Part shown: positions 1 to 64,000 of the stretch, piece by piece
Position numbering within the stretch: the stretch's first letter is position 1
How the letters are laid out: every line of letters begins with the position of its first letter
NCBI GenBank assembly: GCA_015039465.1
Contig: MU130381.1
Location: 343,807 to 407,806 of the forward strand
Origin: Phlegmacium glaucopus
Lineage: Eukaryota > Basidiomycota > Agaricomycetes > Agaricales > Cortinariaceae
Length of the DNA: 64,000 nt
Reading direction: 5' to 3'
Notes under the pieces: generated by a model
Databases searched by the model: none
The model's input: the letters and a program-made list of their open reading frames with translations, nothing else
Told to the model about the DNA's origin: nothing
Made by a program: the position numbers and the translations under genes

Positions 1-285
1 AAAGTGTGAATTGTAACTAAAAAAACTAAAATCTACCACACCTATCTATTTCTGATCTACTTGTAAAGGCTTACAAATCTATATTTTTTTATAATTGGTT
101 ACACTAAAGAGCTCACAAACCCATGTTTTTTTGTCAGTAATAGTCACATTTATTTCTTTCTAAATCTACACTAAAAGGCTTATTGATCACCATAAAGGAC
201 TCACAAATCCATGTTTTTTTGTAAGTAACGATCACATATATCTCTTTGAAGCTACACTAAAAGGACTTACAAATCCACATTTTTG
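1..285. repeat. AT-rich imperfect tandem repeat
   Basis: Three to four diverged units share the phrases ACACTAAA, a stretch like CTTACAAATC or CTCACAAATCC, and CATGTTTTTTTGT. They recur at about 60, 101, 170 and 251. No coding sense was seen in either strand. I cannot assign the repeat to a family. Confidence 0.6.
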
Positions 286-299
286 GTACTAAATGCTCG

Positions 300-1650
300 T
301 ACTTATTGCTGTCATGGATTTCCCAACAGTTAGGAAAAAAAACCTTATGAAGGAGAAGCCGTCACGAGAAAAGCAGTTACCACGACTAGCTGACCGGTGG
401 ACTAGTGGGGGTGATGGTAGGTGAAAGAAGGAGAAGGGACGGCGAGACCACCACCACCACCAACGGCCAAGCAGTAACACCCAGTGGAAAGAGAAGAACC
501 AAGGCCGATTAGGTCATCGCCGGCGGAAGAGCTGCGACGTTGAAGGAAGGGGTAAGGAAGGGAGTAGTAGGAAGGGAGGTTTGAGGAGTTATAGTAGGGG
601 TAGGTACGGTAAGGGTAGCAGGAGTAAGGAAGGTTTGAGGAGTTATAGTAGGGGTAGGTGCAGTACGGGTGGGAGTAAGAACAAGGGTAGGAGGAACGGC
701 TAGGAGAGGCCGTACATGTACGATAGGGTCAGTGACAGTAAAGGGAGGAAGAGTGAGAGTGAGAGAAAGAGTGGGAGTAGGCGGAAGAGTGGGAGTGGGA
801 GGAGGTTGAGAAGAGGTAGTAGGACCAATATAACTAGACTCCTACGCTACGTGACAAATATCGTCGCGGCCAAAAACTCGTAGCTGAAGTAATAAAGCTC
901 ACAACGGGTCAAAGGAAACATCGCAGCATTCACGAATAAGGATCTTTAGCGGAAACATTACACATCATTCATTATCAATTGCCTCTTAATTGCACTTTTG
1001 AATGATGAACACGCTGAAAGGGATGCCGATGATGTAGAACTTCGGCGGTCAGCTGGGGGCTACCCTCTGGGCGTACACGGTGTTGTAGAGTTTGTCAACT
1101 GATATTGTTCATAGTTGCCACATGTCACTTGCTTTCTTCTTGTCTCTTCTTTTTTGAATGAGTCGTTACTCTTATGTCGAAAAATAGCAGTCGATCTGGG
1201 TATCGCACAACTTCCAAGTACTAAAACGACCCGGTGCGTTAGAGAAGGTTAAACAAAAGATACCCAAACCGACGAACTTCAAAGAAATCAACCAGTTAGA
1301 GGCGACTTGTTCTCATTCGACATATGTGATTAGTTTGAATTTCTTTAAATGATTGGAGCGTCTGAACGCTCGTAACGTCGGTAGAGCCGTAGAAAGCGTG
1401 GTAAACTCCTCCGTACACAGACCTCCCCGAACTGTCCGAAGCTTCGACCATAGCCAGCCCACGAACTCAACCAGCAGGAGAAGCATCGGCACCTGCTCAG
1501 GTAGACTCATAAGAGGACACATCGACGTTAAAGAACCCCAGCCCACGGACGACTCCACCTCCTGCAGAAACCATGTAAACGATTTCATCGCTACAACCAT
1601 CAGAAATTCCAACCCTAAATTCCACCCTTTCGGGGTCGTGAATCTTTAAT
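300..1650. other. Gene readable only in reversed, non-complemented order
   Basis: Neither strand codes here. Reading the printed bases from 1620 down to 328 in reverse order, without complementing, gives a coherent fungal-type gene. Exons lie at about 1620-1356, 1303-1161, 1100-1005 and 940-328. The introns between them begin GTTAGT, GTAAGT and GTAAGT and end TTCAG, TATAG and CTAG. The product has a Ser/Thr/Pro-rich start, a helical middle, the block NKHLRRYKGNWATLEIMK, and a long acidic tail with DGDDIEEFG twice. It then has basic runs (TKKRKV, GKRKKV, PKRKYSKKK) and a stop. Two in-frame TGA codons sit where CGA is expected. The last intron junction is off by one base in my model. The GA-rich tract at 540-830 is the acidic tail. 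The protein resembles uncharacterised Agaricomycete proteins; its function is unknown. Confidence 0.75.
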
Positions 1651-1828
1651 ATATCGCCAGCAATTCCAACCCCACACAACGTTAATTGGTGTTTTATCCA
1701 CTGTTTACCATTGTAATTATTTATATTTAAGGTTAGAAATTACATAACAAACTAATGTAATTAATGGCATTGGTTCCACCACAAATTAGTGGAAATTCAC
1801 CAAAAATTGCTGGAAATTATGATTCTTT

Positions 1829-4800
1829 TTGATGGAATCTGGGGTTGTTTTTTACAACCCCCCTGGTCTCACAGTGACACTGGACAAATCTGACTTCTAC
1901 ACACTACAAAAAATTGAGCCTGTACGAGTAGGAGGGGTTGGCAGAGCATCTGTGATGGCTATAGGGATGGGCGACATCCACCTTCACATAGGACCCCACA
2001 CCACACTCATACTCCGTAACGCCCTCTATATCCCTGAGGCTACAGTCCATCTCATATCAGTAAGCGCGATCACAAAGGACGCAAAAATCAAAATTCTCTT
2101 TGACGATACATCATGTTGTTTTATCCAAAAAACAACCAATAAAACAATTGCTCACGGTTCCTTGACTTCAAAGAAGCTGTATTTGCTCAACCTACATGAC
2201 GCAAGTACTGAGCATGCTTTTGCTGTCACCCAAAGTCCTGACATGGAAACTTGGCATCGCCGTCTTGGCCACACCAACTACCAGGCCATCCAGGACATGG
2301 CTCGCAGGGGCATGGTCAAAGGTATGCCCACTACTTTCCCCAGCGCACCTTCTAAATGTGAATCGTGCATCCTCGGAAAACAGACTAGAACACCTGTTCC
2401 AAAGACACGTGAAGAGGGGCCAGGGCATCGAGCGACCAGGAGATTGGAGAAAGTATGGGTAGATCTTACCGGTCCTACTGCTGTACCGTCCAGAAATGGA
2501 AATATATTCATCATGAATATCATAGACGACCTCACATCTTACTCCTGGTCACTCATGTTACCAAACAAAAGTAGTGCTTTTCCACAGCTAAAACAATGGG
2601 AAGTTGCAAGGGAGAACGAGTTGGGGATAAAAGTCGGAACATATAGAATGGACAATGGTGAACTAAAATCAGATAAAATGGAAGCCTGGCTATGATCAAG
2701 GGGAATCCAACAGGAGTTTACTGCCCCTTATACCTCAGCACATATTGGCAGGGTCGAACGATTACATCGCACGCTCATGGGAAAAACTCGCTCAATGCAA
2801 TCCTATGCCAAGTTACCTCCTTTTCTATGGGAAGACCTATACTCAACGGCAAATCATCTCCATGTCCGAACAATCAGCAAAAATGCATCTAAAACCCCAT
2901 TCAAACTATGGTACGGACGAGCACCCAACTATTCCTACGTACGGGAGATCGGATGCAATGCATACATCTTAATTCTTAACAAACACAACCCCAAAATATA
3001 CGAACGATCCATCAAATGTGTCCTTGTCGGCTATGAAATGCAATCCAAGTCTTACTTGTGTTGGAATCGAGAAGATCAGCGGATGTATAAGTCGTATCAT
3101 GTTAAATTCATTGAGAGTCATGAGACCTCAGTCCCATTGATCACTCCGGATAACCCTGACAACCCTCAGGAGGAGTTACTACCATCCACTATCAGTGATA
3201 TCTTTCAGACGGCATCACCAAACTCGCAACCATGTGATGATGACAAAATAATATTGCCCAATCACGATCCGAATCCCAATCACGATCAGCAACAACTACA
3301 GACTTCTGATGTTTCCGGAAATAATGTTGAAGGACAATTTCAAGCTCATCCAGGGCAGCGAAACCTATCAATATTTTCCGGACCGCAAGACTAAATGATG
3401 CAATTCAGAAATCAAAAGATAGCGCACAACGAAAGGCTGAGGAGAAAGGGAGAAAGAAGACTTTACAGGATATATGTGAGGAGGAGATTCGAAACGATCC
3501 AGAAGTGGTGGAGAAGGCCGGCATCAACGAGCTATGTGATCTGTATGAAAAACTTGTTATCGACGATCATCTTACCCCAACAGAATGAACGGATATCCTA
3601 CCTTCAGCCATAACAAGCCAATCTGAGGTTGATCCCGCTATCTTGGACTTTGAAGATACACCTAACACATGGGAACAAGCGAAGATATCTAAACATGCAG
3701 ACAAATGGGAGGCTGGCTATTGAGATGAACTGAAATCACTTAATGAGATGGGTGTTTACGATTTAATACCACCTACTGATGTCCCAAAGGGATGCAAAAT
3801 CCGCAAAGGACGACCGGTATTCCACTTAAAACATAATGAACGTGGCGAACCAACTCGTTGGAAGGTTAGACTGGTATTCAAGGGATTTGAGCAAATTTAT
3901 GGACGAGATTATACATCGACTACCTCACCTACTGCACGAATGGAATCTTGGCATATCCTCTTGCATATCGCTGCCTGCAAAAACTGGGATATTCAACAAA
4001 TCGACATCAAAACCGCCTTTCTCTATGGACTGTTACCTGATGACGAGGTACAGTACATGCGGCAGCCAGAGGGATTTGAGGAACCAGGAAAAGAGACATG
4101 GGTATGGAAACTGAAACGGGGTTTGTACAGGATGAAGAGTGGACGGATCTGGAACCAGACAATGAATTCCGCGATGCTCTCTTGGGGATTCACACAATTA
4201 TCCTCTGAATCCTGTATATATTACAGGAAACATCCCGAGGGGTGTGTTATCACTGCTGTTCATGTTGATGATTTCCTCTCCATTGCGCATCCAAAATCCG
4301 AGAACACTCACTTTAAAGAACAAATGAGGACTATATGGACAATTTCCGATCTGGGCGAACCAAAATTCTGCGTTGGCATTGGCATTTCTCGAGACATCTC
4401 CTCCAAAGCTATTCACTTATCCCAGACAGCTCTCATTGATAAAGTGGTCTCGCAATTTGGCCAAATAGATGCATTTCCCATCTCTACTCCGATGGACTCA
4501 GGCCTGAAGCTACGTCGCCCTGACCCAAAGAGTATCTCTACTGTTGATAAAGAACGTCTCATGAAATTACCTTATAGGTCCCTTGTCGGTTGCCTCATAT
4601 ATCTCTCAGTCGGCACTTGACCAGACATTACATACACAGTACAACAACTCTCACAATTCCTCAACAACTTCTCCTATGCACACTGGAACGCAGCCATTCG
4701 GGCCGTACGCTATTTTAAAGGCACACGAGGACTGCAGCTATGCCTGGGTGGGAACAACCCCATTGAGCTTCGAGGTTTTACAGACTCGGACTGGGCCAAC

Positions 4801-5229
4801 TGCCTCGATACTAGGCGTAGCGTTGGAGTGTTCCTCTTTACTTTAGGTTCCGGCATTGTAACTTGGAGCTCCTGCAAGCAGAAGACAATCGCTACGTCCT
4901 CGTGTGAAGCTGAGTACACCACTGCATTCGAGTCATCCAAAGAGGCCATCTGGCTTCGTACCCTTCTCTCCAAAATCGACATGAAGCCACATGGACCAAC
5001 CACTATCCTATGCAATAACAACGCTGCCATTGTCATATCCAATGATCTGTCTCTCCATTCCCGTTCAAAGCACTTCGACATCAAGTACCATTTCCTCCGG
5101 GAGAAAGTGAATAATGACGAAATTTTGTTATCATACATCAATACTCGAGACAATGTGGCCGACTTATTCACTAAAGCGCTTGACAAGACGAAGTTTACTT
5201 GTCTTCAGTCTCTTATCGGTCTTTCCTGA
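1829..5229 (+). pseudogene. copia pol polyprotein, broken
   Basis: This encodes the protease-integrase-RT-RNase H polyprotein that would copy and insert the element. The start has ESGV where the protease DSGA motif is expected. The integrase zinc finger reads WHRRLGHTN and CESC. The DDE core follows (VWVDLTG, MDNGE, GRVERLHRT). RT begins near DELKSLNEMGVYDLIPP and contains VHVDDFLSIA. RNase H ends with SKHFDIKYHFLRE and DLFTKAL. In-frame stops at 2693-2695, 3586-3588, 3721-3723 and 4618-4620 are all TGA. A frameshift near 3360-3400 moves the linker to another frame. It is therefore non-functional. Most of the stops fit CGA to TGA or TGG to TGA. Confidence 0.92.
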
Positions 5230-5333
5230 CCCTTTTTTTCTTCGTCTCCTTATCTTTTATTTTATCCTTTTTTTTACTTCTTATTTCTTGATTCCATTCG
5301 AGGAGGGGGCACTTTGTTCATGGTGAGGAGGAG

Positions 5334-5636
5334 TGTTGAGAGTTGAGGCCACCATGACCAAAGTAGGAGAGGCCACCTCGAACAAAGCGGAGTGGGCGAC
5401 ATGCCACAAAGCGGCTGCACTCATTGTACCGTCTACATATAAATACCTTATACCTACGTACACATACCTCAGTCGTTGTAACAAGTGACTGAGGTATGAG
5501 GTCTTACCCTATTCTTTATTTACTTAAACTTACTGTACCTAGTGTTACGCTATCATCTAGGTACAGTGGACAATATATAGTCGTTGTAACAAGTGACTGA
5601 GTGTTACACTATCATCTAGGGTCTAAGATTTTAACA
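5334..5636 (+). repeat. copia 3' LTR (303 bp)
   Basis: It starts TGTTGAGA directly after a purine tract and ends TTTTAACA, so it has the TG..CA ends of an LTR with imperfect inverted termini. It contains a TATA-like TATAAATA at about 5439. A block of about 110 bp is partly duplicated inside: GTTGTAACAAGTGACTGAG recurs at about 5474 and 5583, each followed by a copy of TATCATCTAG. Confidence 0.75.
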
Positions 5637-5639
5637 AAT

Positions 5640-7164
5640 TGCCGTCCTTCTCCATTCCACATGCTTACCTTCCACCTTCATTCCACCAGCGAGTGATGAA
5701 AGATTTGATGCAGTGGCTTGATGTCTACCAGGAGAGAGGGTCTCAGAGGAGAGAGGCTGCCCATGTACGGCTCATGTAGGGAATGTCACGTGTTACCCAT
5801 GGGTTAACGACGGGTTTTTACATATGATATAATAGCCCCGAATTTTCTGAACATTTTGCAATTTTTTTCATGTAAATTGGTGAAGAACTCACTAAGCTAC
5901 AGCTGTGCAAAGTTTCAGAGGCCTATGGTCAATTGTGATGTCACAGCACACCAATTAGTGACCATGGGTTTGCCAAATTTGGAAATTGGCCATTTTGGGC
6001 AACCTATGTCAGCAAAAATGGATGCTGAGGGCACAATTCTTTGAATTCAAGGCCAAAACTTGGTAGGGGTATAACTCTGCCATTTCTCAATGGATTTGAG
6101 TAAAAAAAAAGGTTCTGAGATCACAAAATTTGTAGTTACAGGCCCAGATAGTCAAAACCCGCGAAATTCCACGGGTAACCCGTGACATTCCCTAGGCTCA
6201 TGGATGCGGTATGCTTGTCCAATTCTTTTTGGTTCTGCAAGTTCATGATTTTATTCAGTGGCATGTCCCTGTATGTGCCCTTTTCAAAGGCCGTGTAGTT
6301 GACAAGCCCAAACACTCCATGCCCAGGACGCCAGAAACATCTGGGGGAAATGTTGAGCACAAAGTTTACATGTTGCAAGGCATCATCCTATTAGTTGTGG
6401 AGCTGAAGCTTGCCATCAAGGACGAGATGGAACATGTTGCACAGGTTCTTCTGGAACTCATTTGTAAATAATTTCTGCATCTCACTCTGTGATGTGGCTG
6501 AGACCTTGTACCCAAGCAGCATACAAGCTCAATCATGACAAAGATCTTGACCCACAACCTCCCATCTTTGCCATACTGACTGACCTGAAAGATTTTTATT
6601 TCTTCTCCTACGCTGGCTCTACTTTCAGGATGGATAAAGAGATGTGTGTGTCCACTGCGACGAGGGCAGACTTTTTCAATGGCATGGGAGATGGTAAGCT
6701 CCTCTCTCTCAGTTTCCATTGCAAAAGCTTTCACACTATGTTGACAGTCACAGAGTATTTATTTTCTACCATACTCGAAGGGTATGTCTCTATCCTAAAT
6801 GCTGTTGTCAAGAGGTCCTGCCATTGCAAGACCATTGGTGATGTAAGTACATTCTTCATACTATTGCCTTCAAAGATAACTTTAAGGCCAGTATGTAGAT
6901 CTCGAAGCACAATTCTGCACAATCTGGAAGACCTACTCCAGACCATCTCAAAGTTCCAGGGGTATGTAGTATTTGAAGCTATGATGAATTAAAATTAATT
7001 TCACTGAATCATGGCTCAGAAAGCACAGCCCTCACTTGATAACTGGACCAAAGCAGCCAAGTTAGCTCAAGAGGCACAAGCAACTTTAAGCAAGTGTGAT
7101 TGTTCCTCCCTGGAGGTATGGGAAAATACCAGCCAGCTTGGATTGCGCTGTTTGAAAGCAAGGT
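5640..7164 (+). pseudogene. Unidentified Agaricomycete gene, split by a MITE
   Basis: Coding sense resumes right after the copia LTR (HAYLPPSFHQRV..., about 5660-5776) and breaks exactly at the hAT-type MITE at 5777-6194. It continues in the same frame on the far side: AAHVRLM then DAV with one target copy removed. Further pieces lie at 6340-6470 (EHKVYMLQGIILLVVELK) and 6489-6992 (FAILTDLKDFYFFSYAG, LEGYVSILNA). A small exon at 7010-7160 ends at an AG/GTAAGC donor. Frameshifts separate the pieces. The VELK run and the following 'LTDL.DFYFFSY' resemble nuclease-fold (PD-(D/E)XK-like) proteins, but that is a weak guess. It could be a gene of unknown function from a large fungal family. It is broken in this copy. 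Confidence 0.55.
5777..6194. mobile_element. hAT-type MITE (418 bp)
   Basis: The termini are a perfect 14-bp inverted repeat, TAGGGAATGTCACG at the left and its complement at the right, with weaker pairing further in. The element is flanked by a perfect 8-bp direct repeat GGCTCATG at 5769-5776 and 6195-6202. The YAGGG-type end and 8-bp target duplication are the marks of hAT transposition. No transposase is inside, so the element is non-autonomous. Confidence 0.9.
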
Positions 7165-7544
7165 AAGCATATTGAAGTTTAGTTAAGTGGCCCATTACTG
7201 ACATTGAGCAATTCAAGTGTGTCACACTTGGCCAAGATTGGCTCTTTGACAGACTGGGATCAAGAGCAAATTACTAGAGATGTGGGCCGTTGCTTTGCAT
7301 GGCAATACGAGTCTTACGGTTATTATATAGAATACTTATTTTTTTTTAATTAAAATAATATTTATCTATGAAATAATTTATTATTAATAATTATTTTACA
7401 AAATGCAATATATTTTGCTTTTTACAAGCAATTAGCTATTTTTTTGTTGTCAGATAGAGAGAGTAAAGAAGTGAAAAACAAAAGATAAATTAATAAAGGA
7501 TTAAAAAATGAACATGGGAATAAAGAGGTATACTTGCTCCTACT
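7165..7544. other. AT-rich spacer, no gene seen
   Basis: Apart from a possible intron start after the exon that ends near 7160, I see only AT-rich sequence with no coding sense. Confidence 0.5.
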
Positions 7545-7557
7545 GTTTACATACTTT

Positions 7558-8386
7558 TTTTTTTTTTTTGAGATCATGCAGATTTAATTCGCTGTAGACT
7601 TAGTACAAGTATGTAGCGAAACGATACAGAATCAGTATCAATGTATATACACCCCAACTTTCCCTCAGTTTCCTCCTCCGGGTCGGCTCCCATTTAAGGT
7701 ATCTAATGAGTCATTAACCCATGTTGTATACCGAATTTGTACTCTGAGAAGTCCACCATTGTATATATACCCCAGATTATCTATATATTCATAACAGTAA
7801 TGTAATAGTGTGAACTCCGGAGTGATCCTAATCATTCTGTACTACCCAATGTTTCCGCTGATCCTCCCTTCTTGGGCTGCCCCTTTCTTCCTTTGGCATG
7901 TGACTTCCTTAAGCGATGTTGTCTTGAGTTATCGGTTGTTTCTTCTGACTAAGGCAGGAGGCGTATGACGTGCATCTCGTGTTCGTGTGAGTAAGGCTTC
8001 TTGAAGCTGGGAAGACAAAGTGGTGATGAATCGGGTACTCCCCGCCGATATACGTCCCAAATGATTTTCTAATGTTCGACCAACCCGGGATCCCACGGGG
8101 TCAATCTTTCAGTTGTTCGGATATGATGTGCCCAAATGGTGCCAACGCCAGCATGTCACCAGCTCCCAAAAGAACTAAGGCTGTTACACCTATTTACGAT
8201 GATGGTAATTTCCCACCACCCTTGAGGGTACTCGAGTGATATCATTAGACCGTGTTCCAGGCCCAAACAGGGGTGGGAAACTCATAGTGTCAACATGTAG
8301 TCTACGAGTGGCGACAGCAGGTTTCGAACCCTTGGCCCAGCGCGAGGCTAAGCACGAGTGATGGTACCCCTAGGCCACCACGCCGC
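7558..8386 (-). mobile_element. tRNA-derived SINE, unusually long (829 bp)
   Basis: Read on the minus strand, the head has an RNA polymerase III promoter. Box A, TGGCCTAGGGG, lies at 8377-8367, and box B, GGGTTCGAAACC, at 8331-8320. The tail is a run of A, seen as T at 7558-7569 on the plus strand. A perfect 13-bp target duplication, GTTTACATACTTT, flanks it at 7545-7557 and 8387-8399. Together these show a retroposed tRNA-derived SINE. The body shows no coding sense. It is much longer than usual SINEs, so it could be a composite. Confidence 0.85.
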
Positions 8387-8606
8387 GTTTACATACTTTA
8401 CTAGTCTTAGTAGTAGTGGAGGCCCTGGTAACAGCCTGACCCAGTCACACTGTGTGACACAGCCACTGGTGTCACATTTACTGATACAGTTGCGGTTCCT
8501 TGAGTTCTTGACTGTTTCCCTCCATTTTTTTTGTGAAGTATACATATTACAGTGTATATAATACATTAAATATGAATATTACCCCTAAATAAATAAAATA
8601 TTCCAG

Positions 8607-8762
8607 GAAAATTGCAATATTATGACAAAGATCTTATACATTCTGATGTCAATCATCTATATCCTCCCAATCCTGCTTATCATCTCAGTAATATGTCTTC
8701 CAGTCCCACTAACCTTATCAAGGATGAGCTTACAAGCACCAAAGAAGGATATGAGGAACAAG
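8607..8762 (+). other. Exon-like remnant
   Basis: An open stretch of 52 codons lies between an acceptor (ATTCCAG) and a donor (GTAAGG). It reads GKLQYYDKDLIHSDVNH and onward to TSTKEGYEEQ. It may belong to the broken gene at 5640-7164, separated from it by the SINE, or to a related gene. A similar small exon (CSLNFEESKAAVQDFAD) lies at 10940-10992 between CCTGCAG and GTAAGT. The product is unknown. Confidence 0.4.
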
Positions 8763-8974
8763 GTAAGGGTATGGATATTCAGATCCTTCTAGGATTTATC
8801 ACAAGGAATTTGTGTATTTTCAAAAAAATTCTGCTTTGAACCATGTAGCTCTTTTTTTGCTCTTTTTTTGCAATTTTTTTTCTCAAAATCTGTTGAGAAA
8901 TGGCCTGGCTACACCTCCTGCATGGTTGCTCTGTTTCGTCACATTTAGAATATGTCCAAATTAGGCAACTCAAT

Positions 8975-10145
8975 TCCCTCCACATCAATTATTGAACTAC
9001 CATGGTGGGCCAATAGATTATACATTTCTCCATCACTTTGGACGTGTACTTTACAGTCCCCCACGTTGTCCGGCCGGAGTCCAGCAGACTGCCAAAAGTC
9101 CGGCGGACTCCACTAAAATTCCAGTAAAAGTCCGGTGAGAGTCCCATCGGAGTCCGGTCAGAGTCCGGTGAAAGTAGAAAAATGCCTGGACTGTATGTCT
9201 GGTCACAGTCCGCCAGACTTTTGATAGAATTTAGGGTTATATTTAGATTTAGAGGTTAGGGTTAGGGTTAGATTTAGATTTAGGGCTTAGGATTAATATT
9301 TAGGGATGGGGATATTTTCTGTCCGTGTGGTAGCGCGTTCTTAGGTTAGGAGGGGATACAGGCATGTTTTGTACTTCCACCGGACTTCTGCCGGACTTCC
9401 ACCGGACTTCCACCGGACTCTGACCAGACTCTGACCGGACTTTGCTGGAGTCCGGCAGAAGTCCAGCAGAGTCCGGTCAGTCCGGCGGAATTCCGGCCGG
9501 ACAATGTGGGGGAGTGTAAAGTCCTCCTTTGGACAAATAAAATTGCAAAATGTAGAGAATGTTTAGATGTACATGTCCATGGGTCAAAACCTGGAAATTT
9601 TTATAGTTTACCCATGACAATCACCAGTGCATCTCCTGCTTCCACCTGTGCCTTCTTGGGCTATTATCTTCACAACAGATGGGATTTAGGATTATATTTT
9701 CAGAGATAAAATCATCTATTTGTATATTGCTTCAATTCTACAAGTTCAAAATTTTAATTACTGGCCCCTAACTATGTTAAAGTGCACATTTTGAGGATCT
9801 ATATTGACAGAGGGGGCACTAATTAAAAATTTGGACTTGTAGATCAATTGGAGTTTATATTCTAAGTGAAATCCTCCTGCAAATCATGCTCATGGGTGTT
9901 GTGGTTGAAGGGATAATGTCCAATCTCTTTGAAGCCTCATATTTGGCAGGAAATTGAGATTCATTTCACATGTTTGGGTTAAATATAATGTTTTTCCTGT
10001 AAGGAATATTTTAGGCATGTATAATTACTTCTTATTCTTAAATACAGCACAATTTATTTGGTATCTCAGAGGTGTGGAGAGCACAAATGCAATGTCTCAA
10101 GAAATTGGCTGTCACATACACTGAGGATTGTGCAACCCCATTAGT
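8975..10145 (+). repeat. Segmental duplication, copy 1 (with MITE inside)
   Basis: The sequence from ATTGAACTACCATGGTGGGCC onward is repeated in diverged form at 11790-12440. Copy 1 is interrupted by the TIR element at 9044-9526. Shared blocks include AAAATGTAGAGAATGTTTAGATGTA, the 'caaatcatgctcat.ggtgttgtggttgaagggataatgtcc' region and an exon-like end (GTGTGGAGA.CACAAATGC.ATGTC). Differences in that last block fall mostly at third codon positions. Confidence 0.7.
9044..9526. mobile_element. TIR element (MITE) with 8-bp TSD, copy M1
   Basis: The inverted ends are about 34 bp: GTGTACTTTACAGTCCCCCAC.. on the left, pairing with GAGGACTTTACACTCCCCCAC.. from the right. A perfect 8-bp direct repeat CTTTGGAC flanks it (9036-9043, 9527-9534). 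The interior is filled with short GGAGTCCGG/CCGGACTCC-like repeats in both directions and a patch of TTAGGGTTAGGG (about 9228-9300). It has no coding capacity. Two relatives lie at 22668 and 26624. An 8-bp duplication fits hAT or KDZ transposases; the ends are not typical hAT. Confidence 0.88.
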
Positions 10146-11769
10146 AGTAATCATGTATCAGGTGATGTGACTCAGAGTCTGTTCATACTTAGGTTATTGG
10201 CTTTTCCAGTTTGCTTATTTTTGACTAACTATCATGATGGGAGCCAGGAAGCAAACAATGATCAATAACTCATTTCCAGCAATGTGTTGTTGTCATATAT
10301 TTGTTTTGAAAAGGTTTTTGAGATAATTTATAATGTTCACTTATAAATTTACTACCCATTACTTGTGCTTATCCATTTACCCAAAAACATCCCTATGAAA
10401 CCTCATAAAATTGAAGACCAGTCACTGTTGTTTGTTTTGGAAGCTAAATGACAGGTTTCTGAGTTCAAAGGTGTTTCTTCCTTGGGTCCTATGGAGGCAC
10501 TCTGGCCACAATAATGTAAAGAGGTTGATACACATAAGAATATTTTCTCAATAAAAATATATATATATAAATAATAGTAATAATAATACAAGGTTCTGCA
10601 AAATCAATATTTATCTTTCTAAATTATTGATCAATTTCATTGTTGGTGCTTGGAATTTTATTTTTGACTGAGAATATGATTCTGGTGATAATATTTGTAT
10701 ATTAAATTTACATTGTTTAACAGGAACATAGTGAAACTGAAAACAGGGAAAAGGGATACATATATATATCATACCAAATAATACTGGCTCAGTACCAATT
10801 GAAGAGGTATAAATCTTGAACCTATTTGAACTCAATTTTTTTAATACATTATTTAGCTTTTACTAGTCATTTTTTTACCCCAGTTTCAATAGATTTTGAA
10901 TCACAGTGACTCCAATATTCTTAACCTTCTATCCTGCAGTGCTCTCTCAACTTTGAAGAATCAAAGGCAGCAGTTCAGGATTTTGCAGATATGTAAGTTA
11001 TTATAATCCCTGCACAAACATATCTCAAACATATTTCACTAGAAAGTTGTTTAGTAAGATCCTATGCTTTTCACAAACAGATTTCCAACCCTCATTCACT
11101 CATGGGTTTGTGATGGATATTGGCCTCCATCTCATTATTTACAACCATATTAAACTGGACCACATTCTCCAAGAACAACAAGAATTAGGAGTACATACAA
11201 ACATTGTTGAATTCCAGCCCAGTAAAACTTTAACCTTCATGTGGATACATCCTAGTGCACATCCAATGGGAGTTGGAGTTTCTAACCAGTGTCTCAGCTG
11301 AAATCACCTCAAAACTATGAAACCAACTTCCAATCAACTCAACTCAGAAATTACCTTAAAATCTACAGTATGCAATTTTTTGAAAACACTTTATTTCCCT
11401 CTGGATGGAAATGGATACATGGACCTCCAACTAGGGGTAATGCACAAGGGGCATGGATGGTTTTCACCAATGTTAAAAAAGATGAGAATTTGATGGATAC
11501 AGCCTAGAGACTTTACATCAGTGGTTCTGTTTTTTTTTGTGGTATTACATTCAAATTCTTATCATGAAAACAATGACCAACAACTGATTCCTGGCAAAAT
11601 GTTGTTGTCTTTTGTTTGTATCCACAATGAAAAAGTGTTTAGAAAGCAGACATAAACAAGATTGAACAACTTCTTTCTGGCAATCAGTTGTTGTCATTTG
11701 TTTGTTTTGAAATTTTTGAAGTAGGTGTATTGGAAATCAGATAAATAACATATGAGGAAGACATTCAAC
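10146..11769. other. Spacer with three short repeats and one exon-like piece
   Basis: A diverged motif of about 60 bp (CAA..A.TGTTGTTGTC.TTTGTTTG) occurs at about 10250, 11580 and 11670. Apart from the small exon-like stretch at 10940-10992, no gene is seen. The open frame at 11047-11301 has no recognisable feature. Confidence 0.4.
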
Positions 11770-11789
11770 ATGAAGCATGCTATTACTCC

Positions 11790-12440
11790 CTGCACATTGA
11801 TTATTGATTCACCATGGTGGGCCCATAGATTACTCATTCCTTCACCATTTTGGACAAATATAATTGTAAAATGTAGAGAATGTTTAGATGTATATTTCCA
11901 TGGGCTATTTTATTCACAACAGATGGGATTTAGGATTAGATTTTCAAAGATAAAATCTCCTTGTATATGGCTTCCATTCTACAAGTTCAAAATTTTAATT
12001 ACCTGGCCTCTAACCATGTTAAAGTGCACATTTTGAGGGTCTATCTTGACATAGGAGGCACTAATCAAAATTTTGGACTTGTGGATCAATTGGAATTTAA
12101 ATGTTAAAAAAAATCCTCCTGCAAATCATGCTCATAGGTGTTGTGGTTGAAGGGATAATGTCCAATCTCTTTGGAGCCCTATATTTAGCAGGCAATTAAG
12201 ATTCATTTCCCATTTTTGGGTTAAATATAATGTTTTCCTGCAAGGAATATCTTAGGCATGTATAATTACTTTTTATTATTGTTAAATACAACATAATTTT
12301 TCTTGTATCTCAGAGGTGTGGAGACCACAAATGCGATGTCTCAAGAAATTGGCCGTGTCACACCGTGACACCGCATGTGACTGAATGTCACACATTTGGA
12401 GTTCTCAGTATTTAGAACTCATACTGAGGATTGTGCAACC
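11790..12440 (+). repeat. Segmental duplication, copy 2
   Basis: This is the diverged partner of 8975-10145. It lacks the TIR element, so it shows the empty site: CACCATTTTGGACAAATATAATTG here, against the interrupted CTTTGGAC in copy 1. It carries its own extra block of about 60 bp near 12360-12420. Confidence 0.7.
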
Positions 12441-13225
12441 CCATATTATCATTGTCTTTGTAGTATAGTAAATTATTATTGTTATTATAGTATAGTACTA
12501 TGTACCCAAGCCACCTGCAAGAGGGCTGGGCACAACACCTGCCTCACATGAGCAGGAGTTGCTTGCCAGCAAATTTACAAGTAAGATCCGGCCTTCGAAA
12601 GAAGGTGGTGGTTTGAAATCAGAAATTTTCCCATGCATTAAAATGGTTAGCATTATCTATTGAAACTAACTAAGAATGGCAGCTGTTGCGATGACAACAT
12701 TCCCACCCTGTGAAAATTACCATAAAAACACCCTTGAAACTGTCAAAAGATAGGTCCCCTATAAGAACAAGACTTACTAATGTAAGACTCATAACAAGGG
12801 AGATTGAAAATGTTGTTCGTGGCAGGTGCAAGCCCCATGTTCAAGCTCCAGTGGAAAATGTGGTGAGTATAGAATAGGAGACTGTTGAAATAGCTAGAAC
12901 AGATGAAAGGTTGTCAATAAAAGTTTATTTTATTGCTGTTTGCAAAATAGTTGGCCACAACTGCCTTTGAGAAATCAACAAATTTGTGCGTTGTTTCAGG
13001 TTTGAAACTATTTCCTGCCATATCTCAGTAAATAGAGCACTTGTTAAGAAATTTTATATATATTTGGAATGTCCTGCATGAGTTGGAGATGCTCATGAAA
13101 ACACTGAGGTGAACTGTGCAGAAATGAGCTAGTTGTGCATACCACATCTATTTTGGCAACATTGGACAACTTTCCATTGATACCACTAGAACCGCTGCGT
13201 CAATTTAAATTTTGAAAAGTACATT
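12441..13225. other. Spacer, no gene seen
   Basis: I find no coding sense, RNA gene or terminal repeat here beyond low-complexity AT-rich sequence. Confidence 0.4.
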
Positions 13226-13864
13226 TTGTTCGCAATGAAAATGTGCAGATGCAGCAAAAAAAATGAGCCTGAACGGTATCGCGCACCAATACTGATTGGT
13301 AGCATGAGAAGAAAGCTTAAAAGTTGCCATCATGAAAATAAGCAGACTTTGAGTTCACTTGCCTGTTTTGGAAGCGGCCCTGAATCACATTCCTGGTCAA
13401 TAAAATCATTCATTCACTTATCATCCTCATCACTCATCATATTCTCAATGTCTCACACTATGCTGTCTATCATTTACACTATCGACATGCTCCTACACAT
13501 CTACCATCCATTTGTTCCTTGGCTAGTGATACAACAAAGCAATCAATCTACTATTTGCATTGGTCATCGGCTCACGTTTGATCGTATCTTTGGCCCATCA
13601 TTTCAAGAACGGCCTCTTTATGGACACATCAGCTACATCTCTCATTATGTAAAAGGCTTTGTCATTGTTGTTGTGGCTATGGACCCACAAGTCTTCCCCT
13701 CAGCTATCTATCTTGCCATACCTCGCTCCTGGACTGCACTCAGTCCCCTATCCTCGATTATCTACCTCTTATCTTATTATTCACTGCCAAAACCAACATT
13801 CATGCGGTACCTGAAGCCTTCCCACCCTCTTTATGACAATTTAGGAAGTCCAGGAGGATCATGA
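13226..13864 (+). other. Unidentified open reading frame (212 codons)
   Basis: This is a long ATG-to-stop frame in a repeat-rich region. The N-terminal part is basic and Cys/Lys-rich. The rest is hydrophobic and rich in Ser, Ile, Tyr and His, which is unlike an ordinary soluble protein. No motif is recognised. It may be a chance frame inside an old retroelement, because TATA- and LTR-like sequence follows. Confidence 0.2.
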
Positions 13865-14529
13865 CTAATCAGGAATTGCAGATGAATCAGCAGCAGAGGA
13901 TTATTCTGGCAGTGTGTCAAGTGTTATCAAGGCTGCACGACATGGGATCATGGGCAAGTAGTATTTTCTCAGGAACAAGGCTGCACCTTCCAAGTGTTGA
14001 CTCAGGACCTTTCACATTTTTGACATGACCACACGCCTATGGAGTTGATATATTTTTGCTATTGGACTATGTACACTGCCTCTCTTCTTTTCTCTCACAC
14101 TTTGACACTTTACAGATTTTTTATTGTTCCTTCTTCTTTTCCATTGTTCTTTTCTTCTTGCAGTTGTCCTCTCTTTATCTTTCTTCCTTTGACAGCACAT
14201 ACTTCTTTCTTTTTTTATTGTTCTACATAGCCTTATCCTTAGGGTATAAATACTGCTCTTTTGTACCAGGATAGGTAGTTCCCTTCAATTCATTCTTAGT
14301 CCCCAACAGTCATCATCTCAGTGGAATTCCAGTGAATTCCTCCCTCAAGTTTGCTTTTTTACCCCTTTACTGTCAATCTTTCTCTCTGCTGCTATAGTCT
14401 TACGACTCTATCATCCACATCCTTGTCCTCTACTCCCTTCACTTTTTTTCAACCTTTTATCTGGTACTGTCCCCTACTGTCAATTGCTATAGTCTTTCTG
14501 AAGACTCTCTCTTACTCATCCTCATCCTC
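13865..14529 (+). other. Pyrimidine-rich region with a TATA box, LTR-like
   Basis: There is a long T/C-rich stretch. GGGTATAAATACTGC near 14240 resembles a core promoter, followed by CTTCAATTCATTC. It could be the remnant of an LTR, but I could not define ends or target duplications. Confidence 0.25.
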
Positions 14530-14929
14530 TGTTAGGGCAACTGTGATGCTGACTTAGTCAAGCTAGCAGGGGATCCAAAGTTAATAATATTTCAAAGGGA
14601 TATCTACAAGTGACTCACCTAGCAGGGGATCCAAAGAGGAAAGGATGGGGATCCCTGCTAGGCTGTGGGGTATTTAAGTACTAATATGGACATAACGGAG
14701 ATATAAAATAAATAAAGGAATGATACAATAATAATTAATTAATTAATTAAGAAGTGGTGTGATGTGAAAAATAAAATAAAAGACGGAGCAAACTGGAGGG
14801 TCAGAGTTGGATCGGAGTTACAGAGTATCGGAGTAAACTGGTGATGGAAGCGGAGTTGGATGGAAGGACAGAGGTTGTTGGAAAGGCGGGATGTATGATT
14901 CTAAGGTTGAAATCAAGTGTCCCCTAACA
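14530..14929 (-). repeat. Ty3/gypsy LTR, detached
   Basis: It starts TGTTAGGGCAACTG and ends CCCCTAACA, and it closely matches the 3' LTR of the gypsy element at 19473-19828. It carries an extra internal block in which AGCAGGGGATCCAAAG is duplicated. The flanking five bases (TCCTC, GTCTA) do not match, so target duplications were lost or the element recombined. No internal gypsy sequence is attached. Confidence 0.8.
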
Positions 14930-14989
14930 GTCTAAGACCATTTCAGGCCTTTTTTTTTTGTCTGACTCAGTTATGCGATGTGGTAGTTG

Positions 14990-17900
14990 CTAATATACAA
15001 TTTCATTCATATGATGGTCTGCGTGTTTGCTAACATAAAACTCTTCAAATGTGGCAAGTGAGTCTGTATGTTTAAAGCCCCAAGGAACAAACCGATCTCC
15101 ATACATGCCAATTAAATGTGCGCCCCATAAAATACAGTCAGTGTGAATAACATCTGACGTTCGGAAACCATCCTCATCAACATCCGGTTTCACTATCCAC
15201 ATCCCTGTTGAGTCGCATGGTGCTTCACCAACTGTAACAAACCACTCGACTAGAGTGGCAGAATGGACCTTCTCGCAAAATTGGAAAGAAAAAAAAGGAT
15301 TACTTTAGCAACATAGAGGCCACAAATACCAGGTATTGTCTGGTCCTTCACCACAAAAATACAGTCATGTCGAGCTGGGCCATTTCACCAGTATGGAGTT
15401 GACCTGATGCATTGTTGGTGCATTCCACCAATCCCTGAGTGATTGCTGGGTGCATAGTATGTTGCCTTGGCTGAATGAAAGACTGATATGTGTCTGGGAA
15501 TGGTTGGACACACTGAGAGAGGTATATTGATAGCCGAAATTGCAGCATTTGGATATATGTCAGGGGACACCTATTGTGTCTGCCTCTATGCTTGCTTAGT
15601 ATGTACTTACCTTCACTCAACTCTATGATTGTACCCCATACCGCATCCCTTATCCTGCTCCTCATGTTCTCCATTCTATTGTAGTAGTAGTCATCCCTTT
15701 GCCGATGACATCTTGACAGATGTCAGTTTATATTTAGGGTATCTTTACCTTGTCCTACCTTCTATTACATCCTAGCTGTATATAGTCAAATTGGCTCCCG
15801 CGCCTGTAGTATATAGACAAAAGGTGGTTATCTTTGATAACCACCTTTGTATTCAACTTGGTTCCCAGGTTCTAACATCCCCTAACAATATAGTTGATTT
15901 TATAGGTATTGTCAGGTTTTCTCCACTAGCCGGTCATTTGCCAATATGGCACCCGAGCTCTTCTAGCCTTGATGGGTATCTTTGGGCTAAAATAATTATG
16001 AATGAGTGGTCAAGTACTAAAGCAATTGTAAGTACCAAACCTACCTTGTGTTCTTGCAAGTGAAACCGCTGCATCAACCTTAGAGCCATTGGCAGCACCA
16101 TCGTCATTGTCCACATCACCACATGGTACAACCATCAGTATGTCAGGTGGTAATGGAAGAAGGTGGGGTGCGTAGAGTGGAGTGCTGAGCATACCGCACA
16201 CAGTAAAATCAACATGTGCAACAGCTAATTGGTCAAGTCTCTGAATTGTAACCAACATTTGGCCCACAGCTTCGAAGTGGCTTGATTGGCGCCATGGTTC
16301 TTTAATGGCTTTGATATGCTTTGACTCTGTAATTGAAGAGCAGAGTCCATTTGGAGCACCAAATAGTTGAATGAGGAGCTGGTAGTGCTTCATGGAATGT
16401 TGGTGAGGTAATGAAAATCCATCAGGCCGAACCCCAGCTTGCTCAAAGATGACACGATCTCGATGGAATTGAGAGAGTGCATCATCAATGGCATCCAGGG
16501 TGCTTTCATCAATAATGTCCCTGCGCACCAGGTAGCAGAAATCCAGGAAGGCAGCCAGAGCGCAAACCATCTGTGGAGGGACATGGCCTGCAATTGCAGG
16601 TAGGTAGACCTGTGGCATTGTCAAACCCATATATCTAACCTCAGTTTTATAGCGGACCACCAACCTTCATTAGTGCTTTCAAATTGTCACCTGTCCACTG
16701 TTTGAAGCCACGTCCCTGGGGAAAACGACAAAGGCCAGGAAATGGTGGAACAGCAGCAATCCTGACAATGTGTTAATTATATCTTAGTTGGAAGGAGTGT
16801 TACTTCCTTACCTTCAGTCAATATCAGCCATAATTGCTGCTATGCAGGCCTCACTGTGAGTGAGCACAAGATATTCACCAACCCATGTGACCAGATGATC
16901 CTTGAATGTTCCCTTGATTAGCTGATGTAAGAGGTCAGGAGTGAGGAGCTCATGGATATCAGCACGTGGAAAGTTTGCAGTAAAAGGCTTTCAACATAAA
17001 GAATTTAAGTAAGTTGGATGAAACTTAGACATATAATTGCATTTTGCTTACGAGAACATCTCCTACAATTCCATATTCATCCCATAGAGTCTTGCAGTCC
17101 AATGTTTCCATGAGAAGTCAAGTATGTTCGTGTGACCGGAAGCCAGCTTCACCATCAAGGTCCTTCCGGTCAGTGGTACATCTGGTATATAGGTGTTAGT
17201 AGTTGAGGAGCATGAAGGAAAGGTTGAAAATATACCTTGCACACCAATTTTGTGCGATGCATGCCAGCAAAACCTGTTCCAGGTAGTCAGCAATGTAAGG
17301 TCCAAGGCCATAGATAACTCTTCAAAGGTGGCCATCTGGGCAATGAGTAACTTCTGGTGTTGTCATACCAGGGCGCAGCAGTTCTAAAATGGCTTCAAGA
17401 GATGAATGGAAGAGCTGTCAACAGAATTTCCGAAAGGTGGGGTCATCCATGTATTGTCTGTCAGCTGCAAAAAATAAATGAGTATCCGGGACTAGGCGGC
17501 AAAGAGAAAAACACACATACTTTTAGGTATAGAGAGAAATGCAATGATACTAACTGCATTTTGGTGAGATCGGCAGATGTTGTTATCAACATTCCCTAGA
17601 AATAGATACAATGGGTAGTACTCATTTTGACCAGTTGCAACCAAAACTGTCATCTTGTCACTGCCTAGGATACATGGGACAAACATTGCCACGTGAGTTA
17701 GTGGATCCTTCTCAATCATATCTGCCTGTGACCATGCCCAGTTACCACCCATAAAATTGGACCATATGTGTTTGTTCTTGGGGCCATACTCACAAAGCAG
17801 AGCATAGTCAATCCCATCCTTGAAGTGTGGGTTACTCAGCTGGTTTTGCAGTACTGTGCGTGGATCACAAAAGTGGACGTCATATGGAGTAACCATCCAA

Positions 17901-18250
17901 GGTGGAGCTTTGCCCTCTGGAAGATTACCAGAATAGCTCACACTAAACAATGACCAAGGTTCTCCGCCATGAGGAATTGCATCGATGGCACCATATACAT
18001 CATCATGGTTAGCAAAAGGAGGTTGGCCAGCATTCTCGTGTAAAGACACAGCCCAGATGTTGAATAGTTCATCAATTTGAACTCCAGGCATCTGGTTCCA
18101 GCGGTAGAGGAAGTCAGCCATCTTGAATTCGACCTGATCATTAAAAGGTGTCCAATCAGAGGTATTGGGGGTTGTGTAGGATGTGTAAGTGGTGGAGGGG
18201 TATTTGGTGGTAAATCATTGCCATCTTTGTCACATGGGGTACCTAGCAAG
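14990..18250 (-). pseudogene. Plavaka-family DNA transposase, dead copy
   Basis: In order on the minus strand the pieces match Plavaka transposases of basidiomycetes. First comes FKMADFLYRWNQMPG (about 18150), then WMVTPYDVHFCDPRTVLQNQ (about 17900) and WSQADMIEKDPLTHVAMFVP. Next come DRKDLDGEAGFRSHEHT (about 17150) and IHELLTPDLLHQLIKGTFKDH (about 16930). The last are HQHSMKHYQLLIQLFGAPNGLC (about 16370) and the end, HTDCILWGAHLIGMYG...HADHHMNEIVY (about 15100). These proteins cut and paste their element. Short introns separate the exons. In-frame TGA stops at 17418-17420, 17322-17324, 17118-17120 and 15385-15387 lie where Arg (CGA) is expected. No terminal inverted repeats were found, and the N-terminal zinc finger was not recognised. 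Confidence 0.85.
15820..15848. repeat. Perfect hairpin (13-bp arms, 3-nt loop)
   Basis: AAAGGTGGTTATC, a TTT loop and GATAACCACCTTT. It lies in the 3' part of the Plavaka gene region, in what is probably an intron or a small insertion. No role is known. Confidence 0.6.
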
Positions 18251-18738
18251 AAGAGAATTAGTCTAGTGGAAAAAGGCTGTGAGAATGGAGAAAATTACCG
18301 TCTATAGTTGGATGGAATATTTTTCATGCATGTATATGAGGCAGAGCAGCTCCAGTATGGAGGTCTTTCTTTAAGTCCATTTCATTATGGTCCTGGTCAT
18401 TGAAGGCAGCTGGAGCTGGAGCATTCAAGTGATTGTGGGGGTTTGTGTGTGCGCTGTTGATGTGTTGTGTCAGCCCACTAAGTGGCGAGAAGCCCTTGCA
18501 ACATATTGCAGATGTTCAATGTGGGCAGTGGTGTACTCAGGGGTGGTGTGCCTTGGAGGCTTGGTGAGGCATGAGAAGAAGTAAATTGACATTGTATTTT
18601 GTGATGAAGGAGGCTATGTGTATGATACTAGTGCAGAGGGTTGCAGACTTTAATGTTTTTTAGGAATATTAAAAAAAAGAAAACAAGAGATGCACCATTC
18701 TATAAATTTTCACCCCATACCACTAGTCTCCTTACTAT

Positions 18739-19472
18739 GTCTGACACACACTGTACAACTCATAGCACCAATAAGGACAAGCACCCAGGCCTTCCTGATG
18801 TCGATGAGGATACTCTTGCAAAGCCAGTTCCAAAGCCAAGTGTTACATTCCATTATACGTGACTCCGGTCCAGCTCTGTTGGAGTTGTCTCTGGTACTCC
18901 GTACTCCATTCTAGTACCTTCCCTTGTTTCTGGATCTACTCTTCCTACATCCAACTCCGAGACTTCTCCGTATCATTCCGGCTCTTCCAACGTTACTCCA
19001 AACCCATTACCACATCTTCAACATAACAACTATTTCTTTGTCATCACTTTCCCACTATCAGTCATCACACCCACTATGGATTATTCACCCAAGAATGCAG
19101 GACCTTCCGGGAGCAGAACGCAGCACTTATATTTATCCTTTTTATTTTGGTTGCTATTCTTTTTATTATTTAAGTACTCAAAACTTATGTTTTCCTTAGT
19201 TCAAATATCAACTTAGTTTCCTCCTCCTATTCTTCCTCTAAGTTCCTGCAACTTCCGGTTCCACTCTGTTCCGTTCTTACTCCAAAATTAGGACACAAAG
19301 GTTTAGGGTAGCACAGCACATACACTGAGGCCAGAGTCCTTTTCTGTTCCGTGGTTCCGTTCTGATCAAACTCCATCTGATACTCCGGAATAGAGTTTCA
19401 AAACTTAACACCAAGGCGTACTCGTGTGCAAATCCTAGCTGATGCGGCCGCTGCACAGAGCAAGAAGGATAG
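18739..19472 (+). pseudogene. Gene start broken by a solo LTR and a gypsy element
   Basis: An ATG at 18739 opens MSDTHCTTHSTNKDKHPG... up to KPVPKP. It is interrupted at 18840 by a solo LTR. With the LTR and one CCAAG copy removed, the frame continues RRTRVQILADAAAAQSKKD and is cut again at 19472 by the gypsy LTR. The rest of the gene is not found nearby. Only an N-terminal fragment of about 55 residues is left; the family is not recognised. Confidence 0.55.
18841..19410 (+). repeat. Solo LTR, family S, copy 1 (570 bp)
   Basis: It starts TGTTACATTCCATTATACG and ends AAAACTTAACA, flanked by a perfect 5-bp duplication CCAAG (18836-18840, 19411-19415). The same LTR occurs alone at 27399 and 61956. 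No internal retrotransposon sequence is present at any of the three, so each is the product of LTR-LTR recombination. Confidence 0.93.
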
Positions 19473-19828
19473 TGTTAGGGCAACTGCGACGCTGACTTAG
19501 TCAAGCTAGCAGGGGATCCAAAGAGGAAAGGATGGGGATCCCTGCTAGGCTGGGGGTATTTAAGTACTAATATGGACATAACAGAGATATAAAATAAATA
19601 AAGGAATGATACAATAATAATTAATTAATTAATTAAGAAGTGGTGTGATGTGAAAAATAAAAATAAAAGACGGAGCAAACCAGAGGATTGGAGTCGGATC
19701 AGAGTTACAGAGTTCCGGAGTAAACCAGTGATGGAAGCAGAGTTGGACGGAAGGTTGGAGGTTGTTGGAAAGGTGGGATGTATGGTTCTGAGGTTGAGGT
19801 TTGGATTGAAATCGGGTGTCCCCTAACA
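19473..19828 (-). repeat. 3' LTR of gypsy copy A (356 bp)
   Basis: Its ends are TGTTAGGG and CCCTAACA, which are perfect inverted termini. The purine tract lies at about 19829-19845 on the element-internal side. It contains TATTTAAGTACTAATATGG and an A/T-rich run TTAATTAATTAATTAA. The polyprotein frame runs into this LTR. Confidence 0.88.
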
Positions 19829-22667
19829 TCCATCCCCCCCTTTGGTAGGTGACGTCCCGGCACGAAAGGAAACTGTTCGAATTTGGCCATCCTGATGTGC
19901 TTAGGAGCTCTGGGGTACTTCTTATGGAATTCAGCAATTAATTTGGGGGCGTGTATGTTTTCCTGAGGCTCCTAGGTGTTATGTTTGATTCCAAAGTCTT
20001 GCCATTTCACAAGGTATCGAAACCTCCTATTTATAATTCTGCTGTCGAGGATTTCCTCGACAACCCATTCCTCTTCTCCATCAATGATTTCTGGGAGTGG
20101 AGGAGCCGGAATGTGTCTTCCAGGGATCGGGTCTATCGGGGCTGGAGTTAGTTTGACTACGTTAAAGACTGGATGCAGTTGTTTCATGGACAAGGGAAGT
20201 CGGAGTCAGTAAGCATTGTTACTGACTTGTTCTTTGATCGGAAAGGGGCCTAGGTGCCGATGGGACAATTTCCTGGATGGTCTTGTTGTTTGTATATCGC
20301 TGGCATCCAGGTATACTTTGTCTCCCGGTTTGTATTCAGGTGCCAAAGTCCTTTTTTGATTATAATACCTTGCCATGTTGTCCTTACATTTGACCAGTGC
20401 CACTTTCACTTTGTCTAGGGTATTCCACATTCGTTCTGTGAATTCATTAACGGACTCCATTTGGGATTCCGGTTGGTTCGGTTCGAAACCCATTCGGGGA
20501 TTCATCCGGAGTCTAGAAGGAAAGGTGGGTGCTGGGTGGCGGAGTGGACGTGATTATTGTATTGGAATTCTGCAAGGGGAAGGAGTTTGGCCCAATTGGT
20601 TTGTCGTTGGTTTGTAAAGAGTTGGAGATACTGTTCCAATTCCTGATTTACTCGTTCCGTCTGGCCATCTCCTTGCAGATGATAGGTGGTAGTGGCTGCT
20701 AACTTGATTCCGAGGATCCGGTAGAGCTCGCAAGTGAATTCCACTACTAACTGTGGTCCTCTATCTGATACCACTCTCCAGGGTAGTCTATGATGTTTCC
20801 AGACATGTTGGATATACAGGCATGCCGTTCCGGATGTGGAGGTGGTAGTAAGGGTTGGTGCAAAATGAGCTTGTTTGGTGACCGAATCAACTACTACCAT
20901 TACCAAGTTGTATCCTGAAGACTCCGGAAGTTCCACTATGAAGTCCACACTAATTGTGTCCCATGGAGTGTTTGGAATTGGGAGGGGATGGAGTTCGCCG
21001 ACTGGGTGGCGTCTTTGAGCCTTGGTCTGAAGACACAGGTCACAGGTTGAGGCATATTTTCCAATATACCGGGACATCTGTGGCCACCAATAGTTTTGGG
21101 ATATGAGTTCGAGGGTTTTCCATCTTCCCGGATGCCCATCAATTAGGGTGTCATGGCAGAGGGATACAATCCATCTTTGTAAGTCAAACATGTCCAGGAA
21201 CATGGATTTTTCCTCGGAAGGAGAGGATGTCGTTGTCATGAGACCATTCTGCCGATCGGACGGATCATGTGTGAGTGGTTTTCAACTCCTTTACCACTTT
21301 AGCTATGGCCTCTTCTTTCACACCTTCATGGGTGCCCTTCCGGATGTCTTTCAAGACATCTCATTCTTCTCCTATGACTTCCAGTCCTTCTAAGGCCCAA
21401 ATTGCAAAGAAGTCTAGAGTTAGGAGTGTGATGTTGTCATTGTCACCAGTTCCAGTTCCATGATCCGCTCGTCTGGATAAGGCGTCCAGTTTTCCCATGC
21501 TCTTGCCTGGTCTGTGGTGCATAAGGAAATCAAACCGGGCAAGGAACAATGACCAATGAGCTTGTCTCCGATTGAGCTTTTTGGCTGTCATGAAGTATTC
21601 CAAGTTCTTGTGATCAGTCCAGATCTCACACTTATGTTCCGCTCCTTCAAAGAAGTGTCTCCACTCTTCTAGGGCTCGGATGATTGCTAGCATCTCTTTG
21701 TCGTGGATCTCGTAGTTCCGTTTGACTGGGGATAAGGACTTAGACAGGAATGCAACTGGGTGCCATTTCTCATCATTGAGGGATTGTTGGGAGAGTACAG
21801 CTCCGGTTGAAAAATCGGAACTGTCTGCTTTGATGTGGAACGGCCTGGAGTTGTCTGGAGAGGCTAGAATCAGGGTTGAAGTGATCAGGTTTTTGAGAGA
21901 ATCGAACACCAATTGCTCCTCCATATTCCATCTCCATTTAATATCACTTTTGGTGAGATCAAACAAGGGATGGGCATGATGAGAAAAGTCTTGGATGAAC
22001 CTTCAGTAAAAGTTGGTAAAGCCTAGAAACGACTGAACTTCCTTTTTGTTCATTGGAATCAGCCATTCCACTACTCCAGCAACTTTTACAGGGTCCATCT
22101 CGACGGAGTTATGAGATATTATGACTCCAAGGTATTCCACCTTGGTTTGTTCAAATTCGCATTTGTCCGGTTTTAGGAAGAGTTTATGCTTCCATAAAAG
22201 TTCCAGTACTCTCTGGGTTACGGACCAGTGTTCCTCTAGTGTCTCTGTGAATATCATCAAGGTAGACCACTACAACCTCTTCCATTATGAGTTCATGGAA
22301 GATGTTGTTCATCATTGTTTGGAAAGTAGCTGGACTGTTGGTGAGGCCAAAGAACATAACTAGGGGTTCAAATAATCCCCGGTTGGTTTGGAAAGCTGCT
22401 TTCCATTCATCCCCTTCCTTTATTTGGACATTGTTAAAACCCCATCGGACATCCAACTTAGTGAAGTATTTAGCACCCCAGAGTTGGGTAATCAGTTCCG
22501 AAATGAGGGGAAGTGGGTACTTGTTTTTGATGGTGATTGCATTGAGAGCTTGATAGTCCTGAACAAGCCAAAGACTTCCATCTTTCTTTTTGATACAGAA
22601 AACCGGAGATGCCATTGGAGATTTGGAAGGTCAATGCATCCGGAGTTTAAATTCTCCTGGAGGAATG
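19473..22667 (-). mobile_element. Ty3/gypsy chromovirus, copy A, 5'-truncated
   Basis: On the minus strand pol runs from the RT start ([19 protein letters not shown], catalytic VVYLDDI at about 22270) through RNase H (21361-21966) and integrase (20502-21239, HDTLIDGHPG, VDFIVELPESSGYN). A chromodomain follows at about 20100-19950 (EEWVVEEILDSR...YLVKWQDFG), with a stop (TAG for Trp) at 19972-19974. A purine tract AAAGGGGGGGATGGA adjoins the 3' LTR at 19473-19828. The 5' side is lost at the MITE at 22668: protease, Gag and 5' LTR are missing. A frameshift near 20505 separates integrase core and tail. The copy is non-functional. Confidence 0.92.
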
Positions 22668-23372
22668 GAGGACTGTACACTCCCCCACATACTCCGCCGG
22701 AATCCAGTGGACTTCACTGGACTCCACCGGACTCCACCGGACTCCAGTCCAGGAGTTTTCAGTGTGACATGGGCCAAATTTGTGAGTCCAGTCCGCTGAA
22801 GTCCAGTGGAGTCCGGTAAAATCCACCGGAGTCTGCAGATTCCAGTGGAGCCCTACCAGACATATCCTGCCAGACTCCGCCAGACCTGTCTGGTGGACTC
22901 TGGCAGACTCCACCACCATTTCAACATATGGCCTCAAATGCAAACAAATATAAAAATAAAGTCTTGGCAGGCACACAGTATTTATATTTAGCTATCATCC
23001 AAGAAAAGCAACTCTAAGTCTCTAAATGATACAACTCAAATTTGGACTTAAGTTTGTTTAATATAGCCCTTTCTCAATAAGGAAAGAAGCTATTAATAGA
23101 TTTTAAGTAGATTTAGGGTCCTAAGAAGATCCTCTATCATTCTATTCAATATTTCCTCTTTGGGAAATTTTTCCCATAGGCCAAATCCCATTTAATGCTG
23201 TGTTTAAAAATGTATTTTGCATTTTTCTCAATAAGAAAAGAAGCTATTAATAGAATTTCAACAGATTCAGGGTCCTAAAAGGATGATCTATCATTGAGTC
23301 TGGTGGAGTCTGGTGGAGTCTGGTGGAGTCCACCGGATTCCGGTGGAGTATGTGGGGGACTGTAAAGTACAG
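22668..23372. mobile_element. TIR element, copy L (705 bp)
   Basis: It starts GAGGACTGTACACTCCCCCACATACTCC and ends with the complement of CTGTACTTTACAGTCCCCCACATACTCC. Near both ends are many short (G)GACTCCACC-type repeats. The middle (about 22930-23290) contains two related blocks, 'ctcaataag.aaagaagctattaatagatttt..agatt.agggtccta'. It is nearly the reverse complement of the element at 26624-27265. No target duplication is visible, and gypsy sequence lies on both sides from different parts of pol, so the junction is rearranged. Confidence 0.85.
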
Positions 23373-26300
23373 GGAAGTGGAGGAGTTGGAATGCGTCTTC
23401 CAGGGATCGGGTCTATTGGGGCTGGAGTCAGTTTGACTACGTTAAAGACCGGATGGAGTTGTTTCATGGACAAGGGAAGTTGAAGTCAGTAAGTGTTGTT
23501 GCCGACTCGTCCTTTGATTGGAAAGGGGCCTAGGTGCCGATGGGACAATTTCCTGGATGGTCTCATTGTTTGTATGTCGCTGGCATCCAGGTATACTTTG
23601 TCTCCTGGTTTGTATTCCGGTGCCGAAGTCCTCTTCTGATTATAATATCTTGCCATGTCGTCTTTAGACTTGACCAGTGCTGCTTTCGCTTCATCTAGGG
23701 TGTTCCGCATTCGTTCCGTGAATTCATTAACGGACTCCATTCGGGATTCCGGTTGGTTTGGTTCAAAACCCATTCGGGGGATTCATCCGGAGTCTAGGAG
23801 GAAAGGTGGGTGCTGTGTGGCGGAGTGGACATGATTATTGTACTGGAATTCCGCAAGGGGAAGGAGTTCAGCCCAATTGGTTTGTCGCTGGTTTGTAAAG
23901 AGTCGGAGATACTGTTCCAGTTCCTGATTTACTCGTTCCATCTGGCCGTCTCCTTGCAGATGATAGGCGGTGGTGGCTGCTAACTTAATTCCAAGGATCC
24001 GGTAGAGCTCGCACGTGAATTCTGCTACAAACTGTGGTCCTCTGTCTGATACCACTCTCCGGGGTAGTCCATGATGTTTCCAGACATGTTGGATATAAAA
24101 GTGAGCAGTTCCGGACGCGGAGGTGGTAGTAAGGGTTGGTGCAAAATGAGCTTGTTTGGTGACCGAATCAACTACTACCATTACCGAGTTGTATCCTGAA
24201 GACTCCGGAAGTTCCACTATGAAGTCCACACTGATTGTGTCCCATGGAGCGTTCAGAATCGGGAGGGGATGGAGTTCACCAACTGGGTGGTGTCTTTGAG
24301 CCTTAGTCCGAAGACACAGGTCACAGGTTGAGGCATATTTTCCGATATATTGGGACATCTGTGGCCACCAATAGTTTTGGGATACAAGTTCGAGGGTCTT
24401 CCATCTTCCCGGATGCCCAGCAATTAGGGTGTCATGGCAGAGGGATACAATCCATCTTCGCAAGTCAAACATGTCCGGAACGTAGATTTTTCCTCAGAAG
24501 GAGAGGATGTCGTTGTCATGAGACCATTCCGCCGGTTGGACGGATTGCGTGTGAGTGGTTTTCAACTCCTTTACCACTTTAGCTATGGCCTCTTCTTTTA
24601 CACCTTCCCAGGTGCCCTTCCGGATGTCTTTCAAGACATCTCGTTCTTCTCCTATGATTTCCAGTCCTTCTAAGGCCCAAATTGCAAAAAAGCCTGGAGT
24701 TAGGAGTGTGATGTTGTCATTGTCACCGGTTCCGGTTCTGTGATCTGCTTGTCTGGACAAGGCGTCTGGTTTTCCCATGCTTTTGCCTGGTCTGTGGTGC
24801 ATGAGGAAATCGAACCGGGCAAGGAACAATGACCAACGGGCTTATCTCCAATTGAGCTTTTTGGCTGTCATGAAGTATTTCAAGTTCTTGTGATCAGTCC
24901 AGATCTCGCACTTGTGTTCCGCTCCTTCGAAGAAGTGTCTCCACTCTTCTAGGGCTCGGATGATTGCTAGCATCCCTTTGTTGTGGATCTCGTAGTTCCG
25001 TTCAACCAGAGATAAGGATTTAGACAGGAATGCGACTGGGTGCCATTTCTCATCATCGAGGGATTGTTGGGAGAGTACGGCTCCGGTTGCAAAGTTGGAA
25101 CTGTCTGCTTCAATGCAGAACAGCCTGGAGTTGTCCGGAGAGGCTAGAATCGGGGTTGAAGTGATCAGGTTCTTGAACGCCAACTGCTCTTCCGTGTTCC
25201 ATCTCCATTTAACATCACTTTTAGTGAGATCAAACAAGGGATGGGTGTGATGAGAAAAGTCTTGGATGAACCTTTGGTAAAAGTTGGTAAAGCCTAGAAA
25301 TGACTGGACTTCCTTCTTGTTCGTTGGAATTGGCCATTCTGCTACTCCAGCAACTTTTACGGGGTCCATCTTGACGGAGTTATGAGATATTATGACTCCG
25401 AGGTATTCTACCTTGGTTTGTTTGAATTCGCACTTGTCCGGTTTTAGGAAGAGTTTATGCTTTCGTAAAAGTTCCAGTACTCTCCGAGTTACGGACCGGT
25501 GTTCCTCTAGCGTCTCCGTGAATATCAGGATATCATCAAGGTAGACCACTACAACCCCTTCCATTATAAGTTTGCAGAAGATGTCATTCATCATTGTTTG
25601 GAAAGTAGCCGGACTGTTGGTGAGGCCAAAAAACATAACCAGGGGTTCGAATAATCCCCGGTTGGTTCAGAAAGCCACTTTCCATTCGTCCCCTTCCTTC
25701 ATTTGGACATTGTTAAAACCCCATCGGACATCCAACTTAGTGAAGTATTTAGCGCCCCGGAGTTGGGTAATCAGTTCTGAAATGAGGGGAAGTGGGTACT
25801 TGTTTTTGATGGTGATCACATTGAGAGCCCGATAGTCCTGAACAAGCCAAAGACTTCTGTCTTTCTTTTTGATAAAGAAAACCGGAGATGCCATCGGAGA
25901 TTTGGAAGGTCAGATGCGTCTGGAGTTTAAATTCTCCTGGAGGAACGCGTTGAGTGTATTTAGCGCCCTGGAGTTGGGTAATCAGTTCCGAAATGAGGGG
26001 AAGTGGGTACTTGTTTTTGATGGTGATTGTGTTGAGAGCTCAATAGTCCTGAACAAGCCAAAGACTTCCATCTTTCTTTTTGATAAAGAAAACCGGAGAT
26101 GCCATCGGAGATTTGGAAGGTCGGATGCATCAGAGTTTAAATTCTCCTGGAGGAACACGTCAAGTTCCTTTTGTTCCGTCGGAGCTAGAGGATAGACCTT
26201 GCAACCTGATGGTTTTTCTCCTGGAATGAGTTCTACTGCGTGGTCCCAAGGTTTCGGATCAGGTAGGATATCAAAAGATTCTTTGGCAAAAACACTATCA

Positions 26301-26623
26301 AATTATTGGAGATAATCCGGAACTCCTTCTTTTGTTTTGGATTGTGTGTTGCGCTGGAAAGCTTCTGCAAGACGTTGGGAGATGGTGGAGGTGGCTCGGA
26401 TGTCTGCCTGCAGTGGTAGTAGGCCGGTGGCAAATATCCTGTCGCCATCCTCAAATTCAGGGTTTGGGCTACTTTCCTCCTTGTCATCCTCATCACAATC
26501 CTCTACATGAGCCGGAAGTGGGCTGGTCGAACATTTTTCAATTCGGCTTATTTCCGCCTTTTGAATTTTTTGTTCTTTTCGGATTTCATTCCTGCATTCC
26601 GAACAACAATGGGGTGGACAACG
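23373..26623 (-). mobile_element. Ty3/gypsy chromovirus, copy B, truncated at both ends
   Basis: This is the same family as copy A. It holds part of the tail before the chromodomain (cut at 23373), integrase (23783-24472), RNase H and RT (24842-25894, VVYLDDILIF) and the linker ahead of RT (HAVELIPGEKPSGCKVYPL at about 26180-26230). Upstream of that is an acidic stretch of the protease-RT spacer. About 200 bp at the RT start is tandemly duplicated: 25754-25952 and 25955-26165 carry the same 'tatttagcgccc.ggagttgggtaatcag' to 'ctcctggaggaac' sequence. It has no LTRs and is non-functional. Confidence 0.9.
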
Positions 26624-27265
26624 CTGTACTTTACAGTCCCCCACATACTCCACCAGACTCCACCAGACTCCACCAGACTCAATGATAGATCATCCTTTTA
26701 GGACCCTGAATCTGTTGAAATTCTATTAATAGCTTCTTTTCTTATTGAGAAAAATGCAAAATACATTTTTAAACACAGCATTAAATGGGATTTGGCCTAT
26801 GGGAAAAATTTCCCAAAGAGGAAATATTGAATAGAATGATAGAGGATCTTCTTAGGACCCTAAATCTACTTAAAATCTATTAATAGCTTCTTTCCTTATT
26901 GAGAAAGGGCTATATTAAACAAACTTAAGTCCAAATTTGAGTTGTATCATTTAGAGACTTAGAGTTGCTTTTCTTGGATGATAGCTAAATATAAATACTG
27001 TGTGCCTGCCAAGACTTTATTTTTATATTTGTTTGCATTTGAGGCCATATGTTGAAATGGTGGTGGAGTCTGGCGGAATATGTCTGGTAAGACTCCACCG
27101 GAATCCGCGGACTCTGGTGGATTTTACCGGACTCCATTGGACTTCAGCAGACTGGACTCACAAATTTGGCCCATGTCACACTGAAAAATCCTGGACTGGA
27201 GTCCGGTGGAGTCCAGTGAAGTCCACTGGATTCCGGCGGAGTATGTGGGGGAGTGTACAGTCCTC
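26624..27265. mobile_element. TIR element, copy R (642 bp), inverted relative to L
   Basis: It starts CTGTACTTTACAGTCCCCCACATACTCC and ends GTGTACAGTCCTC. It is close to the reverse complement of copy L across its whole length. It has no open frame of note. Flanking bases show no clear 8-bp duplication. It marks the 5' truncation of gypsy copy B. Confidence 0.85.
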
Positions 27266-27398
27266 CACCACAAGTATTAAAGATGAACTTAATAAAAACC
27301 TGTGCCTTAAATATACATTACCTACACCAAAAAAATATTGAATTTTGTATAAAATATCTACATCTTTAATATGTAAATTTATCTCAAATGAAGTTCTT

Positions 27399-27975
27399 TG
27401 TTACATTCCGTTATACGTTACTCCGGTCCGGCTCCATCAGAGTTGGTTCTGGTAGTCTGTACTCCGTTCCAGTACTCTCCCTTGTTTCCGGTTGTACTCT
27501 GCCCACGTCCAACTCCGAGACTTCTCCGTATCATTCTGGCCTTGCCGACGATACTCCAAACCCATTACCACACCTTCGCCATAACAACTATTTCTTTGTC
27601 ATCACTTTCCCATTATCAGTCAGCACCCCTACTATGGATTATTCACCCAAGAATGCAGGACTTTCCGGGAGCAGAGCACAGCACTTTATATTTATCTTTT
27701 ATATTTCGGTTGCTATTCCTTTTATTATTTAAGTACTCGAAACTTGTATGTTTTCCTCAGTTTGAATATCATCTTAATTTCCTCCTCTTGTTTGTCCTCT
27801 AAGTCACTGAGGTCTTCCATCTTTCCGTTCTCTTCCGGTTCCGAAATCAGGACATTGTAGGAGCTGGGTGGCACAGCACATACGCTGAGGCCAAAGTCCT
27901 TTCCATTACTTGTTCCGGTTCCGTTCTGTCTGGTCCGGAGTTACTCCGACGTTTTCCCTTTGTCTAAACTTAACA
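27399..27975 (+). repeat. Solo LTR, family S, copy 2 (577 bp)
   Basis: It starts TGTTACATTCCGTTATACG and ends CTAAACTTAACA, with a perfect 5-bp duplication TTCTT at 27394-27398 and 27976-27980. Confidence 0.93.
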
Positions 27976-27980
27976 TTCTT

Positions 27981-28669
27981 ACTCTTCATTTGAGATTTCA
28001 ATTATTACAGAAAAACAACCTCCAGCATCAACAAATCCAGTTATTCAATTAGGATTTATTTCTATGGTTTCCAAATTAACAAACATAATTAAAATTTTCA
28101 ATTTTCTATTTTATATATATATATTCATTTTCAATAAAGAACAATACTAAAAAATAAAAGGGTGAGTATCAGAAGAAATTTGACAGTTTTTCAGCTGCAC
28201 TTGCAGACAAGACAGCGACATACTTGGCTGACATCAAGGGGGTAGTATTTGAGAAGGGATGGGCAAAGATTATGGCTGCTGCATGGAAATCCGAAATTCA
28301 TCAATGAAAAACCTGGGGGATCTGTTGAAATTTGGATGTCGGTTTATAGATCAAGTTACAGAGGATGATTAAGAAACTTAGTCAATAAGCTCTGTGTAGG
28401 CGAATACCCAGTGAATTGGTATAAACCAATGAGGTTTCACCTCAATCGGTTGTACTACTTATACACATTCAATTGTGGCTATGTAGCTATGAGGTATTCA
28501 GTACTAATGACGATGCAATTATGATGCTGTTGAACTTATTATTTGTTTACTTACATATTATTATGTAATACTCTTTACTTATTTTCATTGTCATCTATGT
28601 GACACCTCATCATTCATTATATCATAACTATTACTTACTTTCTTTTAGTTATTATCATTAGGTATATAT
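27981..28669 (+). other. Spacer with a coding remnant
   Basis: Bases 28164-28306 read EYQKKFDSFSAALADK...GVVFEKGWAKIMAAAWKSEIHQ before a stop. This is protein-like but not recognised, and it is probably a gene fragment. The remainder is AT-rich with no features. Confidence 0.35.
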
Positions 28670-28677
28670 CCTATAAT

Positions 28678-29222
28678 TAGTGATGGGCAGGGGTTTGGGA
28701 AACCCCTGGGGTACAAGGGTAATGGTAAGGAGGGTCAGGGTCAGGGTACAGATTTTTTGACCCTTGACAAACCCTTACCCTTCTGGAGGGTCAGGGGTTT
28801 TTTAGGAATTTTTATTTCTCTGATATCAGAATGATCTAACTGTTGTGTATCTATAAAAATGACTTTAAATCAGAGAAAAAGAAAATACAAAAAGGCCTCA
28901 CTGCTTTCACAACAATCAGTAGCCTAAAATACTAGTCAAACCCTCTCTGTTTCATTGAAAATCTATTGATAAACATCTTTAACACCCTGAACATATTTTA
29001 AATAATAGCTACTTTGAAGGTTTCTTGGGATTATAAAGCTTGAGGAAAGATTTGGACCAAACCCTTGCACTAAACCCTGCTGGGGTTTCTTACCCTCCAA
29101 CCCCTCAGAAACCCTTACCCTTACTCTCCAAAACCCTTACCCTCACCCAAGGGTAAGGGTTTTAGAGGGTAAGGGTAAGGGTCAGCCTAATTCCACCCCA
29201 GGGTTACCCCTGCCCATCACTA
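28678..29222. mobile_element. hAT-type MITE (545 bp)
   Basis: The terminal inverted repeat is TAGTGATGGGCAGGGGT with its complement at the right end, and ACCCC pairs further in. A perfect 8-bp duplication CCTATAAT flanks it at 28670-28677 and 29223-29230. TAGNGATGGGC is a classic hAT end. Inside, many GGGTAAGGGT/ACCCTTACCC copies in both orientations form subterminal repeats that may bind transposase. There is no coding sequence. Confidence 0.92.
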
Positions 29223-29230
29223 CCTATAAT

Positions 29231-29904
29231 ATATCTTAAAGTGCTTGAACATCACTGAGGTTTATTATCATTAGTTGTATAACATTCCGGTTACCCTGCA
29301 TATTCTACAGATGCAACATGACGTGATTGGCACGAAATATTTCAACAGGATCTTCAGGCAAGACAGAGGGTTTTCTAATGTTGTCTCATGCTTCTCTCCA
29401 CCATCAAATTGTTGATGCTGATGATGATTAACTGTGACCTACATATGTACTACATACAGTACTAGCATTCATTGTCTCTCCCTGTAAATACAAGTCTGGT
29501 CTCATTGCGCATACCGCTGCTGCTCTATAATATGATATTTTCTGGCTAAAACCCAAATGAGAAAAGAATACTGCCTGGCAGAAAGGCCGAAATAAGATGA
29601 AATATCTGGAATTGTCTGGTGTAAGCCCATTTTGTCAGGCGTCTGTTGATGTCTTATGCCGTCTGATGGACTGGTGACAGGCATCCGCGTCTTATTCATA
29701 ATTCAGAAAGGTAAATGGCTTTGACAAGATTCATCAAATCTGTCTGAATTCGTCTTAGGTGCCTGTGACAAGACAGATCAGACGGATCAGACACGGTGTT
29801 ATTTTCCTGATGGGCCCCCTGCTCCGCCAAAGCATCCTTCATATCTTGCATCCCCTACTCCGTCTTCCACTGGGAGGGTAAAGCTGCCACAATGCCTAAC
29901 AACA
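29231..29904. other. Spacer, no gene seen
   Basis: Short repeats of CAGACGG/GTCTG type occur near 29590-29790. I found no gene and no definable element. Confidence 0.35.
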
Positions 29905-30366
29905 TTGGAAGACCTAGCCACATTGAAACCACACTTCTTCCACTCGGGAAGCATGTCGGTGTCCCAGAACACACATTGTAAATTCCGTTTTGGTCATGCT
30001 GTTGCAATGGGCCATGGTCACAAGCAACCCTTCCTTACTCACATCCATTACTCCCTCAAGAATTTGGGCCGCTGGGAGGGTAGCACCGCCGCCTTCGTTC
30101 TCAGTGAGACTTTCAGTAACCCCACCCCCCCTTTTTTTTTGTCTTTTTCGTGCTTATGTGTTGATCCAGGCCGTGGAATTGGAGTTCTCCTCAGGATGAT
30201 CTGGGTCCTTGCCACCGTCATGTACCGCACTGCGAGAGGACAACCTAGTGATGAGCATGAGTATTCTCAGATCGATAAAGGAAGCGCGACGTATACTAGC
30301 CCTGTGAACTGGCCAGTCTCTCTCGGTGCTGCAGATCAAAAAACTTGCATCAGGTTGACCTGGTGA
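29905..30366 (+). other. Unidentified open reading frame (153 codons)
   Basis: The frame opens upstream of the ATG as well (GPPAPPKHPSYLASPTPSSTG), which suggests a longer exon. The part FHSGSMSVSQNTHCKFRFGH looks protein-like. The middle (FSNPTPPFFLSFSCL) coincides with a pyrimidine tract that could be an intron. No family is recognised. Confidence 0.25.
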
Positions 30367-31414
30367 ACTTGATCGTAGGTGGGCTCGGCGATATGAGCCT
30401 TAGGGTTTGCACCTCATAGGCAGCTTATTTCCGTTCTTCACTATATTTTTTTGTGATCATATTTTTTGCGGTTGGTTCGGTTCTTAGAGCTGACTCGGAC
30501 AACGTTACTGGTCGATGAATACTAAATATTCAAAGAGCGAGCGATGGCCAAATAGCTCACTCAGAGTTCAATGATCTAACGAATATGATATGCATAAAAT
30601 ACGGGCAGAAATGTAAGAGGACATTGGCACATCATTGACTCGGCATACAAATTCGTTATCAATGTTAACGAGTCAGCGTCTTCGGCTATGATGTCAAACA
30701 AGGTGTCGGGATTTGACTTGGTTGACTGCATAGTCTAAGATGAAGAATACCCTCCGCAGCAACGAGCCCGTGGCGACGAAGGCCCGGCGGCCTTCCAATG
30801 AGCTCGTCGGGACTAGAGGCGCCAGAGTTCTATTTCTTCTTTTCTAATCGGACGGGAGTGAGCTTTACGGTTGAGTAAGTCTCGAAGGTGAATATGAATC
30901 GATGATTTTTAAGCGACAACGCATAATCGTGGTAGTAATCATTGTTCAACAATCATCTTTGTGGATCTGCAAGTGGAGAAATAGCAGGCGTTGCCAGATT
31001 GGTGCCATTATGAAACCACGCCTGCACTTATGGTGAGGTTTCTACTTTAGGATAACATGTTGCGAGTGGAGACGTGGTGATGTAGCTGAAGCCGACCATA
31101 GAGGAGGAGGGTCGCACATCGCTGAGTAGGCAATCATTGCCAATCAACCATTAGTGATGAAAATTAAATGGATTAGCTCCTGAAACCAGTGCGTTTCTAA
31201 TGACATAGAGAGACCTCTGTAGCGACTCGCATACGATTGAAAGAAGGGAATAAATAATGAATGGTTGACTCTATGGGTCACCTTATTATTGATGATTTAC
31301 CATCATCCGAGTCCAAACAAAATATTGTGGCGTTGACGGAACTAAGCTGACTAAGCGAGATCGTTAACACTTTGTCAAGTCCATCTCTTGCCTCATCAGA
31401 TTTCGGACTAAGCT
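30367..31414. promoter_or_regulatory. Upstream region of the EZH gene
   Basis: No open frame of note or repeat was found. It separates the repeat-rich left arm from the gene island and should hold the promoter of the gene starting at 31415. No specific motif can be defended. Confidence 0.35.
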
Positions 31415-34128
31415 ATGGATGTGGACTCGGATGACTCTGGAGATATTCAGTTTGAGAACTACTTGACAGCTAGTAAAGTCTATCGTGACTTATGGACCGA
31501 GTTCTACAGCTGGGAACAAGAATTCTGCCGTCAAACCCTCGAGAGCCTGTCAAAACTTGGTGTTCGTCCTAGGCCTCTCCCACATGAGAAGGATACAGTC
31601 TATGAAATACCGGTTAATTCCTCGTCTTCTGAACAAGGCTCTTTTACCTATGAAGATATCTCTCCCGATTCAACTGCGATCGTTAGGTTCACTTTGTCTC
31701 CAGATCCCAAGATCGTAGAAACAAAGAACCTGGAGCCTTCTCCAGGATACACGGCCTGTACACCTGCTTCAACCAACATCGTTCTGAGAGATGATCCTCA
31801 CTATCAACCATTTGCTCCTTATGCCGATGATCCACTTTTTGATTTGGATCGCTATCTTACCCATTTTGAACGATTCACTTGGCAATACGACTTGTATGAT
31901 CCGGATCGTAAGTACAGTCTCTTTTCTTGCATTCTACATCATCGTTGAGAACCCTTACATTGATTTATGCTTGGTTTTGAATATCAATACTTAAATTAGT
32001 CGAAATGATACAACTTGAAGCCGTACGCCGTTTGCGCCATGGTAGTGGCTTTGGTGATGCTGAGATAAAATCATTGGAAATCTTTCCTCCCCTTCGAGAT
32101 AGCAACCGATCCGGATTGATCTGGTATTCATCTCAGCGGTACGAACATTCCTTTCCCCTTTGATCATTGATTTCAATTGCCTGCTACTAGTGACTTTCTC
32201 TGGTGGCCAGGATCACAAATATCAGAGCTTAACCCCATTCGAACCAACTTTGTAGATCATAGTCTTCAAATCCATGAGAATATCTTGAAAGATGCAAAAC
32301 CATTTTGTCCAAATCTGAATTGCATCCAGACCCACTGTAGCATTCACAGTATGTTTTTACTACTATAGTAACCTTTCGAGTTTACTTCACTGTTCCTACC
32401 CATTCCAGAGGTTGAAACCAATGAAATTTATCTCCCGAAAGCATTAGTTACAAATGGAGCTATGATATCGAACCTGGAAAACAAATGTGGCGACTTCTGC
32501 TACAAAGACGAAAAGTATCATACACCGGCTGGCACGGTAATTCTTATTTCAAGTCTATGGCTCCTATCTTATGGTAAATTTAGGAAAATAAACACTGGAG
32601 CAAACAAGATCAATTGGAGTTGGAGAGCTTTTTCAAGCTAATGCCGGATACCAGTCCATGTGATTTAGCTATCATCTGTCGCAAACCGTGTTTCGAGGTA
32701 TATACTCCTTATGCCTCTCGAGTCTTATTTTCACATGCATCTAATTTCCAATATCTATTTAAATCAGATCTACAATCACCGCAAAGTCATCTTTTCGGAC
32801 GAAGAGATACTAGAGAATCAACAACTCCCGAGAAAGGCCCTCAAAATAAAATTCAGTAGGTTAAGCTTCCTTAGTACACATTTCGTGGTTAATTAGTTGA
32901 TGAAATTTCTAGATGAAGACGAAGACATAGATGCATTTGTATGGTAAGAATAATACCTATCGGCACCATGACTTTCAATTCATTTTTTTCAGGATCGAAT
33001 CTTGCCATCATAAAGGGCCATGCAATCAGTATACAGACTGTAACTGCTATAAGATGCAACAGAGGTGTCAGCGAATGTGCAGTTGTTCTAAAAACTGTAA
33101 AAATTTTCATTGACTTCCCTTAATGTCTCGCTAACATGGTTCACAAAAATACCAAAGGTTCGTTGAAATTCAGGGGTTGCAAATGCCATAGTAAGAAGGA
33201 AAAGGTTTGTACGGTTAATTCTGGATGTCCTTGTGTGGCCTTAAGAAGGGAGTGCAATCCGGAAGTCTGTTTGAAATGTGATGCAAGGTATTACTACTCA
33301 TTCTCCTTGATTAATCAATCACTCAACTCATTTCATTTCAGAGGAAAGTTATTGTTAGTACACAAGCCATTTCAATCTCATAGGTTATTTTCAGGTGAAA
33401 AGGCATCTCGTTATTCGTGTCAGAATAACAAATTGCAGAGAGGCCAATTTCCAGTGAGTTGTAATAGAAGTGAATTCCGAGATCTTCATTTAATTTCAAT
33501 TGTGAAAGGCTATCTGTGTTCATAAAAGTAAATATGGGCTCGGAGCATTTGCGGGTCAAAATATTGCGAGAGGCACTGACATCGGCGGTAAGTTTTGAGA
33601 GGAGTGTACCGGTTCCAATGATTAACACTACTCATCGTAAACTAGAATACGTTGCCTTGATCTGCGACGCTGGAAGTCAAGCAGAGATCTTAGCGCCGTC
33701 AGTTCGATTCTGACTTGTGTCTCCAGAATAACTCACTCAACCTATAAATCTTCATTTGACGCGTAGCTTACAAAAATTTACTGGCCTTAACTATTCATTT
33801 CAACTCAACTCAACTTCTATCCTTGATGCTTGGTCCGTGGGCAACGAAATAAGATATATAAACGATTCAAGGCAACTGGATGACGAATCTTCAACTCAGA
33901 ACTCTGAGTTGGTTCCACACCCTCCTGCCGAGATTGTAACTCCCAATTGTGAAGCGAGTATACGGCTCGTGAATGACGTTCATCGCATCGTGATAACTGC
34001 AGGTGAATTCAATCTTTTTTTTTCGATGTCAAGATAACTGACCTTCGTTCTATCAAGTCAAACCGATAAGGCAAGGTCGCGAACTTTACTTGGATTATGG
34101 GGATACGTATTGGAACCTCCACACATAA
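31415..34128 (+). CDS. EZH2: Enhancer-of-zeste H3K27 methyltransferase (PRC2 catalytic subunit)
   Basis: This is a nuclear histone H3 lysine-27 methyltransferase of the Polycomb PRC2 complex, which silences chromatin. I resolve 14 exons: 31415-31907, 32000-32138, 32191-32348, 32409-32536, 32584-32697, 32768-32855, 32913-32943, 32993-33096, 33158-33287, 33342-33453, 33509-33587, 33646-33697, 33767-34002 and 34058-34128. All junctions are GT/AG and in phase, giving 644 codons. A middle domain (DTSPCDLAIICRKPCFE) precedes the Cys-rich CXC domain (CHHKGPCNQYTDCNC ... GCKCHSKKEKVC ... RRECNPEVCLKC). The SET domain follows (HKSKYGLGAFAGQ, EYV, YSFQLN, VGNEIRYIN, PNCEA, HRI, ELYLDYGDTYW). Two oddities: the NHS motif reads NDS, and about 24 extra residues separate it from PNC. 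Exon 10 may instead start at 33384. Confidence 0.92.
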
Positions 34129-34299
34129 CATCTCGTCAACGTCACGTGCACATTGTGATAACGGGTCTGATATGTTTAAACCTCGCGCTCCAAAACTCTG
34201 TCGTAAATGTCCTTTTACATGTGATTCCATAAATATTTCTCGAAATTCCAATTTTTGATACAAGTAAATACACTTCATGTCAGAAATCAAGAGTCTTCG

Positions 34300-36717
34300 T
34301 TAGGTTTTTAACCGTCGAACCTCCCATCGCACCTTGGCGGTTGTAGATGTCAGTTTTTCCTTGCCAATTCCTACATCCTCTCCATGCATTCCGCCTCCAA
34401 CATGTCCATGTTCATGGTCACGAAGGAGCACAATGACCTTCCCACTACTTTCGTCCCAATGATCCAACCTTCTTAATTTTTTACACTTCCACGCCAACAC
34501 CCCAGCGATCTCATCGTTCTTGCGCATCCGACTACGTTCCATCATTGATAGAGACATTTGGGTATGGGTGTGGCCCTGTTTAGAGGTATGGGCCGACTGA
34601 GAGACGGGGCTGGCATCGCGAATGATGTTGAGTCCTGGGGTGGAAATCGGGGCCTGTCCGTTTGAGTAGGCAGTATTGTTGTTAGTATTGGAAGGAGTGT
34701 TGGTGGTAGATGTCACTGAGGACACCTCGTAGAAAAATTTGACGCCGTGCATGCTCGTTAAATCAGGTAGGGTAGCCAGCAATTCTGCCCATTCTGCCAT
34801 ATTAGTTGCGGGAGCTGCTACGCCTTTTTCCGGACTTGAGACATGACGCTGAGTTGCTGCGGCACCGCCAAGTCGTTTACCCACGTCTAGATACTGAACA
34901 TTTGGTATGCATGCAATCAATTTTTTGATGTCATCCATATCATGCCAGCCGACCATCTCGATACGACGGATAGTGTGGGCTGTTTGTTTGAGGTTGGAGA
35001 GAAAGGTAGAATCAGAGATGGAGCGTGATGAAGACTGTTGAGCGCTATTCCCATTCCCGGAGAGTTTGAAACCTTTAACGGATTCTAGAGGCCGAGCACA
35101 AGAGGGGGATGAAGAGGAAGAGGGAAGAGGACATTCCAATATGGCGTTGATTATTTCACGTGATGCCTTAATTTCACGGAGATGGGGTAGAGAACCCGGT
35201 GATAGTTGTAATGGTGAAGTCGGGGTAGCACCAGCGCCGCCGCCCAGGTTGATGCTAATATCCATGTGAAGAACTTCCAGGATACTATGTGCTGATAAGA
35301 AAGCAGAGGGCGCCAGAGATGATGCGCAACGCAGGTTCGTTAGAATGAGTGAGGTAAGATTCGCCCAACGGCTGTACATCAAGAACTCGTCCGCCAAAGG
35401 ACGGGCTCGAAAGGGCGTTCCTTGGTGACCTATCGATGTTGATAATCGGGGGCTGATATAGGTGATCTCAAGATCCTGAGAAATGAGATTAGGGTCAAGA
35501 TAAATAGAGGAAAGGTAAATTGATACCTTGAGGTTGATACATCGGTGGAGCATCCCAGAGATGTGACTGAGCTCAGGTTGTTTGGCAGCGCCATAGCTAT
35601 GGGAAGTGGAACGGAAAGTAACGCTCTTCATCTCACCCAACTGGAAAAAGGAGAAAACCAGTCAGGAGAATATAGGATTGAAAATGATGGGCAACTGATT
35701 TACTATATGGTTAGGAACACGGGTCAGTACACCTTGGCATGAATTAGTGCTTTGTCCTCTTTCATCGTTCTCTCCTTCACTCTCACTCTCACTCTCACTT
35801 TCTCTGTCCCCCTGATCTGCTCCATCATCGTCCTCGTCCACCTTGGGCGCAAACACCAGATTATCATAGATATCCATGACCCGGAGGTTAACAGCCCGCA
35901 TCATCAGCGTTGGCCACACATGAGCAATAGAAATCGGAGAATGATTGCACGACCACTGAAATTCCCTCAGGCCCGTCATTCGAACGAGAGCAGCAGCAAG
36001 GTATTTTTCCTGCTTAACGTGCATGCTCAGTTCATCGTCTGTAGATTCTAAATCGGTGTCTCCTTGTAGTATATTTTTCGGGACCAAGATGCCCCTGCCC
36101 TTGGTAAAGTTACCGCCGGTGCTCGCAGAAGAACGTTCATCCAAGATCTCAAGCCTTCGTACGTTCCTAGCCAAAGAGCGATGTAAAATGAGGTGATTCC
36201 AGACGCTGATAGACGAAACTTTGCATCGGATAAGACGATATTCAAAGTGTCGCGGGAATACTACACCATGTAGTCTCTTACATCCCAAAGCGACATTCAA
36301 AAGATCTCTGCGAGAGTCGATGTGAAATATGATTGCATCAAGGATTTCGGTTGGTTGGTTGACCAAGTTCACGATAGATGCCTGATTTTGAGCATGCTGA
36401 GGAGGTGCAAGAGCACGCAGACCGTGATAGACAAAAGGATCGATGATACTGACAAGGTGCAAAGACAGCGTATGCTCAGCCGGAGTCAGTTTATACTGAC
36501 ACCCACCGATACGTGAGGGAAGAGAAGTAAGAAGTTTAAGAAGAACACTGAGTGCGCTGGTGGGGTTCGTGCGAGGATGAGCGCTCAGATTGGTGTTGAT
36601 CGTTGTCTGGAATTGGGGGTTGAACGTTTTTCGTAGACGACTAGTGGAAATAGATGTTGCAGCGCGTGGAGGTCGACTATTTAAATGCGGGTTGGACTTT
36701 GTGGTACTGGGTGCCAT
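34300..36717 (-). CDS. F-box protein with leucine-rich C-terminal part
   Basis: This is probably a substrate adaptor of an SCF ubiquitin ligase. Two exons (36717-35731 and 35640-34300) are joined in phase across a 90-nt intron with a GTACTG donor and TTCCAG acceptor, giving 775 residues. An F-box-like stretch lies at about residues 115-160 (NQPTEILDAIIFHIDSRRDL...CKRLHGVVFPRHFEYRL). Leu-rich irregular repeats follow, with an acidic/serine tract (DRESESESESEGENDE) at the exon 1 end. The C-terminal half resembles fungal F-box proteins with degenerate LRRs. It converges with the EZH gene (171 bp apart) and diverges from the GT17 gene. The substrate is unknown. Confidence 0.8.
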
Positions 36718-37177
36718 TGGATGACAAGGGGAGTCACCGTCAAGACGGATGTTGTCCTATGGACTCCTGACTCATTTCGTGATTCGGCAGTGCATGGAAG
36801 AAACGGACCCTTGTGGTAACACTTTAGGTAAATTCGCACGTCGACAAGGACTCGCCAGCGTTTGTCTACTTTCTGATCCCTCCTAGCTGGCACCTATTTC
36901 ATTTACATTAGATAATTGAGATAGTTGACGCGCTCTGATGCGAGAAAACGCGTTGCGAGACAGTCGAGCCGTTATCCAATGTTGCAGTGAATGGCAATGA
37001 GTGACCATGGCGCAGACCGCACTTCGCCGACTGCGGTGCCGCGTCACATCACGGAACTAATATGATATGACAGTCTGAAACGATTCCCTTGCTTCGTTGC
37101 TGGAACACCAAAGCCTTCCTCTTGTCCTTTTTTCAAAGCATTGTATGCTCCTTGCGTATCTTCGGCATTTGGTTACT
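36718..37177. promoter_or_regulatory. Divergent promoter, F-box / GT17
   Basis: There are 460 bp between the start codons of two diverging genes, so it must carry both promoters. No TATA box or clear factor site is evident. The sequence is GC-moderate with ACGCG patches (about 36930-36955). Confidence 0.55.
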
Positions 37178-38491
37178 ATGATCCCACTTTTCAGACGCCC
37201 ACGATCAACCGGAATCATCATCATCTCCGTTTTGTTCGTTACTTTGATTTTATTTGCCGTCGTACAGAACCAGTACCAGCTCAAGAACATCTTTTCCTAC
37301 TCTACAAGACCTTTATGGGACAAAAGTGCTGGTCCGAGTGAGGTTATTCCTCATTACTATGGGGAAGGCTTGAAAATGGATGCCAACACTTGCCAACTAC
37401 ATGGATGGAAGGAAAGACAAAACGAGAGTGATTTCAAAGTGTTAGATGCTGTGCTCATGAGCAATGAGCTGGATTTATTGGAAATCCGGATGAATGAGCT
37501 GGACTCAGTCGTCGACTACTTTCTGATCGTAGAGTCGAATGCGACTTTCACGGGACTACCCAAGGAAACATATTTTGCGCAGCATCGTGAAAGGTTCTCT
37601 AAATTCCAGCACAAAATTGTATATTATTAGTGAGTTGGTGTCCTGTTTTCATATCACCACTTCTTTCTAAGCTATATTTAGTCTACCTGGATATCCGTTG
37701 CGTCCCGGCCAATCTCCTTGGGACGTTGAAGCACACACACGGAATACTATGACCGTGCTCATCCGCGACCATATCACTGGATTCTCTTCAAACACTAAGA
37801 CCATGGTGGTCATGTCCGACGTTGATGAGATTCCCGCGCGTCATACTATCAACTTACTCAAGAACTGCGACTTTGGAGCTTCAATCCATCTCCAACTTCG
37901 CGATTACTTGTACAGGTTCGTTCGATCAATTTCTACTCTAGAAATAGATCTGTTAATGGCCATGCAAAGCTTCGAATGGTATCTTGGTCTCACTAGCTGG
38001 CGTGCGAGCGCAACAATGTGGAATCAAAGTAGCTTTTACCGGCATTCAAAGAGTGGGGAACGCCTTCTTGCCGATGCGGGTTGGCACTGTAGCTATTGCT
38101 TCAGAACCATTCCTGAATATATCGTCAAGATGCAAGGATTCTCGCATGCTGATCGCATCGCTGGCCGTCTGAACCTTTTGGAGCCCAAAAGGATTCAGGA
38201 TACTATCTGCAAAGGAAAAGACATTTTTGGAATGTTACCCGAGGCCTACTCCGTGAGTGTCCTAATTCTATGACGGCTAGTAAGATTTCTGAGTTTCTGT
38301 GCACAGTATGTAGACTTAATTTCTCAGATGCACCTCCAACCGTAAGTGGCGACCGATTTGAATGAGGGACCTGCGCTCATAATGCTACAACATTTAGGTT
38401 GAAAAGTGCGGTTGGACTTCCTCGCTATCTCATTGAGAATTCGGCCAAATTCCATTTCCTTCTGCCAGGTGGCTGCGTTCGTGAACACTAA
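37178..38491 (+). CDS. Glycosyltransferase family 17 (GnT-III-like)
   Basis: It is probably a Golgi beta-1,4-N-acetylglucosaminyltransferase-like enzyme acting on N-glycan mannose. Five exons (37178-37629, 37682-37915, 37970-38252, 38307-38341, 38398-38491) join in phase to 365 residues. A short cytoplasmic start ([11 protein letters not shown]) and one membrane segment ([18 protein letters not shown]) make a type II membrane protein. GT17 signatures are [36 protein letters not shown], the metal-binding SDVDEIP and [19 protein letters not shown]. An upstream in-frame ATG at 37097 would add 27 residues; I prefer 37178 because it gives the usual N-in signal anchor. Confidence 0.9.
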
Positions 38492-38976
38492 GCCTGGGTT
38501 TGGGTGACTCCAAAGTTTCGAGCCTCGACAATAACGTCAACGCCGCAGAACTCAGCCTGCGCAGATTGCAATCCCGTCGAATACCCCATTCTGACACCCA
38601 AAGGACGGTGGTCAAATATTCTTCAGACTGCAGTGATGTAGCAACTAATCCTCAATGTGTATTAGTGATGTACAACATTGCTCGCTATGTTATCACTTAT
38701 TATGCGTCCTTCGGGGCAGCAACTATCACTTTTTGTCCAGCAAATATTATCAACCCATATGTGGGAGTGAATTTTGATGAGGAATGACTTTATCGTCGAT
38801 TAAGGACTCAGTATTAAGATTAAAAGTCCACAACGCACGTTGGACGATTGTAAACACCTTTAGAATTTTTGACCATGTTGTTTGTATATAAGACATAACC
38901 TATTAGTGTGCGATATGAATATTAAAGTTGATAGGCCGATGAGATGTGAGAATAAGAGGAACAATGTAGATTCTAA
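38492..38976. other. Convergent 3' intergenic region
   Basis: This is a spacer between the ends of the GT17 gene and the BRCT gene. The 95-codon frame at 38500-38787 has no homology-like features and overlaps the 3' untranslated region. AT-rich sequence at 38860-38920 probably holds polyadenylation signals. Confidence 0.5.
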
Positions 38977-41900
38977 CTAAGGTCGTGGTCCCAATAGCAT
39001 GCTCTTCCGTCTTCGAGCTAACTCCAAGGGAGGTAAAACTTCATCAATAATCATAGCTGAATAATTCGATTTAGTATCCCACTTTATAGATGGGCGAGAT
39101 ATGTGCTTACACGACGAGGAACCATCTATAGATTGGTCTGCATCACCGTCTTCTCGTTCTGTGTCTGAAGGAATAGTCATTCCGCTGGGTAATAATCGCG
39201 GTAACATCGATCGTCGACGCTTGAGCGGAAGGATAGTCAGCACATAACAAAGGAAATGTGTGTAAAGAGGGATGTATACCTTGCTAGTTCCAGTGCCATA
39301 CTGCATGTCTTCAACATCAACAAGGAACTTGGTTTCGTCAACTCTCTTACGTTGTTCTACACATTCAACAACCCAAGCAATTCCAACGACTAGAGGTTTA
39401 GGGTCACGTAGCATTCTTAGAATGTCGTCAGCGCTTAGACTAGAAGATCGTCAACATTTGAAATATCACCTGTAACGCGTCAAAGTGCTCATTAACCCGT
39501 TCTTGAACACAATGTGTGTGCAAGTTTGCCCAACTCTGCTCAAAACCTGCATTGCTCATGTTCAGTTTGTTGAAATGTAATCATGGGGGAAAAGTTGGGA
39601 CTGACTCGAGCTCCGACTCCTCCCAGCATGTCGATAAATAGGGATCCGGCCTCATCTCCATCATCAGTCCTTACATCCACAAAGATAGTACAATCATTTA
39701 AAATTTTCAGGGTTTCAGGGGCAGGGTTAGGCGTTGGTACTTCAGCAGCCCCTTTCCTTCCTGATGATACATGACCACCCGTTCCTCCCTTGATTTTCAT
39801 GAGCGCACCTGGAGCAGTTTTGGCGATTCGTGCACTAGATCTCGTGCCAATAGAGGTTCCTGGTTGCGAAGGGGAATCGCCAGAAGTAGAGGTAGATGGA
39901 TAGGTACTACTAGAACTACGAATACCGGTCCGCCCACTGGCCGGAGGTGTAGCAGGAGGGCCCATGAGTCCACGAGTATTGGATTGTGGCGGTTGAGGTA
40001 ATGCATTCAAAGACTGAGAGAGGGCTTGAGATACCATGGAGACTCTTCTTGAGACGTTGAATCCAAAGGTAGAAGATTTCTCTTTGCTTTTGGATGGGCC
40101 TTGGATCTCAAGTTCATCTAGCTGGAGAACATCGTTGCTAGTGGTAGGCTCAGCCACTAACGTTTCAATTCTGTGTGTCTGCGCATCTTGATCAGCATCT
40201 TCGATGGTATCCTGGATGATTTCATCGGTTGATCCGCCGTCGGTTCCTCCCCCCTTGACAGGACTGGCCATTACGCTTGGCAAGCTTGTCTTCTTGCTGA
40301 TTGTTCTTCGTAGACCCCGTCCAACTCCGAAAATGCCTGACCCCCTGCCTGTCGGGCCTGCTCTAATTCCACCACGCATATTAGCACCTGCGACAGGTTG
40401 GGGTCCCCCTGCAGTCCCGGCTTTCGCACCCATGAACATCGCAAGAGATTTCTGGACCAAAGGCTTCTTGGTCACACCAGACGCCTTGCTTGAGGAAGAA
40501 ACATCTGCGTCAACCCCTAGGCTTTTAAAGCTGCTAGCTCCAAGAGTAGCCGCGCGCTTCAAACCAGTGTCAGATCGCCCCATTCCCAAAGAAACCCTTC
40601 CCACCGTTTCATCATCTTTGCTTCGTGTGGGGATCACAAAATTGTCGTCATCCTCACCAAGCCCGTCCCTATTGAAACCCATACTGGTGTTCGGCCTCGA
40701 AGGCGGTGGCATGCGTAGTTTCTCTAGGGCATTTGAAAGTGTGGATAAAGAGGAACCCGCGCCTGTGTGGTGGTTATTAATACCCATGGAAAAAGAGCGC
40801 GTAAGTCCTGAAACTGGAAGACAAGGAGTAAGTTACAATGATTGACAGTAACGAAAAAGACCCACCATCTGGGTTTGAAGAAAAACGTGAGATAGTCCTT
40901 GCGAGTTTATTTGGGGATGGTGAAAGGATAGGCTTAACGGGTATCCTGGATTTAACTGGCGGTTTCTCTTGAAGCGGTTGGCCAGCACCAGTCTGTACCG
41001 TTCGGACTCCGTCGTCGGTTACGATATTGTCTGGATCAGTTAACTTAGTTGAGTTGGGTGGGGAGCTCAACTTCATAGGTGAACCAGGAGGCAAAGGTGT
41101 TTTTTCAGCATGCTGTTCTCCTTGCGCAGGCAAAGGTCCTTTAATGGATCCAGAAGCAGTCCTTTTTGCAGGAACAGGAAGAAGACCGCCTGGTTTTCCC
41201 TTTGTCGCACTCGCAGCGGATACTGAACCAAAACCTAAATTAGCAAGGTCACCGACTTCTCAATATGCTTGAAACATACCTGGTTGGGGATTCGTATCTG
41301 CTGTTCCCTTCTGCTTCAGTGATACGCTACGTGTAACTCGATCAACAATTGGCACAGAAGCTGGTTGCCGTCTCTTTCCTCGAGGGAGTTTACTTATTTC
41401 AGCCTTAGGTCGAAGTGTTCCAGATTCAGAAGGCACTAGCGCCGTGGGCTCATTTTTGCTACTTGCATTTTCTTCTAGCAGAAGGGGAACAGAAGGCTGT
41501 AGTGGAGCCGTTTCGACAACCATTTCACTCGGGACAACGGCAGTCGCCTCTGTATCACCAATGTGCGGCATTACACAATCGTCAGAGGCTTTCTGTTCCG
41601 ACATGACCATATCCCCATTTTTGACCTCTATTTCTGAAAGAGAGGCCATGACTGCATCTTTGGACGTGGAAGTTTCAATTCCCTGTGTTGAACTGTAAGG
41701 CTCTGGCGAAGTGCTGGATGCAACAAAGCGACTATGGTCCACATGTGGCGTTGGGAGTTCAGCTTCACTGTGGCTATCTTCCTCCTCTTCATCCGGTATA
41801 AATAGCCCGGTTTTTTGAGGTTTTTCCTTTTGTTTTCCACGCATCCGCTTTTTAGCTGTAACCTTCTGTTTCTCGGGTTTAGGTGGCTGACTGGATGTTG

Positions 41901-43218
41901 AGGGACCGGCTTTGAGCGCTTGGTGGAGGACTTTCCCCGCCTGTTCTTTCTCTGCCTTCTCCTTCATACGCTGTTTTGCCTCCATAGGCTTCTTCATAAG
42001 GAGAGTAAACGCATTTGGCTTGGGCACTGTAAGCTCCTCTTTCTTCTTTGCCGTTCCTGTATTATTTTTATTAGAGGTAGATGATGTACTGGCAGGAACG
42101 GTAGTAGAAGTTGACTTGACATAGGATGTTGATGGAGGCGCCAGAGATGGCCGTGGTAGACGACTTCTGCTCGTAGATGCCACAATTCCAAGTAGAGGCT
42201 TGGTAGTCTGTGCTGAGGCATTAACCTATAGAAAAAGAGTTAGTTGATTAATTGACTAGGACAAATCGAAAAGGTGACTTACTTCACTGGAAACAGGAAC
42301 TCCCCACCCTATATTACCTGTGTAACGGTCCTCGACGTCCGTGCCCAGCCTGCCGGGGAAGGGTGTTTCGGGTAGAGGAGTTAGGGGAGACATAGGCATG
42401 AGTTTGTTCAAAGACTGCTTTGCGAGCGGGGTGGAGGGGATTTCTGAAAAGGTAATGTGGATATTGGACGAAAGTAATGTAGGCGAAAGGACGCTTGTCT
42501 CGCGTATTGATGCCTTTGGGTCGCTCTCATCCGTTATCTTTGGCGGAAGTAACAGTTCTGTCGCCTTTAAGGTATTCCCTGGTTCATCGAGCACTTCCAT
42601 GGCTGAAGATGCCTCATCTGGTATAGAAACCAACTTAGAAAAGGACGACGTCATCCGAAACTTGAGTTCACGATCTTTTGAAGGTGAGCGGGAGCGGGAA
42701 CGCTTCGGAGATGGAGGCGGATTTCTGAAATCAATGCGGAGGATGTCATTGAAAGAGGCAAAGAGAGGAACCGATTGAGCTCTCCCTTTCTCGGTAGGAA
42801 TTACAGGAGAGAAAGTTGATGGAGTTGGGCTGGCACTAACTGTCGAAACAGGCTTCTTAGTCGTTGTGGCAGAACGTTTTCTTGTCGAGCGTTTTCGTGT
42901 AAGGACTTCGGAATCTGAAAGGTTGCGTGCATGCCCGCGGGTCGAATGCTGGTGAAGGTCTGCTGACTTGAGATTGGCTCTGTCACTTTCGTTATCTTCC
43001 AGCCCTAGGTCTCGCTTCACCCTCTTGGGCTTTCTGCCGTCAGATGGGGATCCAGAGAGGGGGGAGTATTCGTCTTGAGGAGGTGGTGAGGCCGATCGCT
43101 TGAAATGGTTGGTTCGCACATTGGTTTCATGCTTTCCAGGAGATAGAAGCAGTTCGTCTTCAGTGTCGGACGATGGGCAAGGGTGATCGGTGACAGAGTG
43201 GTTCATGAGTGTTGTCAT
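38977..43218 (-). CDS. Large nuclear protein with C-terminal BRCT domain (microcephalin-like)
   Basis: Seven exons (43218-42283, 42225-41280, 41234-40866, 40813-39606, 39546-39470, 39415-39280, 39219-38977) join in phase to 1,304 residues. The first 1,100 residues are disordered and rich in Ser, Pro, Lys and Arg, with basic nuclear-localisation-like runs (KPKRVKRD, RKRSTRKRS). Near the end is one BRCT domain: FVDVRTDDGDEAGSLFIDMLGGVGARV, then CTHIVFKNG and VVGIAWVVECVEQRKRVDE. The tail KRRRSMLPR resembles microcephalin-type and other DNA-damage BRCT proteins. It is probably a phosphopeptide-binding chromatin or checkpoint protein. The exact orthologue is uncertain. Confidence 0.85.
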
Positions 43219-43512
43219 CGTTTGATTTAAAGGAGGCGCAGGTCATAAGGAGTAAACTCGTTAGCAAATATGTCGAGAACGCGTCTGTTTTCCCACTTCC
43301 AGTAGTCCACAGAAGCGGTATGCTTCTTAAAGTGAGTCAGCGGGTTCTGGTTTATGTAGTAAAGACATACCTGATCTTTATGATGTTCGAATGTAGGGAT
43401 ACCGTGACTCCAAGTGGATGGTTGAAAACATGTCGTCACGTGCTCGTTACTCCACGTCAGGTCACGGTGACTCCAACAATAGGAGGTTACCAAAAAATCA
43501 TCAAGAGTCGAA
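43219..43512. promoter_or_regulatory. Divergent promoter, BRCT gene / NAD kinase
   Basis: Only 294 bp separate the two start codons. A CACGTG E-box lies at 43437-43442, and the phrase GTGACTCCAA occurs twice (about 43404 and 43468). These are candidates for shared control; function is not shown. Confidence 0.55.
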
Positions 43513-45012
43513 ATATGTTTTCTTCCTTCCGTCGTTGCCTCGCCTCTGCACCACTATATCTGAGGCCATGTGCATACGCATCAAGACAATGTATCTATTT
43601 ATCGTCGACAAGGAGAGCTTTTTCCACTAACACACCCACAAAATCGGTCCCAATGTTCGTCAATGAATTTATGTTGCAACTCATTTAACGTCCGCAGAGC
43701 TCGACAGATTGAGGAATCTCCAAAGAACATCTTAATTGTAAATAAGTTGCGCACACAACCTGTCATACAGGCCATTGACTCGTTTCTCAAGTAAGTATAT
43801 TTACTCTACATACCCATGTTTTACTTTTCCTTGACATAATCCAGACATGTGCATCGAACCTATCCCGGAGTCCGAGTATTTCACGAAGACAGAGACGACA
43901 TACCTCGCGGGGCTGAAATTTGGAAGCCCGGTCGGTGATATTCCAGTTCCATGTTGTTCCATATCTGATACCCTCAATGATCAGGCCCTAACTCCGAAAA
44001 GATTGACTTGGTTGTAACTCTCGGAGGCGATGGAACAATTCTTCACGCCTCTTCGTTGTTTAGTGCTGGTGCTGTTCCTCCAGTTCTTAGCTTCTCAATG
44101 GGCACCCTTGGTTTCCTTTTACCCTTCCGTAAGTCTATAATTATCAAACCCCAGAAAACGACACTAATTTCCTCATATCTAGACATTGATGATTTCGACA
44201 AGGCCTTGCAAAGCGTCTTCACAGGAAGAGCTACTATTCTCCATAGGATGCGTTTAGCGTGTACCTTTTATAACGAAGAATTGATAAAGAAGGAAGATCA
44301 ACAAAATGGTCCGGTATTCGCTGCATATAGGATATCCACGCATAACTGACAGTGATCCAGATTGGCAGGTCATGAACGAGATTGCACTGCACCGTGGCTC
44401 GAGTCCTCACCTGAATACCATCGATATATTCGTGGATGGTCAACACCTTACGGAGGCAGTGGTATGTATCTTTGACCTTCAAATGTGCTCAAGTTCATAA
44501 AACTTTTGAAAAGTCTGATGGCCTTATCGTTTCCACTCCAACTGGTTCGACCGCATATTCTCTTTCAGCGGGAGGTCCTATTGTGCACCCTTCTTTGAGT
44601 GCATTAGTATTAACTCCCATTTGTCCACGAAGTCTCTCGTTTCGGCCACTTGTTTTTCCATCGTCGTCTATTGTCACCTTAAGGGTATGTTATATTCCAT
44701 GTCATTCCAATATATCTCAACTCTGGCACATAGATAGGAGACCGTAGTCGAGCCCCAGCAGGTATATCTATGGATGGACGCACGTCCCATATACTCAATC
44801 CAGGTGAATCTGTGGTTATCCAAGCCTCACCATTCCCCGTCCCCTGCATCAATCGATCTTCCATCGTGACTTTGACAGATGCACAGGAGATGCAGCACAG
44901 CGAGGGTGCTGGTCCTGGCAAGGAGGATGATTGGGTCCGTGACATCAATAATTTGCTTCAGTACAACGCCACTTTCAGAAGCAAGGCACTCCTACGACAC
45001 AGTCGTACTTGA
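43513..45012 (+). CDS. NAD kinase, probably mitochondrial
   Basis: It phosphorylates NAD(H) to NADP(H) with ATP. Eight exons (43513-43654, 43697-43790, 43845-43930, 43985-44128, 44183-44308, 44361-44461, 44514-44684, 44734-45012) join in phase to 380 residues. The first about 45 residues are Arg/Ser/Ala-rich without acidic residues ([20 protein letters not shown]...), like a mitochondrial presequence and as in yeast POS5. Motifs are [10 protein letters not shown] (catalytic Asp), [22 protein letters not shown] (NE motif) and [22 protein letters not shown]. The DGR of the C-terminal domain is also present. All key residues are present, so it looks functional. It shares a divergent promoter with the BRCT gene. 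Confidence 0.93.
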
Positions 45013-46015
45013 CCGTGTTCGAGTGGAGAAAATCCAACAAATCATGGCCATGTGGTCAGCTAGTAAATGTCGGACTTCTGGCACTGTCAGACAGTCTTTG
45101 TCAGGACATAGAGTGCTCTGAGCATCAAGCATATTTGGACCTCTAGGATATTGCTTTGCGAGCACAATGGTAATACCAAAGCATGCCCCGTGCATCATTG
45201 GAGCAATCAAAGTATGTAAAGCGTCGATTTATTAATACACGGGCATTCTAGCCATTCTGGTTCTCTGACGGTACTTCGCGGAATGAAATGATAGGGTAGC
45301 TAACAGCAGTGTTGTGCCGGTCAGTGACTAGTCGTGACAGTCAGGCAAGTCGTCTGACCATGGGGGTCAGTGACTGCAAACAACCCCTCAGTCGCTGATG
45401 TAATACTATTAGACGTCCTTTGGTAGCCTCGCCAGCCAGTCGTCACATAACGACGTTCACCGATATAACGCCTGGTACCTGTTACGGTTACCATACTGGA
45501 AGCCCTCCACTATCAAAAATTTCGGACTCCGAAACAATGCCGGTCCCTGAGCTGCCATTTCTCGTCGCATGTGACTCCCCTTTACCTCTAACATAGCGAA
45601 GAATAATATATGATTTATTCATTATATCCTAGCAATGGAAGAACATACTCAGGAAGAGTCAGAAATATCTGTTAACACATCAGCTATACAAGAAACACCA
45701 CAAACACCAACCCAAAACCCCCTAGAAGTTGGGTATAATGACATACATACACCCGCTTTTCAACCTTGCTATCCCATCCCATTCATAGTACAAATGACTC
45801 CAGCATGCTCGCACAGAAGAAGAGCAAGCGTGAGCATGTAAAATTTAAAATGAATGTTTGTTGATCGCTTGATGCATAGCTCATGTAAAGCCGTCCACCG
45901 GCAACCTTTCGGAGAATGAACATTTTGATAGTGGAAGGCTTCCAGTATCGCAACCATAACAGGTGTAAGGCTAGTCCTTTGGGTGACCGTAAGCGGCGAT
46001 GCAACATCAATTATG
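45013..46015. other. Intergenic region with short repeats
   Basis: GTCAGTGACT recurs near 45324 and 45367 in a GTC/GAC-rich patch. A 68-codon frame at 45635-45841 begins MEEHTQEESEISVNTS and is acidic and Thr/Pro-rich. It is too short to judge and might be the first exon of a gene cut by the DIRS insertion at 46016. Confidence 0.35.
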
Positions 46016-46241
46016 TTCCACGATGAGGAAACACGAAGTGTTGACTCATCTAAGGATAAGATAAAATAAATAGAGCCAGGCAAGACCCGGTGACGTCTGA
46101 TCATAATACTAGCAAATCACAGGACAAGATCAGACGCAACGATAAGCATCGACCTCCATCTTTTTCTTCTGGTCTTGCTGGCATCGTCTGAGCTTTATCA
46201 GATAAATTTTTTCTGAACTACCTTTGTTATTTATCTCCGAA

Positions 46242-47744
46242 ATGGTCGACATAGCGCAAGATCAACATCCGATGCCAGCAGACCCCCTTCCGCAAGATCC
46301 TCAAGATCAGGTTCCTCATGACAATAATCTAATTCCACCTCTGCTTATACAACCTCGCGTTCGACGTACCCATAAAGATGATCTTATTTCATCTCTGCTC
46401 AGTAAGCTCCAATTACGTGAAAAACTAGTTAAGAACAAAGAAATCGAAGATCAAAATAAGGCTAGGGAGGTGAAAACTTATAACCACCACCTAGATCCTT
46501 TTGCTTATCCCGAACCTGGTTCGGAGACTGCATCTTTTATCACTATTGATGATCTGGATGTAAAGGATCTTAAGGATCCATCCATTCTCGCTCGTTTTTT
46601 GAACACTGTTCCAGACTATCTTTTACTTCGCATCACACGTGAAAACAGAGCAGAGAAAGAAGAGCGAGACAAGAGGAAAGTTGATGATCTTATGACCTCT
46701 GCATGCGAAGCCTCTCAAGACGCCAAACGGCGTCGTATGGATGGCAGCAAGGCAGCCGAGCGCATTGTTGGCATCCAACGTGCTATCGAATTTTCCGAAA
46801 TACTGTTTACCACTAATGTCCATGTCCCTATTCCTTTAACTTTCTTTCGTAATGCCCATTTGCGCTACATGATTGATCATGCGGCTACGCTGCCCACTAT
46901 AAAGTCAAACCCACTCCCGGGCGAGACTAAGGGCCAGTTTATTCTTAACATTGCTGATCTCGTAAAAGGGACCAGAGATTTCAGAGGCTTCGGCGAGGAA
47001 CTCTCGCTGGGCTTTGGAGAGTGGTCTGAAGCAGCCGAAAACTGCTTCCGATTTCACCAGATGCAGGACAGAGATGGCAATGCAGGCCCATACGCTCGCT
47101 GGTGGTCCTCCCATTTTAACTTTTTTAATACTCAGGAAGACAAGATCAGTCAGTATGATGCCTGGAAAGATCTTGAACTCAAGTTACGTCGCGAGTACCG
47201 CACTGAACCCACGAATTTCGACATCAATCACTACGCCATGAAATACGAGGCGGCAAAGACTACATACGAGCTTAAGAGCCTCATCGAGAAGCAAAACCTT
47301 CCCAACAGGTCGGAGCCGTCATACCGCAAAGACAGCTCCTTTCGACCTTCTTTTCGTGGAGGCAGGACCGCCGGGTCATCAACCCAGTTCCGCGATACAC
47401 GTAACCTGCCCACGCTACAGCCATTTCACTCAGGCAACAGACAGTCGTCTCACCCAGTCTGTTGCATCCTCTGCGGTGAAAAAGGCCATACAGTCGGCAA
47501 ACACTATGGTGATGGCAACTCGCCGACCAAGTTCCCCGACGGCAAGCCTACTTGGGCAAAAATCACAAATGGCAGTCTCTGCACCCCTACCGCCAAAGAA
47601 ATCTGCATTAATCACAACGTCAGCGGTAGTAGTGCCGTCTGCTCCCATTCTGAAGGCGCGCGAGCTCACATCTGCTCATACTGTGGTTCCAAATCCCACT
47701 ATGCCTTCGCCTGGGTCTGTCGTACCCGACCTACCTTCGATTAA
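46242..47744 (+). CDS. DIRS Gag-like protein
   Basis: This nucleocapsid-type protein packages the element RNA. It starts MVDIAQDQHP; an earlier in-frame ATG at 46224 would add six residues. It has a Pro/Gln-rich start, a coiled and charged middle, and a conserved block FRGFGEELSLGFGEWSEAAENCFRFH. Two Cys/His clusters near the end (CCILCGEKGHTVGKH, CSYCGSKSHYAFAWVC) resemble zinc knuckles of DIRS Gags. The frame is intact and overlaps the RT frame, so RT may be made by frameshifting or re-initiation. Confidence 0.82.
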   Translation: MVDIAQDQHPMPADPLPQDPQDQVPHDNNLIPPLLIQPRVRRTHKDDLISSLLSKLQLREKLVKNKEIEDQNKAREVKTYNHHLDPFAYPEPGSETASFITIDDLDVKDLKDPSILARFLNTVPDYLLLRITRENRAEKEERDKRKVDDLMTSACEASQDAKRRRMDGSKAAERIVGIQRAIEFSEILFTTNVHVPIPLTFFRNAHLRYMIDHAATLPTIKSNPLPGETKGQFILNIADLVKGTRDFRGFGEELSLGFGEWSEAAENCFRFHQMQDRDGNAGPYARWWSSHFNFFNTQEDKISQYDAWKDLELKLRREYRTEPTNFDINHYAMKYEAAKTTYELKSLIEKQNLPNRSEPSYRKDSSFRPSFRGGRTAGSSTQFRDTRNLPTLQPFHSGNRQSSHPVCCILCGEKGHTVGKHYGDGNSPTKFPDGKPTWAKITNGSLCTPTAKEICINHNVSGSSAVCSHSEGARAHICSYCGSKSHYAFAWVCRTRPTFD

Positions 47745-49988
47745 CTCTTTTCTTTCTATTGCTGCCCCAAATTTCCTTTGTTATCGTGATTTCTCTGATT
47801 CTATTGTACACCGAGACCCCTTAATTATAGATGAAGACTCTTCGGAGTTCCACGATGATATCTTTTCCAGAATCGTTCATCCTTACGATACCGATGCCTT
47901 TGAATTCTTCCTTTCTAAACATAACTTGTTATACTTTTATTCTCTTTTAGTTACAAACCTCAGAAACGGATTCCCTTTAGGTGAAATGCCCCCAATCACA
48001 GACACCATCATACTTGAGAATCACCAATCTGCTCTCGAATATCCCGACATCATTAACGAATATTTAATCAACGAAGTTGATGCTGGACGCATGTCAGGTC
48101 CATTTTCACGCCAAGATGTCGAAAAAATCCTGCGTGGTCCATTTTTCTCCTCCCCGTTCCTCATTTCCGTCCAACCCCAACAACCTGGCATGCCAGACAA
48201 ACTTCGCGTTTGCCGGCACCTGTCAAAAGGCGACAAGAACAATCCTTCTACAAATTCCCACATAAATAAAGCGGATTTCCCTACACGTTTTGACACAGCC
48301 TCGAAAGTTGCTGATATTGTAGGTTTCTTCACTTTCCCTGCCCTTCCATCTTCCTTCCTTCCCAAATGACGGGTATCACCTGTCCATCCTTACCAGTCTC
48401 ACCTCTGGTGGACTCAGTGTTACGAGCTTCACCTCTGGTGGCCGTACTTCTAGGAGCTTCACCTCTGGTGGCTCTTAGGGCTTCACCTCTGGTGGCCATA
48501 CTTCTGGGAGCTTCACCTCTGGTGGCTCACCGTCATGAGCTTCACCTCTGGTGGCTCGTTTTCGCAAGCTTCACCTCTGGTGGCTTGTCGCTACAAGTTC
48601 CTTTTCCTGGAAGTGGACCACATGTCCCTCTTCTGGCGCTTCTATCTGTTTCTATGTGTTCTAAGCAGTGACAGCTGCCATATATTTTCACAACAGCCGA
48701 AGGCTGTTTCTCCCTTCTCCCGCTCACTGGCATAACCTTTCCCACCTTTGACACCATTCTAATTCCTGATCCTTTTCTCGTACATCAGGTGGCTCATGCT
48801 CCTCTGGGTACTCAAGCCTGCACCTTCGACATCCGTAAATTCCATCGAACATGTCCCATTATTCCTGCCCATAAACCATGGCTCGTTGCTCAGGACCTCT
48901 CCCACAAATTCTACATTGATCATACCCACCCTTTTGGAGCCGCAGCAGCAAGCAGCAATTCAGGTATGATCGGTAACGCGATCGTTGACATCTGGCAGGC
49001 AGAGGATGTGAAGCCCGTGTTGAAGTATGAAGACGATCTCAAGGCCTTTTGATTTCCAATTCCGGGCGGCATATTTCATCAAGATGGCTTTGATTATGAC
49101 TATGATCGGGCGGAGGCCCTGCGACGTATTGCCCCCCTCCAAGTGCCTTGGCATGAGGACAAAGGTGATTCTGAGTTCGTCTTCATCACCAATTTTATCG
49201 GTTACCGATGGGACATACCCAACAAGCGGGTTAGTCTGCCTCAGGAGAAGCGGTTGAAATTCTATAACCGCGTTCGTATATTCCTTGACCACTTTAATGG
49301 CCATCCATGTTCTTTACTCGATATTGAGAAAATCCATGGCTCTTTGTGCCATGTCGCTTTCATATATGCTCAGGGACGCTCCCACCTCCCATCACTTTCA
49401 AATTTCGCAGCAAGTTTCAACGATAACACATTCACGCGGCGCTACCCACCACACTCCCTATTGTCAGACCTTAAGTGGTGGCTCCACACACTCGATGCTC
49501 CAGAGTTCTATCGTGAGCTTCGGCCTCGTGGTCCTACTCAAGACCTAGGACTTTTTGTTGATGCCTCGACATCTTGGGGTATTAGGATTATCATTGCTGG
49601 CAGATGGCTGGCTCTGAAGCTCCATGAAGATTGGAAAATTGAGGGTCGTGATATTTGCTGGCTGGAGACGGTTGCGGTGGAGATCCTCATCTACGTACTT
49701 GAAGCTATGGGAATCCGAAACGCTACTCTCCTTATACACTCTGATAATCAAGGAACGATTGGCTCTCTTGACAAAGGCCGCAGTCGAAACTTTCACATCA
49801 ATCTCTCCATTCGCCGCATATACATTGTACTCGCTGCTCACTTCATAACACCCGACCTTGCATATATTGCCTCTGCAGATAATCCAGCAGACCCCATCTC
49901 GCGCGGAGAATTGGGATCTGTTGAGACACGCATAACTACCTCGTTCAGCCTGCCTGACGAGCTCCAGCATATCTTTCTTTATGTCTGA
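47356..49988 (+). CDS. DIRS reverse transcriptase-RNase H (one stop, one intron)
   Basis: Its role is to copy the element RNA into DNA. RT begins near FRNGFPLGEMP-like sequence (LRNGFPLGEMPPITDT) and runs to ADFPTRFDTASKVADI. A 470-nt GT..AG intron (48319-48788) then splits it in phase before VAHAPLGTQACTFDIRKFHR. The catalytic box reads KYEDDL (about 49025-49042). An in-frame TGA follows at 49050-49052, probably CGA before mutation. RNase H lies at 49540-49910 (GLFVDASTSWG, LLIHSDNQGTIG, ADNPADPISRG). The true start is unclear because the frame overlaps Gag. This copy cannot make a full protein without readthrough. Confidence 0.82.
48400..48583 (+). repeat. Minisatellite inside the RT intron
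   Basis: Seven copies of CACCTCTGGTGG, most within GAGCTTCACCTCTGGTGGC, are spaced about 25-33 bp apart. The core can pair with itself (CCACC against GGTGG). All copies lie inside the intron at 48319-48788. A related ACCTCTGGTGG is found once more in the 3' region at about 51826. Confidence 0.85.
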
Positions 49989-51665
49989 GGGTACCCTATT
50001 GCCTTTCTCGGTGGCTAAGTTTGCCATCGAGGGGGTTGGAAAGGGGACAGGGCGTCTTGACTCAACTCATCCTGTCCCACCGCGTCTCTCCAACTCCCAA
50101 ATAGCTACTGCATTCGAACCTTGCTTTCCTATAAATTTATTTTCCACTTCACAAGTTTTTTCCTCCAATTTGTATCCACAGAGTTTCATCAATCCGCATT
50201 GCATTTCTGATATTTGTACTAGTACCGTACCTGCCGCACCTGCTTTCCCTGTTTCTTCTTCATTATCCATAGACTCCCCCTTTTCAAATCCTTTTTTCAT
50301 TGCCGAAAGTTCCTCTTCGCAGCCAGCTCTCACCATCTTACCTGCCTCCGGTCTTCATCCACCATCACTCTCTCGACCCCTGACGAGGACTCCCATGCCA
50401 TCCCGTAGAATTCGCAGGCCCCTGGCGGACCAGATCCTGACACCGAGTCCACTCCGTCCCCGTGTTTCAGCAGCTGACCGTATTTTCTCATGGCATACTC
50501 CTTATGGGCTATTACATGATGATGCGCTTCTTGCTGACCTGCCACCTGCCTTGGTTGAATCTGCTAAGATGTCGATCACGGGTGCCCTCGCTGCCTCTAC
50601 ACGATCGACGTATGCCTCCGGTATCCTCAGATTTAACCAATTTTGTGACCGGTGGGATATTTCTGAAGATGCCTGGATGCCTGCTTCTTATGCCCTCCTA
50701 TGCGCATTCATTGGCGAATACAAAGGCTCCGTCTCTGGGAAGACAATCCGATCCTGGCTGTCTGGTGTCCGCGCTTGGCATCTTACCAACCATGCGCCCT
50801 GGTTTGGAGATGACAAATGGGTCCAGATGGCCCGCACATCTGCAAACAAAGAGGGCTCACGCCACAAGCGTGCCCTCCGTGCTCCAGTCTCCATCGAACA
50901 CCTCCTGGCCCTGAAGAACGCTATCATTATGTCTTCCCCATTCCATGCTGCCGTCTGGGCCGTGGCACTGACCACTTTCTTCGGATGCCGCCGCCTTGGC
51001 GAGACGACCGTCTCATCCATTTCCTCCTTTGATGCTAGATATCATGTTCTTCGCTCTGCGGAGTACGTTTCTTCTTCTATGATCTCTTACAGTTACTTAC
51101 ATGTCTTCACAGTGTTACCTTCCAGACTTTGCGAGACAACTCTCGCTCAGCCTCTTTCCGTATTCCATGGACCAAAACCACTCGTGAGGAAGGCGCTTCC
51201 GTGATCATCACTGCCCGTGATGACCAACTCTGTCCCTGCGCTGCCCTACAGAACCACCTGGATACCAATAAAGGCATTCCTGGTGCCGCTTCATTGTTCG
51301 CATACTCTACTACAGATGGTCAGTGGGAGCACATGACCAAGCACCGGTTCCTGGTTTTCTGCAAGAGCGTGTGGACTGCGGCACATCTTGCGCATGTTCT
51401 TGGCCATAGCTTTCGTATCGGTGGTGCCGTCGCACTGCTCCTTGCTGGAGTGCCGCCTGAGATTGTTGCAGCCACTGGAGGGTGGTCCTCACTCGCATTC
51501 CTTTTGTATTGGAGACGGATGGAGGAGATCCTACCTATGAGTACTTCCAAGGCTTACCGGAGGTCCCATATCGATGAGCTGGCCAGGATTTTCGAACAAT
51601 TTTGTGTCAATAATAGTATTCCTTCTACACTGCTTGCCTCCTCAGACCGTGTTCTCGAATTATAG
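49981..51665 (+). CDS. DIRS tyrosine recombinase
   Basis: It integrates the circular DNA copy by site-specific recombination. The start overlaps the RNase H end by 8 nt. After a Ser/Pro-rich leader comes a SAM-like core-binding domain (STYASGILRFNQFCDRW, WLSGVRAWHLTNHAPW). The catalytic domain follows, with FGCRRLGE (first Arg), HSFRIGGA (His-x-x-Arg), GGWSS and LYWRRM (Tyr). An intron at 51063-51112 (GTACGT..CACAG) joins the two open parts in phase. All catalytic residues are present, so it looks intact. Confidence 0.88.
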
Positions 51666-51955
51666 ATGTACTAGTTTCCATGATGTTCCTTTCTTCTTTG
51701 CTTTCATCACTTTCCATCTCATCGCATACATTGTTTCGGCTACTCGCAATATACTTGTACATGTGTACCTATCCTAGTACTCGGAACTATAAGGGTGAGG
51801 GACTGCCAGAGCCATACCTCTGGTGGGCTAATCAGACTGGCATCGGGTTTTGTCCACCAATCTGCTAGTTGTGAGCTCTGGCTCTGGGTTGGTACGGCTA
51901 GATTGGTTTTCGGCCTCTACACGATGCCATCTGCTTATCCAAACGCTCAGGACTT

Positions 51956-53034
51956 GACGGCTGTCTTGGCGTCGAGTCGTCCCGACGTCTCTTGGTAACA
52001 TTTGTGTATCTGCATGAACTATGACTATAGCTGACTTCAAAAACTACCGTCGTTTTCCCAAATGTACTGCCTCGTAGCCTCGATTAACGATTGACCCCAA
52101 AGGATTGACAACCGTATGGTACTCTACTCATACTAATTTTTCTCGCTATGGTTCAATGAGTTGCATGATGGTCGTGGAACGGGATCGTAGGTTGGGTGGT
52201 GAGCGAGGAAGTGGTTGTACGGTCGACAACAGGTGGTGCTCTTGTCTAACGAGGTAACAATAACAACCATGGACCTATGTGCCACCGAGAGTTGGTTTAA
52301 GCCCAGTCTCCATATACAATAGCCCACTCACCGGAGGCCGGACGGAGTCGACAAGAACTACGACGTGTCAAACCCACTACCAGAGCATAGGTATGGGAGA
52401 GAATAACATGTACAGGGGGTAAGTTCTTCCCCCGGAGCTGCGGAGCTGCTCGGAGAGACACCCGTCAAGAGAGATGCTTTTCTCACCACGGAACGAACAA
52501 GAGAAGCCGAGAGGGAGTTCTTCCCCCCGATCCGAATACCGAAAAAGCCTTCGCTACAAAAGAGCGATCGAACACTCCACCCCTACACTCCAAATCGCTG
52601 CCCCTACACTCTCAGCGGCGGGCTAGAGGTAGGGTGGACGGCACCAAACAAACGAATGGTGTCTACAGTGTGAAACGATTCGACACTGCATGACAGAGAA
52701 ACCCGCCAGCTTTCGGGTGAAGAAAATGCTGCTATAAGTACTATTCTATTCTTATGCTCTTTCCCCTCCCCCCTTCTCTTTCCCTCGCCTTCCTTCCCGT
52801 CTCGTCCTCTTTACTTCCTCCCTACCAAGTTCCGACTTGAACCCTCTTTTAGAGCCGCAACTAACTTTTTTGACTTACACTGAGTGTTTTTCACTGCACC
52901 TATCATTCATGACTCCCGGGTCTATAAGGTTTCGGATTTGGGTCTCAACTTGCGCTTTGGCACGAAGCCTAGCTTTAGAACCTGTTCAGTCTATTAAGTC
53001 CCTTAGTGGCACTAAGCTCCGCTACCGGCCGTTT
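51956..53034. other. Region without readable gene, low-complexity parts
   Basis: Neither strand shows a gene. A C/T-rich run lies at about 52755-52815. The phrase TCTATTCTTATGCTCT occurs at about 52744 and again at about 53325. Part of this region probably shares the reversed, non-complemented orientation of the next feature, but I cannot fix the limit. Confidence 0.35.
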
Positions 53035-53323
53035 TTCAGGACTCGCAAACCTATTCGTCTACCGTAGCACATCTCCGGCTTTTGGTTAGATCGACATGGT
53101 TTGTGACTTCCCTCATCCACCCACCCAGTCTTTTTTAAATAGACTATTTCGAGTCTGCTACGGTCGTTCTGGTCTTCTTTTTCTACCTCCAGCTACGAAT
53201 AAGCAACGCAGACTAGAACAGTACATAGTTATAATACTAGTCTGCAGTTGTCCAGAACGGACCGAGATACATAAAATAGAATAGGAATCTACTCAGTTGT
53301 GAAGCACAAAGGAGTAGCACCTT
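53035..53323. other. DIRS termini in reversed, non-complemented order
   Basis: Read backwards without complementing, 53323 down to about 53127 matches the left end of the DIRS element (46016 to about 46215), with the first 53 bases identical. Bases 53100 down to 53035 match its right end (51890-51955), with the last 59 bases identical. About 26 bases lie between. So the content is an internally deleted DIRS copy written in mirror order. The ordinary reverse complement does not match. Confidence 0.9.
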
Positions 53324-53563
53324 ATTCTATTCTTATGCTCTGTCACATAAAACTTATCTTTCCAAAGCCTTCCTTACGTCTAGACATTTTATTCCTACCT
53401 ACAATTCCCTTGTCTTATAAGACCATAACTTATATGACCCACACAGACTCTTGAACCGCCCAGCGCATGACTACCGGGTCTATAGTCTTTAGGCTAAACT
53501 TGAGTTTGACAAGCCTAGCTTTAAAACCCGTTAGTCTTTAAGGCCCTTAGGGGCAAAGCCCGC

Positions 53564-53952
53564 NNNNNNNNNNNNNNNNNNNNNNNNNNNNNNNNNNNNN
53601 NNNNNNNNNNNNNNNNNNNNNNNNNNNNNNNNNNNNNNNNNNNNNNNNNNNNNNNNNNNNNNNNNNNNNNNNNNNNNNNNNNNNNNNNNNNNNNNNNNNN
53701 NNNNNNNNNNNNNNNNNNNNNNNNNNNNNNNNNNNNNNNNNNNNNNNNNNNNNNNNNNNNNNNNNNNNNNNNNNNNNNNNNNNNNNNNNNNNNNNNNNNN
53801 NNNNNNNNNNNNNNNNNNNNNNNNNNNNNNNNNNNNNNNNNNNNNNNNNNNNNNNNNNNNNNNNNNNNNNNNNNNNNNNNNNNNNNNNNNNNNNNNNNNN
53901 NNNNNNNNNNNNNNNNNNNNNNNNNNNNNNNNNNNNNNNNNNNNNNNNNNNN
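53564..53952. other. Assembly gap (389 N)
   Basis: This is a run of N. The adjoining left sequence is in the suspect mirror-order region; the right side is normal. Confidence 1.
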
Positions 53953-54246
53953 TCACACAATGGACGATGGTATACACGACACGACAAGCCCCAAGTCACA
54001 TTGCCTATTTGTCAACATATCTGTACTCGGTCTTCATCTGCCTTTCCTTTCCTTTACGCTCACGATCTTGGTGGGACTTGGATCCATGCTCGCTGCTTGC
54101 TGCTCGTAATGTAGCTCCCCCCGATCCTGCTGTAAAATAGGTCTGTTTCCTTAACACTTTTTAAGCTTACAACGTGTACATCTACCTCTATATAATCTAC
54201 ATTGTTTTCACCATGTTTCAGAAGCTCCAAGACATCAATCACTGTC

Positions 54247-56017
54247 ATGTCAACACTCAACTCCCCCGCTTTCGCTGGCATTTCCAACGTTATTGAGTCC
54301 ACTACTGTCACTTTAGATGAAATGGGTGCTATTGATGCTGACCTTGAGGATGAACGAGGCACCGTCCCAGACCTTAGCTCTGATGATTTTGAGCCTCATG
54401 AACAAGCCGACAACAATGGTTCATCAGCCTTGATATCGCAATGGGAGCACACCATCCTAGGTGCTTCGAAAGGGGTATCAGATGGGACACATCAGGAGTA
54501 CTGCCGGTAATGTTGCTTCAAAGTTGACTGCTTCCCAGCTAACTATTATTATTATTAGACTTATAGAAGCTTGTGCTTCATTTCTCGTTTCTAAAGGCCT
54601 TATAAAAAAAAGAGAAGAATTTTTTAGCCAAACTCCTCCCAAAGAAGCACCTACGCTGATCATTGCATGGATTATGAATGAGTGAGTCGCCCAACTTCTT
54701 TTGGCCATTTACGCAACTGATCACTCCATCACAACTAGTTGCGATGCAATCAATCTCGATGGGACTGCCAAAGACTCCAGCACCGTTCGCAGCTCTTACA
54801 CCCATGCCCAGAAAATGCATGCGAGCATGACATATGTCTTTGGCAGAATGTATGGTCTCGGCTCACTACCATGGCACTATGACAACACACAGGACCTGAT
54901 GGTTGGAAATCCGTCCGTTTCGGAGAAAGTATCCAGCTATATGGTCAGCTTGAGGCGCAGGAAGGTAAGAATTAAATATTTCCATCATTGAATTATCAGC
55001 ATCAATATTCACCCCCATTCTCTAGGTCCAGGCAGGTGAAGTGGCCAGCAGTGCTCGTGCCATAACTCCGGTGCATTCCAAGCATTGTTTATCAACTAAT
55101 CACACTCAACCTCACTCCTCACTCTTTCTTCTGTTCTGAAATCCTGCAGGAGATTATGGGAGCACTCTACGATCACAACCACAAACCTGAGAATTGGATT
55201 ATTCACCCATATGCACCCGGAACACGTGGCAGTTCCTCTGGCGATGAGGGATTGCACACATGGGGTGGTCCTCTCCACCGTCGGGCTGCCCAAGCAATTT
55301 ACGCAATTGCTTTTCTGTGCCTCCTTCGAGTCGACGAGGTCCTCAAGATACAGAGACATCACATCCAGTGCATAGATTCCGAAGACAAAATTGTTCTGAC
55401 CTTACCCTTCAGAAAAACACATCAATTTGGACGTGAGTGCATTCAATTTATTTATGTTCTTGCTGGATTGAATCAACCTTGCTTTCGAATGCCAGAAATC
55501 AAGCCATTCCATCTTTACGCACTGCCCATCGAGGAATCTCATCTTTGCCCAGTCCGAGCAGTTGCCGACTGGCTTGAGGCAAGTAGAATTTCAACAGGTT
55601 ACCTCTTTCGTCGGATGGCTTCTGGGGATAGGCCATCGCAGAAAGACACACCCATGGTATGCCATAATTCTTGCTCTATTGTGACTTATTTTAATTAGCA
55701 AACACCGTTAGACATCAGAGCAGTTCCTCGAGATCTTTCGCAACAATCTTATTGACATTAACATTGACCCAACCCCATATGGTACCCACTCCTTCCGTCG
55801 GGGTGGCTGCCAATATCTGGCCTCTGTTCGACGCTGGCTTCTTCGTCGTATTTGTGAATATGGTGGCTGGAGTGAAGAGTTTTCGAGCATGACAATTGTG
55901 AAGTACTTGATCTCATGGAATGATGATCCAACCGAAGCACGGGAGGACTATTTCAATCCAGCTCGTCAACCTGCTGTTATGTGCTATCACTGTGGCAGGT
56001 CATGTCCTTGTGGTTAA
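54247..56017 (+). CDS. Crypton-like tyrosine recombinase, intact
   Basis: This is a DNA breaking-rejoining enzyme, probably of a mobile element. Seven exons (54247-54506, 54559-54681, 54739-54964, 55026-55070, 55150-55432, 55496-55656, 55712-56017) join in phase to 467 residues. Catalytic signatures are LLRVDEVLKIQ (first Arg), GTHSFRRGGCQYLA (His-x-x-Arg), YGGWS and TIVKYLISW (Tyr). It ends CYHCGRSCPCG, a small Cys cluster. Unlike its neighbours it has no stop or frameshift. It converges on the SAP-motif gene at 56218, and the two may form one element. No inverted or direct ends were found, as expected for Cryptons. Confidence 0.85.
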
Positions 56018-56217
56018 GGTAGTTGAGCTGCTTCTCTAGGTGTTTTCGGGGTAGACCAACATATAATATAATATAATTGATTATTATTTGAAAATAATGT
56101 AGATCAACAAACCCGAGGTGAAAAAATGTGTACGAAAAGAACAGAACATAAGTAAGTATGGTGAGCTATTGTAAAGGGGGACAAGGGTAAAGGGAGACAG
56201 GGAAGGGAGGCAGCCTG
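56018..56217. other. Convergent spacer
   Basis: There are 200 bp between the ends of the recombinase gene and the SAP-motif gene. AT-rich ATAATATAATATAATTG at about 56070 may hold polyadenylation signals. Confidence 0.4.
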
Positions 56218-57952
56218 TCAGTTGTCAATGCCGCAGAGCTCACGATACTGCTTGGCAATATCAGCAGCTTTTGTCTTGACGTACATCACCCCACCTTTCC
56301 TGTAGCTAAAACGGGAGGCAAATGCTTCTCCGTACTCTGCCTTGGCTTTCTCAGCCAGTCGAGCATCTTCATCCGCCCGTAACTTTGCAAGCCTTGTGAT
56401 GATGGCTGTGTATGTCAGGCGATGACCACCTTCGTCTGAAAATTCCTTCCAGAACTCCTCCTCTGAGGATTTCCTCCATCGCTTTACGAGACACTACAGA
56501 AAGGGATGAGAGAAAGGGATGAGAGAATGAGAATGACGATATCGAAAGGAGGCGGCCTGGGCTTACCTTCCACTCAAAGTGTCTCTTCTTCAGGCCCTCC
56601 CAGTGTTTTGACTTCCACGGCCCTGTTTTTGCGCCTTCGAAGACCTTCTTCCACTGAGAGACAGGGATAGGTGTCCCACAGATGACAAGGTTGGAATATC
56701 CATCCCAATACTCACTCGTGTCGTCCCACATACGGTTGAGGCCAGGAATATTATCTGCAAATGTGGCTGCCGGCGGTCGAAGAGGCCTGTCGTTAGGGGT
56801 GAATCGAACCATCTTGTTATTGGCAAGCAAGATCGAACGAGATGGGGTGTCCTCGGGGGCGTCTACAGCATCAGGGAGGCCAGATGCAGCTGGCAAACTG
56901 GTGTGAGATGAAGCCGTCATGATCGGGCCTGCTGGAAGATGGGTTGGGGGGTTTATGGAGGAGAGGTTTAGCGAGGAGAGGTTTAGCGAGGAGGAGGTGT
57001 TTCGGTGAGGATCCATTGGTGTGAAAACGGGGCAAGATGCCGGAGCCGTGATGATGGTCATCATTGTGTCAAGGAGACTGTTCGTCTGGTGGATGGAGTC
57101 CTCAAGACAAGATGTTGCCTACATGGATAAAATAAACCGAAAGCAAAGGTTGGAATTTTTTTTCCAAAAAAAAGACATACCTCCTCGTCCACAAATCCTA
57201 GCTGCCTCCTTGACTGTGCGAGACGAGCCTGTGCAGCCTTCATTCTGGCCTCTTTATCCATGTATGGGTACTTGGCCTGGATCCTTCTCGCCTAAATAGA
57301 GGGTTTTCAAGCATCAGCCCACATCTGTGAAGAGGATTCGGGCAGGGGGGGATGTGCTTACCCATTTCAAATCACCCTCTGGGTCGGGTTGCCAGTTGGA
57401 TGGTGCCTGACGTGCAGCCTGTGTTGGCAGTACGACGGGCAGGTGTGGCACGGGACGGTTGCTGTGGTCCTTGAATGCATCTTCTGTGCGTCGAGCTGAC
57501 TGTTTTTTGGAAGATTTCTTGCTGACTTTGTCAGTTTGAGGGCCTCGATGGCGACGGCGTACACCCGGGACAGCTCTGATAAATAGATGGGTGAGCGTTT
57601 GTTTTTAAGTGTCTCGTGATGATTCACAGTCGCAACTTACCGCTGCTGCCATTGATCCTTCCTCTCGCTAAGCTCCCGCAGCCTTGCCTTGAGCTCACTC
57701 TTGTTGCGCGCTGAAGATTTCAACCCGAAATCGCGGCACCAGCCAGTCAGAGTCGCCCGGCTCTGTCTTTCTCTGCCCAAGACAAATACAAATGGTATGA
57801 GAGGCGTGGAATAAAAGGAAGCAACGGGAGGTGGAGGTGTACACTCACATATCCAGAAACTTAGTTTCGACTTGCCCATCCTCACCCACGTCACCAGGGA
57901 AGGGTAGACCTTGCCGGTGGTCCAGCAAATCGGTATCCATGGCATCATCCAT
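56218..57952 (-). CDS. SAP-motif protein of unknown role
   Basis: I choose the start MDDAMDTDLLDHRQG at 57952; an N-terminal extension is possible. The first exons are 57952-57849 and 57772-57641, followed by shorter introns near 57570-57640, 57300-57360, 57120-57180 and 56490-56570. A SAP-like DNA-binding motif lies in exon 2 (LTGWCRDFGLKSSARNKSELKARLREL). A basic stretch (KVSKKSSKKQSARR) and a Pro-rich part follow. The conserved C-terminal block is GLNRMWDDTSEYWDGYSN ... EGLKKRHFEWK and WRKSSEEEFWKEFSDEGG. The family seems common in Agaricomycetes near recombinase or transposase genes. It is probably a DNA-binding partner of the recombinase gene it faces, but that is inference. Confidence 0.7.
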
Positions 57953-58896
57953 GCCTTCAAGTCCTTGATGTTTGAGGAGGGTCTTGCTGACCCTGAACGC
58001 GATCCAGAGGCCAAGGAAGAACGAGGAGGTGAGAGCGAGCACGAGGAGGCAGAGGACGCAGAGGAGGGGTGGCTCTGAGGAAGAGGTGGGAGCCGGAAAT
58101 GGAATGCCGAGGCGAGTCCCGATCACCTCCAGCACCGTGAGGAGGCCGTCAGTAGGCCATGGTGAGTCGGGATCACCCACCGATCTGCATTGAATAGACA
58201 ACGATGTTAGCGTGCTGGCAGCGAAAAAAGGACGGGCGGCAAAACGGCGTCTGAAACAAACAACGGGGCTTGTGGCCCAAATCGGGGGTGAACCGGAGGA
58301 ACGGTTCAAAACGGTTCGAAGCGCCAAGACCCCCACTTGGGAGTGATGGCGCTGGGCACGTGCCTCCACAGCCGTCCTTTCCCAGAGAGAAGTGATTGAT
58401 AAGCTGGTTTGGGAGTACCACGTGATGTCAGCCCCGGGAAGCTCCTGATAGTTGGTGTTTGACGTAAAGGCGGGTTCCGAAGGTAAGGAGGCTTTTTGGA
58501 GGCCTCTGCGCCATCACGTGCCCCATTCCTCACACTGACAGCCCTCTGTGCGTCAGCTAGAGCCTTCATACGGCGTGTGACGCCCTCCGCTGCCCTCTGT
58601 GCATCATTGATTGGCTTGAGACCATTTTGGCATGGTGCCATTGTTTGGCGGATGCTGTGCTGAGACATGAGGGTCAAGAGTCAGTGAACTGTGCGCTGCT
58701 GTCTCACCTCTCTACGGTCACAGCGCAGGTGAGCATATCGTCGCTCATACTCTCAGCACCCTTTCTGACCTCACAGCACAGAGTAGTTTTGTTACCTTAT
58801 TTATCAACTCATTTCCAAGCATCATTCTTAATTCATATTCAGTCACTTTTTCCTTCGACTTCTGCTCGTACCTCGCCATTGTCCATATCTTCCCTC
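57953..58896. other. Spacer with possible gene fragment
   Basis: On the minus strand a frame from 58641 reads MAPCQNGLKPINDAQRA...RRMKALADAQRAV. It has a repeated NDAQRA/ADAQRA phrase and could be an upstream exon of the SAP-motif gene or an unrelated remnant. The rest is GC-rich without other features. Confidence 0.3.
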
Positions 58897-60216
58897 ATGA
58901 GTAATCAAAATGCTCAATCCCAGGGTACTTTCGAGTCTGAAACTGCCAGGTCGGATGCAATCTCTCACACATCCGATCCATCTGTTGATGTCAGAGCTAT
59001 TGCATGTGAGAAATTGGTGGATGACGCCATTGAGAGAGACCTCCCATCGGCCCTTGCTGATTCCCTCAAAGACCTCAGGCTCAAAGTGGTTGAGGCTGTT
59101 GATTATATTGATGAGTTTAAACAATGAATGGAAATCCGACATTCGTCCAAAAGGCAGAATTTTCCACCATGTGAGCTGCCACCCAGTGCTGGAACTGACT
59201 CGCAAGATCGCAAAGAATGAGATAGAGCTGTCGAAGAAGCAGCCTGGGCGTCATTCCATGCCAAACTCAACTCTGTCTCAGGGCCTCGTAGTGGGTCCTC
59301 TGATCTTCCTCCAGACGCTCTTGACAAGGTGCTTGAACTCTTCAGTCAAGAGGTCATGCCTACATCTTCCCTTTCAAAATCGGTTCTCGCTGTGGCACCT
59401 CACCTCGCAGACGATGATGATCTGGTCTACGAAAACCCATTCCTCAATGAAACACAAAAGTGCAAAATTGCGTACACTAACCAAAAGCCTTTCGAGAACC
59501 TTATCATCAAAGCCCAGGGGCGTAAGATTCGGGAACCAATTGCAAACTCAATTCGGAAGCTTGTCATTCTCGACAAGTATGTTGACTTCGAGAAACTCTA
59601 TGCCACTCTTGAACCTGGCTATAACCCTAATGACGATGCGAAAGACCTCAATGATATATTTTCTTTGCTTGAAAAGAATTCTATTTCTTCGAAGCGTCCT
59701 ATCTACACTGAAGCAGAGTGGATGCGCTTATTTGATGCCTGGGTCGATGCAACACTTCTTTTCTACCCTCATCGGAAGGTTGAGCTTTCTTCCTACCGTG
59801 AACTCATCATTAACATGTTCCGTGCTACTTCGTCACCTCTTCCTGCTATTAAATATGACCGTGACTCTCGTGAGCGCTATGCTCGCCAACCTTATCGTCT
59901 TGACAGTAGCAAGGACACTCTTCCTTTCCCCTTACTCATGCAACTGCTCAGCCCTTCCCATGTTGGTTTCACTTCATCTTCCTCCTCGAGTAAAAAGCGA
60001 GCTATTCCTGCTTATGAAGGGCCACATAAACGTTCTGAAACAATTTGCCAAGACTGGAATCTTGGTAGTTGCGAGGGTGATTTGTGCCATTTTGGCGGTC
60101 GGCACAACGAGTGCAGTGAATGCAATGGATCTCATCGAGCCAAAGACAAGAGCGAGTGCCACGCTGATGTAACTGCACAGAGGTTGTTGAGAAAAGGTGT
60201 ATTTTCAAGATTATAA
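58897..60216 (+). pseudogene. Gag-like protein with CCCH-type finger, two stops
   Basis: One frame runs from MSNQNAQSQG to the stop at 60214-60216 but is broken by TGA at 59125-59127 and 59218-59220. After the first acidic 76 residues comes a conserved retroelement Gag-like core (GRKIREPIANSIRKL, YTEAEWMRLFDAWVDATLLFYPHR). The end has a Cys/His cluster (ICQDWNLGSC..DLCHFGGRHNECSEC.GSH). Such proteins accompany DIRS or Ngaro-like retroelements in Agaricomycetes. No RT follows within 1.3 kb, so it is an orphan or a truncated element. Confidence 0.7.
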
Positions 60217-60490
60217 ATCTCTACTCAAAACAATCACTCAATCAATACTTTATACAATCTTAATAATGCAAGTTGGGTTTTCTAGAAAGTATAACCTTTC
60301 CAATATTTTGAATTCACTTCAACTAAACACACACAACAACAACAATAATTTGGATCAATTAAAGGATGATCAAACTTGTAAAGTGGTTTTGCAATTTATG
60401 GCTTGCACCAACAATCAGTCAAAGAATTCCTAAGACTTCTCTGATTGATTTACAATTTGTGTACACAAAAGTCCAAGACTTTGTTACAAC

Positions 60491-60590
60491 TTCAACACAA
60501 TTGCATACACAAGAAGACTCAAACTTCTGCTATGACTTTAACACAATTGCATACACAAGAAGCCCTCTTGCTTCTGCTATGACTTTAACA
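60491..60590 (+). repeat. Tandem repeat of about 47 bp, two copies
   Basis: AACACAATTGCATACACAAGAAG followed by CTTCTGCTATGACTTT is present twice, with a partial third copy. Confidence 0.75.
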
Positions 60591-61237
60591 CAACAACAAC
60601 TTTTACAACAATTCAACAATTATTGCAACAAGTCAAACAACTCTGAGAAACTGATTTATTTTCAAGTCCACTACTCAAAGACAAGTGTTCTTGCTCAATG
60701 TCTAAGACAGTGAGCTGTACTAGGTTGCAAATGAGGGGGGGAAAGAAAGAATCCAATTTTCTGACTATTTACAAACCCTGGGAGGTATTTTATACATTTG
60801 AGATATTTAAAAATAGATAATGTCCAAAAATAGATATACTGGTTCCTGGTACCCTTACTTTGGTTCTGGCACCATGTGCACTCATTGTTCCTGGAAATAT
60901 AGGGGTTTTCTATTTTTAGCCCCATGTTACTAATTTTAGGTAGTTTCCACCCCTCTTGATGGTAACTGTGCCTATTGTGCCTGGAAACAATCTTTATGAT
61001 TGTTCAGCACTCCCCCTATCCTTAATCATCATGATTCCCACACAATCACATGGTTCCACTATCTTGGTTATTCTGCTTCCACTGTTGCTAGGGCACCAAC
61101 TTCCCCTGAATATTTATTAATAATATTCTGTTGCTCCAAAATCACACCCCATGACATTGCTAACCCAATATTGTTTATTTAACTTTTCCTGTGCCAAGTC
61201 TATAAGGATATTCATGGATTTATTCAGGCTCCTAAAA

Positions 61238-61346
61238 GCAGCCGCTCGTCTCGCGAGCTATTCTTACTATTAGGGAGCTTATGTAATAATTGATGGCTGA
61301 ACAAATAAACAAACCTAAGGTCTCGAGCTCGCGAGAGAGCGGCTGC
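61238..61346. repeat. Inverted repeat with about 66 bp between arms
   Basis: The arms are GCAGCCGCTCGTCTCGCGAGCT (61238-61259) and AGCTCGCGAGAGAGCGGCTGC (61326-61346), which pair with one or two mismatches. Possibly this is a tiny MITE; flanking duplications are not evident. Confidence 0.55.
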
Positions 61347-61583
61347 CGGAAAAGTTGGTCGGTGATCTCGGAGACCACTGATTAACCCCAAGGTTGGGTT
61401 CCAAATTTGGCAATGAGTGACAAGACCGTGATTCTAGTACGATAAGAATATAGCTACAAGTCAGCGCAGTAGTTACAAGTTAGCACAGTAGCGCGTTGGC
61501 ATTAAGTAGTTGTAGTAGCCCTCAATGTCATATAAACTAATACATGCATATGTGTCCTGTTTAAGAATGAGTTAAAAACACCT

Positions 61584-64000
61584 GTGGGATTCAATGCCAG
61601 TGACGGGGCTTACTACAGACTCGGAATGGCCGGCGCAGTACCACACATTAACGAGATCAAAATAATCTTGAATGCTTTCGAGGATGCTGGAATCACACCC
61701 TATCAGTTTCTTCACGGAATCCTTGCCACAAACATATTCCAGGACCACCCTGTCACTGAGTCAATCATCGAGGACTTGAATCTTATTCTTAATGACCTTG
61801 CATCTGCTCATTCAACTGCTGATAAGGCCATTCAATGGGCTTTTCGAAGTGCCGAGAAAGGATATCAAAAGCAGGTGTTAGAGTTGACAGCGAAGGAGAG
61901 TGGGTTTTGTTTTAGTCCTGGCAAGATAATGGAGGTTTAACTAATAGAGACCAAGTGTTACATTCTGTCATACGTTACTCTAGTCTGACTCCGTTGGAGT
62001 TGTCTCTGGTAGTCCGTACTCCGTTCTAGTACTTTCCCTTGCCTCCGGATTTACTCCTTCTATGTCCAACTCCGAGAGTTCTCCGTATCACTCTGGCTCT
62101 TCCGACGTTACTCCAAACTCATTTCCACATCTTCGTCACAACCACTATTTCTTTGTCATCACTTTCCCACCATCAGTCAGCACACCAGCTATGGATTATT
62201 CACCCCAAGAATGCAGGACCTTCCGGGAGCAGAACGCAGCATTTATATTTATATTTTATATTTCGGTTGCAATTCCTTTTATATTTAAGTACTCGAAACT
62301 TGTATGTTTTCCTCAGTTCGAATATCAACTTAGTTTCCTACTCTTGGTCTTCCTACTTAGATTCTTTTCGTCCTCTAAGTCACTGAGGTCTTCCGTCTTG
62401 TTACTTCTTCTTCCGTTCCGAAATCAGGACACCTTAGGAGCTGGGCGGCACAGCACACACGCTGAGGCCAACGTCCTTTCCGCTTACTGTTCCGGAGTAG
62501 CTCCGACGTGACTTCCTTGTTTTAAACTTAACACCAAGATCGACAAGCTATCAACGCAGATGAGCTATCACGCACCTGATCTTTGGCGACTGCTCGCTAA
62601 ACTACTTGCTTCCGATCCTGCTGCAAATCAGAGACGAGCACAACTCGCATTCAAGAAGGCTGGCTCTGCAAACCATAACCTGGGTCCCCGATTGAATGAT
62701 GGTGATATAGCGATGGGAGATTCCACTGGAGATGGAAGAGAGACCGTTGATGATGATATTGGGTTGGTTGACGAGGACGACGATGCACCTGAGGATTTGA
62801 TGGAACAAGTTGAGGGACAGCTTGATGCCCTAATAGTGATTGTAAGTATGAGAGCGATGTCACATATGCACAAAAAACTTACAGGTATTTTGTAGAAACA
62901 AGTCTTCTGCTTGAGTATCATGATGCAGAGCAGCAATCAGCAGTGCAACGCATTGCAGAGCATAGTCGGTGTTTTTCTTCATGCGGCAAACACACCGGAG
63001 ACTGTCCTAGAGCTTCTCGCTCACCTGGGTGTATCAATATCACCATCAACAATAATTAATGCAGTGTCAAACCTTTCAAAGGAGTCCAGTACAGCCATTC
63101 GAAAGCTCAGAAAGTCTCTGCTCACACTTTATGCATACGACAACCTTGACATTGACCTTAAACATTTGGTGCCAACTGTCGAAAACCCTTTCAATACCCT
63201 TGTACATCTCACAACTGCGTCTATGCTTCCATTAATGCATAACATCTCACTGGATGACCTCAATTGCTCCGATTTCCTGTGGAAGAGATATCAACATAAT
63301 TTCAATGCCCTCCAACAGGATATACCAAACATACCGTTCGAAAAGCTGCTTGAAATTCATTCAGAGGAGATTGTATCTGGGCCATCGCGCCGGAAGAGAT
63401 TTAATGCTTGGAAATACCTTTCCGACCTTGTCGAATTTGGCCCACCCTACTTCCACAAGTTTAAGAAGTTGCTTGGCAATCCAGAGGTTGTTGATGAAAT
63501 TCCGCTTGTCAAGACAATTCAAACACCATTGCGAACTCTCAATATAAGCCCCAGCTCACCAGGGACAAATGCCAGTGCATTGGAGATGTTCTTTCTTCAA
63601 AGCGGCGTAGGTGATCCTAATCGTACACCGGGTGCACAAGACCCACAGAATCATGTCATCCTCATATCCGGAGATCTTCTCACTATCCAACATCTACGCA
63701 GCCTGCGAGCAACACAGGCAGACGAGTCAACAGCTTGGGGTCGTGTACAATTCATGGTACCGGTGATGGGCCTCTTCCACCTCAAGATGGCATGTGCCGA
63801 TGCAATATGGCGAATCTTCATCCACAACAAAGCGAAGGAGTCCAGTCCAAATGACCTAATAACACATATAGGTCAAATACGACCCAAGGAGACACACAAG
63901 ATTGAAACCAAACCTGGGTTTCGAAAAATGCACGAATGCATTCAACACGTTGGGATTGTGTCTCGTCTCGAGGTTTGGAGGCTTGCTGCAAAAGCTCGAT
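61584..64000 (+). pseudogene. DUF6589-type gene, split by a solo LTR, runs off the window
   Basis: Coding sense at 61584-61937 (FNASDGAYYRLGMAG ... FRSAEKGYQKQ) stops just before the solo LTR. It resumes at about 62535 (KIDKLSTQMSYHAPDLWRLLAKLL) to 62838. An intron (GTAAGTATG..TTTTGTAG, 62839-62896) leads to a long open exon from 62897 to the window end. That exon includes CNALQSIVGVFLHAANTPE, ILISGDLLTIQHLRSLRA and FMVPVMGLFHLKMACADAIWR. These match the DUF6589 family of basidiomycetes, whose function is unknown and which is often repeat-associated. The true start is not visible. Whether the LTR lies in an intron or kills the gene is unclear. Confidence 0.75.
61956..62533 (+). repeat. Solo LTR, family S, copy 3 (578 bp)
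   Basis: It starts TGTTACATTCTGTCATACG and ends TAAACTTAACA, with a perfect 5-bp duplication CCAAG at 61951-61955 and 62534-62538. It is inserted within the DUF6589-type gene. Confidence 0.93.

Follow-up and report, generated by a model that had tools for sequence, protein, structure and literature searches.

Hybrid genomes in the JGI mycorrhizal study, which discusses Phlegmacium glaucopus, were assembled with ALLPATHS-LG and then patched with PBJelly, according to the accessible part of that report (PMC7550596). Where a gap remains open, PBJelly lengthens its flanks, and it takes any run of at least 25 N to be a gap, as stated in the available section of its account (PMC3504050), and the excerpted benchmark of its fills from simulated reads gives a mean identity of 88-95% (PMC8848313).

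Here, we analyzed a stretch of 64,000 nucleotides from the P. glaucopus assembly (the window), whose letters 1-1581 are mirrored in place, that is, reversed without being complemented. We attribute this with very high confidence to an assembly artefact, in which a gap-closing step would have written flank extensions reversed and uncomplemented. The mirroring almost certainly reflects faulty software and is not a biological feature. Two features define the left end of the window.

Positions 1-1581, no strand assigned: mirrored block 1, reversed and uncomplemented in place, at the right-hand edge of the gap C147:338135-343806.
Positions 1582-1877, forward strand: contig in normal order, with forward matches starting at 1582 in seven of the nine loci that have one.

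An ungapped comparison of the reversed block 1 with C74:107887-109467 of the same genome revealed 98.5% identity over 1581 positions, and the corresponding comparison with C175 gave 98.6%, also ungapped over 1581 positions. The same letters in printed order are 26.3% identical to C74, and their complement is 24.2% identical (both ungapped). The reverse complement scores 0.06% in the ungapped comparison, a value that is low by construction, versus 98.5% for the reversed string, and an ordinary inversion was rejected. In a search of the same genome (60.5 Mb, 259 contigs) with window 300-1590 reversed, nine loci in normal order matched at 88-99% (C175, C74, C153, C127, C81, C176 twice, C138, and C22), several of them in pieces, as did part of C8, and four weak rows were also returned. 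The query as printed matches only itself, a 595-bp piece of C8, and short pieces from ~1582 onward. The border follows from local alignment to the normal copies (matches over 40 bp), where, for instance, C74 reads from window position 1581 down to 1 and then directly from 1582 to 1877; the forward match starts at 1587 in C153 and at 1574 in C81. On its other side, base 1 of the window adjoins a scaffold gap of 5,672 N (C147:338135-343806), located just left of the window. Because the window opens at this gap edge, the contact was out of sight of the earlier note, made from the letters of the window alone.

That note had placed a mirrored gene at 328-1620. The mirroring is real, whereas the borders have moved: positions 1-327 are mirrored too, and from 1582 the order is normal. 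The gene itself is laid out as follows.

Positions 328-1581, no strand assigned: reversed reading of a fungal gene, with exon limits drawn by eye.
Positions ~1581-1356, 1303-1161, 1100-1005, and ~950-940 down to 331: exons of the reversed reading, by eye.
Positions 330-328: TGA stop of the reversed gene.

The gene is readable in the reversed letters, as had been proposed (98.5% reversed versus 26.3% printed against C74), and it is annotated in normal-order copies of Phlegmacium (Cortinarius) glaucopus. The acidic tail with its double DGDDIEEFG, the basic runs, and the terminal TGA are all present, and at both in-frame TGA codons, which had been assigned to Arg positions, the C74 copy does have Arg. 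The three introns described earlier held up in part. Donor-like sites of the reversed reading lie at 1355, 1160, and 1004, and introns 1 and 2 fit the splicing of the predicted protein P0122, with intron 2 also fitting P0121 (both by eye), but the third acceptor (CTAG) disagrees with P0121 splicing, again by eye. When the C-terminal 199 residues encoded by the C74 copy were searched against 5.77 billion proteins, six reached E <= 0.001, and three of these are hypothetical proteins of Phlegmacium (Cortinarius) glaucopus (BYT27DRAFT_7335841, BYT27DRAFT_7254181, and BYT27DRAFT_7257879). In the C74 gene, the first eight codons fall outside block 1; at the window locus they would consequently be inside the N gap. 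The tail of the gene is purine-rich and contains a direct repeat, which invites the explanation that purine-rich repeats, once reversed, resemble an acidic protein by chance. The probability of such a coincidence is practically nil: it is refuted by the genome matches and by 98.5% identity over 1581 positions, and the annotated relatives match only the reversed string of window 1-1581 or, equivalently, its other strand.

A second mirrored block, absent from the finding of the earlier note, borders a gap within the window.

Positions 51963-53563 (1601 bp), no strand assigned: mirrored block 2, at the left-hand edge of the 389-N gap.
Positions 53564-53952, no strand assigned: scaffold gap of 389 N; C207 has 382 bases between the same flanks.
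Positions 53953-55752, forward strand: right edge of the gap in normal order, with no mirrored block and a 100% forward match to C207:165784-167583.

Block 2 matches other copies when reversed, and in forward order yields only one weak row (C129, 75% over 104 bp). Its border was placed from the contiguity of C151 (209001/209002), C205 (324785/324786), and C80 (206464/206465), which predicted that window position 51963 corresponds to C207:165401. This was borne out to the base, with 32 C207 bases matching the reversed window exactly up to C207:165401 and diverging at the next base. Both window blocks are mirrored, sit in place, have a defined inner border, and touch a gap. As a separate observation, C207:164641-167583 is a second copy of window 52501-55752, 100% identical where compared, which seems to span the 389-N gap.

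Mirrored blocks recur elsewhere in the assembly, on eight scaffolds (C147, C8, C81, C144, C10, C35, C176, and C74), with lengths between 381 and about 2530 bp. Among the ten N-gap edges inspected, eight carry a mirrored block and two are in normal order.

C147, right edge of the 5,672-N gap (window 1-1581): mirrored.
C147, left edge of the 5,672-N gap (L027 1268-2135, 868 bp): mirrored.
C8:145374-145968: mirrored; the block ends where the N begin.
Left edge of the 389-N gap (window 51963-53563): mirrored.
C81, right edge: mirrored; the reverse match covers L033 1895-2492 only, and the block probably extends to ~3721.
C144:2629219-2630384: mirrored; matched in three pieces, with the middle stretch presumably mirrored as well.
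C10:13015-13400: mirrored; backward partner of C22:14366.
C35 ~195148-197677: mirrored; matched at 195148-196028 and 197501-197673, the part between them being assigned to the block as probable.
Window 53953: normal edge.
C22:14366: normal edge.

Each of these eight mirrored blocks runs up to a gap. Sequence matching led to four of the edges (C8, C144, C10, and C35), whose abutting gaps came to light afterwards; of the five edges on gaps chosen on other grounds (C147 left, the two edges of the 389-N gap in the window, C81, and C22), three are mirrored. The edge at C22:14366, a candidate for mirroring, was rejected as normal, its mirrored partner being C10:13015-13400. The gap at C35 was forecast within 2 kb and found 1,782 bases on. 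At C144, a first forecast of the gap end at ~2630020 failed, and a forecast revised from a closer counterpart (~2629225) located it at 2629218. Where compared, the blocks at window 1, C8, C81, and window 51963 are 98.5-100% identical to their nearest copies, with almost no indels, and wherever both borders can be traced the blocks are in place, such that the normal order reads as the reversed block followed by the contig. Because mirroring affects the two edges of the C147 gap alike, we rejected a scheme in which bases are written in extension order on one side only. Inside the left-hand C147 block, L027 1761-2135 is a ~375-bp repeat with many genome copies, which appears to be an insertion with a ~9 bp target duplication relative to C22:23868-23876.

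These data bear on whether the mirrored order could exist in the DNA itself, through parallel-orientation joining or copying by a novel process, whereas the earlier note had said only that mirroring real in DNA would be without precedent; such an origin finds no support here. The mirroring is genuine, the letters are of high quality, and the phenomenon recurs on several scaffolds, as such a process would allow; however, all eight mirrored N-gap blocks reach a gap, and the traceable ones occupy the place of their own normal order. To our knowledge, no enzyme joins or copies DNA in the parallel sense, given strand polarity, and we regard this origin as extremely improbable. A second alternative places the mirroring in data handling downstream of the public assembly. 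One peptide from a mirrored copy as printed, searched against annotated proteins, returned one candidate and none that was significant, in keeping with this idea. Conversely, blocks of differing length follow, across eight scaffolds, the borders of gaps and 25-A runs, which neither window cutting nor file copying would know, making a downstream origin very unlikely. The same note had also suggested a segment reversed without complement in assembly, gap filling, or file handling. This proposal gains support from the in-place geometry, from gap contact in eight of eight blocks, and from recurrence on eight scaffolds, which together point to its gap-filling branch, and the fault would have arisen either during gap filling itself or at a later stage of handling.

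Two mirrored sites contain no N and instead adjoin a poly-A run. In C176, two mirrored blocks (381 and 985 bp) flank a run of exactly 25 A; the C176 insertion, which lacks N, had been considered as a counter-example to gap contact and was dropped because the 25-A run adjoins it. In C74, a 25-A run has 621 mirrored bp on its left and normal order on its right; with the block reversed, the two sides share 77 bp. Across four such sites, the run measures exactly 25 at three and 27 at the fourth, and two of the four (C176b and C72) have no mirrored side detectable in a flank comparison covering matches of at least 60 bp other than self-matches: the right side is normal at both, and the left side matches one locus forward at C176b and has no match at C72. 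The poly-A runs with no mirrored side found, of 25 and 27, lie at L035 4708-4732 and L048 998-1024. In 35 partly overlapping sequences, runs of A or T of at least 10 have lengths of 10 (seven runs), 11 (three), 14 (one), 15 (one), 25 (three), and 27 (one). A genome search with the C176 insertion returned at least 87 rows in printed order, with the best 40 of 738 candidate places scored, and ~25 A lie within 75 bp of the match at at least nine places among the matches listed; the places matching this insertion may be mirrored as well. PBJelly would leave a 25-base placeholder at overfilled gaps, and the 25-A runs are perhaps former 25-N placeholders of this kind.

Several controls address mirroring away from gap edges. 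Window 2000-3799, in normal order, belongs to an element at 1829-4620 (forward strand) that we take to be copia-like with broken open reading frames; in the genome it gave 29 forward rows, its own among them, and two reversed rows, both of which are the gap-edge blocks at C35 and C144. When the window was compared with the sequences examined, 132 reversed matches other than self-matches reached 50 bp or more, 117 of them inside the two window blocks, and the other 15 pair with mirrored partners (two at C35, ten at C176, two in window block 2, and one at C144). We also scored letter order from k-mers in 800-bp windows (k = 4, 5, and 6), after masking all copies of both blocks in the training set. 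All 32 windows lying within the two blocks scored negative; of the 1184 windows elsewhere, which had contributed to the training set, 19 did so at k = 4, 14 at k = 5, and 7 at k = 6. The lowest outside score was -5.3, versus block means of -13.5 to -14.9. This argues against another long stretch of mirrored letters in the window. Two other regions of the window were annotated in passing.

Positions 46224-51204, forward strand: consecutive long open reading frames, presumably resembling a tyrosine-recombinase (DIRS-like) retroelement.
Positions 35665-36717, reverse strand: F-box-like protein; 264 relatives reach E <= 0.001, and of the best 120 listed, all that carry an organism name come from mushroom-forming fungi.

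The source of the mirroring that we infer is a flank-extension step. A gap-closing step would extend contig ends into scaffold gaps that it fails to close, and each extension would be written in reversed letter order without complement, ending up in the right place but mirrored. Unclosed gaps would keep their N, and overfilled gaps would seem to retain a placeholder of 25 bases, converted at some later point to 25 A. The letters would be identical whether a sequence was reversed and left uncomplemented or a read from the opposite strand was complemented and left unreversed, and the slip could be either. We lean toward PBJelly as the responsible step: it is named by JGI for hybrid genomes in the study that discusses P. 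glaucopus, in the part of that text at hand (PMC7550596), and both open-gap flank extension and overfilled gaps are documented for it in the accessible pages of its description (PMC3504050). A different gap closer or an in-house patching script is a plausible though less favored source, given that the 98.5-100% identity of the four compared blocks exceeds the 88-95% in the excerpted PBJelly fill benchmark (PMC8848313). If PBJelly was used, error-corrected reads or later polishing must be assumed; otherwise, another tool must be. A literature search for such a mirroring fault, in PBJelly or elsewhere, found no report among the matches listed.

Whether a systematic and unreported fault mirrors many or most unclosed-gap flanks in this genome, and in other genomes from the same pipeline, is a question on which we are evenly divided. 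If it does, mirrored kilobases lie unnoticed in public genomes. BLAST, gene finders, and repeat maskers check both strands but never the reversed string, so that mirrored stretches pass for unique non-coding DNA; they conceal gene ends and may mask true overlaps across gaps, such as the 77 bp at C74. Aligning reversed gap flanks to their own assembly provides a simple check for any genome project, and the letter-order score can be used where a second copy is lacking. Since the fault recurs and does not appear among the literature matches listed, it merits a report to the owners of the assembly.

Compared with known systems, the blocks resemble PBJelly output, in which read-derived sequence is added to contig ends beside an open gap, the gap is shortened, and 25 N serve as the gap unit, although the available part of the PBJelly account does not describe mirrored output (PMC3504050). 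Inversion misassemblies likewise leave a wrongly directed segment at the border of a contig, but as a reverse complement, whereas the blocks here are reversed and uncomplemented. Mirror repeats (H-DNA motifs) have mirror symmetry on one strand in common with the blocks; in the consulted portion of the source, they are polypurine tracts in real DNA (PMC9171763), whereas the blocks described here measure 0.4-2.5 kb, carry gene or repeat content, and lie at gap edges.
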